From NCBI RefSeq assembly GCF_021353295.2, contig NZ_CP120635.1, positions 807,501 through 871,500 of the forward strand: a stretch of DNA of 64,000 nt, in the 5' to 3' direction. The notes below the pieces were generated by a model. It did no database searches and had not been told where the DNA came from. It was given only the letters and a program-made list of their open reading frames with translations. Position numbers and translations under genes: made by a program. Shown piece by piece: positions 1 through 64,000 of the stretch (position 1 is the stretch's first letter; each line of letters opens with the position of its first letter). The stretch comes from Pseudodesulfovibrio thermohalotolerans (GTDB lineage Bacteria > Desulfobacterota > Desulfovibrionia > Desulfovibrionales > Desulfovibrionaceae).

Positions 1-388
1 AGCGCACCGTGATGACGGACTGGGCGGAGTACCTGTTCACGGCCTGTTGGCCGGGCGAACTGTATTGATTTTCCATGATGCGGGGAGCGGAAGTCATGAT
101 CTCCGCGTTGCCCAGGCCCTGTTCCTTGAGGAAGCTCATGATTTCATTTCTGGAGACGGCCAGGGCATTGTCGAGTTCGGGCAGGGTGTCTGCGCCCGCG
201 CCGAAGTTGATGGGCCACATGGCCAGGTCGGCGGGCACTTCGCGCTCGGCCAGTCCCTTGACAGAGACATAGCGGTCCATGGCCTTGAAGTCGATCAAGG
301 CTTCTGCGAGCACCCAGCAGCCGATGATGAATCCGACGGCCAGGATCAGTCCGGTCAATATGGAGTGAAAGGAGGATTTGCGTTCCAT
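1..388 (-). CDS. SIMPL domain (DUF541) protein, C-terminus cut by window edge
   Basis: The first 129 residues are visible and the gene runs off the left edge. It opens with a short basic stretch (MERKSS) and one hydrophobic segment at about residues 9-28, which is an uncleaved signal or membrane anchor. It then enters a sequence with VSVKGLAEREVPAD, typical of the start of SIMPL/DUF541 domains. AAGGA lies 7 bases before the ATG and supports this start. Family members sit in the periplasm or cell envelope and have no settled biochemical role. The gene is divergent from the thioredoxin-fold gene at 558. The family call is firm; the function is unknown. Confidence 0.8.
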   Translation of the reverse strand, partial: MERKSSFHSILTGLILAVGFIIGCWVLAEALIDFKAMDRYVSVKGLAEREVPADLAMWPINFGAGADTLPELDNALAVSRNEIMSFLKEQGLGNAEIMTSAPRIMENQYSSPGQQAVNRYSAQSVITVR

Positions 389-557
389 GCGATGTCCTTA
401 TGAGTTGGAATTTTCCAGTTGCCAGGGAGAATACGTTGTTCACATATGGTTGGCAAGGTGCTGAAGCGGGAGAGAGAAACGGGACGTTGCCGTTTTTTCG
501 TTTTTCCGGTTAATATAAGGATATGAACGGAAAACCCCAAGCGACAAGGATACCGGC

Positions 558-1100
558 ATGAAAAAGCATATTTTTACCCTGGCCGCCTGTCTCATCCTGA
601 CCGCAGCCCTGGTCCCGGCCGCATCGGCCGCCGACCTGTTCCCCGACCTTGCGCTCCAGGGCAAGATCAGCCCCGAGCATCGCGAATACCTGGGCGCTCC
701 CGAAGGCGACATCAAGATATCGGACATCGGCGCGGACTTCGCGTTCGTGGAGGTGCTCAGCATGTACTGCCCCATCTGCCAGCATGACGCGCCGGGAGTG
801 AACGACATGTTCGCCCGCACCCAGGCGTCGGACAAGGCGGACCGCGTCCGCTTCGTCGGCATCGCCGCGGGCAACACGCCCTTTGAGGTTGCCTTTTACA
901 GGAAGAAGTTCGACGTTCAGTTCCCGCTCTTCGAGGACCCGGAGTACGTGGCCCACAAGGCGCTGAACAACGTGGGGACCCCGGCCTACTACCTGGTGGA
1001 CCTGCGCGACGGGAAGCGGACGATCCTCATCTTTCACGAGGGCGAGATCAAGGACAAGGGCGCGTTTTTGAAGACGGTGCTGGATACGATGGAAAAATAG
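558..1100 (+). CDS. Exported thioredoxin-fold protein (TlpA/redoxin-like)
   Basis: 180 residues. It has a cleavable signal peptide (basic MKKH, hydrophobic core, Ala-rich cleavage near residue 24), so the mature protein is periplasmic. A CPIC motif sits in the context [16 protein letters not shown], the position of the redox Cys pair of thioredoxin folds. GTPAYYLV supplies the cis-Pro loop seen before the last strands of the fold. AAGGA precedes the ATG. The peroxiredoxin gene starts 10 bases downstream with its own GGAGG, so the two are probably co-transcribed. A thiol-disulfide or peroxide-defence role is likely from fold and neighbour; the substrate is not evident. It might also act as the reductant of the neighbouring peroxiredoxin, which is inference. 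Confidence 0.8.
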
Positions 1101-1110
1101 GAGGTGGCCC

Positions 1111-1689
1111 ATGAGACGGACGCTGCTTGCCGCGTTCGCGGCCTGCTGTCTGTTGGCTGTCGCGGCGTATGCCGACGATATGACACCCTACCCCGTGGGG
1201 CACCTGAAACCCACGGATTCGACGCTCAAGGTCAAGGTGGGCGATACCGCTCCGGACTTCACCCTGCCGGAGATCAACGGCGGCACGGTCTCGTTGAGCG
1301 ACTACAGGGGCAAGAAAAACGTGGTCCTGTCCTTTGTCCCGGCGGCTTGGACCCCGGTTTGCTCGGACCAGTGGCCCGGCTACAACCTGGCCCTGGACAT
1401 GATCCACGCCCTGGACGCCGAGCTCATCGGCATCAGCGTCGACAACACGCCGACTCAGGCCCAGTGGGCCGAGGCCATGCACGGGTTGAACTTCCCTGTA
1501 CTGTCCGACTTCTGGCCCCACGGCAAGGTTGCCGACAGCTTCGGCGTCCTGCGGGGCGACGGCATGGCCGAGCGGGCTGTCATCATCATCGACAAGGCCG
1601 GGATCATCCGCTACGTCGACGTCCACGATATCAATTCTCGGCCCGACCTGGGCGTCATGATCGGCGAACTGGAAAAGCTCGCCGAGTAG
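1111..1689 (+). CDS. Exported peroxiredoxin (AhpC/TSA family)
   Basis: 192 residues with a signal peptide ending near AYADD (residue 22). The body has [11 protein letters not shown], the standard opening of AhpC/TSA domains, and [13 protein letters not shown]. The latter matches the peroxidatic P-x3-T-x2-C motif with T and C in place. No second conserved resolving Cys is visible, so a 1-Cys mechanism or a partner thiol protein is likely; the CPIC protein just upstream is a candidate. The role would be removal of peroxide in the periplasm, useful to an oxygen-sensitive anaerobe. GGAGGTGGCCC precedes the ATG. The stop lies only 3 bases from the convergent gene ending at 1693, with no terminator between them. 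Confidence 0.85.
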
Positions 1690-1692
1690 CGC

Positions 1693-2409
1693 CTAGCCCC
1701 GTGGCCGGGACTCCTTGTCGCGGTCGATGATCTCGGCGAATCGGGTTATGCCCAGGGTTTCGAACACGGACCGGAAGTTGCTGGATAATCCGGTCAGGCA
1801 GACCCGTCCGCCCGAGCCCGCGTATTGACGCAACAGCGAAGTCAGGCCGGTGATCCCCGCGCCGTTGATGGAAGCGTTTTTCTCGAAATCGACGAGCATC
1901 GTCTCCTTGCCCATGGACGCGGCCTGCTCGAAGGCTTCTGAAAGCCTGGGCATGGTTATGGCCGAGACGTTGCCGCGCACTCCGATGACCGCCGCCCGAT
2001 CTTCCTCCCTGAGCACGACCTGGCCCTCTTCGTTGCGGGCTATGGTCATGCGTTCCCGGGCGCGGGTCAGGGCCTTTTCCAGGGCCTCGCGCTTGAGCGG
2101 CTTGTTGATGAAGTCCGTGGCGTCGAGGTTCAGAGCCTGGATGGCCAGATCCATGTCGCCGTGGCCGGTGATGACAATGACCTCGGTGCCCGGGTTGATT
2201 TTCTTGATGGCACGCAGGGCTTCTATACCGTCCATGACCGGCATCTTGATGTCCGTCAGCACCAGCTCCGGGGTTTCCCGCTTGAAGGTCTCGACGCCCT
2301 CCCGGCCGTTCTCGGCGGTCAGGACCTCGTACCCGTAGGCGGTGAGCAGGAGGGTGAACATCTTCAGCGTGGGCCTTTCATCGTCTATGACAAGTACTTT
2401 GTTGTTCAT
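1693..2409 (-). CDS. Response regulator: receiver domain fused to STAS domain
   Basis: 238 residues. Residues 1-120 are a canonical receiver: acidic pair D9-D10, phospho-acceptor D53 in LTDIKMP, T81 in VITGHG and K103 in INKP. There is no DNA-binding domain. The C-terminal half (about 140-235) is a STAS domain as in anti-sigma-factor antagonists, with INGAGITGLTSLL at the usual phosphorylation loop. The Ser of the normal DSSG loop is replaced (NGAG), so partner switching by Ser phosphorylation is doubtful. Output is more likely protein-protein contact set by D53 phosphorylation. The start overlaps the kinase gene by 4 bases, so this is the cognate regulator of that kinase. Confidence 0.85.
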   Translation of the reverse strand: MNNKVLVIDDERPTLKMFTLLLTAYGYEVLTAENGREGVETFKRETPELVLTDIKMPVMDGIEALRAIKKINPGTEVIVITGHGDMDLAIQALNLDATDFINKPLKREALEKALTRARERMTIARNEEGQVVLREEDRAAVIGVRGNVSAITMPRLSEAFEQAASMGKETMLVDFEKNASINGAGITGLTSLLRQYAGSGGRVCLTGLSSNFRSVFETLGITRFAEIIDRDKESRPRG

Positions 2410-4412
2410 GCCTTGGACTCTCCTCGGGTGCCGGCGGCAGGGAATTCCATGCGGAAGACCGTGCCTTGTCCTTTGGTGCTGTTTATGCGGATTTCTCCGC
2501 CGTAATCCTTGATGATACCGTAGGTGATGGCCAGGCCCAGACCCATGCCCTGGCCAGCTTCCTTGGTGGTGAAGAACGGTTCGAAGATTCTCTGCTGGTC
2601 CGTCTCGTCGATGCCGCCGCCTGTGTCCTCCACCTCGGCGTAGACCCGCTGATCCTCGTTGCCGGTGCGGATGATGATCCGCCTGTCGCCGCTCTCGGCG
2701 TTGGAAATGTCGTTGATGGCGTCGCGGGCGTTGGTCACCAGGTTGAAGATGACCTGTTGCAGCCGGTTGGAGTGCGCCTGCACGGGACTGAGGCCCTCGC
2801 TCAGTTCCAGCTCGAAGCGGATGTTGTCTAGTTCGAATTGCCGCCGGACCATGGACAGGACCGCCCGGACCGGCTGATTCAGGTTCACGGACTCCTCCAT
2901 GAGATCGGACTTGCGGCCGAAGGAGCGGAGGGTGTCGATGATCTCGGCGGCGCGGTCTACCTGCGTCGAGATTTCGTTGACCACTTCCTTGAAGTGCTCC
3001 TTGGGTATCTCCAGGTCCTCCTCCTGCATCATGGACAGGAATTCGCTGCCGACCTTGATGGCGTTGAGGGGCTGGTTGATCTCGTGGGCCATGCCTGCCG
3101 ACATCTCGCCCAGGGACTTCATCTTGCCCGCCTGGATGAGCTGGGCGTCCTTCTCAATGAGTTCGGTGATGTCCGTGACGGCGATGATGATGGCCTGCTT
3201 GCCTCGGTAGGAGATGGGGCAGGCGTGCATGTTCACGAAGAAGGGCTCGCCGCCGTTCTTGTAGTGCAGCCGCTTGGGATAGTAGACGCATCCGCCGCCG
3301 ATTTCGGAGAAATAGTTCAGGCAGGCAGTGTTGTGCTCCGGTCCGAGTTGCAGGAAATCCAGGCCGATGAGTTCGTCCATGGGGTAGCCGTAAAGCTCGG
3401 TGGCCCGGGGGTTGGCGTCCCTGATCCTGCCCGTGGCGCAATCCACCACGAAGATGGGGTCCGGACCGGAATCGAACAGGGAGCGGTACTTTTCCTCGGA
3501 TTCGCGCAGGCGGCGCCGGTAGAGCTTGATGGACCAGACCATGTTGCGGAAGGAGTCGCCGAGCTGGATGACCTCGTCGCCCTCGTGCTTGCGGTAGAAG
3601 GCGCAGTCCGCGCACTTCCGATGGGTCTCGGCCGGGGTTTGGCCGCTGCGCGACTGGTCGAAGTGCCAGCACGGGAGATCCGTGTTGGTGAAGGCCGGGC
3701 ATTCGGCCGAGTTCCAGTCCTCGCCCGAGCCGAGTTTGAGCGGGATGTCGAAGTTGCCCCGGCTGATCTCGTCGGACAGCCTGGTCAGGTCGGATACCGG
3801 CTTGGTGATCCGTTTGGACAGCCAGCTCGACAGGATGATGGAGATGATGACCACGGCCGAGATGAAGCCGAGGAAGGCCACGCGCAGCTTGCCCACCAGG
3901 GTGTCGATGTGCCGCTTGTTCAGGCCGACGTGGACCGTGCCGATGCGGTACAGCCCCTCGTGGATGGCCGCGGCCAGATCGTAGACCTCCTGGCGGCCCA
4001 GCTCCATGAGCATGATGGAGTCGTTCTTGCCCGGCGCCAGGGTGTTGGCGCGCAGGTTGTCGGGCAGGGGATGGGTCAGGGTGTGGGCGAGGATGTTGCC
4101 CGCCTGGTCCTCGATGAAGATGTAGGTCACCAGGTCCTTGCGTTGCCGCAGCCGCGCCTCGTCGAAAATGAGGGCCAGCAACTTGGGGATGTCGTTGTCC
4201 AGGATGTACGAGCCGCCGCGTTCGGCCACGGAATGGGCGATGGCGAAGCCGCGCATCTCCAGTTCGTTGGTCAGGGACGAGACCAGGATGTAGCGCGAGA
4301 TCAGGGCGATGGCCACGGAAATGAAGAGAACTGCCGCCAGCATGGAAATGAGCAGCTTCTCGCGCAGGCCGATGCGGGCTAGACGGGCGAATCGACGTTC
4401 TCCGGCGGTCAT
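2406..4412 (-). CDS. Membrane histidine kinase with Cys-rich linker and PAS domain
   Basis: 668 residues. Transmembrane segments lie at about 20-40 and 183-203 and flank a periplasmic sensor. HAMP follows, then a linker with C238, C248, C267 and C270 (ECPAF, PCW, KCADC). Next come a PAS domain at about 310-430, HisKA with H443 in MAHEINQP, and an HATPase with NLVTNARDA and GMGLGLA. The four-Cys linker could bind an Fe-S cluster or zinc; that is inference. The gene overlaps the binding lipoprotein upstream and the receiver-STAS gene downstream by 4 bases each, so the three form one signalling unit. The ligand is probably delivered by the upstream binding protein. Confidence 0.88.
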
Positions 4413-5632
4413 CGCGGCGTCTCCATTTCCTTCTTGAATTCGGCCCAGTCTGTGAAGGGGAGGAATCGTCCGTCTCGCAGCTTGGTGAAGTGGATGGCGT
4501 CCAGCCCCTGCCGGTCATGCGGACCGTATGTGATGGTCAGTCCAGGGCCGAGCTTGAAGTCCTTGATGGACTCTATGGCCTGGATGAATCCTTCGCGTGT
4601 CAGGTCGCGGCCCGCCCGGCGCAGCCCTTCGACCAGGATTTCCGCGTTGAGAAAGCCTTCGAGGCCCACGAAGCTCGGTGTGTCTTCCGGATAGTAGCGT
4701 TTGAGCAGCTTGACGTAGTTCCCCGCCGAGTCGGCCGGGTCATCGGACTCAACGGGCGGCGGAACCACCTGGGACATGAATACGTGTGCCGGGGAGGCCC
4801 TGCCCACGCGCCAGGCGAGCTCTTCGGCGCCGACAAAGGAAACGGTGTAGAAGATCGGGTTGTAGCCTTCTTCGACGGACAGGTTGATGAACCGGGCGCA
4901 GGCCCCGTATGTCCCGATCATGACCACGGCTTCGGCTTTGGACCTGCGTATGCGGTCCAGGCCCTCCTGCACGTCCAGGGTGCCACGGATATAGGAACCG
5001 CGCGCCACGGGCTCCATGCCGAACTGTTTCAGCGCGAGCTCCGTGCCGATCAGGCCGTCGAAGCCGTAGGCGTCGTACTGGTAGAAGACGGCGATCCTGG
5101 TCAGGCCGAGGTCCTTCACCATGTGCCTGACCGCGGCCATGGTCTCCTGGTAGTAGGAGGCCCGGATGTTGATGACGTAGCGGCTGGGCGGCTGCCGGAG
5201 CGCGTTGGCCCCGGTGAACATGCCGATGAGCGGGATGCGCGCGTCCTCCACCAGAGGCAGGGCCTTGATGGTGGTCGGGGTTCCCACGTAGCAGAACAGG
5301 GCGAAGACCTGCTTGTCGACTATGAAGTGCTGGGTGTTGGCCAGGCATTGGGGCGGATCGTAGGAATCGTCCATGACCTCGACCACGATCTTGCGGCCGT
5401 GGACCCCGCCTCGTTCGTTGACGTAGCGGATATACGCCCTGGCTCCCTGGAGGGTCTGGGTGCCGAGATAGCCCGCGTGGCCGGACAGGGTCAGGGAGGA
5501 GCCGAGGATTATTTCGGTGTCGGTCACTCCCGGCGTCCGGGCGTCCTCCGCAGCGGTGTCCTCGGACGGATCACACCCGGCAAGAGCCAGCGCGAGGCAG
5601 ATGAGGATGCAGATGAGGGGGGTGTTTCGCAC
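4409..5632 (-). CDS. Periplasmic-binding lipoprotein (Leu/Ile/Val-binding type)
   Basis: 407 residues from a GTG start. GGAG lies 7 bases before it, and the next residues (VRNTPLICILICLALALAGC) form a complete lipoprotein signal with lipidated C20. Earlier in-frame starts would put a long charged leader before the signal. The mature part opens with DTEIILGSSLTLSGHAGYLG, typical of branched-chain-amino-acid-type receptors (PBP type 1), and has the usual two-lobe length. No ABC permease is nearby. The gene is translationally coupled to the histidine kinase, so it most likely senses a ligand for the kinase instead of feeding a transporter. The ligand cannot be read from the sequence. Confidence 0.85.
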   Translation of the reverse strand: MRNTPLICILICLALALAGCDPSEDTAAEDARTPGVTDTEIILGSSLTLSGHAGYLGTQTLQGARAYIRYVNERGGVHGRKIVVEVMDDSYDPPQCLANTQHFIVDKQVFALFCYVGTPTTIKALPLVEDARIPLIGMFTGANALRQPPSRYVINIRASYYQETMAAVRHMVKDLGLTRIAVFYQYDAYGFDGLIGTELALKQFGMEPVARGSYIRGTLDVQEGLDRIRRSKAEAVVMIGTYGACARFINLSVEEGYNPIFYTVSFVGAEELAWRVGRASPAHVFMSQVVPPPVESDDPADSAGNYVKLLKRYYPEDTPSFVGLEGFLNAEILVEGLRRAGRDLTREGFIQAIESIKDFKLGPGLTITYGPHDRQGLDAIHFTKLRDGRFLPFTDWAEFKKEMETPR

Positions 5633-5757
5633 GGTTCGGCTCCATGTTTTGGTGGCGGCAAATAGTCGCTCTTCCCCGTTATCTTTTCGTCGGGAAAAAC
5701 ACAAGAAACCCCCATTTCCCCACGAAGCAACATCGTCCATGCCCGCGACATGCGGGG

Positions 5758-5785
5758 AAAAAGACCCCGGCAGCGTGGGCTGCCG
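5758..5785 (-). terminator. Intrinsic terminator in the leader of the 4409-5632 gene
   Basis: On the minus strand a 7-bp GC stem (CGGCAGC/GCTGCCG, loop of 4) is followed by GGGGTCTTTTT. It lies about 126 bases upstream of the GTG start of the binding lipoprotein and well past the separate terminator behind fdhB. It therefore looks like a leader attenuator and not the end of the fdh transcript. Confidence 0.6.
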
Positions 5786-5798
5786 AGGTCATGAAAAA

Positions 5799-5844
5799 CT
5801 CCGCTTGCCCCAGGCCTTTCAGCCGGACGGTGTGGCTCACGGAG
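5799..5844 (-). promoter_or_regulatory. Compact structured RNA element before the leader terminator
   Basis: On the minus strand, CTCCG and CGGAG can close a 46-nt domain. Inside it GGCT-GAAA-GGCC forms a hairpin with a GNRA loop. The domain ends 13 bases before the terminator at 5758-5785. Layout (closed domain, then terminator, then gene) resembles a riboswitch or attenuator. I could not match it to a known class. Confidence 0.4.
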
Positions 5845-5872
5845 GTGTTCCCGCATGATGCGTACGAGAAGG

Positions 5873-5908
5873 AAAACCCCGGCGCGGGCGGGAGGGCCCG
5901 CGCCGGGG
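5873..5908 (-). terminator. Intrinsic terminator of the formate dehydrogenase genes
   Basis: A 13-bp perfect GC stem (CCCCGGCGCGGGC and its complement, loop of 6) lies just after the fdhB stop codon and is followed on the minus strand by TTTTCC. Confidence 0.75.
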
Positions 5909-5919
5909 GGAGTGGGTCG

Positions 5920-6645
5920 TTATGAGGTCATGCGCTTGACCGGGCGGCCCAGTTTCGCCAGGAACTGCTTCCTGGACAGGGGGCCGCGACGGATGCCGGA
6001 GGCGTCCGCGGACAGGGACTCGTAGTAGCTGTCCGGATCGGTCTGCACCAGGTAGATCACCCGTACATATTCGGCGTCCACCAGCTCCGCGTCGGGATAT
6101 TTCCCGGCGACGGCGGCGAGCCGCTCCTCGGCCAGAGCCAGCATCTCGTCCCGGTCACCGAAGTTCATGGCGCCGGTGGGGCAGGTCTGGACGCAGGCGG
6201 GCAGCATACCCGCCTTGACGCGGTCCACACACATGTCGCACTTGACCACCTGGCCGGTTTCCTTGTTGACGCGGGGGATGTCGTAAGGACAGGCCATGGA
6301 GAAGGCGTCCTTATCGGGTTCCTGGGCGGTCAGCTCGGTGTAGACCACGGCGCCGGTCTCCTGGTCATGGATGATGGAACCGGGAATGGTCATGGCATCC
6401 AGGCAGGGCGGTTCGACGCAGTGACGGCACTGTTCCGGGAAGAACAGCCACTGCATTCCGCTGTCGGTCTCCACTTCCTCGAAGCGGACCAGTTTAAGGG
6501 TCGTGCCGGACAGGTCCTTGGGGTTCTGGTGGGAACCCCAGTTCTCGGTCTTTTCGGCGGGCAGTTTCTTCCATTGCTTGCAGGCAACCTGGCAACCACG
6601 GCAGGCCGTACACTTGGTCAGGTCGACGAAGAATGTTTTACTCAT
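5920..6645 (-). CDS. fdhB: Formate dehydrogenase iron-sulfur subunit
   Basis: 241 residues. It carries four ferredoxin-type Cys clusters: CTACRGCQVAC near residue 12, CRHCVEPPC near 73, CPYDIP near 120, and CDMCVDRVKAG with CVQTCPTGA near 137-155. That fits four [4Fe-4S] clusters, as in the beta subunit of Desulfovibrio FdhAB. There is no signal peptide, so it is expected to travel through the Tat system bound to the alpha subunit. It starts 12 bases after the fdhA stop with its own GGAGG. No cytochrome or membrane subunit gene follows, so electrons probably pass to soluble periplasmic cytochrome c3. Confidence 0.93.
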   Translation of the reverse strand: MSKTFFVDLTKCTACRGCQVACKQWKKLPAEKTENWGSHQNPKDLSGTTLKLVRFEEVETDSGMQWLFFPEQCRHCVEPPCLDAMTIPGSIIHDQETGAVVYTELTAQEPDKDAFSMACPYDIPRVNKETGQVVKCDMCVDRVKAGMLPACVQTCPTGAMNFGDRDEMLALAEERLAAVAGKYPDAELVDAEYVRVIYLVQTDPDSYYESLSADASGIRRGPLSRKQFLAKLGRPVKRMTS

Positions 6646-6657
6646 TTCATTCCTCCT

Positions 6658-9600
6658 TTACGCCTTGCGGACGTTGACCATGAAGGCCTTGGTTTCGGGG
6701 ATACCCGTGTTCGGGTCGCCTACGGACGGGGTCAGCAGGTTGGCGGAGTCGCCGCCATCCTTGGGCCAGGTCCAGCCGAAGTGCCAGGGCAGGCCCACCT
6801 GGTGGACGACAGTGCCCTGGACCGTGAACGGCTTGAGGCGGCTGGTCACGATGGCCTTGGCCCAGAGGGAGCCGCGCAGGGAATCAACCATGACCTTCTC
6901 GCCGTTCTTGATGCCGCGGAGTTCCGCCAGCTCGGGGCTCATCTCCACGAAGACCTGCGGCTCGGCCTCGACCAGCCAGGGCTGGTTGCGGGTCATAACG
7001 CCGGTCTGCCAGTGCTCGGTGACACGGTAGGTGGTGCCGATCAGGGGATACCTGGGATCGCACACGGCCTTTTCCTCGGTGTCGAAGGTGAGCGCCGTGG
7101 GGTTGTGCAGAGTGCTGGAGAACGGGTGCGACTTCACCGGGCATTCAAGCGGTTCGTAGTATTCCGGGAACGGACCGTCGGCCCGTCCGGGACCAAAGAG
7201 CTGCCCGAAGCCGTGCTTGCGCATGATGAAGGCGTACTTGGTGCCGGGAGCCCAGCCGCCGTCGGGCACGTCGCCCACCCACTTCTCGCCGTTCCAGGCG
7301 ATGACCGCCTTTTGCGGGTTCCAGGGCTTGCCCTTGAGGTCGACCGAGGCGCGGTTGTACAGCACGCGGCGGTTGACGGGCCAACACCAGGAGAAGTTCG
7401 GGTACAGGCCGATGTTGGCCTGTTCCGGAGTCTGGGTCAGGTCGCGCCGTGCGGCCATGTTGCCCTTGTCGGTGTAGGAGTGGCAGTACAGCCAGTTGCC
7501 CGAACAGGTGGAGCCGTCGTCCTGCAGGAAGGCGAAGCTCGGGACCTGTTGGCCCTTTTTGTACATCTTGCCCTTGATCTCCACGTCACGGGTGAAGTGG
7601 CCGTTGATCAGCTTGGCCGTCTTGTGGGGATCGAACACGCCCTTGGTGGCGATGGAGTCCCAAGTCAGACGGGTGATGGGTTCGGGATACGCGCCGCCTT
7701 CCTTCTCGTACAGGTGGCGGATTTCCGCCATCAGCTCGTACATGAGGTCGCCGTCGGGCTTCAGGCCGTTGGGCGCGTCGGGTCCCTTGTAGCGCCACTG
7801 CATCCAGCGGCCGGAGTTGGTGATGGAGCCTTCCTTTTCGATGGACACGGCGCAGGGCAGGAAGAATACCTCGGTCTTGACCTTGGTCGGGTCCATGCCG
7901 GGGCCTTCCCAGAACCAGCCGGTTTCGTTGGGGAAGATGTTCACGTTGACGAGCCAGTCGAGGTTGCCCATGGCGCGCCGGTTCTTTTCGGCGTTTGCGC
8001 CGGAGCAGGCCGGGTTCATGCCCCAGGCCAGCAAGCCCTTGAACTGGCCCTTTTCCATTTTGTCGAACAGGGTCAGCCAGGAATATTCCATGGCCGAGCC
8101 GGAATCGAGCCTGGGCAGGAACTGGTAGGCTGCCTCGGGGGTGTCGTCCTGCCACATGGCCTTGAGGAGCGACGCCGAGTATTTGGGGAAGTTGCCCCAC
8201 CAGTTGGCGGACTTGGGATCGTTGGAAACCGGGGTGTTGGCCTTGTTGTACGCTTCCAGGGAGGACTGGGCAGCCTTGGGGGTGCTCAGGTAGCCGGGAA
8301 GGATGTGGTACAGCAGGCAGTGGTCCGTGGACCCCTGGACGTTGGACTCGCCGCGCAGCGCGTTAACGCCGCCGCCGGCGATGCCGATGTTGCCCAGCAG
8401 AAGCTGGATCATGGCCATGGCGCGGATGTTCTGCACGCCCACGGTGTGCTGGGTCCAGCCCATGGCGTACATGATGGTTCCGGCCTTGTCGGCCGTGCCG
8501 GTGGCCGCGTAGGTCTCGTACAGCTTGACCAGGTTTTCCTTCTTCATGCCCGAGATGGAAACGACCTTGTCGAGATCGTAGCGCGCGTAGTGCTTCTTCA
8601 GGAGCTGGTACACGCAGTTGGGATCGGCCAGGGTCGGGTCCTTCTTGGGATTGCCGTCCGCGTCCATGGCGAAGGCCCAGGTGGACTTGTCATAGGAACG
8701 GGTGGACTTGTCGTAGCCCGAGAACATGCCGTCCTCGAACTTGAACTTGTCGCCCACGATGAAGGAAGCGTTGGTGTAGTTCACCACGTAATCCCGGAAG
8801 ATCAGGTCGTTGTCCAGGATGTACTTTATCATGCCGCCGAGCACGGCGATATCCGCGCCGGAGCGGATGCCCGCGTAGAAGTCGGCCTTGGCCGAGGTCC
8901 TGGTGAAACGGGGGTCGACGTGGATCAGGGTTGCGCCCTTTTCCTGCGCCTTGGTCACCCATTTGAAGGAAATGGGATGGTTTTCGGCAGCGTTGCTGCC
9001 CATTATGAGAACACAGGTGGAGTTCTGGATGTCGATCCAGTGGTTGGTCATCGCGCCGCGTCCGAACGACTCTGCCAGAGCCGCAACAGTCGCGCTGTGT
9101 CAGATACGCGCCTGGTGCTCCACATACACCAGGCCAAGGCTGCGGAGCATTGTCTGGTAAGCCCAGCACTCCTCGTTGTCCAATGCGGCGGAGCCCACGG
9201 AGGCAATGCCGTCGCAGCGATTGACCACCTGGCCCTTCGCGTTTTTCTCGGTCCAGGTCTTGTCGCGGGAATCCTTGATCCTTTTGGCGATGGTTTCCAG
9301 CGCCCAGGACAGGGAGACCTTCTTGAATTCCTTGGCGTAGGGAGCCCTGTAGAGGACGGAGTCGGGGCGACGGTCGTTCTCGGCCAACTGCCAAATGGAT
9401 GCGCCCTTGGCGCAAAGCGCGCCTTCGTTGATCGGGTGGTCGGGATCGCCCTCGACGTTGACGGCCCGCATGTCCTTGAGGGACGTGTTCACGACCAGGC
9501 CGCAACCCACTGCGCAGTAGCAGCAAACGGACGTGGTCTGTTTGCTCCATTTCGGATTCATGGCCGACACATGGTCCGGCAGCGTCGCCGCCGTGGCCTT

Positions 9601-9684
9601 GCAGCCGAATCCGAGCCCGCCGAACGCCGTGGCCGTGGCCGCGACAGCGGAGAGCTTGAGGAAGTTTCTACGATTGGTGTGCAT
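6658..9684 (-). CDS. fdhA: Formate dehydrogenase catalytic subunit, selenoprotein
   Basis: 1008 residues when the in-frame TGA at 9100-9102 is read as selenocysteine (residue 195). The Sec context is HQARI-Sec-HSATVAALAESFGRGAMTNHW, the signature of Sec formate dehydrogenases. The enzyme oxidises formate to CO2 at a Mo or W bis-guanine-dinucleotide cofactor. The N-terminus has the Tat motif RRNFLKLS and a hydrophobic stretch, so it is exported folded. A [4Fe-4S] site follows (CCYCAVGCG near residue 53). A gene finder will split it at the TGA into a 194-residue piece and a 797-residue piece starting at MTNHW; the split is artificial. It sits between fdhB and the small gene at 9709. Confidence 0.95.
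9064..9102 (-). promoter_or_regulatory. Sec UGA codon and SECIS hairpin in fdhA
   Basis: UGA is at 9102-9100 on the minus strand. A few bases later GCGACT can pair with AGTCGT, enclosing a second stem (TGC/GCA) topped by GGCTCTG. The G-rich apical loop resembles that of E. coli fdhF. Placement directly after the UGA fits a bacterial SECIS recognised by SelB. Confidence 0.8.
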
Positions 9685-9708
9685 TCTACCTCCTGTGTTG
9701 AATGCGGG

Positions 9709-9939
9709 TCAGCGCCCGCGGATCTCGCGGCCGAGCGCCACGAGCAGCTTGTAGCCCCCAGGTTGGACAGCGGGACCGCAGCCGACCGGTATGAACACGG
9801 GGTCGCCGCAGGGACGGTGAACCACCGGGGTCATGCATTTTGCCGCCTGACGGACCTCTGCCGAGGCGAATCCCAGCCCGGCGAAGGGCATGGCGGCTAC
9901 CGCGGACGAAGCCTGTGGGTGTTGATTGTTCAAGCGCAT
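9709..9939 (-). CDS. Small Cys-containing hypothetical protein upstream of fdhA
   Basis: 76 residues. The ATG at 9939 has AGAGG 8 bases upstream, which favours it over an earlier start 15 codons back. The N-terminal third (SAVAAMPFAGLGFASAE) is hydrophobic and resembles the Tat-signal core of the adjacent fdhA (SAVAATATAFGGLGF), but has no twin Arg. The rest is Pro/Gly/Cys-rich with three Cys (KCMTP, RPCGDP, VGCGPA). It ends 24 bases before fdhA and should be co-transcribed. It could be a small exported partner of FdhAB or a decayed duplicate of the fdhA leader. I do not recognise a family. Confidence 0.55.
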   Translation of the reverse strand: MRLNNQHPQASSAVAAMPFAGLGFASAEVRQAAKCMTPVVHRPCGDPVFIPVGCGPAVQPGGYKLLVALGREIRGR

Positions 9940-10080
9940 ACGCGTACCTCTCCCGTTTTTTCTATTATTCTCCTTATTATCCATAGCCGAAGGGCGGGCA
10001 AAGAAAGGAGTCTTGCGGTTATTCTTACACAGGGAAAAATGTGTTTTATTTAGCAGGATGACGCCATGCCTTGCTTCGCT

Positions 10081-10100
10081 TTATGTCGGATTTGACATAA
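10081..10100. promoter_or_regulatory. Perfect inverted repeat upstream of the fdhA genes
   Basis: TTATGTC-GGATTT-GACATAA, 7-bp arms with a 6-base spacer. It lies about 140 bases before the small gene at 9939 and close to the promoter region expected for fdhAB, so it is a candidate operator for a dimeric regulator. The half-site is not the FNR half-site found at 57151. Confidence 0.5.
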
Positions 10101-10168
10101 ATTGATTTTCGCCCCACGGTTTGACACCAATGAAAACAGTGGCCGCAAAGGGGAATGGCGGATGCGGA

Positions 10169-10206
10169 AAAGCCCGGTTCCGAAGGTGCGGAATCGGGCT
10201 TTTTTT
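10169..10206. terminator. Bidirectional terminator behind the transposase-like gene
   Basis: AAAAGCCCGGTTCCG pairs with CGGAATCGGGCTTTT around a 6-base loop, with T-runs on both strands. It follows the gene ending at 10233 and separates it from the fdhAB transcript. Confidence 0.85.
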
Positions 10207-10232
10207 CGTTATGGCAAGGTGTTGCGGACGCG

Positions 10233-11159
10233 CTAGTCCGTGTTCGGCACCAGGGCGCAGAGGTAGGCGGCCAGAATCTCGCATAGGGGTTTGTTCCGAT
10301 TGTTGAAGCGGAATTCCAGCTCCTTCATGTACAGGGGGAACCGCTGGCAGGATATGCCCCGGAATTTCTTGATGCGCGATTGGGCGTATTCCCAGAATTC
10401 GTCGTGCACCGCGTCGATGTGCGGGGGCTCGTCGTAGCGGCGGATGACCTCGTAGGGCAGGGAGTCGTTGCCGCAGAACATGAGGGCGTCGTATTCCTTG
10501 TAGCGGTCCGTGTAGACCAGGTTGCCCGAGCGGATGAGCTTCAGGTGGAAGTTCATGTGGAAGTGGAACAGGGTCTCGGCCTGGAAGCCGGGCACCAGGT
10601 CGATGAAGACCAGCCCGTCGCGGCGCAGGATGCCGTAGACCGGGATGGTGTCCATGTGCATTTCGCGTGGACCGCCTGTTAGCCTGTTGCCCTTGAGGTA
10701 GGAGTCCAGGCCCGTGGCCGGGCTGATGAGCTGCCGGGCGTCCAGGGCGTTGGCCAGGATGGCGAAGCGGATGGCGGTCAGGGCCTTGTAGACCGTGTTG
10801 TAGGACAGCCCCAGCTCCTCCTTCATCTGGTGGACCGAGCGTTCCTCGACGAAATGCACGATGAGGCGCAGCCACTCGCCGGGGCTCAGGGCTCCGTTGT
10901 TGATCCACCGCCCGGAGAAGGGCTGGAAGGTGTACTTGCAGGCGGCGCAGCGCAGCCGCTCGCCGGACAGGGTGTAGACCTTGCGGTGCCCGCAACGCGG
11001 ACAGAAAGGGTCGCCGGTGGGCCAGGCCAGATCCAGCAGGTAGTCCCTGGCCTTGTCTTCATCGTGCAGCAATGCCTCGAAGGCGGCGCCGTCATCCGCC
11101 GGGACGGCCGGTATGAGATGCGAAGTCTTCTGCATGGCGTCCCGCTGTGAACCAGGCAT
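10233..11159 (-). CDS. ISXO2/IS1595-like transposase protein in the fdh region
   Basis: 308 residues. An N-terminal zinc ribbon (CPRCGHRKVY near residue 52, CAACKYTF near 72) is followed by a helix-turn-helix stretch (VHQMKEELGLSYNTVYKAL). Then comes an ISXO2-type catalytic domain: D in HMDTIPVYG, D in VYTDRYKEY, and an acidic HDEFWEYAQSRIKKFRG before FRFNNRNK. Catalytic residues therefore seem retained. A strong GGGAGGAG precedes the ATG. It lies 15 bases behind fdhE in the same direction and ends at a strong terminator. I see no terminal inverted repeats, so it looks like a fixed operon gene and not a mobile copy. A regulatory role is possible but unproven. Confidence 0.75.
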   Translation of the reverse strand: MPGSQRDAMQKTSHLIPAVPADDGAAFEALLHDEDKARDYLLDLAWPTGDPFCPRCGHRKVYTLSGERLRCAACKYTFQPFSGRWINNGALSPGEWLRLIVHFVEERSVHQMKEELGLSYNTVYKALTAIRFAILANALDARQLISPATGLDSYLKGNRLTGGPREMHMDTIPVYGILRRDGLVFIDLVPGFQAETLFHFHMNFHLKLIRSGNLVYTDRYKEYDALMFCGNDSLPYEVIRRYDEPPHIDAVHDEFWEYAQSRIKKFRGISCQRFPLYMKELEFRFNNRNKPLCEILAAYLCALVPNTD

Positions 11160-11174
11160 GGTCTCCTCCCGATG

Positions 11175-12062
11175 TTAGAACCCCCAGGCGGACAGGGTGG
11201 CCCGCCGGTATCCCTGGTTGGCGGCCACGTAGTCGAGGGCCAGGGAATCCAGGTCGTCCAGGACCGGGAGCGCAACGCGGTCCAGGTTCCGGAAATCAAT
11301 GGTCTTGACGTAGGTTTTGCACGTCTCGCAGACGTCCACCCGGAATCCGGGCTCCTCGTCCACAGTGAAGAAGGTCAGCTTCTTCTGGTCGTCCTCGCCG
11401 CAGACCGGGCAGGCGATGCGCTTGATCCGGTAGTGGTGGCGGCAGAATGAGCAGGTGGCGTGACGGAATCCCTCCTTCTGCTCCAGGGAGGAGATGAGCG
11501 GCATGGCCCCGCACACGGGGCAGGTGCCCACGGGCGAAACCTTCATTTCGGGGAGCTTGGCGGCGAGCATTCCGGCGGCGGCCTCCATGGACGGTCCCAT
11601 GGCTGCCTGGGCCAGGAACGGCAGTGTCCTGGGAGCGCCCGGCATCCGTTCCGCCCATCCGCCGAAAAAGGCGGAGTCGTCGTCCAGAAAACGCCGGAAC
11701 AGCTCGGCCGGGGTGAGGTCCCCGGACTCCAGGGCCTTGGCCGCGATCTCGGCTCCGTCGCCCAGGGGGCCTTCGACCTTGCGGACGATACGGATCAGCT
11801 CGCCGAGCAGCCGTTCGGCCTGGGCCGCGTCAAAGGGAAAGTTTTCGCGGTTGACCAGGGACACGCCCTGGAGTACGGCCTCGGGCGCGGCCAGTTCCTC
11901 ATCGGACGGCAAATGCACTTCCGCTTCGGGCAGCGCGGTCAACTGTAGGTGCGCCACCTCATCAAGCAGGTCGATAAGGTCCGATGATATGTAGGATTTT
12001 TTTCTCAGCTGCGCCAACTTGCGGTCGAGTCTGCGCGTCTCTTGGGCCATGTTGCGTTCCAT
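11175..12062 (-). CDS. fdhE: Formate dehydrogenase accessory protein FdhE
   Basis: 295 residues, normal for the family. The C-terminal half carries four CxxC pairs (CPVCGAMP near 181, CSFCRHH near 204, CPVCGEDD near 217, CETCKTY near 243), the rubredoxin-like metal site of FdhE. FdhE is a cytoplasmic chaperone needed for maturation of exported formate dehydrogenases and binds the catalytic subunit before Tat export. GGAG lies 7 bases before the chosen ATG. It is followed after 15 bases by the transposase-like gene. Its presence fits the Tat-exported FdhA encoded downstream. Confidence 0.92.
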   Translation of the reverse strand: MERNMAQETRRLDRKLAQLRKKSYISSDLIDLLDEVAHLQLTALPEAEVHLPSDEELAAPEAVLQGVSLVNRENFPFDAAQAERLLGELIRIVRKVEGPLGDGAEIAAKALESGDLTPAELFRRFLDDDSAFFGGWAERMPGAPRTLPFLAQAAMGPSMEAAAGMLAAKLPEMKVSPVGTCPVCGAMPLISSLEQKEGFRHATCSFCRHHYRIKRIACPVCGEDDQKKLTFFTVDEEPGFRVDVCETCKTYVKTIDFRNLDRVALPVLDDLDSLALDYVAANQGYRRATLSAWGF

Positions 12063-12429
12063 GTGGTTCTCCAGAGTGTTTTCCGATCTGGAAAAACAGT
12101 ATGAGTGTGCGCAACATCATGCCAAAGGTTTTGCACTTACTCAAGGTCTGACACAAAAGTATTGCAACTTATTGAGATGAAAGGTTTTGTTTTGTAGACA
12201 TTATGCCAAAAAAGACATATTCTCGATTGGATGCATCAATAAAACAGGCCGGTTACAAAGATGAAAAAAATCGTTGGCGTTCGTCGAGAAGATGCTTCCG
12301 CGCGTATGCAATCGGCGCGGTCGGTTTCCCTTTCCCTTTGCGGACGGTGACGCGCGGGCGCGGGACCTCCGGATACGGGGGCCCTTTGGCGGGGGGCCGC
12401 CAAAGGGCCTTCATGGGTATCGTTGCTGG
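12063..12429. other. Gene-free stretch upstream of fdhE
   Basis: No convincing gene. The AT-rich part (12110-12260) presumably holds the fdhE promoter on the minus strand. A sigma-54-like TTGGCATGATGTTGC is present, but its GG and GC are one base too close. The GC-rich end holds the hairpin at 12380-12409. Confidence 0.5.
12380..12409. terminator. Strong hairpin behind the small membrane protein gene
   Basis: A perfect 13-bp stem (GGCCCTTTGGCGG and its complement) with a GGGG loop lies 20 bases past the stop at 12430. There is no T-run, so termination is likely but not certain. Confidence 0.5.
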
Positions 12430-12594
12430 TTATGATTCGCAGAGCACGATGGGCAAAATGAAGATCGCTACGCCGGCAGCGAAGATCAGCCCGATCAGGA
12501 GCAGCTTCCTGAGCGAGTATTCCTTGGGCGAATAATCGATTTCAGGCTCCTGCGAAGAGGATTTATCCGTGTCGGGAAACTTGAGATCAGCCAT
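12430..12594 (-). CDS. Small single-span membrane protein, unknown
   Basis: 54 residues. The N-terminal half is hydrophilic and acidic (MADLKFPDTDKSSSQEPEID). KEYSLRK then precedes one hydrophobic span (LLLIGLIFAAGVAIFILPIVL), and the protein ends CES. The positive residues before the span suggest the N-terminus is cytoplasmic. GGAGG is 12 bases upstream of the ATG. It lies between the fdhD group and fdhE, but no sequence feature ties it to formate metabolism. Confidence 0.6.
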   Translation of the reverse strand: MADLKFPDTDKSSSQEPEIDYSPKEYSLRKLLLIGLIFAAGVAIFILPIVLCES

Positions 12595-12672
12595 AAGGTA
12601 AGAGAACCTCCGTTGTTCCAACGAGTGGCAATTTCGCGTGGGACGGCTGGGGCCCCGCGGCATCGGTCGAAT

Positions 12673-13017
12673 CTATGACGCGACGGGGGAGAACGGAGGT
12701 GCCCGGGCCGGGATCGACCCGTATGCGGAGTGGAGGGCGAGGCGGCTTGAGGGGGCGCCGGACAGGAACGCGGCCGCCCTGACGAAGTCGGCGGCCAGTC
12801 TGTCGGGACTTAAGGCGAGCACATGCCCCTGTTCAAGGAATTCGGGGCTCGTCCGATGGAGGGGCTCGACGCCGCATGTCGTTGCTTCGGCATGGCCGGG
12901 CGCGGAAAGGAGAAAGCCGGAATCGCGGCTCAACTCCTGCCCGTCGTCGAGGAAACGTCCGCCGTCCACCTGCGCCAGGCACAAGGCCAGCAGCAGGAAG
13001 ACGATCAGTCGTGACAT
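12673..13017 (-). CDS. Putative small exported protein downstream of fdhD
   Basis: 114 residues from an ATG that overlaps the end of the small Cys protein gene at 13005. The start (MSRLIVFLLLALCLAQVDGG) is a convincing signal peptide. The remainder is of low complexity with one Cys and no recognised motif. No clear ribosome-binding site is seen, so expression may depend on coupling to the upstream frame. It is in the same direction as fdhD. It could be a chance frame; the signal peptide is the main support. Confidence 0.4.
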   Translation of the reverse strand: MSRLIVFLLLALCLAQVDGGRFLDDGQELSRDSGFLLSAPGHAEATTCGVEPLHRTSPEFLEQGHVLALSPDRLAADFVRAAAFLSGAPSSRLALHSAYGSIPARAPPFSPVAS

Positions 13018-13127
13018 ATGGCGGTTCTTGATTGGCAACGGTCCGGCTCGCATTCGGTTTTTGGCTTGTCGCGCGAGACGCGACCCGTCAGCGCTATCAT
13101 GAGCCCGCACTTCCTGCAAAGGGACAT
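13005..13127 (-). CDS. Possible 40-residue zinc-ribbon-like protein after fdhD
   Basis: 40 residues starting MSLCRKCGLMIALTG and continuing to TECEPDRCQ. The spacing C-x2-C then C-x4-C is the type that binds one zinc. It starts 28 bases after the fdhD stop, and its end overlaps the start of the exported-protein frame by 13 bases. No good ribosome-binding site precedes the ATG. The ordered Cys and the tight packing behind fdhD argue for a real gene; the short length argues for caution. Confidence 0.4.
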   Translation of the reverse strand: MSLCRKCGLMIALTGRVSRDKPKTECEPDRCQSRTAICHD

Positions 13128-13155
13128 TTCGGCGTACCGGGCGCGGGGAGCGGCG

Positions 13156-13941
13156 TCAGAAACCGATGATCCTACCGTTGTCGTTGTAGACCCAGAAGCT
13201 GTCGTCGCGGATGTTTCCGATGAGGGTGATGCCGGTTTTTCTGGCAAGTTCGACGGAAAAGCTAGTGGCCACGGCCGTGGAAGCCAGCACCGGGACGCCG
13301 ATGCGGACCACCTTGAGCAGGATTTCCGAGGCCACCCGGCCCGTGGTCACGATCATCTTGTCGTCCACGGCCACGTCGTCCAGGAAGCATTGGCCGCACA
13401 GCATGTCGATGGCGTTGTGGCGTCCGATGTCCTCGCGGAAGAGCAGGATTTCCTCCGGGGTGCACAGGGAGGAGTTGTGGCAGCCGCGCGTGGTCTTGTA
13501 CAGCGTGGACCGCTCGTGAAGTTCCTTGGCCAGAGCGAGAATCTGTTCCGGGGAGACGTGTACGTCGCCGCCCACCGTGCGTTTGGAGATGGTCGCCACG
13601 TTGCGTCCGAAGTTCGTGCCCTTGCCGCAACCCGAGGTGATGGACCGCTCCATGATCCGGTCTTTCCACGGATCGTGGCAGGTCTCCACCTCGGCGGTCA
13701 GACGGTCGCCCTCGTCGCGCACGGTCAGGTCCGTGATCTGGGCGGGGCTGGAGATGAAGGCGTCGGACTTGAGAAAGCCCACCGCGAGGTACTCCGGGTA
13801 TTTGGCGGTGCACAACAGGGTGACCACCTCGCGCCCGTTGAGGAAGATGGTCAACGGCACTTCCCGGATGGAACTGATGGTCTTGCGGGAGAATCCCCGT
13901 CGGTATTCGTGTATGTCGTATTCGTGGCTTTCCGAACTCAT
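13156..13941 (-). CDS. fdhD: Formate dehydrogenase sulfurtransferase FdhD
   Basis: 261 residues. Family motifs are all present: SGCGKGTNFG, RGCHNSSLC, EDIGRHNAIDMLCGQC (the CxxC loop that carries sulfur) and TTGRVASEILLKVVRIGVPVLAS. FdhD passes sulfur from the IscS desulfurase to the molybdenum cofactor and is required for an active formate dehydrogenase. GGAGG 6 bases before the ATG fixes the start. It is the first gene of the minus-strand fdh maturation group and lies about 4 kb upstream of fdhA. Confidence 0.95.
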   Translation of the reverse strand: MSSESHEYDIHEYRRGFSRKTISSIREVPLTIFLNGREVVTLLCTAKYPEYLAVGFLKSDAFISSPAQITDLTVRDEGDRLTAEVETCHDPWKDRIMERSITSGCGKGTNFGRNVATISKRTVGGDVHVSPEQILALAKELHERSTLYKTTRGCHNSSLCTPEEILLFREDIGRHNAIDMLCGQCFLDDVAVDDKMIVTTGRVASEILLKVVRIGVPVLASTAVATSFSVELARKTGITLIGNIRDDSFWVYNDNGRIIGF

Positions 13942-14375
13942 ATCCGCCTCCGTGCGCCGCGCGCCTTCCCTTCAGGGCATTCCTTAATCCGGACGCGGGC
14001 TGCGGGCAAGCCGACGGATTTTGCTTTGATTTTCACACCTCGACCGGCGGTTGCGGAGTCGTCGGCCCGGGGAAACGTGCACCGTCCGCCGCGACGGCGC
14101 GTAACTTTCGGCCGGGTGCCGACGATATTGATGATGAACGGCCGTGTTCGGCCTATGTGGGGACGGAAGACGTTCCCCGGCCGCCGCGCCGTATGCGTCG
14201 GGACGGCCGACCATTCCCGTCCGAGGAGGCGACCCTGATGATTCTTCCCGTTTGTATTCCGCTGGAAAGGCTTGAGCGCGTGCTTCGCGCCATGCGGACC
14301 GATCCCGGCCTGACGCCCGCCGAGTTCGCGCCGGAAAGGGTGTCCGGGAATGTCGACTCCCGGACCGAATCCGGC
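13942..14375. other. Gene-free stretch between fdhD and fliD
   Basis: GC-rich, with only implausible frames that overlap fliD or lack ribosome-binding sites. It should hold the fdhD promoter on the minus strand near 13990-14050, but no clear -35/-10 pair is seen. The hairpin at 14342-14365 marks the end of the flagellar genes. Confidence 0.5.
14342..14365 (-). terminator. Candidate terminator behind fliD
   Basis: An 8-bp perfect stem GTCCGGGA/TCCCGGAC with an 8-base loop lies about 10 bases past the fliD stop. It is followed on the minus strand by ACCCTTTCC, a weak T-run. Confidence 0.45.
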
Positions 14376-16094
14376 CTACAGGGACTCCAGCAGGGAGGTC
14401 AGGGTGTTGCCTTGCGCCTCGTAGGTGGCGAGCAGCGAGTCAAGGGCCGCGTATTTTCGTTGCAGTGAGGTCTCCAGGGCGTCCAGCCTTTTCTCTTCAT
14501 TATATATCTGGTTGTCCAGGCCGGTGACGTTTTCCTCGTAGTGCTCGATGAGGATGGTCAGGGAGCCGGTTTCCGCGTTGGTCACGGCGTCCAGCGAGTC
14601 GGAGAGTTCCCCGATCTTGCCCTGCTTGACCCTGCACGTCCCTTCGTAATCGCCGTCCGCGTTCGCTGTCACGGACAGGTAGAGGCCCTTCGCGGTTCCG
14701 CCGGAGGCGAGAATGGTCCAGCCGTCCACCTCGGCCTCTTCGCCGTCCACCCGGGCGGAAACCAGTTCGCCGCCGGAGATCGTGTACTCCACGCCGTGCT
14801 CCCCGGCCCCGGTCACGCCGTCGATGACCGAGATGACCTGCAATCCCTCGCTGTCCGATTCACCCTGGGCACGGGCCGAGAACAGGGAGGCCACGGCTTC
14901 GGCGTCCTTGTCCAGGGCGTCCTCCAGGTCGTCCTCGTCCAGGATGAGCTGGCCGTAGGTGTCCGAATCCTCGTCCGTATCGGTGCTGAAGCCGATTTGC
15001 GACAGGGCGGTGTAGTAGTCGCCGCCCCCGTCCTCGGACCAGGTCTTGAACCCCTGGGCCGCCGACGAGACGATGGATTTGATGTTGTTGTAGACGATGT
15101 CCAGTGCATAGCTGTCCACGGTGTAGGTCTCCTCGTCGGAGTCCTCTTCGGCGGTAACGCGGCCCGTGAGAAGCTGAATATCCTCGATGATGGCGTTGAG
15201 CGATTCCTGGAACTCGACAATGGCGTCGTACATGCCGTCGGTATCGTAGCCCACCGAGACCTGGAGCGTGTCGCCGTCCGTGGCGTCCTTGAGCTCGAAG
15301 GTCAGGCCGTCCACCACATCGTCGATGGAGTTGGAGGCCCGTTCGATCCAGTCGTCTTCGCCCGGCGGGAATCCGTCCACCTTGATCTGCGAGTCCTGCC
15401 CGGCCTGGGTGTTGACGAATTCTCCCGCGCTCATTCCGGTCAGGGAGCCCGTGTCGGCGATGGCGATGACGTTGTCGTCGCCCACGTCGCAGCTCTTGAG
15501 CATGAGATAACGAGTGTCGCCGTCGTCCATGACCGAGGCCTCGAACTTGTCGCGCGCGTCCACCGAGCCGTTGATGGCCGAGACCAGTCCGTCCAGGGTG
15601 GTGCCGGAAGCCACGTCGATGGTGATGTCCTCCCCGCCGAAGCTCACGGTCAGGGAGGTCGCCTCGTCGGCAACCACGTCGTCTTTGGATTCGTAGCCCG
15701 CGCCCATGCTCACCCAGACGTCGTTCAGGGCGAGCTGGTTGACCTCGATGGTGTGGATGCCTGCATCGGCGTCGCCGTCGGCCTCGACCTCCACTTCCTC
15801 GCTGCTGACGCTCGCGGTCATGGAGTAGAATTCGTCCGGCTCGTCCATGTCGTCCAGGAGCGTGTTGAAGTCGTCGATCTTGTCCGAAAGCTGCTCCATC
15901 AGGTCGATGACGTATTCATACTCGTCCTTCCTGTCCTGGTATTCTTCAAGCTGGAAGCTCTCGGAGTCGACGATCGCGTCGATGATCTCGGAAAAGTCCG
16001 TGCCGTTGCCGAGCCCCGAAAAGGACACGTCGCCCGAGGTGGTGATCGGCTTGTATGTCTCGACCGTGCTGGAGAGGGATGAGATGTAACCCAT
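14376..16094 (-). CDS. fliD: Flagellar filament cap protein FliD
   Basis: 572 residues. FliD_N near residues 20-115 has the usual VSFSGLGNGTDFSEIIDAIVDSE opening. The C-terminal domain ends in a coiled-coil (NQIYNEEKRLDALETSLQRKYAALDSLLATYEAQG), the hallmark of HAP2. FliD caps the growing filament and helps flagellin fold. The middle is very rich in Asp and Glu and has one Cys near 232. AGAAGG precedes the ATG, and flgL ends 9 bases upstream. It is the last gene of the late flagellar block. Confidence 0.93.
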   Translation of the reverse strand: MGYISSLSSTVETYKPITTSGDVSFSGLGNGTDFSEIIDAIVDSESFQLEEYQDRKDEYEYVIDLMEQLSDKIDDFNTLLDDMDEPDEFYSMTASVSSEEVEVEADGDADAGIHTIEVNQLALNDVWVSMGAGYESKDDVVADEATSLTVSFGGEDITIDVASGTTLDGLVSAINGSVDARDKFEASVMDDGDTRYLMLKSCDVGDDNVIAIADTGSLTGMSAGEFVNTQAGQDSQIKVDGFPPGEDDWIERASNSIDDVVDGLTFELKDATDGDTLQVSVGYDTDGMYDAIVEFQESLNAIIEDIQLLTGRVTAEEDSDEETYTVDSYALDIVYNNIKSIVSSAAQGFKTWSEDGGGDYYTALSQIGFSTDTDEDSDTYGQLILDEDDLEDALDKDAEAVASLFSARAQGESDSEGLQVISVIDGVTGAGEHGVEYTISGGELVSARVDGEEAEVDGWTILASGGTAKGLYLSVTANADGDYEGTCRVKQGKIGELSDSLDAVTNAETGSLTILIEHYEENVTGLDNQIYNEEKRLDALETSLQRKYAALDSLLATYEAQGNTLTSLLESL

Positions 16095-16103
16095 GGCGGC
16101 CTT

Positions 16104-17297
16104 CTAGATGTAGTCAAGCAGGGACATGCTCATGATGCTGGACGAGGTCGAAAGGACCGCTTCGTACACGTAGTTGGCCTGTTCCAGCTCGACCACGAGC
16201 TGGGTGGCGTCGGCGTCCTCCTCGCGGCTGATGGAGTTGGCGGCCAGCTCCTTGATCAGCGAGAGCGACGTCTGGGTGTAGGTCACCTTGTTCTCCCGCG
16301 CTCCGATGTCCGCCGCGCCCGTCTCCACGGTCTCGTGGCACTCGCCGAGGACCTCCAGGCAGCGCGCCGCGCCCTCGTGGTCGCCGTTCTCCATGAAGAC
16401 GATGCAGTCGGACAGGGTCTCGAACAGGTTGGGGGAGTCGAAGGGCAGGCCCGTGGAGTCGTCCACGCCGCCGAAAATGTCGCTGCCCACCGTGTTCATG
16501 TCTTCGGAGGTGCTCTCGGAAACGGCCACGGACATGGCCTTTGCGCTGCCGGTGTAGACGCACGCCTCGCGCAGATGGAAGAGGGAGCCGCCGCCGTCGC
16601 CGTCCGCGGCGGTCACGGCCGTGCCCGCCGCCAATTCAACTTGGGCGTCGCCCAGGTCCAGGACCGTGTCTCCCGCCGCCAGGGTGGCCTGGGTCCAGGT
16701 CTCGCCGCCGTCCGTGGAATATTCGTAGTCCAGACCGTCCGTTCCCACGGTTCCGTCCGATGTGAAGCGCACGGCCACGGTCTCGTCCACCTCGCCGGAC
16801 AGGGACACGAAGTCCGCGCTGTCCAGGGAGTCGTTGGACAGGGTCACGCCCAGCCCCATCTCGTAGGCGTTGTCGCCGATGTCGTCGCCCGCGAAGACCG
16901 AGTCCGAGCCCATTTCGGTGTTGGCCATGGCGTACAGCGCGTCGAGGTGTCCCTCCATTTCCAGGGCCATCATCTTGAGCTCGTCGTCGGTGTAGGTCTC
17001 GGTGGAGGCCTGCTCGCACAGCTCCATGGCCGCGGCGATGGTCTCGCTGGCCGTGGACAGGACCTGGTCGGCGGCGCCGAGGTAGTCCAGGGCGGTCCCG
17101 CAGTTGTCTATGTAGCCGCTCAGGGAGGACTCGTAGGCGGAAAGTTCCACCACCTTGCCCATTCCAGCGGGATCGTCCGACGGGCTGTTGATCCGCTTCT
17201 GGCTGGCGTTCATCATCGTGAGCTTGCTCACGTCGTTGAGGGCCGAGTTCATCTGGTTGAGGGAAAGCGAAAATATCTGTGCCGTGCTGATGCGCAT
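16104..17297 (-). CDS. flgL: Hook-filament junction protein FlgL
   Basis: 397 residues. The N-terminus (RISTAQIFSLSLNQMNSALNDVSKL then QKRINSPSDDPAGMGK) is flagellin-like, with the SPSDDPAG motif of HAP3. The C-terminal helix (LVVELEQANYVYEAVLSTSSSIM) pairs with it in the assembled junction. The central part is acidic and surface-exposed in related proteins. GCAGGAGG precedes the ATG. It lies 16 bases after flgK and 9 bases before fliD. Confidence 0.93.
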   Translation of the reverse strand: MRISTAQIFSLSLNQMNSALNDVSKLTMMNASQKRINSPSDDPAGMGKVVELSAYESSLSGYIDNCGTALDYLGAADQVLSTASETIAAAMELCEQASTETYTDDELKMMALEMEGHLDALYAMANTEMGSDSVFAGDDIGDNAYEMGLGVTLSNDSLDSADFVSLSGEVDETVAVRFTSDGTVGTDGLDYEYSTDGGETWTQATLAAGDTVLDLGDAQVELAAGTAVTAADGDGGGSLFHLREACVYTGSAKAMSVAVSESTSEDMNTVGSDIFGGVDDSTGLPFDSPNLFETLSDCIVFMENGDHEGAARCLEVLGECHETVETGAADIGARENKVTYTQTSLSLIKELAANSISREEDADATQLVVELEQANYVYEAVLSTSSSIMSMSLLDYI

Positions 17298-17313
17298 GAT
17301 AGCCTCCTGCGGA

Positions 17314-19323
17314 TCAGACCAGGTCGAGGACGGTGTCCATCATTTGCCTGGTCACGCTGATTATCTGTGCGGCGGCCTCGTAGGCCTGCTGGTATTTGGT
17401 CAGTTCGATGAGTTCTTCGTCCACGTTGACCTCGCTGGTGGCGGACTGCTGTTCGTAGAGGTAGCTCACGGAGGTCTGCGCGTAGGTTTGCTGCAATTCG
17501 GCGGCGGACGCCGCCGAGCCCGCGTTCGCCGTCAGGGTAGCCACGGCCGAGGCGAGGCTCGTTTGCAGGCCGCCCACGGAAAGGGTCGTCTCGTACAGGG
17601 TGGCCAGAGAGGAGGCCGTTTCGTTGGAGCCCGAGGCCACCAGACCGTCTTCCCCCACCGAGCCGCTGTTGATGTGCGCGGGGTCGGTGGACGCGTAGCT
17701 GTTGATGGCGATGGTCGAGGCGTCGGTGCCGGTGAAGAAGGTGTTCAGCCCGAGGGCGGCGGCCAGGTTCGAGGAGTCCCCGGCGGTCTCGAATTCCATG
17801 TCCGCGCCCGCCGTGAGCTGGAGCCGTCCGTCCGAGACCGTTGCGGTCAGCTCCCCGCCGAAGGCGGCGTTGATGTCCGCGGCCAGATCATCCAGGGAAT
17901 CCGTGCCCGGGTCGACGGACAGGATCGAGGTTGTCGATACGTTGCCGTCGGCGTCGTAGGTGGTCAGGGCCAGCTCGCCCGTTTCGACGGCGTCCGCAAA
18001 GGGCAGGCCGCTGTCGCCGAGGGGGGCCGAGGCGTCGTCCACGGCGTAGCTGCCCGTGAGGGATGTGTGGTGGGTCAGCCCCGCGCCCGAGGCATGGATT
18101 TCGTTGACCTCCCGGATGAGGGCTTCGGCCATGTCGTCCAGGCCGTCCAGGGTGGGGGTGACCGTGTCGTCGCGGGTCAGGAACAGCCCGGCCAGGCTTC
18201 CGCCGGATGTCCGGCCCGAAACCATGTTTCCGGCGTCGTCCGTAAGCGGTGTGATGTTGACCGAATCCCCGTCGCCGGACTGCCAGTAGAGGCCGGATTT
18301 GGCCACGACGGTGTACCTGTCGCCCACGGCGTGTTCTCCGGTCCCGTCCTCGAACCAGATGGACACCCCATTGATCTCCGCCGGGTCGTCCGCACTACCC
18401 GAGGTGTAGAGGATGACGTCTCCGTCGTCGTCGGTCTTCCAGGTCGCGCCGCCGTCGGTGGACACCTTGAACTGCGCCGCGCCATCCGCCCCCTGGGAGA
18501 CGAATTCCATGAGCAGCTCTTCGCTTGAGGAGCCCGAATAGCTCAGGCTGCCGTCGTAGTCCGAACCGCGCACCGGGGATTCGGAAACCTTTGCCTCCTG
18601 GTATGCCAGGCTGTGTGTTTCGCTTCCGTCCACGAGACTGTACCCCTCCCCGGTCAGGATGGTGACCGTGTTGTCGGATTTGTAGAGGACCTCCACGCCG
18701 ATGAGCGAATCGAGCTCCCGGATCTTTTGGTCCCGGTCGGACACGGCCTGGTTGTCGTCCGGGTTCGCCGCGATGGCCGCGTTGAGTTCGGCCAGGTCCT
18801 CGATGAGTCCGTTAGCCCCGTCCACCTGGTCCCGGATGTCGCCGTTGATGGCGTCCGTCATGGAGGTCAGGCTCGCGGCGGTGGATTGGAAGGCGTAGAC
18901 CAGGGTTTCGGCCTGGCCGAGCAGGGCCGCACGGGCGGATGTGGAGTTCGGGTCGGTGACCAGCTCGTTCCAGCCGTCGAAGAACTCCTCCAGGACGTCG
19001 CTGATGCCGCCCTCGGATTGGTTCAGCAGGGAGTCCAGCCCGTCCAGGTAGTCCAGGGCGCTGGTCTGGGCGGCCAGGTCGGCCAGGGCGTCCAGGTATT
19101 GGTTCTCCACGAACTTGTCCCACTCGGACTGGATGGCCGTGATGTCCGCCCCGGTGCCGACGGTGATGCCGTTGATCGTGATGGAGCCGCTGGTGTCGTA
19201 AACCGCCGTGGTGCGCTGGTAGCCGGTGGTGTCCGCGTTGGCGATGTTGTTGGATGCGTTGTTGACGGACACCTGCGCGTTTTGCAGCGCGGACTTCCCT
19301 ATGCTGTAGAGGTTGTTGATCAT
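17314..19323 (-). CDS. flgK: Hook-associated protein FlgK
   Basis: 669 residues. The N-terminus has the FlgK/rod-type motif QVSVNNASNNIANADTTGYQR, and the C-terminus ends in SEVNVDEELIELTKYQQAYEAAAQIIS with a final amphipathic helix. It forms the first junction ring between hook and filament. The long central region is rich in Asp, Ser and Thr, as in its neighbours. CCGGAGGGCAGG precedes the ATG. It follows flgE after 24 bases. Confidence 0.94.
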   Translation of the reverse strand: MINNLYSIGKSALQNAQVSVNNASNNIANADTTGYQRTTAVYDTSGSITINGITVGTGADITAIQSEWDKFVENQYLDALADLAAQTSALDYLDGLDSLLNQSEGGISDVLEEFFDGWNELVTDPNSTSARAALLGQAETLVYAFQSTAASLTSMTDAINGDIRDQVDGANGLIEDLAELNAAIAANPDDNQAVSDRDQKIRELDSLIGVEVLYKSDNTVTILTGEGYSLVDGSETHSLAYQEAKVSESPVRGSDYDGSLSYSGSSSEELLMEFVSQGADGAAQFKVSTDGGATWKTDDDGDVILYTSGSADDPAEINGVSIWFEDGTGEHAVGDRYTVVAKSGLYWQSGDGDSVNITPLTDDAGNMVSGRTSGGSLAGLFLTRDDTVTPTLDGLDDMAEALIREVNEIHASGAGLTHHTSLTGSYAVDDASAPLGDSGLPFADAVETGELALTTYDADGNVSTTSILSVDPGTDSLDDLAADINAAFGGELTATVSDGRLQLTAGADMEFETAGDSSNLAAALGLNTFFTGTDASTIAINSYASTDPAHINSGSVGEDGLVASGSNETASSLATLYETTLSVGGLQTSLASAVATLTANAGSAASAAELQQTYAQTSVSYLYEQQSATSEVNVDEELIELTKYQQAYEAAAQIISVTRQMMDTVLDLV

Positions 19324-19347
19324 CCTGCCCTCCGGTGGTTCCCGCCG

Positions 19348-20898
19348 TTAGCGCTTCAGGTTGATGGCCGTGGACAGCAGGGTGTCCGCCGTGGTGATGA
19401 TCTTGGAGTTGGCCTGGTAGGCCGCCTGAATGATAATCAGGTTGGTCAGCTCGGTGGCCGTGTCCACGTTGGACTGTTCCAGGGAGTTGGAGGCCAGGGT
19501 GCCGAATCCGGCCGAGCCGGGTGTCCCGATGAGCGCCTGCCCGGATTCCGTGGTGGCCGAGAAGAGGTTCCCGCCCTCGGAATAAAGCCCCTGGGTGTTG
19601 GTGAAGTCGGCCAGGGCGAAGGTGTACAGCTCCTGGCTCTGTCCGTTGGTGTAGCTCCCTTCGAGGATGCCGTTCTCGCTGATGGTGATGTCCGTCAGCT
19701 CGCCGGGCGCGTACCCGTCCTGGGTCAGGGTGTAGGTGGCCGAGCTGGACGTGGTGCTGGTGGTGGCCCGGGTGGACAGGACCCCGGAGTTGAACGCGGG
19801 CAGTTCGTCCGGGGTGGTGGCGGCCGTGAAGTCGTCCAGGGAGTCGATTCCCCCGGAGACATCCCAGCCCGTGCCGGTGGCGAAGTCCGCGTTGGATATG
19901 CCGAAATCGAGCGAAATGACCTGGTTGTCCTCCGCTCCCGTGAAGTTGACCCCGAACATGGGCAGGCCGTTGTCGTCGAACTCGGCCAGAAGCCAGTTTT
20001 CGGCAGCCAGAGGATCGGTGGTGTCCGTGGGGGTGTCGGACAGGGTGAATGCGGTCATGGATTGCAGGTCGCCCGAGGTCGAGAAGGTCAGGGTGCCGGT
20101 GACGAGCATTCCCGCGCCGCTGGTGTCGCCCATGTCCGTGCCGGCGAAGTCGCGCATGTCCTCTTCCGCGTCGCAGCAGACCGTGTATTCCCAGACGATG
20201 GAGCCGTCGTCGGTCTCCACCGGGTCGTAGTACGTGGTCAGGTCGTGGGACGCGCCGTTCTCGTCAAAGACCGTGATGGTCGTCTGATAGGCGTAGCGCG
20301 AGTCGTCCAGGGCGGGATCGGATGTGCCGTCGTATATTTCGAACAGGGAGGCGTATGGGTTGGTCGAGGAAGCGGTGTTGTCCTGCTCGGTGGAGTCCAG
20401 GTTGACCTGCATGGCGACTTCGCCTGTGGCCTGGGGCGGGGATTGGGAGTTGTCCAGCCGGATGTCCACCAGGCCGCCGGTGATGGAGTTGTCCTCGGTC
20501 TCCCAGCCCTGGACCCGGTTGCCGTGGGAGTCCACCAGGTAGCCGTTGGTGTCGAAGGTGAATCCGCCGTCGCGGGTGTAGTAGGTGTTGTCCGTGTCCG
20601 GGTCGACCACGATGTAGAAGCCGTCGCCGTTGATGGCCACGTCCGTGACCGTGTTGGTGGACTCGTAGGCTCCCTGCGAGAAGTCCGTGGTCAGGGAGGA
20701 AGTGGTCACGCCGTTGCCGACCTGGCCGATGCTGCCCCCGGCGTAGACTGTGGAGTAGAAGACGTCCTCGAAGGAGATGGCCACGGATTTGTATCCCGTG
20801 GTCGTCGAGTTGGCGAGGTTGTTGCTGACCACGGAGGTTGCCTGGCTCTGGGCCTGAAGCCCGGAAATGCCGGTGTACATGGATCCGCTGATGCTCAT
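19348..20898 (-). CDS. flgE: Flagellar hook protein FlgE
   Basis: 516 residues. The N-terminus MYTGISGLQAQSQATSVVSNNLANSTTTGYKS is the hook/rod signature. YTRDGGFTFDTNGYLVD is the FlgE/FlgF/FlgG core, and the C-terminus ends with DTATELTNLIIIQAAYQANSKII. It polymerises into the hook after the cap FlgD. CC is present in VCCDAEEDM near 243, unusual in hook proteins. CAAGGAGCG precedes the ATG. It follows flgD after 27 bases. Confidence 0.94.
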   Translation of the reverse strand: MSISGSMYTGISGLQAQSQATSVVSNNLANSTTTGYKSVAISFEDVFYSTVYAGGSIGQVGNGVTTSSLTTDFSQGAYESTNTVTDVAINGDGFYIVVDPDTDNTYYTRDGGFTFDTNGYLVDSHGNRVQGWETEDNSITGGLVDIRLDNSQSPPQATGEVAMQVNLDSTEQDNTASSTNPYASLFEIYDGTSDPALDDSRYAYQTTITVFDENGASHDLTTYYDPVETDDGSIVWEYTVCCDAEEDMRDFAGTDMGDTSGAGMLVTGTLTFSTSGDLQSMTAFTLSDTPTDTTDPLAAENWLLAEFDDNGLPMFGVNFTGAEDNQVISLDFGISNADFATGTGWDVSGGIDSLDDFTAATTPDELPAFNSGVLSTRATTSTTSSSATYTLTQDGYAPGELTDITISENGILEGSYTNGQSQELYTFALADFTNTQGLYSEGGNLFSATTESGQALIGTPGSAGFGTLASNSLEQSNVDTATELTNLIIIQAAYQANSKIITTADTLLSTAINLKR

Positions 20899-20925
20899 GA
20901 TGCGCTCCTTGAAATAACGGTCTGG

Positions 20926-21603
20926 TTACTGGGTGGCGTAGGTCACGTCGGCCAGGTTCACGGTCCGGCCGTCTTCGAGGGTCAGGACGACGCCGTCGTC
21001 GGTGGTGCTCACGCCGGTCACGGTGCCGGTGGTCGTGGAGGTGCACCCGAGCTTGTCGCCGTCGGCGTCGTAGGCCTTGGCCACGGCGTAGTAGACGCCG
21101 CCGTTTACCTCGTCGCCGTCGTAGTCGGTGCCGTCCCAGGTGAAGGACACGGTGCCGCTTCCGATGTCGGTGAAGGTCTGCGTGTCGACGATGGTTCCGT
21201 TGGAGTCGTAGATGTTCACGGCCAGCTCGGCCGCGTCTTCGTCGAGGGTGAGATAGAGGGTGGAGACGTCGTCCCCGTCCTTGCTGACGGCGTACCCTTC
21301 GGCCTCCACCTGCTTGCCGATGTAGTCCAGGCCGCTGACGGCTCCGAGCGAGGCGATGCTGTCGGTCAGGGCGTCCATCTTGTCGTTCATGTCGGTCAGT
21401 TGCTCCAGTTGGGAGTACTGCGTCATCTGGTCGACCATCTGGGTGTTGTCCACGGGTTCGGTGGGGTCCTGGTGCTCAAGCTCGGCGCACAGCAGGGTGA
21501 TGAAATCGTCCGAGGTCAGCGACGTGGAGCTTGTTGCGGCGGTCGACACCGTGGTCGACGACGCGAGCAGGGACTCGTAATAGCTGGTGGTGTCGATGCT
21601 CAT
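20926..21603 (-). CDS. flgD: Hook capping protein FlgD
   Basis: 225 residues. The N-terminal part has DDFITLLCAELEHQDPTEPVDNTQMVDQMTQYS, the FlgD N-domain that binds the growing hook. The C-terminal half is the Ig-like/tudor pair with DSNGTIV and FTWDGTDYDGDEV. It caps the hook during assembly and is shed later. Its ATG overlaps the stop codon of the sigma-factor gene by 4 bases (ATGA), so its translation is coupled to that gene. Confidence 0.92.
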   Translation of the reverse strand: MSIDTTSYYESLLASSTTVSTAATSSTSLTSDDFITLLCAELEHQDPTEPVDNTQMVDQMTQYSQLEQLTDMNDKMDALTDSIASLGAVSGLDYIGKQVEAEGYAVSKDGDDVSTLYLTLDEDAAELAVNIYDSNGTIVDTQTFTDIGSGTVSFTWDGTDYDGDEVNGGVYYAVAKAYDADGDKLGCTSTTTGTVTGVSTTDDGVVLTLEDGRTVNLADVTYATQ

Positions 21604-22184
21604 GAGGCTTTCCTCCTCTCGGAAAGGCGAGGTCCGTCGGTTTCCGTCAAGGGTGCGGACGCGCCGTAGTGGATGCGGAGCCGGTTCAGGGCCTGGGATT
21701 TGATGCTGCGGACCGTGCGCGAGGTGATGCCGAGCTTCCGGGCGATCTCGCAGGCGATCAGCCCTTCCTTGAAGTAAAGGGTCACGACCTCGGCCTGCCG
21801 GTCGGTCAGCACGCCCGCGGGCAGGCTGAACAGGGTGGTGTCGAGCCCGCCCTCGGAGTTGTGCGGGTGAGCGTCGGTGAGCACGGCCTCCATCCAGCGC
21901 AGCTTTTTCCTGTAGTAGTCGATGGCGGTGGTGCGGCAGATGATGTTGAGCCAGGTGATGAAGGAGCTTTTCTCGGCGTTGTAGCGCGAGATGTAGTCGT
22001 TCTTGAATATCTTCAGCGCGATTTCCTGGTATATGTCATCTATTTCCGAACTGTGGAGATTGATGTTCCTGGACTTCACGAAGTTTATGATGAGCTTGTA
22101 TATGAGCCTGGAATGTTCCTTGAACAGGCTTTCATATGATATCTCATCATATCGCTTTTTGATTTCCATTATTGTGCTGCTCAT
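21600..22184 (-). CDS. Small sigma-70-family (ECF-like) sigma factor upstream of flgD
   Basis: 194 residues from an ATG with AGGAGG 6 bases upstream; longer in-frame starts lack one. Region 2 is near residues 18-90 (SLFKEHSRLIYKLIINFV to WLNIICRTTAIDYYRKKLR). Region 4 follows with LTDRQAEVVTLYFKEGLIACEIARKLGITSRTVRSIKSQALNRLR, a complete helix-turn-helix. There is no region 3 and no anti-sigma gene nearby. It opens the flgD-flgE-flgK-flgL-fliD run behind a sigma-54 promoter and is coupled to flgD. A role in flagellar or surface gene control is inferred from position only. Confidence 0.85.
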   Translation of the reverse strand: MSSTIMEIKKRYDEISYESLFKEHSRLIYKLIINFVKSRNINLHSSEIDDIYQEIALKIFKNDYISRYNAEKSSFITWLNIICRTTAIDYYRKKLRWMEAVLTDAHPHNSEGGLDTTLFSLPAGVLTDRQAEVVTLYFKEGLIACEIARKLGITSRTVRSIKSQALNRLRIHYGASAPLTETDGPRLSERRKAS

Positions 22185-22207
22185 TTCGAACCTCCTGCAT
22201 CGGTTTG

Positions 22208-22223
22208 AGCAATGCAGGTGCCG
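22208..22223 (-). promoter_or_regulatory. Sigma-54 promoter of the sigma factor-flgD genes
   Basis: Minus strand CGGCACCTGCATTGCT: GG and GC elements have the exact 10-base spacing between them and match TGGCAC-N5-TTGC. The predicted start falls near 22198, just before the AGGAGG of the sigma-factor gene. Confidence 0.75.
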
Positions 22224-22463
22224 ATCAACATCAAGAGTGCGTAAAGTCCTGTTGAGTTTTGTTTGATCGACGTTTGCGAAAGATAAAGACGCGCTGCCGG
22301 GCATCGCGTTTTGCATAAGAAAATGAAGAAAAAATAAGGTGAAAAAGGGCGGGGAAAGGGTGCGCTGCCGCTTTGGACCGGCCGGAGGGCGGGGGGGGGA
22401 TTTTTTTCCCTTCTCATGCGGAAAAGGTGCAACCGTCCGGGGTGTTCGGACGATACAGCCATT

Positions 22464-22494
22464 GAGGGCCGGTCCCTTGCGGGGACCGGCCCTC
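22464..22494 (-). terminator. Hairpin behind flagellin gene
   Basis: A perfect 13-bp stem (GAGGGCCGGTCCC and its complement, loop of 5) lies about 20 bases past the fliC stop. It has no T-run, so termination or 3' mRNA protection are both possible. Confidence 0.55.
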
Positions 22495-22512
22495 GGTTGG
22501 AGAAGGTGCGGA

Positions 22513-23373
22513 CTAGCCGCCGATGAGCGACAGGGCCATCTGCGGGAGCGAGTTGGCCTGCGAGAGCATCGCCACGGCAGATTGGGTAATGATCTGCTGC
22601 TTGGTGTACTCGGTCATCTCTGTGGCCACGTCCACATCGGAGATGCGTGACTCCGAGGCCTGGAGGTTCTCGGCCTGGATTTCCAGGTTGGAGATGGTCG
22701 CGGACAGCCTGTTTTGCATGGCGCCGAGGTTGGCGCGCACGTTGTCCTTGGACACGATGGCCGTGTTCAGGGCGTCGAGGGCGCTCTGGGCCGCGGCCTG
22801 GGTGGATACCACCGAGCCCGCCTTGTCCGTGCCCGCTGCCAGTCCAACGCCCAGGGCGGAGGCGGTGCAGTTGCCGATGGTCACGTCATACTTGTCCTCG
22901 GCGTCGTCGTTGCCCGTGCCGAAGTGGATGGTGATGCCGTCGGCGGAGAGGTTGCCGTTGAGCAGGTAGATGCCGTTGAAGTCCGTGGCGTTGGCGATTC
23001 GGGTGATTTCCGAGGCCATGGCCTGGTATTCCGAGTCGATGATGAGCCGCTGGGCGTCGGTGTAGGTGCCGGTGGCGGCCTGCTCGGCCAGTTCCTTCAT
23101 GCGGATGAGTTTTTCGTCGATGACGGAGAGTGCGCCGTCGGCGGTCTGAATCATGGAGATGCCGTCGTTGGCGTTCCTGACTCCCTGGTTGAGGGTGGTG
23201 ATGTCCGAGCGCATCAGTTCGCGCACGGCCAGCCCGGCCGCGTCGTCGGCCGAGGAGTTGACGCGCAGACCGGAAGAGAGCCGTTCCGTGGACGTGCCCA
23301 GCGCGTTGTAGGCGCCATTCAGGTTCCGGGCGGCGGCATTGGCCATGAGGTTGTTGTTTACTACGAGAGACAT
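22513..23373 (-). CDS. fliC: Flagellin
   Basis: 286 residues, short but complete. The N-terminal D0/D1 domain has VVNNNLMANAAARNLNGAYNAL and LSSGLRVNSSADDAAGLAV. The C-terminal domain has ENLQASESRISDVDVATEM and ends LPQMALSLIGG. The variable middle is small (about 170-200). It contains one Cys (NCTASA), uncommon in flagellins. AAGGAGG precedes the ATG. It stands as its own transcript between hairpins, upstream of the flagellar block, as expected for a highly expressed late gene. Confidence 0.95.
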   Translation of the reverse strand: MSLVVNNNLMANAAARNLNGAYNALGTSTERLSSGLRVNSSADDAAGLAVRELMRSDITTLNQGVRNANDGISMIQTADGALSVIDEKLIRMKELAEQAATGTYTDAQRLIIDSEYQAMASEITRIANATDFNGIYLLNGNLSADGITIHFGTGNDDAEDKYDVTIGNCTASALGVGLAAGTDKAGSVVSTQAAAQSALDALNTAIVSKDNVRANLGAMQNRLSATISNLEIQAENLQASESRISDVDVATEMTEYTKQQIITQSAVAMLSQANSLPQMALSLIGG

Positions 23374-23423
23374 GATTTCCTCCTTGAATGGTTATGCTTC
23401 CATGCATTTTCTCCGTCCCGATG

Positions 23424-23444
23424 ATCGGAGAACCAAATTCTCCC
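23424..23444. repeat. Inverted repeat in the fliC leader
   Basis: GGAGAA-CCAAA-TTCTCC, perfect 6-bp arms, about 50 bases upstream of the fliC start. It could be a 5' UTR hairpin affecting flagellin mRNA stability or translation; no regulator is known from the sequence. Confidence 0.4.
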
Positions 23445-23548
23445 CATATATACGGAGGCAATGCGGGGCGGCGTTCATGGAGGAAAAATGTGCCGGGGCT
23501 GTATGGGGACGGAGCATTATTGTTTTCTGAATGCTGCGATGATGTTTG

Positions 23549-23611
23549 TTGAGCTTCTTAATGTTAATTGAGCTTGGGTTAATATCATAATTTGTTCTGA
23601 ATCTTTATGAT
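23549..23611 (+). promoter_or_regulatory. Repeat-rich candidate operator upstream of the response regulator gene
   Basis: Two direct copies of TTGAGCTT-N2/3-TTAAT start at 23549 and 23568, 19 bases apart. They are followed by an inverted repeat ATCATAA-N14-TTATGAT (23584-23590 and 23605-23611). Direct repeats about two helical turns apart suit an OmpR-family regulator such as the one encoded just downstream. Confidence 0.45.
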
Positions 23612-23632
23612 GCATTCAAAAGGAGTGTGCGG

Positions 23633-24343
23633 ATGAAAGACCTTTTGCTGATCGACGACGACCCCGAACTGGCGGAGCTGCTGAAGTCCTATCTCGGCGG
23701 CGAAGGGCTCGGCCTGGATGCGGCCGCCACCGGAAGCGAGGGTCTTGAGATGGCCCATAAGGGAGATTACGGGCTGGTGATCCTGGACGTGATGCTTCCC
23801 GACACCAGCGGATTCAATGTGCTGACCCGGTTGCGCGCGGGGTCTCCGGTGCCGGTCATCATGCTCACCGGACGGGGCGAGGAGATAGATCGGGTGGTCG
23901 GCCTGGAAATGGGTGCCGACGACTACGTTTCCAAGCCGTTCCAATTGCGCGAACTGCTGGCCCGCATCCGCGCCGTGCTGCGCCGCTACGGCAGCGGCCA
24001 CGAGGAGGAGGTTCGGACGGCGGCGGTGAAGCCCAAGCCGGGCATCGGCATCGGCGACGTCCTCCTGGACCGCAATGCCCGGAGCATGGCCGTGAACGGC
24101 GCGCCCGTGCATCTGACCTCCACGGAATTCGACATCCTGGAGATGCTCGCCCTGAACATGGGCAACGTGGTGGAGCGGGCCAGCCTTATGGAAAAGGCGC
24201 TCGGCCGTGGCGAGGATTTCGACGATTACGTGCTCAACGTGCACATGAGCAACCTGCGCAAGAAACTCGACCGGCACGTCAGCATCAAGACCATCCGTGG
24301 CAGGGGCTATCTCCTGGCCGTCCCCCGTGAAGGGGCCGCGTAG
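23633..24343 (+). CDS. OmpR/PhoB-family response regulator
   Basis: 236 residues. The receiver has the acidic triplet in LLIDDDPELAE, phospho-acceptor D in VILDVMLPDTSG (about D50) and K in VSKPFQLREL (about K100). The C-terminal winged helix (about 135-230) has HLTSTEFDILEMLA and IKTIRGRGYLLAVP, as in OmpR/PhoB. AGGAG lies 7 bases before the ATG at 23633, preferred to a GTG two codons earlier. The TonB receptor gene starts on the next base after its stop. It is the DNA-binding partner of the kinase at 26789. Confidence 0.92.
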   Translation: MKDLLLIDDDPELAELLKSYLGGEGLGLDAAATGSEGLEMAHKGDYGLVILDVMLPDTSGFNVLTRLRAGSPVPVIMLTGRGEEIDRVVGLEMGADDYVSKPFQLRELLARIRAVLRRYGSGHEEEVRTAAVKPKPGIGIGDVLLDRNARSMAVNGAPVHLTSTEFDILEMLALNMGNVVERASLMEKALGRGEDFDDYVLNVHMSNLRKKLDRHVSIKTIRGRGYLLAVPREGAA

Positions 24344-26254
24344 ATGGGAGCGGACCTGTGGCGGTCGGTTGTTCTGGGCATACTGATTCAGTTTTTTTGG
24401 GCGTTCCCGGCCCTGGCCGGGGATGACCTGTCCGGTCTCGGCCTGGAGGAGCTCATGGAGGTTGAGGTGGCCAGTGCCACCCGCCGCACCGAGCCCCTGT
24501 CGCGGATTCCGGCCGCGGTCACGGTTCTGACCGAGGAGGACATCTTCCGGTCCGGGGCCTCCAACGTGCCCGAGGCCCTTCAGCTCGTGCCCGGCGTGCA
24601 TGTGGCCCAGATGAACACGGACCGCTGGGCCGTGGGCATCCGGGGATTCAACGGGCTTCTGAGCAACAAGCATCTGGTCCTGGTGGACGGAAGGCCGGTG
24701 ACTTCGCCGGTCATGACCGGGGTGCAGTGGGACAACATCGTGCCCATCAGCCTCATCAAGCGCATCGAGGTGGTGCGCGGCACCCGCACCAGCCTGTGGG
24801 GCGCGGAATCCTTCACCGGGGTCATCAATATCATCACCAAGAGCGCGTTCGAGGCACTGGGCGGACAGTCCGTGACCACGGCGGGCACCCGGGGCGCGGG
24901 GCAGACCGTGCGCTACGGGCGGATGACCGGCGAGAATTCGGCCTTCATGGCCTACGGCACCGCCCAATACCTGAACGGCGACTGGCTGAGCGGCAGGAAC
25001 CGGGGGCAGGACGGCCACGAGTGGTCCAAGTTCCAGAGCGGCCTGCGTGCGGACTGGGAGAACGCCTTCACCGACGCCCTGTCCCTGCAATGCGATCTGG
25101 TTCGTTCCAAGACTGAGGAGGACGGCCCCATCGGTTCACCGCCCGGCGGGCGGGAGACCCGTTCGCGAACGGACGTCAACGGCTACGCCCAGTTCGTCTG
25201 GGACCGGGCGACCGGCTTGGACTCAAACCTGCGCTTCAGGACTTCCTTCACCCGCGACACCGCCATGCTCGCCGATCTCGAAGGCGGGGCGAACGTCCTG
25301 GACGCGGAGCTGACCTCGGCCATGGAGCGGATGGGCCGCCACTACCTGACCTGGGGCGTGGGCACCCAGTATTTCTGGGACGACGTGCATGACGGCGACA
25401 CCCCGGACATCGACCGGGAGCGCATCTACACCTGGACCGGGACCGGATTCATCCGCGACCGCATCACCCTGCTGCCGGACAGCCTCTATTTCGTTGCCGG
25501 GCTGAAGGCGGACGTGCTCGACGAGACCAGCGTTGAGTTGCAGCCGACACTCCGCCTGCTGCACATCCGGGGCGACGCCGAATACTGGCTGGCCGTATCG
25601 CGGGGGGTGCGGGCGGATACCCGTTACCAGCGTCGCGGCAGCTACAGGATTCGTGTGGGAGGACGGGAATATCAGGTCCAGGCGCCCGACGACCTCAAGT
25701 CCGAGAAGCTCGTCTCCTACGAGGCCGGGTTCCGCCAGGCGCTGACCCCGGACGCCCGGTTCGATCTTTCCCTTTACGTCAACGACTATTCCGAGCTGCT
25801 CATGCTCGAACTGGACGACGCCTCCGGCACGGCCACGGTGAGCAATTCCCTCAAGGGCACGGCCTACGGGCTTGAGGCCATGATCGAATGGGCCGTCAAC
25901 GATTGGCTGACCCTGAAGCCGTCGGCCAGCCTCATCTACCAGAACATCTACAACCTGGAATCCGGCCCGGTGGGCGACTCCATGCCCGAGGAGGGGATGG
26001 GCAGCGAGATGAAGCTGCAAATCCTCGCCAAGCCGTTCAAGGACGTGGGACTGGACCTCTTCCTGGGATACATCGACAGCCCGGATCAGCGTCATCTGCC
26101 CGCCTATTTCAGCCTGGACGCGCACGCCTCCTGGCGCGCTTCCGACACGCTCCTGCTCGAAGTCATCGGCCGGAACCTGAGCGGTTCCAACGAGCAGTTC
26201 TCCGACCTCGCGGTGGGGCCGAGCGTGGACTGCCGGGTGACCTGGGATTTCTGA
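24344..26254 (+). CDS. TonB-dependent outer-membrane receptor
   Basis: 636 residues. A signal peptide ends near FPALAGDD (residue 27). The plug (about 40-150) has the usual RIPAAVTVLTEEDI, ALQLVPGVHVAQM, IRGFNG and LVDGRPV, and VVRGTRTSLWGAESFTGVINIITK links plug to barrel. The C-terminal barrel ends VDCRVTWDF with a terminal Phe. It imports a large or scarce ligand with TonB energy. It is of the CirA/colicin I receptor size class. The genes around it are all signalling proteins, so it may be part of a ligand-sensing circuit. The ligand is not evident. Confidence 0.9.
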   Translation: MGADLWRSVVLGILIQFFWAFPALAGDDLSGLGLEELMEVEVASATRRTEPLSRIPAAVTVLTEEDIFRSGASNVPEALQLVPGVHVAQMNTDRWAVGIRGFNGLLSNKHLVLVDGRPVTSPVMTGVQWDNIVPISLIKRIEVVRGTRTSLWGAESFTGVINIITKSAFEALGGQSVTTAGTRGAGQTVRYGRMTGENSAFMAYGTAQYLNGDWLSGRNRGQDGHEWSKFQSGLRADWENAFTDALSLQCDLVRSKTEEDGPIGSPPGGRETRSRTDVNGYAQFVWDRATGLDSNLRFRTSFTRDTAMLADLEGGANVLDAELTSAMERMGRHYLTWGVGTQYFWDDVHDGDTPDIDRERIYTWTGTGFIRDRITLLPDSLYFVAGLKADVLDETSVELQPTLRLLHIRGDAEYWLAVSRGVRADTRYQRRGSYRIRVGGREYQVQAPDDLKSEKLVSYEAGFRQALTPDARFDLSLYVNDYSELLMLELDDASGTATVSNSLKGTAYGLEAMIEWAVNDWLTLKPSASLIYQNIYNLESGPVGDSMPEEGMGSEMKLQILAKPFKDVGLDLFLGYIDSPDQRHLPAYFSLDAHASWRASDTLLLEVIGRNLSGSNEQFSDLAVGPSVDCRVTWDF

Positions 26255-26796
26255 TGGGCGTGTTGCGGCCGATCTTCCTCTCCGTACTTGTCTGGGCGTT
26301 TTTCGTCTCGCCGTACCAGGCGTCCGGCGGAACCCGCCTGACCGCCGAGCCGGATCAGTTGCGCGCGCTCTACGTGCAGCGGTTGGTCAAATACGTGACC
26401 TGGCCCCGGGGCGCGGGGCCTGCCCCGGGAGAGCCCTTTGTGGTCGCCGCCACGGACCCGGCACGGCTGCGCCCCTATTTCCCGGATTCGGACGCGGTGG
26501 GCGACGGTCCCCGCTTCCGGCTGGTCCAGTGGCCCGCCGAGTGCCATGTCCTGTTCCTGGCCGGTGCGTCCCGGCGCGAGGGCGCGGCCATTATCAAGCG
26601 GGTGGTGGATCTGCCCGTGCTGACCATCACCCAGGACCCCGAGGGGCCGGAGCAGGGCGCGATCATCAATTTCTACATGCAGGGGGGCAGGCTCAAGCTG
26701 GAGGTGAATCCCGACGCGGCCGGACGCGCGGGGCTGGCCGTCAGTTCGCGGCTCATGCAGTTGGCCCGCATCCATCGGGGAGGCGCGGATGAGTGA
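26254..26796 (+). CDS. YfiR-family periplasmic protein (DUF4154)
   Basis: 180 residues. The ATG overlaps the receptor stop by one base (TGATG). A signal peptide occupies residues 1-24. The body has LRALYVQRLVKYVTWP near residues 34-50 and ends NFYMQGGRLKLEVNPDAAGRAGLAVSSRLMQLARI. Both stretches are diagnostic of YfiR/DUF4154. In Pseudomonas YfiR binds and restrains the periplasmic part of the diguanylate cyclase YfiN. Here the next gene, overlapping by 8 bases, encodes a histidine kinase with a YfiN-like sensor, so YfiR probably controls that kinase. Confidence 0.88.
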   Translation: MGVLRPIFLSVLVWAFFVSPYQASGGTRLTAEPDQLRALYVQRLVKYVTWPRGAGPAPGEPFVVAATDPARLRPYFPDSDAVGDGPRFRLVQWPAECHVLFLAGASRREGAAIIKRVVDLPVLTITQDPEGPEQGAIINFYMQGGRLKLEVNPDAAGRAGLAVSSRLMQLARIHRGGADE

Positions 26797-28294
26797 CGCC
26801 AAAGTGACCCCTTTGGGCCGGAAGATCGCGGCGGCCATTCTCGGGACCACCCTGATGGCCCTGGGGTTGAGCTTTTTCCTCAACGCCATTCCCCTGGTTC
26901 ACGCCTACCGCCAGGAAGGCGCGGACAAGGCGCGCACACTGGCCGGGCTCATGGCTGCGTCCCTTGCCGCGCCGGTTGACTTCGACGACCCCGAGGCCGC
27001 GTCCGAGAACCTGCGGACGCTGTCGCTCACGCCCGACGTGCTGGGCGCGGCGGTCTATCTCGCCGACGGTTCGACGTTCGCCGCCTGGGGCGCGCCTCCC
27101 GCTCCCGACACCCCGCCCGAGGCTGGCGTGCGCGCGGCCCTGTCCTCCCTGACCGTGGTTTCGCCTATCCCGTCCGGCCGCGCCGGGTGCGTGGTCGCCC
27201 TGGATGTTTCCCTGGCCGGGCAGTGGGGACTGCTCAAGTCCTATCTCGTCAGCGGGGCGCTCGTCCTGCTCGGCGTGTTCGTCTTCTGCTTCAAGCTGGC
27301 GGGGACGTTCAGGCGCAGGCTGGGCGATCCCCTGCGAGAACTGACCGAGGCGGTCGACACCATTTCGGCCAGCCGGGACTATTCGCGCCGGGTGGACTAC
27401 GCCAGCAACGACGAGCTGGGTGTGCTTGTGGCCGAGTTCAACGCCATGCTTGAACGCATCCAGGACCGCGACGCCCGCCTGAATCGGCACCGCGAGATGC
27501 TTGAGCAGCGGGTGGAGGAGCGCACCCTTCAGCTCAAGGTCAAGCAGTTGGAGCTGCTCAGGAACAATCGCCAGCTTCACAGCGAAATCCAGCGGCGCGG
27601 CCAGGCCGAGATGATCCGCGAAGAGGTGGAGCGCATCAACCGCCATGACCTCAAGTCGGGCCTGAGCCTGGTCATCGGCTATCCTGAGCTGTTGCTGCAA
27701 CAGGGCGGACTGAACCCGGAACAGGTCAAGCTCATCAAACGAATTCGGGCCGCCGGATACCGGATGCTCGACATGATCCGCAATCATCTGGACATGTTCA
27801 AGATGGAGAAGGGCGTCTACGCCCTCAACCGGCTGCCCACCGATCTGGTCGAGACCCTGTGCGACCTCGAAGAGGAACTCGCCCCGCAGCTCAACAGCTC
27901 CGGCGTGCGGCTGGCCATCCGCCTCGACGGACAAGACGTGGTCGGCGACGAAACCTTCACCGTGTCCGGCGAGGGGCCGCTTTTGCGGACCATGTGCCGC
28001 AATCTCGTCCAGAACGCCATCGAGGCGTCCGGCCCGGGCGACGAGGTGGCGGTCTCCCTGGAGCGGGGCGAACGCCCGACCCTGACCGTGGCCAATCCAG
28101 CGGCCGTGCCCGGGGAAATCCGGGAACGGTTCTTCGAGAAATACGTGACCTTCGGCAAGGAAAACGGCACCGGCCTCGGCACTTACTTCGCCGCGCTCAT
28201 CGCCCGCACCCACGGCGCGGACATCATCATGAACACCGGCGAGCGGACCGGCACCACCCTCCGCATCGCCTTCCGCCGTCTGGCGGACAGTTGA
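26789..28294 (+). CDS. Membrane histidine kinase with CHASE8-like sensor
   Basis: 501 residues. Transmembrane spans lie near 14-36 and 152-173. Between them is a small periplasmic domain with LAGLMAASLAAPVDFDDPEAASENL, resembling the CHASE8 sensor of YfiN-type cyclases. HAMP follows near 180-235, then a coiled coil. The phospho-acceptor is H286 in INRHDLKSGLSLV, a non-classical H-box. The HATPase has NLVQNAIEASG and GTGLGTYFAALIA. GGGGAGG precedes the ATG, and the gene ends before a bidirectional terminator. It should phosphorylate the OmpR-type regulator at 23633, with input from YfiR. Confidence 0.88.
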   Translation: MSDAKVTPLGRKIAAAILGTTLMALGLSFFLNAIPLVHAYRQEGADKARTLAGLMAASLAAPVDFDDPEAASENLRTLSLTPDVLGAAVYLADGSTFAAWGAPPAPDTPPEAGVRAALSSLTVVSPIPSGRAGCVVALDVSLAGQWGLLKSYLVSGALVLLGVFVFCFKLAGTFRRRLGDPLRELTEAVDTISASRDYSRRVDYASNDELGVLVAEFNAMLERIQDRDARLNRHREMLEQRVEERTLQLKVKQLELLRNNRQLHSEIQRRGQAEMIREEVERINRHDLKSGLSLVIGYPELLLQQGGLNPEQVKLIKRIRAAGYRMLDMIRNHLDMFKMEKGVYALNRLPTDLVETLCDLEEELAPQLNSSGVRLAIRLDGQDVVGDETFTVSGEGPLLRTMCRNLVQNAIEASGPGDEVAVSLERGERPTLTVANPAAVPGEIRERFFEKYVTFGKENGTGLGTYFAALIARTHGADIIMNTGERTGTTLRIAFRRLADS

Positions 28295-28338
28295 TCCAAG
28301 GGCTTCCCAGACTTTTCCGGCTGTCTTCGGAAGGAAAG

Positions 28339-28373
28339 GAAAAGGGCCGCCGGTTGTATGCCGGCGGCCCTTT
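28339..28373. terminator. Bidirectional terminator between convergent genes
   Basis: AAAAGGGCCGCCGG pairs with CCGGCGGCCCTTT around a short loop, with A- and T-rich flanks. It lies between the kinase stop at 28294 and the RND stop at 28382. Confidence 0.75.
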
Positions 28374-28381
28374 GGCGTGTT

Positions 28382-31300
28382 CTATTCGGTCGGATGCAGT
28401 TCGGGGTTGAGGTCGCTTCCGCGCTGGATGACCTGCGGGTTCCACTCGTACCCCTTGAACCGCTGGCGGAAGAAGAGGGAGTAGAGGACCGGGCAGAGGA
28501 CCAGGGTGAGGACCGTGGCGACCGTCAGGCCGGACATGATGAGGTTGGCCATGGGACGCCACATCTCGCCGCCCTGGAGGGAGAGCGGGACCATGCCGAT
28601 GATGGTCGTGGTGGCGGTCATGATGATGGGCCGGGCGCGTTCCAGGGAGGAGAGCACGATGGCGTCGGCCATATCCAGCCCCCGGCCGCGCTGTATCTCG
28701 ATGCGGTCGATGAGCATGATGGCGTTGTTCACGATGATGCCGAGCAGGGAGATCATGCCGAGCATGGGCATGAATCCGAAGGGCGAGTTGGTGGCCAACA
28801 TGCCTGTGCTGATGCCGATGAGCATGGGCGGCAGGGTGAGCAGGATTATCAGCGGGCGGCGGATGGAGTTGAACTGGAAGATCAGCACCAGCACGAGCAG
28901 CCCCATGGCGAGGGGCATGTTGGCGTTGATGGCCGCCTGGGCCTCCGCGCTCTCCTCGAACTCGCCGCCGTACTCCACGGTATAGCCGAGGGGCCAGTCC
29001 TCCTTGTCCATGAGCTGCCGTACCGCCGGGTGGACCTTGTTCAGGATGGACAGGGCGAAATAGCCGTCGGCCACGTCCGCCTTGATGGTCATGGTCCGGC
29101 CCTGGTCGCGGCGGCGGATGTCCGAAGGCTGCCAGTCCAGGTGCGTGCTGGCCACCTGGGACAGGGGCACGCTCGCGCCGGTGTCGTAGGAGTAGACGTT
29201 CAGGCTGTCGATCTTGTCCAGGCGGTTGCGGAATCCCTCGTCGTTGCGGAGCAGGATGGGGATGATGGTGTCGCCTTCGCGATAATTGGAGGCGGTCAGC
29301 CCGGACATGGCGGTCTGGAGGGAGACGGCCACGTCGAAGCTTGACAGTCCTGCCTCGCGGGCCTTGTCCTGGTCCACCTTGACGATCATTTTCTTGGTCC
29401 ACTGGCCCCAGTCGTCCCAGACGCGGGTGACGCCTTCCTGCTCTTCCACGATGGGCAGGATTTCGTCGCGCAGGGCGTAGAGGGTCTTTATGTCCGGCCC
29501 GGACAGGCGGATTTGCAGCTTGGCTCCTACGGGCGGGCCGTTCATGAGCTTGTTCAGGCTGTAGTCGGCGTCGGGGAAGCCCTTTTTCAAAGCCTGCCGG
29601 GTGCGCTTGATGACCTGGTCCACGCCCTCCACGGACTTGGTGTTGACCACGAAGGTGGCCAGGTTGTCGTTTTTCTGCTCGATGTTGAGCGGAAGGTACC
29701 AGCGGGGGCCGCCGTGGCCCACGAACACGCCTACGCTGACCACGCCCTCGTCGGCGAGGAGGATTTTCTCCAGCCGCTCCGCGCGCCGTTCCGTGGCGGT
29801 GATGTCCGTGCCGTAGGGCTGCCAGAAGTCGATGGTGAACTGGGCGCGCTCGTTGGGCGGGAAGAATATCTTGGGCACGTACCGGAAGGCCCATCCCGAG
29901 ACCGCGCAGCCGACGAGGATCAGGGCCAGGAACACGGTCCGATGGCGCAGGCTCCACAGAAGCAGGCCGCGGTAGCCCCGGTACAGCCTGCTCGAAAAGG
30001 TCTGGACGGCCTGCTTGGGTTTGAGCAGGTAGTAGCACATCATGGGCACCATGGACATGGCCAGTCCCCAGGAACAGGCCAGGGTCAGGGAGACCACGAT
30101 GAACAGGGAGGTGCAGAACTCGCCCACCGGGTGGGTGGTGGCCAGGGGGATGGGCAGGAAGGCGAAAACCGTGGTCAGGGATGCGGCCAGCAGCGGCATC
30201 CACAGTTCGCTCACCGCGCCGGTGGCGGCCTTGAGCCGGTCCTCGCCTGAGGCGAGCCGGACCAGGATGGCCTCGGACACGACCACGCCGTTGTCCACCA
30301 GGATGCCCAGTGAGATAATCAGCGAGGCGATGGAGATGCGTTGCAGGCCCACGTCGAGGTAGGGCAGGAGCGCGATGCATCCGAGCATGGCCATGGGCAC
30401 CAGGGAACCGGCGATGACGCCCGTGCGCAGACCGGCAAAAAGCAGGATGATGACCACCACGAAGACGAACGACTCGATCAGGTTCAGCATGAAATCGCTG
30501 ATGGCCTTGTTCACGTAGTCGGGCTGGAAGACCAGCACTTCGGCGTCGAGGCCCACGTACATGTCGGCCCTGAGTTCGTCGAGCCGCTTGGCGACCCTTT
30601 CGCCCAGTTCGGTGATGTTGCCTCCGTCGGCCATGGACACGGCGAGCATGAGGCACGGCTTGCCGTTGTAGCGGGTCAGGGTGGACGGCGGATCGGAGAA
30701 GCCGCGCGAGATGTCGGCCACGTCGGCCAGGCGGACCGAGGTTTTCTTGCCCGGCGGACGGATGGCCAGGGAGTAGATGTCCTCCACGCCCTTGAATTCG
30801 CCCGTGGGCTCGATGACGATGCGCTCCGGCCCGACCATGCTCGAACCGCTGGGCTGGAGGGTGTTCTGGCTGTCGATCATCTTGGCCAGGGCGAACGGAC
30901 TGATCCCGGCGGCGGCCATGCGCGAGTTGGTGAAGTCCACGAAGATGCGCTCGTCCTGCTCGCCCCAGCGTTCGACCTTGCCCACGCCCTTGATCCTGAG
31001 CAGTTCGTCGCGCAGGTCGTCGGCCGCGTCCTTGAGTTCGCGGTAGGAGAACCCGTCGCCCGTGAGTGCGATGACGATGCCGTACACATCGCCGAATTCA
31101 TCGTTGACCTGCGGGGTCATTGCCTCGGCGGGCAGGTCCGGTTTGGCGTCGTCCACCTTGTTGCGCAGCTTCTGCCAGTAGGGCTGCATGTCCATGATGG
31201 TGTCTTCGAATTCCACCTCGATGATGGACAGGGCGGACATGGACTGCGACTTGACGGTCTTGACCCCGTCGATTTCGCGGATCTTCTCTTCCAGCTTGTC

Positions 31301-31492
31301 GGTGACCAGCTCCTCCACCCGCTGGGGCGAGGCGCCGGGGAAGACCGTGGAGATGACGCCGGTGCGGATGGTGAAGTCCGGGTCCTCGCTCTTCGGGATG
31401 GAGAAGAAGGTCATCACCCCGCTCACCGCGATGAGCAGGAAGAGGACGATGGCGGTGCGGTTGTTGGTGATGCACCATTTGGCCAGATTCAT
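28382..31492 (-). CDS. RND efflux pump inner-membrane transporter
   Basis: 1036 residues with the 12-span RND layout and two large periplasmic loops. The N-terminus ITNNRTAIVLFLLIAVSGVMTFFSIPKSEDPDF is typical of HAE-type pumps. The proton-relay helix reads GILVDNGVVVSEAI, so only one of the two Asp of AcrB is present, as in several relatives. It exports drugs or other amphiphiles using proton flow, together with the adaptor at 31495 and an outer-membrane channel not encoded here. It follows the adaptor gene after 2 bases in a TetR-adaptor-pump operon. Confidence 0.9.
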   Translation of the reverse strand: MNLAKWCITNNRTAIVLFLLIAVSGVMTFFSIPKSEDPDFTIRTGVISTVFPGASPQRVEELVTDKLEEKIREIDGVKTVKSQSMSALSIIEVEFEDTIMDMQPYWQKLRNKVDDAKPDLPAEAMTPQVNDEFGDVYGIVIALTGDGFSYRELKDAADDLRDELLRIKGVGKVERWGEQDERIFVDFTNSRMAAAGISPFALAKMIDSQNTLQPSGSSMVGPERIVIEPTGEFKGVEDIYSLAIRPPGKKTSVRLADVADISRGFSDPPSTLTRYNGKPCLMLAVSMADGGNITELGERVAKRLDELRADMYVGLDAEVLVFQPDYVNKAISDFMLNLIESFVFVVVIILLFAGLRTGVIAGSLVPMAMLGCIALLPYLDVGLQRISIASLIISLGILVDNGVVVSEAILVRLASGEDRLKAATGAVSELWMPLLAASLTTVFAFLPIPLATTHPVGEFCTSLFIVVSLTLACSWGLAMSMVPMMCYYLLKPKQAVQTFSSRLYRGYRGLLLWSLRHRTVFLALILVGCAVSGWAFRYVPKIFFPPNERAQFTIDFWQPYGTDITATERRAERLEKILLADEGVVSVGVFVGHGGPRWYLPLNIEQKNDNLATFVVNTKSVEGVDQVIKRTRQALKKGFPDADYSLNKLMNGPPVGAKLQIRLSGPDIKTLYALRDEILPIVEEQEGVTRVWDDWGQWTKKMIVKVDQDKAREAGLSSFDVAVSLQTAMSGLTASNYREGDTIIPILLRNDEGFRNRLDKIDSLNVYSYDTGASVPLSQVASTHLDWQPSDIRRRDQGRTMTIKADVADGYFALSILNKVHPAVRQLMDKEDWPLGYTVEYGGEFEESAEAQAAINANMPLAMGLLVLVLIFQFNSIRRPLIILLTLPPMLIGISTGMLATNSPFGFMPMLGMISLLGIIVNNAIMLIDRIEIQRGRGLDMADAIVLSSLERARPIIMTATTTIIGMVPLSLQGGEMWRPMANLIMSGLTVATVLTLVLCPVLYSLFFRQRFKGYEWNPQVIQRGSDLNPELHPTE

Positions 31493-31494
31493 GG

Positions 31495-32586
31495 TCAGCC
31501 CTCCGCTCCGTTGCCGATGAGGCGAACCTTGCGGCCGTCCTCCAGGCTGTGCACGCCCCGGATGACCACCACATCGCCTTCGTTCAGCCCGTCGAGAATC
31601 TCAAGACCGGCCGGGGTGAGCTGGCCCACGGTGACGTCGCGCCGGGTCACGGAGGACGTGTCTGGGTTCACCACCCAGACCGCGTGCGCGCCGTCCGGCT
31701 CGCCGACCACGGCCACGGGCGGCAGGTAGAAGGCCTCGCCCGCCCGGCCGAGGTTGGTGAAATTTACGTGGCCGGACATGCCGCTGCGGATCTGCCCGCT
31801 GTCGTTTTTCAGATAGACCTTGACCGGATAGGTGGAGCCCGAACCGGATTCCACGCCGATCTCGTGGACCGCGCCCTTAAGGACCTTTCCGGGCAGGGCG
31901 TCAAAGACCACGGACACCTGGTCCCCTTCCTTCACCCGGGCGATGAGCGTGTCGGGCACGCTGATGTACATCTTCATTTGGCGGCCGGCGTTGTAGGTGG
32001 CGATGGACTGGCCTGCGGCCACGTTCTGGTGGAGGTCCGCCTCCACCTCGCCGATCCAGCCGTCGAAGGGCGCGTGTAGGGTGGTGTAGCTCAACTGCTT
32101 GCGGGCGATGTCCAGTTGCTTTGCCGAGGCGCTGAGCCGGGCCTCGTAGGACTTGAAGTCCGCCTCGACTTGATCCAGCTCGCCGCGCGATATGACCCGG
32201 CTCTCGAAGAGGCGGGAGTTGCGCCGCATGTCGGCCTTGGCGCGCACGAAGTTGGCCCGGACCTGCTCCATGTTGGCCTCGGCCTGCCGCAGCTCCAACT
32301 CGTAGTCGGACGGGTCGAGGCGGGCGATGACCGCGCCCTCGGCGAATCTGCGCCCTATCTGGTTGCCGGGGAAATCGATGATCTTGCCGCCCACGCGGAA
32401 GGAAAGCTTGGTGGCCAGGGCGTCCTCGGCGGTTCCCGCGAAGGACCAGAGCTTGCTGCTGTCGGCCCGCATGGCCTTGGCGGTCTTGACCGGGCGGATC
32501 TGCACGGGCACCGGCTCGGGCGAACGGTCGCAGGCGGCGAGGAAAGCCAGGCAGGCAAGGGCGACGGGGAAGAGAAAACGGTTCAT
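31495..32586 (-). CDS. RND periplasmic adaptor lipoprotein
   Basis: 363 residues. MNRFLFPVALACLAFLAAC is a lipoprotein signal with the lipidated Cys at 19. The membrane-fusion fold follows: a beta-barrel and lipoyl half (SFRVGGKIIDFPGNQIGRRFAEGAV), an alpha-hairpin (about 90-160), the second lipoyl half (TLHAPFDGWIGEV) and a C-terminal domain. It links the RND pump to an outer-membrane channel. The ATG overlaps the TetR stop by 4 bases, so repressor and pump are translated from one message. Confidence 0.9.
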   Translation of the reverse strand: MNRFLFPVALACLAFLAACDRSPEPVPVQIRPVKTAKAMRADSSKLWSFAGTAEDALATKLSFRVGGKIIDFPGNQIGRRFAEGAVIARLDPSDYELELRQAEANMEQVRANFVRAKADMRRNSRLFESRVISRGELDQVEADFKSYEARLSASAKQLDIARKQLSYTTLHAPFDGWIGEVEADLHQNVAAGQSIATYNAGRQMKMYISVPDTLIARVKEGDQVSVVFDALPGKVLKGAVHEIGVESGSGSTYPVKVYLKNDSGQIRSGMSGHVNFTNLGRAGEAFYLPPVAVVGEPDGAHAVWVVNPDTSSVTRRDVTVGQLTPAGLEILDGLNEGDVVVIRGVHSLEDGRKVRLIGNGAEG

Positions 32587-33266
32587 TGTGCGTTCTCCAT
32601 GGGGAGGCCGAGCAGCCCCCGGATGCGAGTCTTTATGATCTGCGAAACGGTTTCCAGGTGATTCTCGAAGGAGTCCCATCCGATGACCCTGCAGAGGAGG
32701 TCGTGACCTTCGAGGAGCTTGATGACGATGCTGATGACCGCGTGGGCGGTGATGGCCATGTCCGCCTTGCTCAGGCAATGGGCTGCGGTGCCCCTGACCA
32801 GGGTGCACAGGGATTCCAGGTTGGGGCGGAAGAACAGCTCCTCCATTTTGGGGTAAAGCTCCGACGGATGGACCAGCTCCCGCGAGATGATGACCGTGCC
32901 CCAGGCGTATTCGGTGCGGGTCAGGAGTCCGTTGATGAGGGTGTCCATGAACCAGTCCGCCACCGCGGCCTTTTCCTCCGGGCTGTCTCCGGCCTCGGCC
33001 AACCTGGCCTCGACCGTCGGAGTGGGCGGATATATCTGGTCCCGCACCTTGAATATCTCCCGGATAATGGCTTCGTATAGTCCGGCCTTGCCGCCGAAAT
33101 GATAGCTGACCGTGGCCAGGTTGACTCCGGCCTCGGCGGCCAGGGTGCGCATGGACACGCCGTTGTACCCGTTCTGGGCGAAAAGCCGCGCGCCGGTGTA
33201 GATCAGCGTGGCGCGTGTTTCCTCGCCCTGGGTCTGTTTGAGGGATTTGCCTTCCCTGCTGCTCAT
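32583..33266 (-). CDS. TetR-family repressor of the RND pump
   Basis: 227 residues from the ATG with GGAGG 5 bases upstream; longer frames lack a site and run into the operator. The N-terminal helix-turn-helix is canonical (LFAQNGYNGVSMRTLAAEAGVNLATVSYHFGGKAGLYEAIIREIF). The C-terminal ligand domain resembles the CecR/YbiH-type TetR_C group. It heads the operon adaptor-pump and has a palindrome overlapping the -35 of its own promoter, so it should repress the whole operon until a ligand binds. Confidence 0.9.
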   Translation of the reverse strand: MSSREGKSLKQTQGEETRATLIYTGARLFAQNGYNGVSMRTLAAEAGVNLATVSYHFGGKAGLYEAIIREIFKVRDQIYPPTPTVEARLAEAGDSPEEKAAVADWFMDTLINGLLTRTEYAWGTVIISRELVHPSELYPKMEELFFRPNLESLCTLVRGTAAHCLSKADMAITAHAVISIVIKLLEGHDLLCRVIGWDSFENHLETVSQIIKTRIRGLLGLPMENAQ

Positions 33267-33308
33267 GTCTGCCTCCATGGGCCGGATGTTCGTACCGGGA
33301 AAGTCGGA

Positions 33309-33348
33309 TGCATACTGCCCGTCAACAATCTTTGTCAAACGTTCGTTT
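33309..33348 (-). promoter_or_regulatory. Promoter and operator of the TetR-RND operon
   Basis: Minus strand: -35 TTGACA at 33338-33333, spacer of 18, -10 TATGCA at 33314-33309. A perfect palindrome AAACG-TT-CGTTT at 33337-33348 touches the -35, a classical position for TetR repression. Confidence 0.75.
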
Positions 33349-33606
33349 AACATGAAAGATGCCCTTGATCCAGCCCAATAAATATTGTTTCGCCGTTGGG
33401 ATTCGAGTTAAAAAAAGTTAGGGGAAAAAGACAGATGAAGGACAAGGAGAACGGAAAGGCATCCCGTTTGCGGGCACTTTTTTTATGGGTGGCCGTGCGG
33501 TCTTTCCGCCGTGAAATCGAAAGCGCATTTCTTGCCGCGTGTCGGGCGGGAGCGGCGCGGGCGGTTCTGTGTCGTCGCGAGCTTTGCGGTGAGCGCAAGC
33601 GGGGAA

Positions 33607-33646
33607 CCACGAAAAAGGCCGGAGGTCAGTCCGGCCTTTTTCGTGG
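33607..33646. terminator. Bidirectional terminator behind potD
   Basis: A 17-bp stem CCACGAAAAAGGCCGGA with its perfect complement, loop of 6, and A5/T5 tracts in both directions. It follows the potD stop at 33664. Confidence 0.9.
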
Positions 33647-33663
33647 TCGCAATGGGAAGCGGG

Positions 33664-34698
33664 TTATTTGTTGTCGCCCTTGAGCTTGACCCAGTAGTCG
33701 TCATAGAGGTTCATGGCTTCGCCGATGTAGTCCTGGAACTCGCCGCGCGAGGCGATGTCGTCCGAGGGATAGACGATGCCGTTGTCGCGCACGTCTTCCG
33801 GAATGAATGCCCGGGCCGCCGCGTTGGGGGTGGAGTAGCCCATCTCGGTGGAGATGGCCGCGGCCACTTCCGGGCGGAGCAGGTAGCTCAGGAAGGCGTA
33901 TGCCTCATCCAGGTTCTTGGCGCTTCTGGGAATGCACAGGGAGTCCATCCACAGGGAGAAGCCTTCCTCGGGGTAGACGAATTTGATCTCCGGGTTTTCC
34001 TGGTTGGTGATGTACGCCTCGCCGTTCCAGACGACGCCCACGGAGACTTCGTTGGAAAGGAGGGCCTGCTTGGGGGAATCGGAGTCGAAGACGCGGACGT
34101 AGGGCATGAGCGCCTTGAGCCGTTCGTAGGCCGCTTCGAGGTGCGCGGGATCGGTCTCGTTCAGGGAGTAGCCCAGGCTTTTCAGAGCGACGGCGAAGAC
34201 GTCGCGGGGATCATTGGGCAGGAGCAGGTGGCCCTTCATTTCGGGCTTCCAGAGATCCTTGAAGGATGTGACGGCGTTTTCTCCCAAGTCGCCGGTGTTC
34301 ACGGCGATGCCGGTGGAGCCCCACATGTACGGCACGGAGTAGGTGTTGTCCGGGTCAAAGGGCTGATCCGTGAACTTGGCGGAGAGATTCTTGAAGTTGG
34401 GCAGCTTGTACTTGTCGAGGGGCAGGAGCATGTCCTGGCGGCGCATGAGTCCCACGTAATCGGAAGAGGGCACGATGAGGTCGTAACCGTCGCCGGCCAG
34501 CTTGATCTTGGCGTACAGGGCTTCGTTGCTGTCGTAGGTGGACAGATGGACCTTGATGCCGGTCTCCTTGGTGAACGCCTCGATCACCTCGTCCGGGATG
34601 TATTCGGACCAGATATAGAGGTAAAGCTCCCCACTGCCGGCAAGGGCCGGAACCGCGAGGATGAGAGTCAGGACGATTGCGAGCAGTGTTTTTTTCAT
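33664..34698 (-). CDS. potD: Spermidine/putrescine-binding protein
   Basis: 344 residues. A signal peptide ends at AVPALAGS (residue 21). The mature protein starts GELYLYIWSEYIPDEVIEAFTKETG, the standard PotD/PotF opening, and has SDYVGLMRRQDMLLPLDK and PYMWGSTGIAVN. It binds polyamine in the periplasm and delivers it to PotABC. CAAGGAGA precedes the ATG. It overlaps potC by 4 bases. Exact polyamine preference cannot be read from the sequence. Confidence 0.92.
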   Translation of the reverse strand: MKKTLLAIVLTLILAVPALAGSGELYLYIWSEYIPDEVIEAFTKETGIKVHLSTYDSNEALYAKIKLAGDGYDLIVPSSDYVGLMRRQDMLLPLDKYKLPNFKNLSAKFTDQPFDPDNTYSVPYMWGSTGIAVNTGDLGENAVTSFKDLWKPEMKGHLLLPNDPRDVFAVALKSLGYSLNETDPAHLEAAYERLKALMPYVRVFDSDSPKQALLSNEVSVGVVWNGEAYITNQENPEIKFVYPEEGFSLWMDSLCIPRSAKNLDEAYAFLSYLLRPEVAAAISTEMGYSTPNAAARAFIPEDVRDNGIVYPSDDIASRGEFQDYIGEAMNLYDDYWVKLKGDNK

Positions 34699-35462
34699 GA
34701 TTTCTCCTTGAGCAGCCGCCGGGACAGGAGGACGGCGGCCACGGTTATGGTGATCATCACCACGCTGAGCGCGTTGACGTCTGGCTTTATGCCGAGACGG
34801 ACCATTGAATAAATCCGAAGAGGCAGAACTTCGTATGTCGGCCCCGTCGTGAAGAAGCTGACGATCACGTCGTCCAGCGACAGGGTGAAGCTCAGGAGCC
34901 ATCCGGCGATGAGGCCGGGCGCGGCCATGGGGAGGACGATGCGCCGGAAAACCTGGTATTCGACGGCCCCCAGGTCCCGGGCGGCTTCGACCACGGCGGG
35001 ATCGAAGCCCTTGAATCTGGAGTAGACCGTGGCCGCGACAAAGGGCACGCACAGGGTCACGTGTCCCATGAGCAGCGTCCAGAAGCCGAGGGACAGTCCC
35101 ACGCCGAGGAAGAGGACCAGGAGCGATATGCCGATGACGATGTCGGGGGACATCATCATGACGAAGACGCCCGCGAACACCGCGCGCCGTCCCTTGAATC
35201 GGTACTGGTGGAGCATGAAGGCGACCAGGGTGCCGATGATGCACGAGACCGTGGCCGAGACCACGGCTATGGTCATGGAGCGAAAGGCGGCGTCCAGCAG
35301 GGTGGCGTTGTTCAGGAGCCTTCCGTACCACTGGAGGGTGAACCCCTTCCAGGCCAGGGAATACTTGGAGGCGTTGAACGAATAGACCGCGATGACCACC
35401 AGGGGCAGGTAGAGGAAAGCGAAGACCAGGGCCGCGTAGATCGTCTTGACGAGCCTGTTCAC
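34695..35462 (-). CDS. potC: Polyamine ABC transporter permease PotC
   Basis: 255 residues from a GTG start with AAGGAAGG upstream; the GTG overlaps the potB stop by 4 bases. Six hydrophobic spans are seen. The EAA loop (EAARDLGAVEYQVFRRIVLPMAAPGLIAG) that docks the ATPase is near residue 165-195. MSPDIVIGISLL is typical of PotC. It forms the transmembrane pathway with PotB. Confidence 0.92.
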   Translation of the reverse strand: MNRLVKTIYAALVFAFLYLPLVVIAVYSFNASKYSLAWKGFTLQWYGRLLNNATLLDAAFRSMTIAVVSATVSCIIGTLVAFMLHQYRFKGRRAVFAGVFVMMMSPDIVIGISLLVLFLGVGLSLGFWTLLMGHVTLCVPFVAATVYSRFKGFDPAVVEAARDLGAVEYQVFRRIVLPMAAPGLIAGWLLSFTLSLDDVIVSFFTTGPTYEVLPLRIYSMVRLGIKPDVNALSVVMITITVAAVLLSRRLLKEKS

Positions 35463-36310
35463 AGGCGCACCTTCCTTCCGGCCCGGCGGGCGCTTTTGTA
35501 GTAGAGGGCGAGCATGAGGCCCATGATGACCGTCATGGCGATGGAGGCCGCGGCTCCCAGGGGGATGTTGCGGGCCGCCAGGAACTGGTCGCGGATATAG
35601 TTGCCCAGGAGCATGGTCCTGGCTCCGCCCAGGATGTCCGGGATGTAGAACATGCCGAGCGCGGGCAGGAACACGAGCATACAGCCCGAGACGATGCCGG
35701 GCATGGTCAGGGGCACCGTGATCTTGCGGAAGGTGGCGAAGCGGCTCGCCCCGAGGTCGCGCGAGGCTTCGAGGAGTTTCAGGTCCAGCTTCTCGATGGC
35801 CGCGTAGAGCGGCAGGATCATGAAGGGCAGCAGGGTGTATATGAGCCCGATGAAGACCGCCGTCTGGGTGTACATGATCTTGATCGGCGTATCGATGACG
35901 CCGAGGAAGAGCAGGAACTTGTTGACCACGCCGTCGGCCTTGAGCACGGCCACCAGGGCGTAGGTGCGGATCAGCGTGTTGGTCCAGAACGGGATCATGA
36001 CCAGCAGGAGCAGGGTCTTGGTGTACCGCTTGCCCGCGCGGGCCACGATGTAGGCGAAGGGGTATCCGATCACCAGGCACAGCAGGGTGGCCGTGGCCGC
36101 CATGGTAATGGAGTCGGCCAGCATGGAGCCCAGGGCGGGCCGGAGCAGCTCGTGATAGCTCTCGAAGGAGAAGACGGGCTCGATGAGTTTGTCCGGGTGG
36201 CGCTTGAGGAAGCTAACCCCCAGGAGCATGAGCGTGGGCACGGCTCCGAACAGGAACATCCAGCCGAGCACGCCGGTGACGACCAGTCGTTTGAACAGGC
36301 TATCCTTCAT
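35459..36310 (-). CDS. potB: Polyamine ABC transporter permease PotB
   Basis: 283 residues with about six spans. The EAA loop is LEASRDLGASRFATFRKITVPLTMPGIVSG (about 190-220), and IPFWTNTLIRTYA is a PotB signature. The ATG overlaps the end of potA by 11 bases, and the stop overlaps the potC GTG. It pairs with PotC in the membrane and couples to PotA. Confidence 0.93.
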   Translation of the reverse strand: MKDSLFKRLVVTGVLGWMFLFGAVPTLMLLGVSFLKRHPDKLIEPVFSFESYHELLRPALGSMLADSITMAATATLLCLVIGYPFAYIVARAGKRYTKTLLLLVMIPFWTNTLIRTYALVAVLKADGVVNKFLLFLGVIDTPIKIMYTQTAVFIGLIYTLLPFMILPLYAAIEKLDLKLLEASRDLGASRFATFRKITVPLTMPGIVSGCMLVFLPALGMFYIPDILGGARTMLLGNYIRDQFLAARNIPLGAAASIAMTVIMGLMLALYYKSARRAGRKVRL

Positions 36311-37418
36311 GGGGCAGGACCACCTCCCATCCCTCGAACCAGCCCACGGCCACCCGGTCGCCCGAGTGGAAGTAGAGGCTTTCGCTGTCTTCGTCGAAAA
36401 ACTCCGTGACCAGGATGCGCTTGCCGTCATCCAGGGTGATGTCCACGTCGTAGGTGGCGCCCCGGTAGCAGGTGCCGTCCACGGTGCCGTTGAGCAGGGC
36501 CTTGGCGAACTTGTCGGCCAGGTCCGGGGATTCTTCCAGGTCCTTCATGACCTCCACGCGGAAATCCTCGGGACGCAGGAGCACATGCACGCGGTCCCCG
36601 TCCGCGAATTCGCGGCGGGCCTTGACCAGCACGGACGCGCCCTCCACCTCGGCGGTGTAGCTCTCGCCCCTGCGGCCGGTGATGGTCCCTTCCAGAACGT
36701 TGATCTCGCCGACGAACCGGGCCACGTAGAGGTTGGCCGGTTCCTCGTAGATTTCACGCGGGGTGCCCACCTGTTCGATGCGCCCGTCGTTCATGACCAC
36801 CACGCGGTCGGACATGGTGAACGCCTCCTCCTGGTCGTGGGTGACGAGGACGAAGGTGATCCCCAGGGTTCGCTGGAGGTCCTTGAGCTCCTTCTGCATC
36901 TGCTTGCGCAGCCTGTAGTCCAGGGCGGACATGGGTTCGTCCAGGAGCAGGAGTCGGGGCTTGTTGACGATGGCCCGTGCGATGGCCACGCGTTGCTGTT
37001 GGCCGCCGGAGAGTTCCGAGGGCATCCGTTTGCCCATGGAGGACAGAAAGACCTGTCGAAGGGCTTCGTCCACGGTGCGTCGGAGTTCGGCCTCGGGGGT
37101 TCCGGATATGCGCAGCCCGAAGGCCACGTTGTCAAAGACGTTCATGTGCGGGAACAGGGCATAGCTCTGGAACACGGTGTTTATGGCCCTTGATTCGGGC
37201 GGCACGCCCTTGACCGAGCGGCCGTCCAGCTCCACCCGGCCGAGGTCGCATTCCTCGAATCCGCCGAGAATGCGCAGGAGGGTGGTCTTGCCGCACCCGG
37301 ACGGGCCGAGCAGGGTGATGAACTCGCCGTCCATGATGGACAGAGAGATGTTTTCGACGGCGGTCTCCCCTTCAAAGGACTTGGTTACGCTGTCCAGATT
37401 GGCGACAGGTTGCGACAT
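36300..37418 (-). CDS. potA: Polyamine ABC transporter ATPase PotA
   Basis: 372 residues from the ATG with GAGGAG 4 bases upstream; an ATG five codons earlier has none. Walker A is GPSGCGKTT (near 40), the Q-loop FQSYALFPHM, the signature LSGGQQQR (near 138) and Walker B LLLLDEP followed by MSALD. The C-terminal TOBE region (about 275-365) is complete. It hydrolyses ATP to drive polyamine uptake. Its 5' end overlaps the tail of the acyltransferase gene by 34 bases. Confidence 0.94.
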   Translation of the reverse strand: MSQPVANLDSVTKSFEGETAVENISLSIMDGEFITLLGPSGCGKTTLLRILGGFEECDLGRVELDGRSVKGVPPESRAINTVFQSYALFPHMNVFDNVAFGLRISGTPEAELRRTVDEALRQVFLSSMGKRMPSELSGGQQQRVAIARAIVNKPRLLLLDEPMSALDYRLRKQMQKELKDLQRTLGITFVLVTHDQEEAFTMSDRVVVMNDGRIEQVGTPREIYEEPANLYVARFVGEINVLEGTITGRRGESYTAEVEGASVLVKARREFADGDRVHVLLRPEDFRVEVMKDLEESPDLADKFAKALLNGTVDGTCYRGATYDVDITLDDGKRILVTEFFDEDSESLYFHSGDRVAVGWFEGWEVVLPHEG

Positions 37419-38530
37419 GTATCTCCTCGACATGTGGACGCCGGACAGGCGCTATCTGATCTGGACCGCGGGCTGAAGGACAGCTCGGCGGCCGGGACGG
37501 GAAGCGTATGGCGGCGGCGCAATTTGGTTTTCAGGGACTCGATGCCCGAGTTGAACAGGAAGTGGACCGCAACGGAGGCCGCCAGCGCGGCGGCCAGAAT
37601 GAGCCATCCATCGGGCTCATCCGCGTAGGTCTCGAACAGGGCGATGACGATGTAGTGCAGCAGGTAGAACGGGTAGCTGAGCTTGCCCGCGAATCTGTCC
37701 AATTGTAACCGTTTGAAGCCTCTAAAGACAAGAGGAAGCGTCAACAGGGTCGCCGCGGGCAGAAAAAACGGGAGCAGGGGCTTGGCGACGAGGCCGCCCG
37801 ACAGGATCAGCGCGGCCAGGGCCGGAAAGAAACAGTAGTCGAACCACCGGGGGGCGGCGGGTAGCTGCCTGTGGACGCGGTAGGCCAGAATCCCGCCGGC
37901 AAAGAGCCAGAATTCCAAAGGGAAAAAACGTTTGAAAAAAACGACTTCGGCCAGACCGGAATTCAATATCGCGAGCTTGAGCGCCAGACTGGCTCCCAAA
38001 AGGGACAGGAGTGTCCGGGTGCGCAGCCTGACCAGGAACGGGGCCAGGGCGTAGAAGGTGAGTTCCAGCGAAAGGGACCACCCCTGGATGAGCGGCGCGT
38101 CGGACCACATGGCGGCGCGGCTGTCGGTCACGAAGCCCAGGCCTCCTTCGGGAAGCCTGGTCAGGCTGAACAGCATCTCCTGCCCGAAGGTGACGGCCGA
38201 GGTCCAGGCCATGATCGCGAAGGCGGCCGGATCGGCCAGGATGGAGCGCAGGGTTTCCCGGTTGGTCATGGAGTGTATGTCCAGACCGGCGAGGAGCCCC
38301 AGGCTGATCGTCACCGCCAGGACGTACATGGGGTAGAGCGTCAGGAAACGGCTCAGGTAGAAGGATCGCGCGGTGTCGTAGGACTTGTCCAGGACAAGAG
38401 CCATGTAGAAGCCGGAGATGGCGAAGAAGGTCAGCACCGCTTCATGGCCGTTGGCCAGGGGGGAGTGCTCCAAAGTGGGAAAATGGGAATTGAAGACCGC
38501 AAAGGCGAGCAGCAGGCGAATGAAGCCCAT
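37385..38530 (-). CDS. Acyltransferase 3 family membrane protein
   Basis: 381 residues with about ten hydrophobic spans. The start MGFIRLLLAFAVFNSH has the histidine of the family's first span, and AVLTFFAISGFYMALVL is the usual second motif. Such proteins (OafA/YrhL type) move acyl groups onto surface polysaccharides or other extracytoplasmic acceptors. After the last span a basic, Ser- and Arg-rich tail of about 45 residues runs into the potA start. The overlap may let translation reach potA. The acceptor is unknown. Confidence 0.85.
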   Translation of the reverse strand: MGFIRLLLAFAVFNSHFPTLEHSPLANGHEAVLTFFAISGFYMALVLDKSYDTARSFYLSRFLTLYPMYVLAVTISLGLLAGLDIHSMTNRETLRSILADPAAFAIMAWTSAVTFGQEMLFSLTRLPEGGLGFVTDSRAAMWSDAPLIQGWSLSLELTFYALAPFLVRLRTRTLLSLLGASLALKLAILNSGLAEVVFFKRFFPLEFWLFAGGILAYRVHRQLPAAPRWFDYCFFPALAALILSGGLVAKPLLPFFLPAATLLTLPLVFRGFKRLQLDRFAGKLSYPFYLLHYIVIALFETYADEPDGWLILAAALAASVAVHFLFNSGIESLKTKLRRRHTLPVPAAELSFSPRSRSDSACPASTCRGDTCRNLSPIWTA

Positions 38531-38619
38531 GGCGTTACCTCCCTCTCCGGGAAACCGGACCAGTATGGGCCGGTGGGGTGCACGGTGCGGACAAGGCCGC
38601 CGCGGACCGCCTCAAGCGC

Positions 38620-39264
38620 TCAGCCGTTGACCTCGAAGGGGGCGTGCTTGGGGTGATCCGGCGGGACTGCGGACAATACGGCCGGAGTGTGGCGGCACAG
38701 GGCCGCGACGGACTGGTACGGCTCCTCGCCGCAGAAGTAGGCGCGCAGCCGTTGCCGGGTCTCGGCGTCCATGTGGGCCATGAGCGGTTGGGACACGTCG
38801 GCCGTGCGGCTCAGCGCGTCCCGAATCCGCTCGTCCCAGACCGCGTGGAAGCGTTTCAGGTCGTCGGGGCGCAACTGTTTGCGGCAGCGGGTGCAGCCGC
38901 AGGCCAGGGGAATCTCGCGTCCCAGGTCGAACAGGCCGTATTCCTCGCAAATTTCCTGGCCCCGCCAGATGTCCCGCACGGCGATTTCAAAGCCGTAGGC
39001 CGTGGCCAACACGTTGCAGTCGCAGCGGTGGTTGACGTAGCGCGCGTTGTCCCTGCTCACGATGTGCACGCCGGTTTCGTCGGCGTAGGCCGTTTTGCCG
39101 GGCCTTTCGGCTGGGCCGGGCCGGTTGGAGCGACGGGCCACATAGGCCGCTTCCAGCCGGTCGCGGACATAGACAATGGTACCGCGCGGTATGTCGGCGG
39201 TAGCGAATACGCCGTACCCCGTGGCGGGGTCGACGAAACGTACTTCGGTCTTTGGATGCATCAT
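38620..39264 (-). CDS. SET-domain protein, putative lysine methyltransferase
   Basis: 214 residues. The SET core spans about residues 5-120: GYGVFATADIPRGTIVYV, then VNHRCDCNV (the NHxCxxN cofactor motif) and EICEEYGLFD. Right after it CGCTRC resembles the post-SET zinc motif that works with the motif Cys. In eukaryotes this arrangement methylates lysine with S-adenosylmethionine; bacterial targets are mostly unknown. The C-terminal 80 residues match nothing I know. It lies at the end of the 40822-38620 cluster, 55 bases after the small acidic protein. Confidence 0.8.
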   Translation of the reverse strand: MMHPKTEVRFVDPATGYGVFATADIPRGTIVYVRDRLEAAYVARRSNRPGPAERPGKTAYADETGVHIVSRDNARYVNHRCDCNVLATAYGFEIAVRDIWRGQEICEEYGLFDLGREIPLACGCTRCRKQLRPDDLKRFHAVWDERIRDALSRTADVSQPLMAHMDAETRQRLRAYFCGEEPYQSVAALCRHTPAVLSAVPPDHPKHAPFEVNG

Positions 39265-39319
39265 GGGCAGTCACCGTCCCTGCTGGACAGGGGGACGTTT
39301 TCGGCTTCTTCCGGGCCGT

Positions 39320-39592
39320 TTACCAATCCTCGTCGGTATCGTAGTCGATGTCGTCTTCCAGGGTGTAGTTGCGCACCTTGATGCGCAGCTCATCATCGTT
39401 TTCGGTGACCACGCCTTCGGCCGTGACCCACCTGTCAAGGAATTCGATCAGGCTTTCTCCGTTCTCGTCGGGTTCGACGATGAATTCCTCCTCGCCGTCC
39501 ACGAGCAGAATGATGCCGGATACCGTTTCGTTATCCCACCCCAAGGGCAGCACCTGCCCGAACAGGGAATCCTCATACACGTCAGTAGCCAT
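39320..39592 (-). CDS. Small acidic protein, unknown
   Basis: 90 residues from the ATG with AGGAG 8 bases upstream. It is strongly acidic (ends EDDIDYDTDEDW) with alternating hydrophobic residues (VSGIILLVDGEEEFIVE, ELRIKVRNYTL), suggesting a small beta-rich fold. No Cys, no signal. It sits 11 bases after the GNAT gene and is probably co-transcribed. I do not recognise a family; an OB-like or adaptor role is possible. Confidence 0.7.
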   Translation of the reverse strand: MATDVYEDSLFGQVLPLGWDNETVSGIILLVDGEEEFIVEPDENGESLIEFLDRWVTAEGVVTENDDELRIKVRNYTLEDDIDYDTDEDW

Positions 39593-39603
39593 TTCTCCCA
39601 CTC

Positions 39604-40167
39604 CTATTGGTATTGATTTTCCACGTCGTCTTCGTCGATGAGCAGGCGGTAGACGAGACCGCCATCCATTGGAATGAATTGTTTGCAGAACCTGTGCTGC
39701 AACGAGAAATCGTTGGCTTCGTAAAAACGGTGCGCGTTCTCGAAGGCCCGGCCTTCGCCGGTCTCCAGGAATATGGAGCGTCCCGTTTCGCGGGCCACCC
39801 TTCGAATCATTTCGGACACCAGGGCCGAGCCGATGCCCAGTCTTCGGAATTCGGGGTCCACGGTGATGCCGTAGAGTTCGAACTCGCCGGGCCAGTGCAG
39901 GATCGGGCCGTAGCAGAGGAACCCGATGATCCGGCTTCCCTCGGCGTCTTCGATTTTTGCAACGAGGAAGGTCTGTGCCTCCTCCCCGTTGCCGTAGGCG
40001 CAGTCCCAGGCCATGTCCTCGGCGGACATCATCGCGTCCGAAGAAAACAGCCCGCTTGAGGCTGCCATGTTCAGGACGGTTTCCACGTCCTCGGGCGTGA
40101 TGCCGGTGGAGATGCGGACTTCCCGCATTTCCTCGGAAGCGTCTTCATTTCTGGTTGTCGTGTCCAT
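39604..40167 (-). CDS. GNAT-family N-acetyltransferase
   Basis: 187 residues. The acetyl-CoA loop is DPEFRRLGIGSALVSEM (about 100-117), after ELYGITV on strand 4. FENAHRFYEANDFSLQHRF forms the last strand-helix part of the fold. It transfers an acetyl group to an amine, perhaps a protein N-terminus or small molecule. It lies between the small exported and acidic proteins in one direction. The acceptor is not evident; a link with the SET protein in protein modification is a guess from proximity. Confidence 0.85.
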   Translation of the reverse strand: MDTTTRNEDASEEMREVRISTGITPEDVETVLNMAASSGLFSSDAMMSAEDMAWDCAYGNGEEAQTFLVAKIEDAEGSRIIGFLCYGPILHWPGEFELYGITVDPEFRRLGIGSALVSEMIRRVARETGRSIFLETGEGRAFENAHRFYEANDFSLQHRFCKQFIPMDGGLVYRLLIDEDDVENQYQ

Positions 40168-40195
40168 GGTGGTTCCGAATCCGCTGTGGGAGCAG

Positions 40196-40546
40196 TCAGG
40201 CGAGACGGTCTGTCCGCCCGCCGGGTTGTGCGTTCATGGATGTATAGTTCATGGACGAGGTGTCGCCGACGACCTGAATGGAATCGACGTTGATGGTGTC
40301 GATGCCAAGCGAGTTGGAGGCCGTGCCGGTGACTTCGCAAGTCCTGCCTTCCAATGTGCCGGGGTCCTGGCTTACGCCCAGGAGCAGATACTCGGTGTCG
40401 CCGTTTTTGATGACCAGGCCGAAATTCGTGTTGACCACCAGGCCCCAGACGGTGATGGGGCCGTCGGCGGCGGAGGCCGCGCCGGTCAGGACGGGAGAGA
40501 CGCAGAGGGCCATGGCCAGCAGCAAGGGAAACAGTAATTTTCGCAT
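40196..40546 (-). CDS. Small exported protein, possible OB fold
   Basis: 116 residues. A signal peptide ends near GAASAAD (residue 28). The mature part has regular beta-type alternation (ITVWGLVVNTNFGLVIKNGDTEYLLLG, then CEVTGTASNS and INVDSIQVVG). This resembles small periplasmic OB-fold proteins. AGGATAACC precedes the ATG, which is 3 bases after the upstream stop. Function unknown. Confidence 0.7.
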   Translation of the reverse strand: MRKLLFPLLLAMALCVSPVLTGAASAADGPITVWGLVVNTNFGLVIKNGDTEYLLLGVSQDPGTLEGRTCEVTGTASNSLGIDTINVDSIQVVGDTSSMNYTSMNAQPGGRTDRLA

Positions 40547-40549
40547 GGG

Positions 40550-40822
40550 TTATCCTGATATGTTGTTTTCCACGGGCGCGAAACTGTCCACGACCATGGA
40601 CTCCACCCCGCATTCCTTGCGGACTACGCCGGTGAAAATCGCCTCCGTCCTCGTCAGTGAGAGGAGGGTCGGGAGGCTCTTGAAGTTCTCCACGAGAATT
40701 TCCCGCTCGTTCTTGCAGGCTATCAGCACCTCGGTCACCCGGAACTGCTCGTCCCACTGTCTGGGGACCAACGTTCCTCTGACGATGACCGTGTCTTGCT
40801 GATGGCGTTTATCTTGCGGCAT
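40550..40822 (-). CDS. Small cytoplasmic protein, possible OB fold
   Basis: 90 residues, first gene of the cluster behind the sigma-54 promoter. VIVRGTLVPRQWDEQFRVTEVLI and EAIFTGVVRKECGVESMVVDSF suggest a five-strand barrel. Two Cys (ACKNE, KECGV). No family recognised. AGGTAGAG precedes the ATG. Confidence 0.65.
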   Translation of the reverse strand: MPQDKRHQQDTVIVRGTLVPRQWDEQFRVTEVLIACKNEREILVENFKSLPTLLSLTRTEAIFTGVVRKECGVESMVVDSFAPVENNISG

Positions 40823-40859
40823 GAAACTTCTCTACCTGGTGGTTTTGAAGTGACGGGAA

Positions 40860-40875
40860 AGCATGGAGTGTGCCA
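40860..40875 (-). promoter_or_regulatory. Sigma-54 promoter of the small-protein/SET cluster
   Basis: Minus strand TGGCACACTCCATGCT: GG and GC have 10 bases between them, and TGGCAC matches the -24 element exactly. The predicted start is near 40849, 27 bases before the ATG at 40822. Confidence 0.75.
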
Positions 40876-41094
40876 ATAACGTAATTACTCGAAATATATT
40901 GGTAAAATGCGTTTTGGGCCTGACACTGATCGGAACTGTTTGTTCTTCTTTGTGGTCAGATGCGGGAAAAACGGAGTGAAACAGGTGGTCAACGGGCTGT
41001 GACGGGGATCGACCGTTGTTGATATATCTTGTGTTTTCAGCATATTAAAATGAATTAGGAATGTTTTATTCCGGTTGTCTGCAATGCGGAAGTA

Positions 41095-42495
<1,401 letters not shown>

Positions 42496-42617
42496 GGCGG
42501 CTTGGTCTCCAAGCCACCTTTTACTTCGATGCCGCAATTGAGACAATTCAAATCTGTGCCTCCGGCGGCCTTGGAAAGGGAGTTTTTCGGCAGAAGCGGA
42601 AAGGATGGCATCCCTTG

Positions 42618-42663
42618 AGGGCTTTCCCCATCGCGCGATCGGTTGCGCTCTGAGGAAAGCCCT
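42618..42663. repeat. Long hairpin behind the glycogen operon
   Basis: AGGGCTTTCC (42618-42627) pairs with GGAAAGCCCT (42654-42663) and encloses ATCGCGCGAT. It lies between the fusion-gene stop at 42704 and the activator gene. It could terminate the glycogen transcript, although no T-run follows. Confidence 0.4.
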
Positions 42664-42703
42664 TGGGGGCGGGGGTGCGGAAGTCTTTTCGGCGACGGAC
42701 GCC

Positions 42704-45700
42704 TCAGCTCCAGCGGATCAACCTGGGGTCGCATTTCCCGGCGAGTCCCGGATGCGCGGGGAGTACGCGGACGCCGTAGCGGACGGGACCGGACTCGTCG
42801 GGGCTGTACTTGGCCCGGTAGAGCAGCGTGGTCCCCTCGCTGTGCTTCAGTTCCATGGGGATGCAGGCGATAATGGTCTCCTCGTCGGGCGTGGCGGCCA
42901 CGAATTCCGCCAGGATTTCCTCGGTCAGGAGCTGTCCCCGGTCAACCTTGGCGGTCACCGTCAGTTCGTTGCCCAGCCGGAAGACGTCGCCGTTGATGCC
43001 CTCCACCTGGACTTCGCGGATGTTCACCGTGGCGAACCGGCCGGGGATGCGCATACGCCATTCACCCAGCCGTTGCGCGAGTTCGTTGTTGTTCTTCTCC
43101 CGCGCGGCGGACAGCCTGATGGCGGGCAGGTACATGTCGTCGATGTAGTCCCGGACCATGCGGTGGGTGCCGTATTGCCGGAAGGCTGTCCGCATGGACG
43201 CCTTCATGCGGGCGAGCCAGGCATGGGGCACGCCGTCTCCGTTTCGGTCGTAGAATTCGGGGACCACCTCGGATTGGAGGGTGGCGTAAAGGTTGTCCGC
43301 GTCCACGATGTCCTGGTTGACCTGGCTTTCGTAGACCAGGCCGCTGCCCACGGCCCAGCCGTTGGTGCCGTCGAACGCCTCGTCCCACCAGCCGTCCAGT
43401 ATGGAGCAGTTGGGCACGCCGTTGGCCGCGGCCTTCATGCCGCTGGTGCCGCTGGCCTCCATGAGCCGGGTGGGGTTGTTCAGCCAGACGTCCGCGCCGG
43501 ACACGAGCAGCCTGGCCAGGCGGATGTCGTAGCTTTCCAGGAAGATGACCCGGCCCAGGAAGTCGTCCTGCTTGGCCAGTCGGCAGATGAGGTTGATGTA
43601 GCTCGCCCCCATGGTGTCCGCCGGGTGGGCCTTGCCCGCGAAGATGACGTTCACCGGCCGGTCCTCGCTGCACAGGATTTCCTTGATCCGTTGCAGGTTG
43701 TGGAAGAGCAGGGTGGGCCGCTTGTAGGCCGTGCACCGCCGGGCGAAGCACAGCGTCAGGTGGTCGGGATTCAGGGTCTTCAGGAAGGCTTGCAGTCGGT
43801 TGGGCGGTTCGCCTTCCCGGGTCCACTGGGTGGAGATGGATCGCCGGACCTCGTCGTACAGGCGGTGCTTGAGGGAAACATGGGTGTCCCATAACCGCCG
43901 GTCGTCCAGATTGCCCAGGCCGTCCCACTCGTTCCGCTCGATGAGCGCGCGGTGCACGGACAGGCTGCATGATTCCTCGATCTCGTGCCGGACGCGCTCG
44001 TCCAGCCAGGAGGGGATATGCACGCCGTTGGTCACGTGATCCACCGGGACCTCGCTCAGGATGAAGCCGCGCCACAGGTTCTGCCACATGCGCCTGGACA
44101 CGTCGCCGTGCAGGCTGGAGACGCCGTTGCGCCTGCATGAGAGTTGGAGGGCCAGCACGGTCATGTTCAGGTGGTCCGCCTCCTCGGCGTAGATGTGCCC
44201 GAGGTTCCACAGCCCTTCCCAGGGCACGCCCATTTCATCGGCGAAGCCGCGGAAGTAGTTCTCCACCAGGGATTTCTCGAACCGTTCGTTGCCCGCCGGG
44301 ACCGGGGTGTGCATGGTGAACACGGTGTTGCCCCGGACGATCTCCTTGGCCGTGGCGAAGCTCACGCCGTCAAGGATCATGAGTTGGCGGATGCGTTCGA
44401 AGAGCAGGAAGGCGGAGTGGCCCTCGTTGAGGTGGAAGACCGATGGGACGACTTCCAGGGCGGTGAGCAGGCGGACGCCGCCCACCCCGAGAACGATCTC
44501 CTGTTCGATGCGCCCCTTGGAGGTGGGGTCGTAGAGTTTGGAGGTGATGTCCCGGTCCGAGCGGGAGTTTTCGACCACGTCCGTGTCGAGCAGGTAGAGC
44601 CTGGCGCGGCCTACGTGGACTTCCCATATCTGGGCAAAGACCGTGCGGCCCGGCAGGTTCAGGGTTATCATGACCTTTTCCCCGTCCTTGTGCAGCGGGG
44701 TGATGGGCATGGTGGCGAAGTCGTTCTCCCGGTACTCTACCACCTGGTCGCCGTTGCCGTTGATCCGCTGGTGGAAGAAGCCGTTCTTGTAGAGCAGGGA
44801 GATGCCGATGAAGGGCAGGTTCAGGTCGCTGGCCGACTTGATATGGTCGCCGGAGAGCAGGCCGAGGCCGCCGGAATAAACCGGGATGGATTCGTGCAGG
44901 CCGAACTCCATGGAGAAGTAGGCCACCGGATTCTTCCAGGTGATGCCCTGCACGTTGGCCGTCCGGCTTTCGGCCATGTAGGCGTCGAAGCGTTCCAGGA
45001 CGGTCTTGAGCCGTCCCATGAATTCGGAATCGTCGGCCAGCTCCTTCAGCCGGTCGGTGCGCATGGTGTTGAGGAAGAGGTCCGGGTTGTGGCCGCTCGC
45101 GTGCCACTTGTCCGCGTCCATCCATTCGAACAGTTCCTGGGAGTCGCGGTGCCAGACCCACCAGAGGTTTTCGGCGAGGTCGCGCAGCCTGGCGAGGGGC
45201 GCGGGCAGCTCCGTGACCACGGTGAAGGCGCGGAGCCGGGGCTGGGTGGTGTTCACGCCGGAGAAGCTGATCTCGGTGCCGGGCGCGGCGGCCATGCGCT
45301 GCACGCCCGCGATGCGCTCGGTGCGGATGTCCGCCGCGTGCCCGTACGCCTCCAGGTAGCGGGGGTAAAAGTGGGTCCAGGTGGCCTCTTCGGCGATGCT
45401 CCTGGCTTCGGCGCTACGGGCGGTTCGTTCTTCCGGGGACCATCGGGTGAAATCGGCCAGGAAGCGGGCCAGGTTCTCCCGGGCGGTCTCGTAGTCGTCG
45501 TCCAGCCGGTTGAGGACGTGCACCCCGGGGTGGCCCTGCGGGTGCTTCTCCATAACCCATTGTCCGAATCCGGCCCGGTCGGAGGTGACTGTGGGCACGG
45601 CGAACGCCGCGCTTTCCATGGGGGTGTAGCCCCACGGCTCGTAGAAGGAGGGAAAGACGGTCAGGTCCATGCCCGCCAGCGCGTCGTAGTATTCCAGGTT

Positions 45701-46942
45701 GAGGACGCCGTCGTTGCCGTCCAGGTAGACCGGGATGAAGATGACGCAGCAACTGTTCTCGGGCCGGTTGTCGAGCTTCCTCTCGCGGCATTTCACGACC
45801 ATGGGGTCGTGGTCGGCGTCGCCCAGGTGGTGGGTGCTGATGCCGGCGTATTTCTCGATATCGTACCGCTCCTGCTTGAGACGCCGACGGGCCTCGTCGC
45901 TGAATCCCGCGTATCCGCAGGAAACGAGCAGGAAGGCGACCACGGTGACGTCGTTGCCCGCCTTGGCGAGTTCTTCGTCCAGGTCGCCCAGCCCGTCCAG
46001 GAGCAGGTCGATGCCCTTGTTGTGAAATTCGTACCGCCCGCTGGTGGCCACCAGCAGGGTCTTGTCCGGTTCGAGGTCGCGTTCGAGGAAGTTGGCGGCC
46101 AGGTCGATGAGCCGTTCGCGCGATGTCTTGCGCGTCTGGGCAACGGTCCCGGGCTCGGCGAATCCTTCGAGATTGAAGCCGTTGACCGTAACCACGGCGG
46201 GGTTGGTGCCGAGCAGGTTGGAGGCCTCCTTGCGGGTGATGTTGGAGACCGTGGTGAAGCAGTCCGCCTCGCGGGCCGAGACCGATTCCATGGAGTGCTT
46301 GGCCGTGACCCCGAACGCCTTGGCCTCCTGGGAGGGCTCGATTTCCTCAAGCCGCTTGTAGATGTCCACTCCGGACCCGGACATGGCTCGGCCGAGCATG
46401 GTGGCGTGGGTGGTCAGCACGGTGACCACCGAGGGCGCGTGCTTCTTCAGGTGGAGCACGCCCGCTCCGGTCATCCATTCGTGGAAGTGGGCGTACACGT
46501 CGGCCCCTTCCCCCACGTCCTCGCTGATCTCGCGGATGGCCATGGCCGCAGCCGTGGAGAAGAGGACGGGCTCGATGTAGTCCCAGCCGCCCGCCATGGA
46601 ATCCACGCCGTAATCGTTCCAGAGCTGGAAGAGGAGCTTGTCGTGGGCCGGGAAGGCGTTGCTGAAGCCGATGAGCAGGACCAGGGGGGTGCCGGGAATA
46701 TCCCAGTGGCCCGATGCGGTCTCCACGCCCCATGCCTTGAGCCGTTCCAGGGCGGGGCGGATTTCCTCCGGGGGGGCTTCCGGAACGAAACCGGGGTTGC
46801 GGTCGAGCAGCGGGCCCACGGCCACGTAGTGGTTCTCGAAGGCCGCCATGGCCTGCACGGCCTTGCTGCTGATGACGGTGTGGATGCCGCCGACCTTGTT
46901 GCACACTTCCCAGGATACTTCGAATAGCCAGCTTTTCTCCAT
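42704..46942 (-). CDS. Glycogen synthase (GT3)-alpha-glucan phosphorylase (GT35) fusion
   Basis: 1412 residues. Residues 1 to about 560 are a eukaryote-type (GT3) glycogen synthase: EVSWEVCNKVGGIHTV at the start, and SFYEPWGYTPMESAAFAVPTV in the C-terminal lobe. From about 590 comes an alpha-glucan phosphorylase with the DUF3417 front end (ENLWWVWHRDSQELFEWMD). The core continues with EFGLHESIPVYSGGLGLL, and the pyridoxal-phosphate Lys is in EASGTSGMKAAANG. It joins opposite activities, chain building from a sugar nucleotide and phosphorolysis to glucose-1-phosphate. TAGGAG precedes the ATG. It ends the glycogen operon. Confidence 0.9.
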   Translation of the reverse strand: MEKSWLFEVSWEVCNKVGGIHTVISSKAVQAMAAFENHYVAVGPLLDRNPGFVPEAPPEEIRPALERLKAWGVETASGHWDIPGTPLVLLIGFSNAFPAHDKLLFQLWNDYGVDSMAGGWDYIEPVLFSTAAAMAIREISEDVGEGADVYAHFHEWMTGAGVLHLKKHAPSVVTVLTTHATMLGRAMSGSGVDIYKRLEEIEPSQEAKAFGVTAKHSMESVSAREADCFTTVSNITRKEASNLLGTNPAVVTVNGFNLEGFAEPGTVAQTRKTSRERLIDLAANFLERDLEPDKTLLVATSGRYEFHNKGIDLLLDGLGDLDEELAKAGNDVTVVAFLLVSCGYAGFSDEARRRLKQERYDIEKYAGISTHHLGDADHDPMVVKCRERKLDNRPENSCCVIFIPVYLDGNDGVLNLEYYDALAGMDLTVFPSFYEPWGYTPMESAAFAVPTVTSDRAGFGQWVMEKHPQGHPGVHVLNRLDDDYETARENLARFLADFTRWSPEERTARSAEARSIAEEATWTHFYPRYLEAYGHAADIRTERIAGVQRMAAAPGTEISFSGVNTTQPRLRAFTVVTELPAPLARLRDLAENLWWVWHRDSQELFEWMDADKWHASGHNPDLFLNTMRTDRLKELADDSEFMGRLKTVLERFDAYMAESRTANVQGITWKNPVAYFSMEFGLHESIPVYSGGLGLLSGDHIKSASDLNLPFIGISLLYKNGFFHQRINGNGDQVVEYRENDFATMPITPLHKDGEKVMITLNLPGRTVFAQIWEVHVGRARLYLLDTDVVENSRSDRDITSKLYDPTSKGRIEQEIVLGVGGVRLLTALEVVPSVFHLNEGHSAFLLFERIRQLMILDGVSFATAKEIVRGNTVFTMHTPVPAGNERFEKSLVENYFRGFADEMGVPWEGLWNLGHIYAEEADHLNMTVLALQLSCRRNGVSSLHGDVSRRMWQNLWRGFILSEVPVDHVTNGVHIPSWLDERVRHEIEESCSLSVHRALIERNEWDGLGNLDDRRLWDTHVSLKHRLYDEVRRSISTQWTREGEPPNRLQAFLKTLNPDHLTLCFARRCTAYKRPTLLFHNLQRIKEILCSEDRPVNVIFAGKAHPADTMGASYINLICRLAKQDDFLGRVIFLESYDIRLARLLVSGADVWLNNPTRLMEASGTSGMKAAANGVPNCSILDGWWDEAFDGTNGWAVGSGLVYESQVNQDIVDADNLYATLQSEVVPEFYDRNGDGVPHAWLARMKASMRTAFRQYGTHRMVRDYIDDMYLPAIRLSAAREKNNNELAQRLGEWRMRIPGRFATVNIREVQVEGINGDVFRLGNELTVTAKVDRGQLLTEEILAEFVAATPDEETIIACIPMELKHSEGTTLLYRAKYSPDESGPVRYGVRVLPAHPGLAGKCDPRLIRWS

Positions 46943-46952
46943 GGCTGCTCTC

Positions 46953-48155
46953 CTACCCCTGTCTTCCGGCCCCGTTGTCCAGACGGAGGGCGAGGTCGTT
47001 GAGGACGTTCATGTAGGTGATGAACGCCTGATGCGGGGTGTCGTACGGGTTGAAGTACTTGTGCACGTCGCCGTCGGAAAACCACTTGGTGCACATGTAA
47101 TAGAAATGGTCGCTGGTCAGGAGTTCGCGCCAGGTGGCGATGATGTCCGCGTCGCCCGAGGCCAGGACCCTGTCCTCAAGGGAATAGGCCATCTCGGCCG
47201 CCTGGTCCTGCATGGGATTGCCCAGCCAGGCCGTCACGTCGCGCTCAAGGTCGGCCCATGAGGTGAAGTAGGGCACGTCGAGCTGGGCCATGGGGTCCAG
47301 GTGCGCGGCGGCTTCACCGGGCGTCTCGAAGACGAAGTCGCCATGGGACAGGACCGCCCCGGGCAGGCTTCTGAAGAATTCGAAGATGCCGGTGTCCGCC
47401 CACTGGTGTTCGCCGATGGTCTCGTAGTCCATGAACAGGTTGATGACCTCGCCGCTGCCCGCCATGCCGTGGACCCATCCGGCGAATTTTTCGGTGGTCA
47501 CGGGCCATTCGTTCCATCCCCGGTCCGAAAAGCGGAAGGCAACGTCGTCCGAGAGGCGGTAGTTCTTGAGCAGGGTCTTGAGCTTGGAGCAGCCCGCGGG
47601 CTGGTAGACGAAGTTGGGCGACCGCCAGCCCAGGACCTGATCCGCGCCCTCGGCCAGGATGGCCTTGTAGCCCATTTTCTCGATCTCCAACGCCAAGTCG
47701 TTGTTGTAGATAAGCTCGGTGTTGCGGAAGGTCACCGGTTTGGAGCCGAAGAACTCCTCCAGCACGCGGCCGTGCATCTTCACCTGGCGGCGGAACTCCT
47801 CCTTCGAAAAGAGGAAGGCCAGGGAATGGTAGTGGGTCTCGCCGATGAACTCCACGCAGCCGGTGTCGGCCAGAGTGCGGAAGGACTCCAGCACTTCGGG
47901 GCAGAACTCCTGGAACTGCTCCATGGCCACGCCGGTGATGGCGTAGGAGATGCGGAATTCCCCCTTGAACTCGTCGATGAGGTCGAGCATCAGCCGGTTG
48001 GCGGGCAGGTAGCACTTCTGGGCCACCTTGCGCATGATGTCCCGGTTGGCGGCCTCGTCGCGGTAGTGGTGGCTGCGCCCCAGGCTGAAGAACGAGTAGT
48101 CCTTGTCCAGGCGCATGGGCTGGTGGACCTGGAAGTAGAAGCACACGGAAGTCAT
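46953..48155 (-). CDS. GH57 alpha-amylase or glucanotransferase
   Basis: 400 residues. GH57 conserved regions are seen: FQVHQPMRL (region 1), YKAILAEGADQVLGW (region 3, likely nucleophile Glu) and INLFMDYETIGEHQW (region 4, likely acid/base Asp). These retaining enzymes hydrolyse or transfer alpha-1,4-glucan. No signal peptide, so it works on intracellular glycogen. Its ATG overlaps the glycosyltransferase stop by 4 bases, and the fusion gene follows 10 bases after its stop. Amylase or 4-alpha-glucanotransferase cannot be told apart here. Confidence 0.88.
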   Translation of the reverse strand: MTSVCFYFQVHQPMRLDKDYSFFSLGRSHHYRDEAANRDIMRKVAQKCYLPANRLMLDLIDEFKGEFRISYAITGVAMEQFQEFCPEVLESFRTLADTGCVEFIGETHYHSLAFLFSKEEFRRQVKMHGRVLEEFFGSKPVTFRNTELIYNNDLALEIEKMGYKAILAEGADQVLGWRSPNFVYQPAGCSKLKTLLKNYRLSDDVAFRFSDRGWNEWPVTTEKFAGWVHGMAGSGEVINLFMDYETIGEHQWADTGIFEFFRSLPGAVLSHGDFVFETPGEAAAHLDPMAQLDVPYFTSWADLERDVTAWLGNPMQDQAAEMAYSLEDRVLASGDADIIATWRELLTSDHFYYMCTKWFSDGDVHKYFNPYDTPHQAFITYMNVLNDLALRLDNGAGRQG

Positions 48156-49438
48156 GACAGCCCTCCGGTAAGTTGCCGATATACGTTGAGGACCTTCCCT
48201 GCGGCCTGGTCCCACTGGATGTTCTTGAGGGCTTCCCGCCCCCGCTCGACCAGTGTTCTGGCTCGATCCTCGTTGGTGAGGATGTCCTCGATCTCGCTGG
48301 CCAGACGGTCTACGTCCCAGAAGTCCACCTTGACCGCGTCCTCCAGGACCTCGGCTACGCCGGACTGCTTGGAGACGATGCACGGCACGTCGAATACCGA
48401 GGCCTCCAGCGGGGTGATGCCGAAGGGTTCGGACACGCTCGGCATGACGTAGAGGTCGCTCATGGCGTAGATGCGCTCCACGTCGATTCCGCGCACGAAG
48501 CCCGCGAAGTGGAACCTGTCGCCCAGCCGGAGTTCGGCCATGCGTTCGACCATGCGCGGGAACATGTCGCCGGTCCCGGCCATGGCGAAACGGACGTCGC
48601 GGTGTTTTTCGAGCACCTTGGCCGCCGCCTCCACAAAGTAGTCCGGGCCTTTTTGAAAGGTGATGCGGCCCAGGAAGAGGACCAGCTTCTCTTTGAACGG
48701 CTTCTGGATACGGAGTTGTCCCAGCCGCCGGTGCTTGGCCACGGCGTTGTGGACCACGGTGATCTTGGCCGGGTCGATGGAATAGCGGTTGACGATGGTT
48801 TCCTTGGTGAGATGGCTGACCGCGATGATCCGGTCCGCAGCCTCGAAACCGGCCCGCTCGATGTCGTAGACGGACTGGTTGACGTGCTCGCCCGAGCGGT
48901 CGAATTCCAGGGCGTGCGCGTGGACCACCAGGGGCTTGCCCGAGATGCGCTTGGCCTCGATGCCCGCCGGGGCGGTCAGCCAGTCGTGGGCGTGGATGAC
49001 GTCGAACCGTTCGGTCAGTCCCAAGTGCGCGCCGATGAGGCTGTAGCGCACAATCTCGTCCATGAGGTTCGCGCCGTATCCGCCCGAGAAGTCGTTTTCG
49101 AGTTCCGCGAAGATATCTTCGGTGGAGACCCGCTCGTTCTTTTCAAGCAGGAAACGGTATTCCTTTTCCGTAAGGTAGGGGCGCAGCGGGGAGAGCACTT
49201 CCAGCACGGACATCCTTTCCTGCAACTCCCGGATTTCGGACACGCCGACCTTGGCGCGCAGCCGGTTGGCCCCGAGCAGGGTCAGGTGTTGCGCCTCTTC
49301 GTCGGAGTCCAGCCGTGGCAGGACGAACAGGATATCGGTCCCGAGGTTGGCCAGTCCCTTGGTCAGGCCCAGGCAGGCCGTTCCCAGGCCGCCCGAGATA
49401 TATGGCGGGAATTCCCAGCCGAACATGAGTACACGCAT
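48152..49438 (-). CDS. GT4-family glycosyltransferase in the glycogen operon
   Basis: 428 residues. N-terminal GT-B lobe with GWEFPPYISGGLGTACLGL (as in glycogen synthase KTGGL loops) and DVIHAHDWLT. C-terminal lobe with LVLFLGRITFQKGPDYFVEAA and PSVSEPFGITPLEA, the GT4 catalytic E-x7-E region. It uses a nucleotide sugar, probably ADP- or UDP-glucose, to extend alpha-glucan or make a glucan precursor. A GlgM/GlgA-like role is inferred from the operon. It starts 2 bases after the debranching gene stop. Confidence 0.87.
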   Translation of the reverse strand: MRVLMFGWEFPPYISGGLGTACLGLTKGLANLGTDILFVLPRLDSDEEAQHLTLLGANRLRAKVGVSEIRELQERMSVLEVLSPLRPYLTEKEYRFLLEKNERVSTEDIFAELENDFSGGYGANLMDEIVRYSLIGAHLGLTERFDVIHAHDWLTAPAGIEAKRISGKPLVVHAHALEFDRSGEHVNQSVYDIERAGFEAADRIIAVSHLTKETIVNRYSIDPAKITVVHNAVAKHRRLGQLRIQKPFKEKLVLFLGRITFQKGPDYFVEAAAKVLEKHRDVRFAMAGTGDMFPRMVERMAELRLGDRFHFAGFVRGIDVERIYAMSDLYVMPSVSEPFGITPLEASVFDVPCIVSKQSGVAEVLEDAVKVDFWDVDRLASEIEDILTNEDRARTLVERGREALKNIQWDQAAGKVLNVYRQLTGGLS

Positions 49439-49440
49439 GG

Positions 49441-51399
49441 CTAGTTCTCCTTGAGGAGCTTGTTCAGGCGGATGGCCTCGGCCATGGACCACGCCTGGGC
49501 CACGGCGCCCTTGGGCGCGTGCGGCGGGTTGCCCGTGTACAGCTCCGGCACCGCGTTGATGCAGAAGTCGTCCGGGAATGCGCGCAGGATCGGCTTGAAG
49601 TATTTGCGCAGGAACGCTCCGGTTCCGGCGCGGTCAGCGGCCTGACGCAGCAGGGCCTGGCCGAAATGACCGGCCAGCCAGGGCCAGACCATGCCCTGGT
49701 GGTAAGCCGAGTCGCGGGCGTCGGCGTCGCCCTTGTAGAAGGGGGAGTAGCCCGGGTCCCGGGGCGAGAGGGTGCGCAGGCCGTAGGGGGTCAGCAGATG
49801 AGCCTGAACCACGCCGATGACCGCGCGCATGAGATGGTAGTCGAGCATGGTGTGCGGCAGGGACAGGGCGAAGATCTGATTGGGCCGGATGCGTCGGTCG
49901 CGGCCGTGCTCGTTGACCACGTCGTACAGGCAGTTGTCCCGGTCGTTCCAGAACCGGGCCACGAAGTTGGCCTGGAGGCGGTCGGCCGCCTCGCCCGCGC
50001 GCATGGCCGTTTCGCGGTCCGCGTCGCCCGCCAGCTCCAGGAAGAAGCGTAGGGCGTTGTACCACAGGGCGTTGATCTCCACCGCCGCTCCGTGGCGCGG
50101 CGTGACAGGCTGCCCGTAAGCCTGGGCGTCCATCCAGGTGAGCTGGGTGCGTTCGTTGCCGGCGTGAAGCAGCCCGTCCCGGTCCAGCCCGCACAGGGGC
50201 ACGCGGCCGTCCAGGTGGGCGGTCACGATGGAGCGCAGGGCCGGGTAGATGCGGTCCATGACGAAAGACATGCTTCCCCGGGTCTTGAGGTATTCCTGGA
50301 CGGCCCAGAAGAACCACAGGGAGGCGTCCACCGAGTTGTAGGCCAGGTGGTCGGAGTTCTGGTCCAGATAGTTGGGCAGCAGTCCGTCGCGGCACAGCCC
50401 TGCGTAGGCGGCCAGAACCTCTTCGCCGAACTCCCGGCGTCCGGCGTGGAAGGTCAGGCCGGGCAGGCTTATCATGGTGTCGCGGCCCCATTCGCCGAAC
50501 CAGTGGTAACCGGCGATGACCGAGGCGAATCCCGAGGGATTGCGGATCAGGAACATGCCGGAGAAATACTTGAGCCATCGCGTGGTCCGGCTGCGGTCCT
50601 TGCAGGCTTCGAACTCGGCCTCGCGCCGGGCGACCTCCTTCTTGCGCCACCGCTCCAGGTTGCCCAACGGCTCCACGGAAGCGGCGAAAATCACGGGCTT
50701 GCCCTTTTCCAGGCGCGTCTCGAACATGCCGGGGCAGAACAGGTCTTCCTGGTAGTCGAAGCCGCGCGACCGCTCCATGAGGTATTCGACGTTGTAGGTC
50801 CACTTGGGGCCGGGGAAGAACTCCGAGGCCCGGTTGGTGCCCATGTAGAGGGGAGGCATCCCCTCGTAGGGCTGGACCTTGCGGCCGTTGCGCTCGGGGT
50901 AGGATTTGGGCCGCAGGAACATGTTCTCCCGGGTCAGCTTGTGGATGTCCCGGTACGCGAGCAGGGGGCGCAGGCGCAGGGCTGGCTTCACCCTGCCCTC
51001 AAGGAGTTCGAAGCAGACCAGCACGGTGTTCTGCCCGTGGATCATGAGAAAGGACTTGCGGATGAGGGCGTCGCCGATGCGGTAGGTCGTGGCCGGGAAG
51101 AGGCCCTGGTCGAAGGAGTCCACGAATTGGTGCCCGGTGGGATGGTACACGCCGGGGTATTTGTTGGACGAGAGGAAAAACTCCTTGTCGTTGGCCAGAA
51201 CCGAGGTTTCCAGCTTGGAGAGGAGGACGAACCGTCCCTTGGGCTCCTTGAGGGCCGCGACGAGCAGACCGTGGTATTTGCGGGTATGGCAGTTGATGAT
51301 GGTGCTGGACGCGTAGCCGCCAAGCCCGTTCCCGTCGATCCATTCCTTTCTGGTCGCCGTTTCGGTGTTGATGCATTCTTCTCTGGAAATATGCAGCAT
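49441..51399 (-). CDS. Glycogen debranching enzyme (amylo-alpha-1,6-glucosidase)
   Basis: 652 residues from the ATG giving MLHISREEC. The N-terminal domain has EWIDGNGLGGYASSTIINCHTRKYHGLL, typical of bacterial and archaeal GDE. The C-terminal alpha/alpha barrel has YHWFGEWGRDTMISLPGL with the catalytic acidic region, and DASLWFFWAVQEY. It removes alpha-1,6 branch points so that phosphorylase can continue. It is the first gene of the operon debrancher-GT4-GH57-fusion. Confidence 0.9.
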   Translation of the reverse strand: MLHISREECINTETATRKEWIDGNGLGGYASSTIINCHTRKYHGLLVAALKEPKGRFVLLSKLETSVLANDKEFFLSSNKYPGVYHPTGHQFVDSFDQGLFPATTYRIGDALIRKSFLMIHGQNTVLVCFELLEGRVKPALRLRPLLAYRDIHKLTRENMFLRPKSYPERNGRKVQPYEGMPPLYMGTNRASEFFPGPKWTYNVEYLMERSRGFDYQEDLFCPGMFETRLEKGKPVIFAASVEPLGNLERWRKKEVARREAEFEACKDRSRTTRWLKYFSGMFLIRNPSGFASVIAGYHWFGEWGRDTMISLPGLTFHAGRREFGEEVLAAYAGLCRDGLLPNYLDQNSDHLAYNSVDASLWFFWAVQEYLKTRGSMSFVMDRIYPALRSIVTAHLDGRVPLCGLDRDGLLHAGNERTQLTWMDAQAYGQPVTPRHGAAVEINALWYNALRFFLELAGDADRETAMRAGEAADRLQANFVARFWNDRDNCLYDVVNEHGRDRRIRPNQIFALSLPHTMLDYHLMRAVIGVVQAHLLTPYGLRTLSPRDPGYSPFYKGDADARDSAYHQGMVWPWLAGHFGQALLRQAADRAGTGAFLRKYFKPILRAFPDDFCINAVPELYTGNPPHAPKGAVAQAWSMAEAIRLNKLLKEN

Positions 51400-51660
51400 G
51401 ATGACCACCTGTTCATGAGGTTCGGAAGATGGGAGTTGCCCCGGAAGGGGTCTTTCCGATTATTAGAGTTGATAGAAAAATACGGTTGGTTGCAAGTGAA
51501 AAAGCGTTTAGCGGAGTATTATTTTCAAAATGGTACGCTAAAGGATGGCGAAGCGTGACAGCGGACGAGCGGAATTGTTGGCGGCGTGGCTTCTCGGCTT
51601 TCGGCTTGGGAAGAAGAAAAACGAAGACGCGGCCTCACGGCCGGGGCCGGGAAAGTTTCG

Positions 51661-54600
51661 TTATTCGGAGGAGGGACGCACCGCTTCCGCCTTGCCGAAG
51701 ATTCGGTTGAGCCACTGCTGGGCCGCGTCCAGGTACATGAAGTAGACCGGGGTGAAGTAGAGAGTCAGGAACTGGGAGACCATGAGCCCGCCGACCACGG
51801 CCAGGCCGAGCGGACGCCGGGCCTCGGCTCCCGCGCCAAGGCCCAGGGCGATGGGCAGGGTGCCCATGAGCGCCGCCATGGTGGTCATCATGATCGGCCG
51901 GAAGCGGATCAGCGCGCCCTCGCGGATGGCCTCGGCCGCGCGCAGCCCGTGTTCGCGTTGGGCTTCCACCGCGAAGTCGATCATCATGATGGCGTTCTTC
52001 TTGACGATGCCGATGAGCATGATGATGCCCACGAAGCCGTAGATGTTCAGGTCGAGCCCGAAGAGCATCAGCGTGAGCAGCGCGCCCACGCCCGCCGACG
52101 GCAGCCCGGACAGGATGGTCAGGGGGTGGATGAAGGACTCGTAGAGCACGCCGAGGACCAGGTAGATGACCAGGATGGCCATGGCCAGCAGGACCCACAG
52201 GCCGCGCATGGAGTCCTGGAACGCCTGGGCCTCGCCCTGGAAGCTGGTGGACACCGAGGCGGGAATCACCTCGCGCGCCAGCTCGGAGACGGCGTCCACG
52301 GCCGAGCCCAGGGATTCGCCCGGCGGCAGGTTGAAGGAGATGGTCGCCGAAGGCAGTTGGCCCGAGTGGTTGATGGACAGCGGCCCCACGCCGAGGCCCC
52401 ATTTCGCCAGGGTTTCCAGGCGGATGAGTCTACCGTTTTGCGAGCGCACCGAGAGCATGGCCAGGGCGTCCGGGTTGCTCTGGAATTGCGGGGCCAGCTC
52501 CATGATGACGTCGTAGGTGTCGGTGGGGGCGTAGATGGAGGAAATCTTGCGGTTTCCGAAGGATGTCGAGAGGGCGTCCTCGATCTGGTAGGCGGAGATG
52601 CCCAGCGCCGAGGCCTTGTCGCGGTCGATGTCGATGGCCAGCTCGGGGTTGTCGAATTCCATGTCCGAGGAGACGTCCTGGACGTTGGCCAGGTCCCTCA
52701 TGCGCTTTTCCATCTCGGCGGCGGCCAGGAAGAGGACTTCGGTGTCGGGGCTTTGCAGGGTGTACTGGTACTGCCCCTTGGAGCTGCGTCCGCCGATGCG
52801 GATGGCCGGTGGATTGGACACGTAGGACCGGACCCCGGGCACCTGCGCGAGCTTGGCTCGGAGCCGCTGCTGGACCACTTCGATGGGGCCGCGTTCGCGG
52901 CGGGGCTTGAGGTCGACCATCAGCCTGCCGGAGTTGCCGCCCCGGTTGGGCCCGCCTCCGCCGACCACGGACATGTATCCTTCCACGGCCGGGTCCTTGC
53001 TCACGATGGCCATGAGCCGCTGTTGGCGCGCCTTCATTATGTCGAAGGCCACGCCCTGCTCGGCCTCGGTCCGGACCATGAGCCTGCCCGCGTCCTCGGT
53101 GGGCAGGAATCCCTTGGGAATGGCGCGGAACAGGACCACGGTAAGGATCAGGACCAGGACGGACGCGAGCATGGTCAGCCGGTGGTGGCGGATGGTCCAG
53201 TCCAGGGTGGCCGAGTAGAAGTTGCGCAGCCCCTCGAAGCCCCGCTCGAACAGGTTGAAGATCCTGCCGCGCCGTTTCTCTTCCGAGCGGGGACGGATTA
53301 TCAGGCTGCACAGCATGGGGGTCAGAGTCAGGGAGACCAGTCCGGAGATCAGGATGGAGGCGCAGATGGTCACCGCGAATTCGTGGAACAGGCGGCCCAC
53401 GATGCCGCCCATGAAGAGCACGGGCAGGAACACGGCGGCCAGGGATATGGTCATGGAGACGATGGTGAAGGCGATCTCCCTGGAGCCGTCCATGACCGCC
53501 TCCATGGTGGATTTGCCCATCTCCCCGTGGCGGACGATGTTTTCGAGCATGACGATGGCGTCGTCGACCACGAAGCCCACCGACAGGGTCAGGGCCATGA
53601 GCGAGATGTTGTTCAGGCTGAACCCGTAGAGGTGCATGACCGCGAAGGTGCCGATGATGGACATGGGCAGGGCCAGGCTCGGGATGATCGTGGCCGACAG
53701 CCTGCGCAGGAAAAGGAAGATGACCGTTATGACCAGCGCCACGGTGAGCAGCAGGGTGAACTGGACGTCCTCGATGGATTCCTTGATGGACTCGGAACGG
53801 TCGTACAGGACGTCGAGGTTCACGGCGGCGGGCAGTTGGGCCTGGAAGGTGGGCAGCAGGGCGCGCACGGCCTCGACCACCTCCACGGTGTTCGTGCCGG
53901 GCTGGCGCTGGATGGCCAGGACCATGCCGGGCTGGCCGTTGTACCAGTTTCGCCGCCTGGTCTGCTCCACGGAGTCGAAGACGTCGGCCACGTCGGACAG
54001 GCGCACGGGCGCGCCCTTGCGCCAGGCCACCACCAGCGGCTTGTAGTCCTCGGCGTTCATGAGCTTGCCGCTGGAGCGGACGATGTACTCGCGCACCGGA
54101 CCGGCCACGGTGCCCACGGGCAGGTTGACGTTGCCCTTGCGCACGGCCTCGGCCACCTCGTCCACACCCAGCTCCATGGAGGAGAGCTTCTCGGGCGAGA
54201 GCTGGATGCGCACCGCGTACTTCTGGGAGCCGTAGACCATGACCTGGGCCACGCCGTTGACCATGGAGATGCGTTGGGCCATGAAGTTCTCGGCGAACTC
54301 GTTGACGTTGGACAGCCGCATGGTCGGCGAGGAGAGCGAAAGATAGAGGATCGGCGAGTCCGCCGGGTTGACCTTGCGGAAGCTCGGCGTGGAGGTCATG
54401 TCGTCGGGCAGCCGCCGCAGGGCGGTGGTGATGGCCGACTGCACGTCCAGCGCGGCGTCGTCGATGTTCCGCTCCAGGTCGAACTGGAGGGTGACGCGCG
54501 TGGAGCCCAGGCTGGATATCGAGGTCATGGAGTCCAGGCCCGCTATGGTCGAGAACTGCTTCTCCAGCGGCGTGGCCACGGACGAGGCCATGGTCTCGGG

Positions 54601-54765
54601 GTTGGCGCCGGAGAGCTGGGCCGAGACCTCGATGGTCGGAAAGTCCACGTTGGGCAGGTCGCTGACCGGCAGCCGCAGATAGGCCATGATGCCGAACACC
54701 AGGATGGCGGTCATGAGCAGTGTGGTCATGACCGGGCGTCGGACGAAAAGGGCTGACGGGTTCAT
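51661..54765 (-). CDS. RND efflux pump transporter (MdtB/MdtC-like)
   Basis: 1034 residues, 12 spans and two periplasmic loops. The start FVRRPVMTTLLMTAILVFGIMAYLRLPVSDLPNVDFP is typical of MdtB/MdtC and related multidrug pumps. The proton-relay helix SVGFVVDDAIVMLENI keeps both Asp. C-terminal half has VGIIMLIGIVKKNAIMMIDFA. A single transporter gene is present, so it probably works as a homotrimer. It starts where the adaptor stops (one-base overlap). No outer-membrane channel gene follows. Confidence 0.92.
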   Translation of the reverse strand: MNPSALFVRRPVMTTLLMTAILVFGIMAYLRLPVSDLPNVDFPTIEVSAQLSGANPETMASSVATPLEKQFSTIAGLDSMTSISSLGSTRVTLQFDLERNIDDAALDVQSAITTALRRLPDDMTSTPSFRKVNPADSPILYLSLSSPTMRLSNVNEFAENFMAQRISMVNGVAQVMVYGSQKYAVRIQLSPEKLSSMELGVDEVAEAVRKGNVNLPVGTVAGPVREYIVRSSGKLMNAEDYKPLVVAWRKGAPVRLSDVADVFDSVEQTRRRNWYNGQPGMVLAIQRQPGTNTVEVVEAVRALLPTFQAQLPAAVNLDVLYDRSESIKESIEDVQFTLLLTVALVITVIFLFLRRLSATIIPSLALPMSIIGTFAVMHLYGFSLNNISLMALTLSVGFVVDDAIVMLENIVRHGEMGKSTMEAVMDGSREIAFTIVSMTISLAAVFLPVLFMGGIVGRLFHEFAVTICASILISGLVSLTLTPMLCSLIIRPRSEEKRRGRIFNLFERGFEGLRNFYSATLDWTIRHHRLTMLASVLVLILTVVLFRAIPKGFLPTEDAGRLMVRTEAEQGVAFDIMKARQQRLMAIVSKDPAVEGYMSVVGGGGPNRGGNSGRLMVDLKPRRERGPIEVVQQRLRAKLAQVPGVRSYVSNPPAIRIGGRSSKGQYQYTLQSPDTEVLFLAAAEMEKRMRDLANVQDVSSDMEFDNPELAIDIDRDKASALGISAYQIEDALSTSFGNRKISSIYAPTDTYDVIMELAPQFQSNPDALAMLSVRSQNGRLIRLETLAKWGLGVGPLSINHSGQLPSATISFNLPPGESLGSAVDAVSELAREVIPASVSTSFQGEAQAFQDSMRGLWVLLAMAILVIYLVLGVLYESFIHPLTILSGLPSAGVGALLTLMLFGLDLNIYGFVGIIMLIGIVKKNAIMMIDFAVEAQREHGLRAAEAIREGALIRFRPIMMTTMAALMGTLPIALGLGAGAEARRPLGLAVVGGLMVSQFLTLYFTPVYFMYLDAAQQWLNRIFGKAEAVRPSSE

Positions 54766-55985
54766 TACTCGCCGTCCTTGGCCGGGGCTTGCCCTTGCCC
54801 TTTGCCGCTGCCGGGCTCGTTCTTGATGGACACCTTTGCCCCGGGGCTCAGGCCCACCTGGCCGTCAAGGACGACCAGTTCTCCGGATTCGAGCCCGGCG
54901 GCGATGACGGTCCGCTTGCCCACGATGTGGGAGGCGGTCACCTGCCTCGCCTCCACAGTGCCGGTCGAGGGGGCGTCCTTGTTTGTCGTGATGACGTAGA
55001 CATACGGCCCTTCCATGCCCTGCATCACCGCGCCGGTGGGCAGGAGCAGGGCGTCCTTGAGGGTCCGAAGGGTCAGCTCCACCCGGGCGAATTGGCCGGG
55101 CCAGAAGCGGGTGTCCTCGTTGGGGTATGAGGCCAGCAGGCGGATGGTGCCGGTGGTCGTGTCCACGGCGTTGTCCACGGCGGCGAGGTCCGCGTCCACG
55201 GGCGCGGCGTTCGTGCCGGACGGGGTGATGCGCACCCGCATGGGGCCCTGCCTGCGGCGTTCCATGATTTCGTTCAGGTAGCGTTCGGGCAGGGTGAAGG
55301 AAATGTTGATGGGCCTGATCTGGTTGATGACGCACAGGGTCCGGTCGTCGTTGGCCTTGATGACGTTGCCCACGTTCACCTGGACGATGCCCACCCTCCC
55401 CGGGATGGGGGCCCGGATGGAGGCGTAGTCGCGGTCGAGCCGGGCCTTTTCCAGGGCGGCCTCGTTGAGCCGGATGGTGTTCTCCAGGGATGTGGCCTCG
55501 GCAAAGGTGTCGTCGTACTGCTCCTGGGCGACCACGTTCAGGTCGCGGAGCTTGGAGTACCGCCGCAGGTCCTCCTTGGCCTTGTTCAGGTGGGCGCGGT
55601 CTCGGTCGAGCCGGGCCTGGGCCTCCTTCACAGCCAGGTCGAAGGAGCGGGAATCCACCAGGAAGAGCAGGTCGCCCGCTTCCACGTCCTGACCGTTGCG
55701 GACCAGTTGTTTCTCAATGATTCCGCCCACCCTGGACTTGATTTCCACCGAGGCCAGCGGGGTGACGTTGCCGACCGCCGACAGGGTGACGGGCACATCC
55801 TCGCGCACTGCGGCCGCAGCCGTGACCGGGACCACCCGTTCCCGCCTGGCCTTCTTTTCGCCGTTTCCGCAGGCAGCGAGAAAGCCCGCCGCGAGCAGGC
55901 AGAGCAGCCCGGTCAGGACCGGGCGGACAACGGCCCGACGGCAGGCCCGATTTCCCTTGAATTCACGAAGAAGTGAGCGAGGCAC
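54765..55985 (-). CDS. RND periplasmic adaptor (MdtA-like)
   Basis: 406 residues from a GTG with GGGAGG upstream. A basic N-terminus leads to a lipoprotein signal (TGLLCLLAAGFLAAC, lipid Cys at 39). Adaptor domains follow: lipoyl half near VEIKSRVGGIIEKQLV, hairpin with LDRDRAHLNKAKEDLRRYSKL, and second lipoyl half ASIRAPIPGRVGIVQVNVGN. The tail is rich in Gly, Lys and Gln. It bridges the pump at 51661 and an outer-membrane channel. Confidence 0.9.
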   Translation of the reverse strand: MPRSLLREFKGNRACRRAVVRPVLTGLLCLLAAGFLAACGNGEKKARRERVVPVTAAAAVREDVPVTLSAVGNVTPLASVEIKSRVGGIIEKQLVRNGQDVEAGDLLFLVDSRSFDLAVKEAQARLDRDRAHLNKAKEDLRRYSKLRDLNVVAQEQYDDTFAEATSLENTIRLNEAALEKARLDRDYASIRAPIPGRVGIVQVNVGNVIKANDDRTLCVINQIRPINISFTLPERYLNEIMERRRQGPMRVRITPSGTNAAPVDADLAAVDNAVDTTTGTIRLLASYPNEDTRFWPGQFARVELTLRTLKDALLLPTGAVMQGMEGPYVYVITTNKDAPSTGTVEARQVTASHIVGKRTVIAAGLESGELVVLDGQVGLSPGAKVSIKNEPGSGKGQGQAPAKDGE

Positions 55986-56449
55986 ATGCCCTCCCGGTAT
56001 GCAGCCCCGCAGCGGCGGGAGCCGTAGGTCGTCATGCCGCCGGATACCGGCGGACGGTTGTTCCGTTTACACTGTCCGCGTTTATAATTGTAAAGAAACA
56101 CAAACACAATGGGGTTGCCCGCGCGAATAGCGTTCCCGCCGCCCCGCCATGTCACCGCATGGGGAATTCCCAGGCGATTCACTCTCTTGCCGCTTGCGGA
56201 AAAATGAGGGGGCAATGACCGGGCGAAAAGAGAGGAGGAACCCCGGTGAGGGAAAGTGAGGCGGTCTCCGGTTGTCGCTGGTTTTTCATCCCATTATATT
56301 CATGTATTTTTTTTGTGATGCGTGTCGCACGAAAGGCGCGGTCATGCCGGTCCGGCAGGACTTTTCCGAAATTGTAAACAAATGCGCCGGGCAGCGGAAA
56401 AGGCGGGGCAGGTAGGGCGTTGGTCAGCCGCAGGGCGTGGCCGTTGGCT
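55986..56449. other. Gene-free stretch between the RND and FNR-type genes
   Basis: It contains the promoter at 56081-56109 and the hairpin at 56037-56053. The part from 56220 to 56449 must hold the 3' end of the FNR-type gene transcript, but I see no clear terminator and no supported gene. Confidence 0.55.
56081..56109 (-). promoter_or_regulatory. Sigma-70 promoter of the second RND operon
   Basis: Minus strand: -35 TTGTGT at 56109-56104, spacer of 17, -10 TATAAA at 56086-56081. The predicted start near 56074 lies about 90 bases before the adaptor GTG. CCGCC-GGATACC-GGCGG at 56037-56053 can form a hairpin in the leader. Confidence 0.65.
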
Positions 56450-57130
56450 TCAATCGTTGCGCGTGGCGTCGACAAGGCCGTCGTGGTCGATGATGCGGAT
56501 ATTTCGGCCGGAGGCCTCGATAAGCCGCCGGCGTTTGAATCGCTGGATGACGCGCGACAGGGTTTCCGGGGTTGTGCCGACGATCCTGGCCATCTCGGCG
56601 TGGGAGATGTGCAGGGTAAAGGGCTCGCCGGGCCGGGCGGCGCAACATCCTTCGGAGTGCCGGAGGAAACGGGCGATTCGCTTCTGCGTGCCGTGCAGGG
56701 CCAGGGATTCCACGAGGTTCATGGTTTCCAGCAGCCTGCCCGCCAGGGTTTGCATGATCTTGAGCAGCAGGAGGGGCTCGCGTCGGGCCAGGTCCTCCAT
56801 GTCTTCCGACGGGACGCTCGCCACGCGGCTCTTTTCGAGGGCGGTTACGTTCACGGGGTAGGGCTTGTCCGTAAAGGCCGTGCAGAAGCAGAACGGCTGA
56901 CCCGCCTCCACCAGGTAGAGGGTCTGCTCCTTGCCTTCCGGGGTGCCTCGGAAAATTTTGGCCCGCCCGGACAGGACGATGAAGAAGGCCTGGGTCTCGT
57001 CCGACTGGCTGATGATCCGTTCCCCGGGCTCGTAGACGTTTGTTTCGGCCCGGCTGGCCAACGCCCGGACCGCTTCGTCCTCAAGCCCCGCAAAAAGGGG
57101 AATTCGTCGCAATAACCGGAAGTTGTCCAT
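56450..57130 (-). CDS. Crp/Fnr-family regulator with FNR-type DNA recognition
   Basis: 226 residues. The ATG at 57130 gives MDNFRLLRRIPLF, the usual family start, and follows GGGAA; an ATG five codons earlier has no site. The cyclic-nucleotide-like barrel spans about 10-120. The recognition helix is GTTPETLSRVIQRFKRRRLIE. E, S and R sit as in E. coli FNR (E-x2-S-R), which reads TTGAT half-sites. It lacks the N-terminal Cys cluster of FNR; it has FCFC near 83 and CC near 165, so the signal sensed is uncertain. It is divergent from the cytochrome operon with one FNR box between them. Confidence 0.88.
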   Translation of the reverse strand: MDNFRLLRRIPLFAGLEDEAVRALASRAETNVYEPGERIISQSDETQAFFIVLSGRAKIFRGTPEGKEQTLYLVEAGQPFCFCTAFTDKPYPVNVTALEKSRVASVPSEDMEDLARREPLLLLKIMQTLAGRLLETMNLVESLALHGTQKRIARFLRHSEGCCAARPGEPFTLHISHAEMARIVGTTPETLSRVIQRFKRRRLIEASGRNIRIIDHDGLVDATRND

Positions 57131-57150
57131 GACTTTTTTTCCCATAAAAA

Positions 57151-57164
57151 TTGATCGCGATCAA
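57151..57164. promoter_or_regulatory. Perfect FNR box between regulator and cytochrome operon
   Basis: TTGAT-CGCG-ATCAA matches the FNR consensus fully. A -10 element TATGAT at 57187-57192 on the plus strand sets the start near 57199, which puts the box centre at -41.5. That is the exact class II activation position. The box also lies about 20 bases ahead of the regulator gene, so autoregulation is likely. Confidence 0.85.
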
Positions 57165-57186
57165 TGTGATGATTTAAAAATTCTCC

Positions 57187-57192
57187 TATGAT
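57187..57192 (+). promoter_or_regulatory. -10 element of the ferredoxin-NrfD-cytochrome operon
   Basis: TATGAT followed by the predicted start near 57199. There is no good -35, as expected when FNR replaces it. Confidence 0.6.
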
Positions 57193-57241
57193 ATATGCGT
57201 GAATAGCTGTTAATGGTTTGGAATCTAAGGAGGTATCAATA

Positions 57242-58150
57242 ATGACAATTTCCCGCAGAGGATTTTTGGGAGCGTTGGGGGTCGCGGGGGCGGCCTCGGC
57301 GGCGCCCGGAAATGCGCAGGCGTGGCAATCCAAGGCGCCGCCCGATCCATATGGCTGCCTGGTGGATCTGACCCGCTGCGTTGGGTGCCGCAAGTGCGAG
57401 CAGGCGTGCAAGGAGGTCAACGACCTGCCCGAGCCCGCCGTGAAGTTCGACGATCTGACCGTGCTCGACGCCAAGAGGCGGCCGGACCAGAACGTTTTCA
57501 CCGTAATCAACCGCTATTACCCCGGGCGCATCGACGACCGCGACAAGCTGGCTCCGACCTTCGTGAAGGTGCAGTGTATGCACTGCCAGGACCCGGCCTG
57601 CGTTTCGGCCTGCATCACCGGGGCGTTGACCAAGAAGGACAACGGGGCCGTGCATTATGACGTCGATAAGTGCATAGGCTGCCGCTACTGCATGGCGGCC
57701 TGTCCCTTTGAAATCCCGGCCTATGAGTACGACAAGCCCATCATGCCCCGGGTGCGCAAGTGTACGTTCTGTTATGAGCGCATCTCCAAGGAGGGCGGCA
57801 AGCCCGGTTGCGCTTCCATATGCCCGGTGGAGGCGATCACCTTCGGCAGGCGTTCGGAACTGTTGCGCCTGGCGAAAAACCGCATCGAAAACGATCCCGG
57901 CAAGTACCTGAACCACATCTACGGAGAGCACGAGGTGGGAGGCACGAGCTGGCTGTACATCTCCAACGTGGACTTTGAGAAGGTCGGCTTCCAGAAGCTG
58001 CCGACGCGGCCCATGCCGCAGACCACGGAGACCATCCAAAGCTCGCTGTTCAGCTATTTGTGGTCCCCGCTGGCCCTGTTCGGGGTCCTCGGGGCGGTAA
58101 TGGGCGCGACTGCGCGCAAGGGAGACAAGGAGGGCGATCATGACGCATAA
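57242..58150 (+). CDS. Tat-exported ferredoxin-like subunit (HybA/DsrO type)
   Basis: 302 residues. The ATG follows AAGGAGG. The Tat motif SRRGFLG and an Ala-rich core give export in folded form. Four cluster motifs are seen: [11 protein letters not shown] near 47, CMHCQDPAC near 109, [13 protein letters not shown] near 142, and CTFCYERI with CASICPVEA near 170-190. A hydrophobic C-terminal span ([18 protein letters not shown]) anchors it in the membrane. It resembles HybA and related quinone-linked subunits and should carry electrons between the NrfD-like subunit and the cytochrome. It overlaps the next gene by 11 bases. Confidence 0.92.
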
Positions 58151-59303
58151 GCCGCAACCCGTGGACCGGCCCTTCTGGACGCCGGGCGTGCTGGTCATGC
58201 TGGTCCTGATGATCGGGGCGGGCCTGACCCTGGCGGTCCGCTACACCTACGGCCTGGCCGCCGTGACCAACCTGAACAACCACTACCCGTGGGGCATCTG
58301 GATCGGCCTGGACGTGGCCTCGGGCGTCGCCCTGGCCGCGGGCGGTTTCACCACCGCCTTTCTGGGGCACATCCTGGGCCGCCACTACTACGAGTCCGTG
58401 ACCCGGCCCGCTCTGCTGACCGCCGCGCTGGGCTATACCTTCGTGGCGTTGGCCGTGTTCTTCGATATTGGCCGCTCCTGGGCCATTTGGAAGCCGGTCT
58501 TCTTCCAGAACCACAACTCGGCCCTGTTCGAGGTGGCCATGTGCGTCATGGTTTACGTCTCCGTGCTGTGGATCGAGTTCATTCCGGTCCTGGCGGAGCG
58601 GCTGGGGAGCAGGATCAAGCTTCTGGCCGTCCTGAACCGACTTCTGGACAAGACCATGTGGGTCTTCATCATCCTTGGGGTGGTGTTGTCCTGTATGCAT
58701 CAGTCGAGCCTCGGCACCCTGTTGGTCATCGCGCCCACCAAGGTGTCGCCGCTATGGTACACGCCGTATCTGCCGCTGCTCTTCCTGACTTCGGCCTTTG
58801 CCGTGGGGTATCCCATGGTTATCGTGGAGACGACCATCGCCACCTCTTCGCTCAAGCTGGAGTCGGAGATGAACGTGCTCTCCCCGTTGTCCAGGATCAC
58901 CATCCTGCTGCTGGGCGTGTACATGTTCCTGAAGATCGGCGACCTGGTCGTGCGCGGCGCGTACACGACCCTGCTGGACGGCTCGGCCCAGAGCAACTCC
59001 TTCCTGGTGGAGGTGGCGCTCGGCGTTGTTCTGCCGTGGCTCATGCTGCTCTTCCCGGCGGTTCGCCGTTCGCGCAGGCTGCTTTTCACGGCAGCGCTGC
59101 TCATCGTGTCGGGCGTCATGCTCAATCGATTCAACGTGTTCGTGGTCTCCTTCAAGGCCCCGTATGCAAACTACCCGTACTATCCGGCCATCGGCGAGAT
59201 ACTCGTCACCGTCGGGGCCGTGGCCACGATCTTCTTCCTCTATCGTCTGATCGTGACCTGGTTCCCGGTGCTTTCCGCCCAACGACAGGAGGTGTCGCAA
59301 TGA
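58140..59303 (+). CDS. NrfD/HybB-like membrane subunit
   Basis: 387 residues with nine to ten hydrophobic spans. [29 protein letters not shown] near the start is the NrfD-family signature, and the C-terminal spans fit HybB. It exchanges electrons with menaquinol in the membrane. AAGGAGGGC precedes the ATG. Its stop overlaps the cytochrome ATG (ATGA). The gene order ferredoxin, NrfD, cytochrome is that of quinone-dependent periplasmic reductases. Confidence 0.92.
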
Positions 59304-61459
59304 TGAGGAAGATACTCGGATGGCTGGCCTTCGCCGTCGTGGCGGCGTTTCTGGCCGGGGCCGTCCCTTCCATGGCCGCCACGGCTCCGGGCGTGTCCGC
59401 CGAGCCCCCGGCCAAGTCCCGGAAGGACCAGACGCCCATGCCGGAAGGCTGGTCGCCCGTCGATCAGGTCAAGGCCGAAGCGGAAGCCCGCAAGCCATAT
59501 CAGTATGTGGAAAAGGTGCTCATGGAGGACCTGCCCCTGCGCCAGCAGCGGTTGCGCGAGTTGGGCATCGGCCCCAAGGACATCAAGCGCAGCTACGTGC
59601 TGCTGAACAGCCCGCTGGTGGAGACCTTCGGGCGCAAGTACGGCCCCGTGCGGTTCATGCACGCCAAGCATTCGGCCGCTCTCGACGGCGACTGCGCGTC
59701 CTGTCACCATTACCGGCCCGCCGATCCCGAGGCATCGGAGACCGTGGCCTGCCGCGCCTGCCATCAGGACGCGTTTTCGGAGAAGAATCCGGAGCGCATC
59801 GGGCTCAAGGCGGCCTACCACATGCAATGCATGAACTGCCATGAGGAGATGAAGCGCGGTCCGGTGAGCTGCGAGGGGTGCCACGCCAAGCGGAGCACGG
59901 ACCACAAGGAGCTGGTTAATCTCCCGGAGAATCCCACTCCGCAACAGGTGACCGGGGAATGCCTGCGCTGCCACGAGCAGGCGGGCGAGGACATGCTCGA
60001 CACGGCCCACTGGCTGTGGCGCGGCCCGTCCCCCTACACGGTGGAACACAGACGGAGCGTCATGTCCGGCAAGGGGACCACGACGCTCAACAACTTCTGA
60101 ATATCCCCCATCAGCAACGAGGCTCGTTGCACATCATGTCATGCGGGATACGGCTGGAAGGACTCCACCTTCGACTTCACCAACAAGAACAACATCGACT
60201 GTCTGGTCTGTCACGACACCACGGGCAGCTACAAGAAGGCCCCGCCCGCGGCGGGTATGCCCGACCCCAAGGTGGACATGCTCTACGTTGCGCAGCGCGT
60301 CGGCCCCACCAGCAGGAAGACCTGCGGAGCCTGCCACTTCAGCGGCGGCGGTGGCGATGCGGTAAAGCACGCCGACATGTCCGCCGAGCTGTACTGGCCG
60401 GACCGCAACTGTGATATCCACATGGGCGGGTACGACTTCTCCTGCGTGGAGTGTCACACGACCCGCAACCACAAGATATCGGGCCGGTCCACATCGGCTC
60501 CGGTGGCCGAGGGGTCCCGCGCCTGCGAGGACTGCCACACCACCAAGCCGCATTATGGCGAGACCCTGCTCGACCATCACCTGAACAAGCACTGCGAGGC
60601 CGTGGCGTGCAACACCTGCCATTCGCCCATCTACTCCAAGTGCGCCCCCACCAAGACGTGGTGGGACTGGTCCACCGCCGGCGACAAGAAGCGCGAAGTC
60701 GGCAAGGACAAGTACGGCAAGCCCGACTATGACTGGAAGAAGGGCGACTTCCGCTGGGGCGAGTCCGTCAAGCCCGAGTACGCCTGGTACAACGGGTTCA
60801 TGAAGCGGCTGCTGCTCGGTGACGCCATCAATCCCGAGGCCAGAGGCTTCAATCCCGGCGAGCGGCTGACCGCCGCCGAGAAGGACGGGCTGGTGAAGAC
60901 CAACATCACCGAGCCCATCGGTTCCATCAAGGACCCGCATTCGCGGATCACGCCGTTCAAGATCATGTCCGGCATCCAGCCCGCCGACGCCAAGAATCGG
61001 TATCTGCTCCTCCCGCATCTGTATCCGTACGGCAAGGAGGACAAGACCGCCTACTGGAAGGGCGCGGACTGGCAGGCCGCCTTCAAGGAAGGCATGGAAA
61101 AGGCCAAGCTTCCGTACAGCGGCGAGTACATATGGGTGGCAACGGAGATGTACTGGCGCATCGAGCACGAGGTCATGCCCAAGGAACACGCGCTCTCCTG
61201 CGTTCAGTGCCACGACAGCCTCAAGGGCGAGAAGACCTGTGACCGCTGCCATCAGGACACCCGCGACGTGAAGTTCCGGGAACTGACGGAAAAGGGCGCG
61301 GACTTCGAGCTGCTGCGGATGATGGGCCGCGACGTGGGCGATCTGATCGGCAAGACCGATTACATCGACTTCAAGAAGCTCGGCTACAAGGGCGACCCGA
61401 TCCTCTACGGCGGCCGGTTCAGCCAGTTGCCGCTCGGACAGGGACCCGCCAAGGACTAG
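59300..61459 (+). CDS. Thirteen-haem c-type cytochrome, OTR family, probable selenoprotein
   Basis: 719 residues if the in-frame TGA at 60098-60100 is Sec (residue 267). The signal peptide ends near SMAAT (residue 27). CxxCH motifs start at residues 132, 151, 177, 191, 221, 277, 301, 342, 382, 409, 437, 634 and 647: thirteen haems. The first four resemble cytochrome c3 (HAKHSAALDGDCASCHH). From 221 on it matches octahaem tetrathionate-reductase-family proteins (CTSCHAGYGWKD, CLVCHDTTGSYKK, VGPTSRKTCGACHFSGGGGD). Sec lies 10 residues before the 277 haem, in LNNF-Sec-ISPISNEARC. Family members reduce sulfur or nitrogen oxyanions; this substrate is unknown. Reading the TGA as a stop would give a 266-residue five-haem protein and orphan the rest. 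Confidence 0.85.
60098..60130 (+). promoter_or_regulatory. Candidate Sec UGA and SECIS hairpin in the cytochrome gene
   Basis: TGA at 60098-60100. After 13 bases a perfect stem GCAACGA/TCGTTGC (60114-60120 with 60124-60130) closes a loop GGC. The loop starts with G and is 20 bases from the UGA, inside the range usual for bacterial SECIS. The reading frame stays open through the hairpin and codes for conserved residues. Confidence 0.8.
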
Positions 61460-61483
61460 GGAGGAATTCCCTTCGCAAACGGC

Positions 61484-61516
61484 AAGGCCCGGAGTCGTTG
61501 GACTCCGGGCCTTTTT
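61484..61516. terminator. Terminator of the cytochrome operon
   Basis: AAGGCCCGGAGTC-GTTG-GACTCCGGGCCTT, 13-bp stem followed by T5, 24 bases past the cytochrome stop. The leading AA also serves the convergent gene weakly. Confidence 0.88.
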
Positions 61517-61548
61517 GCTTGTGCGGTTGCCGCCTCGCAGGGCGGACG

Positions 61549-63618
61549 TCAGGCCTGGATGCCGTAGCGGTCCATTTTGGCGTACAGGGTGTTGCGGCCG
61601 ATGCCCAGGGCCTTGGCCGTCTTGCTGATGTTGCCCTGGTGGAAGTCCAGGGCCTCCCGGATGGCGTTGGCCTCGCGGTGCTTGAGGAGGAATCCCTTGT
61701 CCCGGGAACGGTCGCCGGAGCCGATGGCCCTGCCGCCCGCTTTCTCCTGGATGTAGTGGGGCAGATGCTCGGGCAGGAGCAGGTCGCCGGACAGGTTGTT
61801 GGCCGCGTACTCCAGGCAGTTGACGAGCTCGCGCACATTGCCGGGCCAGTCGTGGGCCTTGAGCAGTTCCCCGGCCTCGGGGGATATGGCCGGGCAGGGG
61901 ATGCCGAAGGCGTCGCACAGCCGGTTGAGATGGTGCTCGGCCAGCAGGGAGATATCGTTGCCGCGTTCCCTGAGCGGGGGGATGGCGATGGTCACGACGT
62001 TGAGCCGGTAGTAGAGGTCCTCGCGGAAGAGGCCCCGGTCCACCAGGTCTCGCAGGTTCTTGTTGGTGGCCGCCAGTATCTTCACGTCCACGGGCAGGGG
62101 GCTGGTGCCGCCCACCGGGACCACGGCCCGTTCCTCAAGGGCGCGGAGCAGGTTGACCTGCTGGGACAGGGGCATCTCGGATATTTCGTCGAGAAAGAGC
62201 ACGCCCTTGTCCGCCTTCTGGAATTTGCCGACCCGGCCTCGCTTGGCCGCGCCGGTGAAGGCCCCTTCCCGGTAGCCGAACAGTTCGCTCTGGACCAGTT
62301 CCTCGGTGAACGCGCCGCAGTTCACGGCAACGAAGGGCTGCTTGGCGCGGGGACCGGCCTGGTGAATGCCTTTGGCGAAGAGTTCCTTGCCGGTGCCGGA
62401 TTCGCCGGTGAGCAGCACGGTGGACGGGGTGCGGGCGGCATTGGCCGCCCGGCGGATGGCCTGGCGCATGGCCGTGCCTTCGTGAAGCACGTGTTCGAAC
62501 CCCGCGACCTCCTCGGGTTCCGCCTGCTTCCGCGACGCGGTGCGCGGCCCGGCCGTGAACTGCCGTGCGCGCTGGGTCTCGCTGACCGTGACGATGGTGT
62601 CGAGCCACGCGCCGCTCGCGCTGAAGGTCGGCATGACCCGGATGTACAGGCTGGAGTTCACCAGGCATTTGACGATGACCGGCTCGCACAGGGACGCGTT
62701 CTTGGCCTTGGCGAGATACGGGGCCATGTCGAAGAAATCCTCGGCCTTGCGGCCGCGCAGGGCGTCGCCGGAACGGTTCAGCAACAGCTCGGCGGTATTG
62801 TTCGCGCTGGTGATCCGGCCGGATTTGTTCAGGAACAGCACGCCGGTCATGACCGAGTTGAACATGGAGGAGAACAGGGAGGCCATCTGGCCTTCCAGCT
62901 CGGAGCAGTACAGGCGGCTCAGGTTCTGTTCCAGGGCCCTGGCGGCGTGGAGCACAAGGTCCATGGCCTCGGAATGGTCGGCCGAGATCGGGCCGGAAAT
63001 GTCGAAGCAGCCCCAGACGTTGCCCCGGGGGTCCAGGATGGGCGCGGCAGTGCAGTTCCACCTGTGGTGGCTCTCGCAGAAATGCTCCGCGCCGAAGACC
63101 TGCATGGGCCGTCCCGTGGCCAGGGCCGTGCCGATGGCGTTGGTGCCCACGCACGATTCCGACCAGTTCGCGCCGGGACCGAAATTGAGCCGGTCCGCTT
63201 CGCGCAGGACGGACAGGTCGCCGCAGGTTCGAGCCACGCGGGCGTCGGCGTTGGCGATGGTCATGAGCAGCCCCTTGCCCTTGATGAGGTCGTAGGCCGT
63301 GCTCTCGATCTCGCCGCAGATTTTTTCCAGGGTGACGGTGAACTGTTCGAGCTGGGTCATGGGGAGGAAGTCCCAGCAACTGCGGGGGGCCGGATCAACC
63401 GCCATGTCCTTGCATCGCCGCCAGGAATCCAGCAGGGACTGGTCCACGTTTCTGGCCTTCATCCTCTTGCCTTCCACGAACTGCTTCCAGTTCGAATAGT
63501 CGACTTGTGCGTCGCGTTGCTTGTGGGAGCGGGGCACGGGAAGCGGCGCACGCTCCTCTGGTTCGTGCGGGTCCCGCCGTATTTCGAAACCGTTTCCATC
63601 TCTGAGGAGCAGGTGCAT
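61549..63618 (-). CDS. AcoR-type sigma-54 activator (GAF-PAS-AAA-Fis)
   Basis: 689 residues from an ATG with GGAGGT 7 bases upstream. An N-terminal GAF-type sensor (about 90-240) has SESCVGTNAIGTALATGRPMQVFGAEHF, diagnostic of AcoR-like regulators. A PAS-like part follows, then AAA+ with GESGTGKE, REGAFTGA and GVLFLDEIS. The C-terminal Fis helix-turn-helix is GNISKTAKALGIGRNTLYAKM. AcoR proteins switch on acetoin or related 2-oxoacid dehydrogenase genes. The divergent gene encodes a lipoyl-domain protein behind a perfect sigma-54 promoter, which fits that role. Confidence 0.92.
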   Translation of the reverse strand: MHLLLRDGNGFEIRRDPHEPEERAPLPVPRSHKQRDAQVDYSNWKQFVEGKRMKARNVDQSLLDSWRRCKDMAVDPAPRSCWDFLPMTQLEQFTVTLEKICGEIESTAYDLIKGKGLLMTIANADARVARTCGDLSVLREADRLNFGPGANWSESCVGTNAIGTALATGRPMQVFGAEHFCESHHRWNCTAAPILDPRGNVWGCFDISGPISADHSEAMDLVLHAARALEQNLSRLYCSELEGQMASLFSSMFNSVMTGVLFLNKSGRITSANNTAELLLNRSGDALRGRKAEDFFDMAPYLAKAKNASLCEPVIVKCLVNSSLYIRVMPTFSASGAWLDTIVTVSETQRARQFTAGPRTASRKQAEPEEVAGFEHVLHEGTAMRQAIRRAANAARTPSTVLLTGESGTGKELFAKGIHQAGPRAKQPFVAVNCGAFTEELVQSELFGYREGAFTGAAKRGRVGKFQKADKGVLFLDEISEMPLSQQVNLLRALEERAVVPVGGTSPLPVDVKILAATNKNLRDLVDRGLFREDLYYRLNVVTIAIPPLRERGNDISLLAEHHLNRLCDAFGIPCPAISPEAGELLKAHDWPGNVRELVNCLEYAANNLSGDLLLPEHLPHYIQEKAGGRAIGSGDRSRDKGFLLKHREANAIREALDFHQGNISKTAKALGIGRNTLYAKMDRYGIQA

Positions 63619-63800
63619 CGCCTTACCTCCGGACTGACACAGGAAATGTATTTATAACCGCATGGTTATTGTCCTCCAAGGTTAAAACCGTGTCAAGTGT
63701 TCCAAATTCGAACGCCTAATCTATGTCGATGTGACGAATTTTTGTTTTATATCGGCATGATGCGGTTGTCAGAAGACTTTTGCGGCGAATTCCACCCGGT

Positions 63801-63817
63801 TGTTCGCGCCCCGAACA
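63801..63817. promoter_or_regulatory. Candidate upstream activator site
   Basis: TGTTCG-CGCCC-CGAACA, perfect 6-bp arms, 64 to 80 bases upstream of the -24 element. This is the usual distance for an AcoR-type enhancer site. Confidence 0.6.
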
Positions 63818-63879
63818 GTTGGACGGTGTATAACGTAAAATGGTGTATTATCTCGTTGGAATAATTTACTTATATGGCT

Positions 63880-63895
63880 TGGCACCGCCGTTGCA
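63880..63895 (+). promoter_or_regulatory. Sigma-54 promoter of the lipoyl-domain gene
   Basis: TGGCACCGCCGTTGCA: complete match to TGGCAC-N5-TTGCA with exact spacing. The predicted start is near 63906. Confidence 0.92.
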
Positions 63896-63937
63896 ATCCT
63901 CCTGCAAACGTAAGCAAAAAACCAGGAGGACTTGGTT

Positions 63938-64000
63938 ATGGCTCAAGATGTGATAATGCCCAAGTGGGGCCTGACCATGAAGGAAGGCAAGGTCGTCCGC
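63938..64000 (+). CDS. Lipoyl-domain protein, probably E2 of a 2-oxoacid/acetoin dehydrogenase (partial)
   Basis: Only the first 21 residues are in the window: AQDVIMPKWGLTMKEGKVV. This is the start of a biotinyl/lipoyl domain as in dihydrolipoamide acyltransferases (AcoC-like). AGGAGG lies before the ATG. With the divergent AcoR-type activator and the sigma-54 promoter, an acetoin- or pyruvate-type dehydrogenase operon is likely. A stand-alone lipoyl carrier cannot be excluded. Confidence 0.75.
   Translation, partial: MAQDVIMPKWGLTMKEGKVVR

Follow-up and report, generated by a model that had tools for sequence, protein, structure and literature searches.

A predicted selenocysteine ahead of the likely catalytic haem of an OTR-family multihaem cytochrome, with hairpins that overlap a haem motif

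In Pseudodesulfovibrio thermohalotolerans, the gene of a multihaem cytochrome of the OTR family is broken by one in-frame UGA, codon 267, which is very likely read as selenocysteine (Sec). Comparison of homologous sequences strongly supports this predicted reading. By analogy with related enzymes, and with moderate confidence, Sec267 is probably a reactive residue at haem II, the likely catalytic haem of a predicted periplasmic cytochrome of the tetrathionate-reductase type. The gene lies in a stretch of 64,000 nucleotides, called the window here, from a source genome that is one contig of 3.89 Mb. The features discussed below are collected in Table 1.

Table 1. Features of the window, with positions counted from its first letter
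Feature	Position	Strand	Remarks
UGA inside fdnG (formate dehydrogenase-N alpha), a known kind of Sec gene	9100..9102	-	TIGR01553
Crp-family regulator, divergent, beside the palindrome	56450-57145	-	
FNR-like palindrome TTGATCGCGATCAA ahead of the operon	57151..57164	+	1 match in window, 0.03 expected
HmcB/HybA-like 4Fe-4S subunit	57218..58150	+	HmcB model 354/420 (below cut-off), HybA model 266/263 (above)
HmcC/HybB-like NrfD-family membrane subunit	58140..59303	+	PF03916, 75 bits
Cytochrome gene with in-frame UGA	59300..61459	+	c3-type domain about 115-200, OTR domain 201-640, 13 CXXCH
UGA, codon 267, predicted Sec	60098..60100	+	Aligned with Cys64 of Shewanella OTR
Predicted SECIS hairpin, type A, GCAACGA-GGC-TCGTTGC	60114..60130	+	7/7 pairs; loop 60121-60123
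CTSCH, residues 277-281, haem II, second haem motif of the OTR domain	60128..60142	+	First codon closes the hairpin
K356, opposite Lys153 of Shewanella OTR	60365..60367	+	Alignment
Terminator-like hairpin past the full-length stop	61484..61513	+	13 pairs, then T-rich tail
GAF/PAS sigma-54 activator gene	61549-63618	-	Faces the operon

The first-pass annotation, made from the letters of the DNA, had described a single UGA in an otherwise continuous frame of 2160 bases. This is what is found: the frame has 720 codons, and the UGA, at codon 267, is its sole internal stop. The same annotation had assigned both sides of the UGA to one OTR-family protein, and the TIGR04315 model of that family agrees. 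When Sec is read through, residues 201-640 match with 488 bits against a cut-off of 375, and the open reading frame 3' of the UGA reaches 349 bits by itself. The 13 predicted CXXCH motifs comprise four in the c3-type domain, eight in the OTR domain and one beyond it, at residue 647. Membership of the OTR family is indicated both by the eight motifs within 201-640 and by K356, which aligns with Lys153 of the Shewanella enzyme, a residue that we take to be the ligand of its active haem. U267 falls opposite C64 of the Shewanella OTR structure 1SP3, ten residues ahead of the haem II motif in the alignment, and the earlier statement that Shewanella OTR has Cys there (NNFC) was correct. The terminator-like hairpin past the full-length stop comes from a scan that overall found six sites against 4.7 expected, which is no excess.

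The bases after the UGA had also been described as a perfect 7-bp hairpin at the distance expected of bacterial SECIS elements, and this description holds. All seven pairs form, and the loop lies 20 nt past the UGA. The bacterial SECIS model, as drawn in Fig. 2 of a recent review (PMC13188914), has a loop of 3-9 nt with G in the first two loop positions, a stem of 4-16 bp, a distance of 16-37 nt from the UGA and a minimum free energy of at most -7.5. With its GGC loop, 7 bp, 20 nt and energies of -7.5 (bare) and -9.0 (flanked), the hairpin lies within every constraint given in that figure. Of 200 shuffles, 2 were as low in energy as the bare 17-mer and none as low as the hairpin with two flanking bases on each side; when the context is 42 nt the energy is again -9.0, with 14 of 200 shuffles as low (z -1.6). 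Within the 3.89-Mb genome the hairpin is unique, even with 2 mismatches allowed. Searched against Rfam with E up to 5, the gene gave two matches, both under their gathering scores; RF00031 had no match in the source genome and likewise none in 14 control genomes.

The codon-267 column was read in 202 distinct loci, with UGA in 70, Cys in 131 and Thr in 1. Copies of the window (L146, L257), matches below 250 bits, identical protein rows and one short match, L077, were left out of this count; L077 is itself a UGA locus with the hairpin. A phylum sample of 395 genomes gave 93 with a match at E 1e-20 and 69 over the family cut-off, and 110 of its 122 rows were read, the remaining 12 all being under the cut-off. 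Of the 78 rows that exceed the cut-off, 31 (one of them the window) show UGA, 46 Cys and one Thr; of the 32 weaker rows read, 23 show Cys and 9 something else. A further set of 80 loci divides into 30 with UGA and 50 with Cys, and 50 loci read from the family search into 12 and 38. Named strains among the UGA loci include Desulfocicer vacuolatum DSM 3385 and Desulfosarcina cetonica JCM 12296. The best 120 of 3979 database proteins, a set skewed toward unbroken genes, have Cys in 107, Leu in 8, Ala in 1 and Thr in 1, and the other three begin downstream of the column. Residue 267 had been proposed as a check on the Sec reading, which Cys or UGA columns would support and varied residues would not. 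The outcome supports that reading, with UGA or Cys in 201 of the 202 distinct loci, but 10 of the 117 covered database proteins (best 120 of 3979) have Leu, Ala or Thr, so that a thiol or selenol seems dispensable in some members of the family. Nine of these ten proteins retain the lysine opposite K356 (the tenth has Arg), as do 106 of the 107 Cys-type database proteins. The ten (P0108, P0110, P0111, P0113-P0115, P0117, P0118, P0120 and P0121) are all c3-fused OTR-type proteins in which the glycine-rich loop preceding the lysine is altered, and they perhaps carry out another chemistry.

If the UGA were a true stop, a sequencing error or the mark of a decaying gene, the downstream frame would be left untranslated or would encode a separate protein. 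An ATG open reading frame of 400 codons does begin at 60257, and three of the database proteins begin downstream of the column. However, the sequence immediately before 60257 has no Shine-Dalgarno-like site, and purifying selection acts on the frame downstream of the UGA, with dN/dS of 0.225, 0.244 and 0.135 in comparisons with three UGA congeners. A stop, which we regard as highly improbable, is also hard to reconcile with 70 distinct loci that share the UGA codon and have a frozen hairpin after it (see below). Equally improbable is that a suppressor tRNA or a change in the code makes the UGA stand for another amino acid, Trp or Cys. Cys is indeed the alternative residue in relatives, but Trp was met at the column in none of the loci and in none of the database proteins listed (best 120 of 3979), and plain suppression would have no need of a hairpin that obeys SelB-type rules. 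The genome holds tRNA-Sec and all the sel genes.

These Sec genes of the source genome all score over their cut-offs: selA with 612 bits, selB with 380, tRNA-Sec with 79.6 and selD with 329. The genome had also been said to use Sec in fdhA, and a gene of this kind is present in the window: fdnG (6664-9705, minus strand) is split by a TGA, with TIGR01553 matching at 225 bits before it and at 1239 bits after it. An 8-bp hairpin lies 23 nt on from this UGA, and its loop, GGC, is the same as that of the cytochrome hairpin. The selD gene of the same genome (L258, C1:193829-194758) also has one in-frame UGA; a stem scan gave a candidate 7-bp stem with loop GGA 20 nt from it, and the best fold is a different one. 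The presence of SelB was tried as a discriminator between UGA and Cys-only genomes and rejected. SelB occurs in 66 of 69 genomes of the phylum sample (28 of the 30 with UGA, 38 of the 39 with Cys only), and the two UGA genomes without a SelB match are both fragmented assemblies. In a separate set of 10 genomes with Cys-type loci, SelB was over the cut-off in four.

A perfect 7-bp hairpin follows the UGA at a fixed distance in all 70 UGA loci, in one of two registers. Type A, the form found in the window and in 42 other loci, occupies bases 17-33 counting from the U of UGA, and type B (27 loci), with the sequence CTGGTGC-AGGT-GCACCAG, occupies bases 21-38. Among the 131 Cys loci, 7/7 pairs occur once in register A and never in register B. 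The type A loop is GGC in 41 loci and GTC in two, the type B loop AGGT in 24 and AGTT in three, variation that fits the G followed by G or U of the published SECIS model as given in its figure (PMC13188914, Fig. 2). When the 55 nt starting at the UGA are folded, the hairpin is missing from the best structure in 5 of 43 type A loci and in none of the 27 type B loci.

The codons of the hairpin are short of synonymous variation. Of 134 columns testable in type A loci, all vary synonymously except the six that make up the hairpin; for example, Ser is AGC in 42/42, Ala GCT in 41/41 and Arg CGT in 43/43. In type B loci, +8 and +11 are fully frozen among 124 columns, and +6, +10 and +12 are low in synonymous variation. 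None of 127 columns is frozen in the Cys loci. Covariation in the stem is thin, since type A is identical in 43/43 loci and type B has one double change and two G-U pairs among 27, and codon freezing is the stronger test of the two. A Cys gene of the same genus (L239) is about 80% identical over the OTR domain and keeps the residues SNEAR. Its Ala-Arg is encoded by GCC CGC, and the 21-base hairpin weakens from -9.0 to -4.0 kcal/mol; here the hairpin was lost through synonymous changes. In type A the last hairpin codon is that of C277, the first Cys of haem II, and in type B the hairpin spans the codons of Cys-Thr-Ser in CTSCH. Since the first haem II Cys is encoded within the hairpin, the RNA signal and the haem motif constrain one another. 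The residue at +8 differs with the class of locus: in one alignment it is Pro in 69 of 93 Cys loci and, among 32 type A loci, Ala in 30 and Ser in two, while in type B loci it is Cys in 27/27 (one type B locus being also counted as type A in that alignment).

The distribution of UGA and Cys over the family does not follow a single split. A FastTree phylogeny of the 202 OTR domains with the column masked, which has long branches, requires at least eight Sec/Cys changes, and a quick IQ-TREE run on 69 rows gives seven. Sec and Cys have thus been exchanged at least about seven times, in counts of change that do not separate gain from loss. A single clade of all Sec loci is rejected (AU p 0.0026), as is type A as one clade (AU p 0.00025); for type B the rejection is weak (AU p 0.031). 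As type A does not pass as a single clade, branches about 42% identical in protein share the same 17-base hairpin. Repeated gain of Sec and an old Sec with many losses are both compatible with the tree. In two Cys genes that lie inside Sec-rich clades, L239 and L236, position +8 holds Ala and not the Pro of most Cys enzymes, and this Ala looks like a scar of reversion from Sec. The closest Cys proteins in the database (P0002-P0008 of the best 120 of 3979) have Lys, Ser or Ala at +8. Two genus-mates, G529 (L242, L241) and G556 (L245, L244), have two OTR genes each, one per branch, and all four genes have the UGA and a type A hairpin.

The cytochrome gene is the last of a three-gene cluster on the plus strand, after the genes of a 4Fe-4S protein and an NrfD-family membrane protein, and its start overlaps the end of the NrfD-family gene. 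For the HmcB/HybA-like gene, ATG 57242 is the likely start as judged from the sequence. The Fe-S and NrfD subunits are related to those of the Hmc complex of Desulfovibrio, and the c3 domain resembles the end of HmcA. However, the cytochrome here is of the OTR type, and membership of Hmc was rejected, as the HmcA (64/400), HmcB (354/420) and HmcC (279/550) models all score below their cut-offs. The NrfD-family subunit is also below the cut-off of the hydrogenase cytochrome b model (334/450). An HmcC-like gene is found upstream in 25 of the 28 UGA loci listed, and in the other three the contig starts near the cytochrome gene. Two stand-alone UGA OTR genes of the other branch (L262, L263) have instead a cytochrome b561-family gene directly downstream. 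The FNR-like palindrome was sought in one relative, L047, and not found there. In 17 of the 28 UGA loci listed, the cytochrome gene has a match to the sigma-54 activator upstream of it, at 30-43% identity.

The haem-selenol active site suggested by the first-pass annotation is inferred from the alignment with OTR and from the OTR papers. In those papers the catalytic haem of OTR is haem II, numbered by motif order (PMC4484225), a lysine that lies outside the motif serves as ligand of the active haem (PMC12285233), and tetrathionate, nitrite and hydroxylamine are substrates of OTR-type enzymes (PMC6449678, PMC4484225). For TsdA, a thiosulfate dehydrogenase/tetrathionate reductase, it has been proposed that the active-site Cys attacks tetrathionate to give an S-thiosulfonate intermediate (PMC5146829). 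Since haem II is catalytic in OTR, OTR reduces tetrathionate and this chemistry is proposed for the TsdA Cys, we propose that Sec267 may act alike at haem II. SelB and Sec-tRNA, whose genes are present, would bind the hairpin and decode the UGA, placing Sec where the alignment has the conserved Cys of Shewanella OTR. Gene order and domains suggest a probable path for electrons, in which the NrfD-like and HmcB/HybA-like subunits, together with the four-haem c3 domain, would connect the quinone pool with the OTR haems. By analogy with the route suggested for the TsdA active-site Cys, the selenolate would then attack a sulfur-sulfur bond, that of tetrathionate or of a related sulfur compound, and electrons from haem II would free it from the resulting Se-S adduct.

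The residue might instead be non-nucleophilic, tuning or protecting the active-site haem, for example by reversible oxidation or as a weak ligand, with haem II alone catalysing, as in nitrite reduction. OTR-type enzymes also act on nitrite and hydroxylamine (PMC6449678, PMC4484225), whose reduction calls for no thiol step, and such a role would also suit the existence of the Leu/Ala/Thr group, in which the lysine is mostly kept. However, a Sec that is repeated and selectively maintained at exactly one column suits a reactive better than a passive residue, and tetrathionate is also among the substrates reported for an OTR-type enzyme (PMC6449678). The passive role is plausible but less likely than the reactive one. 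Returning to the reactive Sec267, we tentatively offer a fuller reading, for which the chances seem to us slightly short of even. The protein would be a haem-selenolate enzyme with Sec267 at the open face of a lysine-ligated haem II and with an Se-S intermediate. Its site would have been swapped between Sec and Cys many times, the same two SECIS hairpins being repeatedly carved from haem-motif codons at the cost of the +8 Pro, and the family would form a natural series of Sec, Cys and reverted-Cys enzymes.

Several known systems bear on these proposals. One is the OTR of Shewanella oneidensis (1SP3), which aligns over 201-639 with 390 bits and matches in the haem II motif, Lys153 and Cys64. 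The present protein differs from it in having UGA in place of Cys64, an added N-terminal c3-type domain, the CXXCH at 647 and two genes for a membrane complex. TsdA serves as a working analogy, in which an active-site chalcogen at a c-type haem attacks tetrathionate (PMC5146829, PMC4423706). However, TsdA is a dihaem protein of another family that has Cys as a haem ligand and is without Sec (PMC5146829). ExtKL of Geobacter is likewise described as a multihaem c-type cytochrome with a predicted Sec, but it belongs to a different family and has five haems (PMC5877670). Its model, NF040886, is not among the six NCBIfam families that match the cytochrome at E 0.001.

Sec in this protein family is already known: a review of May 2026 includes TIGR04315 among selenoproteins as 'GenBank annotated', with one example (WP_331457571.1), and its entry for the family gives neither a motif nor the site (PMC13188914). 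In an open-access literature search that covered papers in part, this review was the only source that tied Sec to TIGR04315, and nothing was met that described where the Sec sits, the pair of hairpins, the series of exchanges or the fusion with c3. To the entry in the review, the present work adds the site at Cys64, 70 UGA loci with two kinds of hairpin, the exchange with Cys and a c3-fused form in an operon. What is new is thus the Sec site, the two hairpins overlapping the haem motif and the exchange series.

The family offers a codon-by-codon case of one RNA signal and one haem motif sharing the same bases. Respiratory enzymes of this kind may also be split by gene callers, as three of the best 120 database relatives start just past the column. 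Sec is known at molybdenum, nickel, flavin-linked and thiol centres, and we know of no characterised enzyme in which it is catalytically paired with a c-type haem. If the proposal is true, a Sec that acts against a c-type haem would make a new pairing, one that can be tested directly because natural Sec, Cys and reverted-Cys forms occur in close relatives, some of them named strains.
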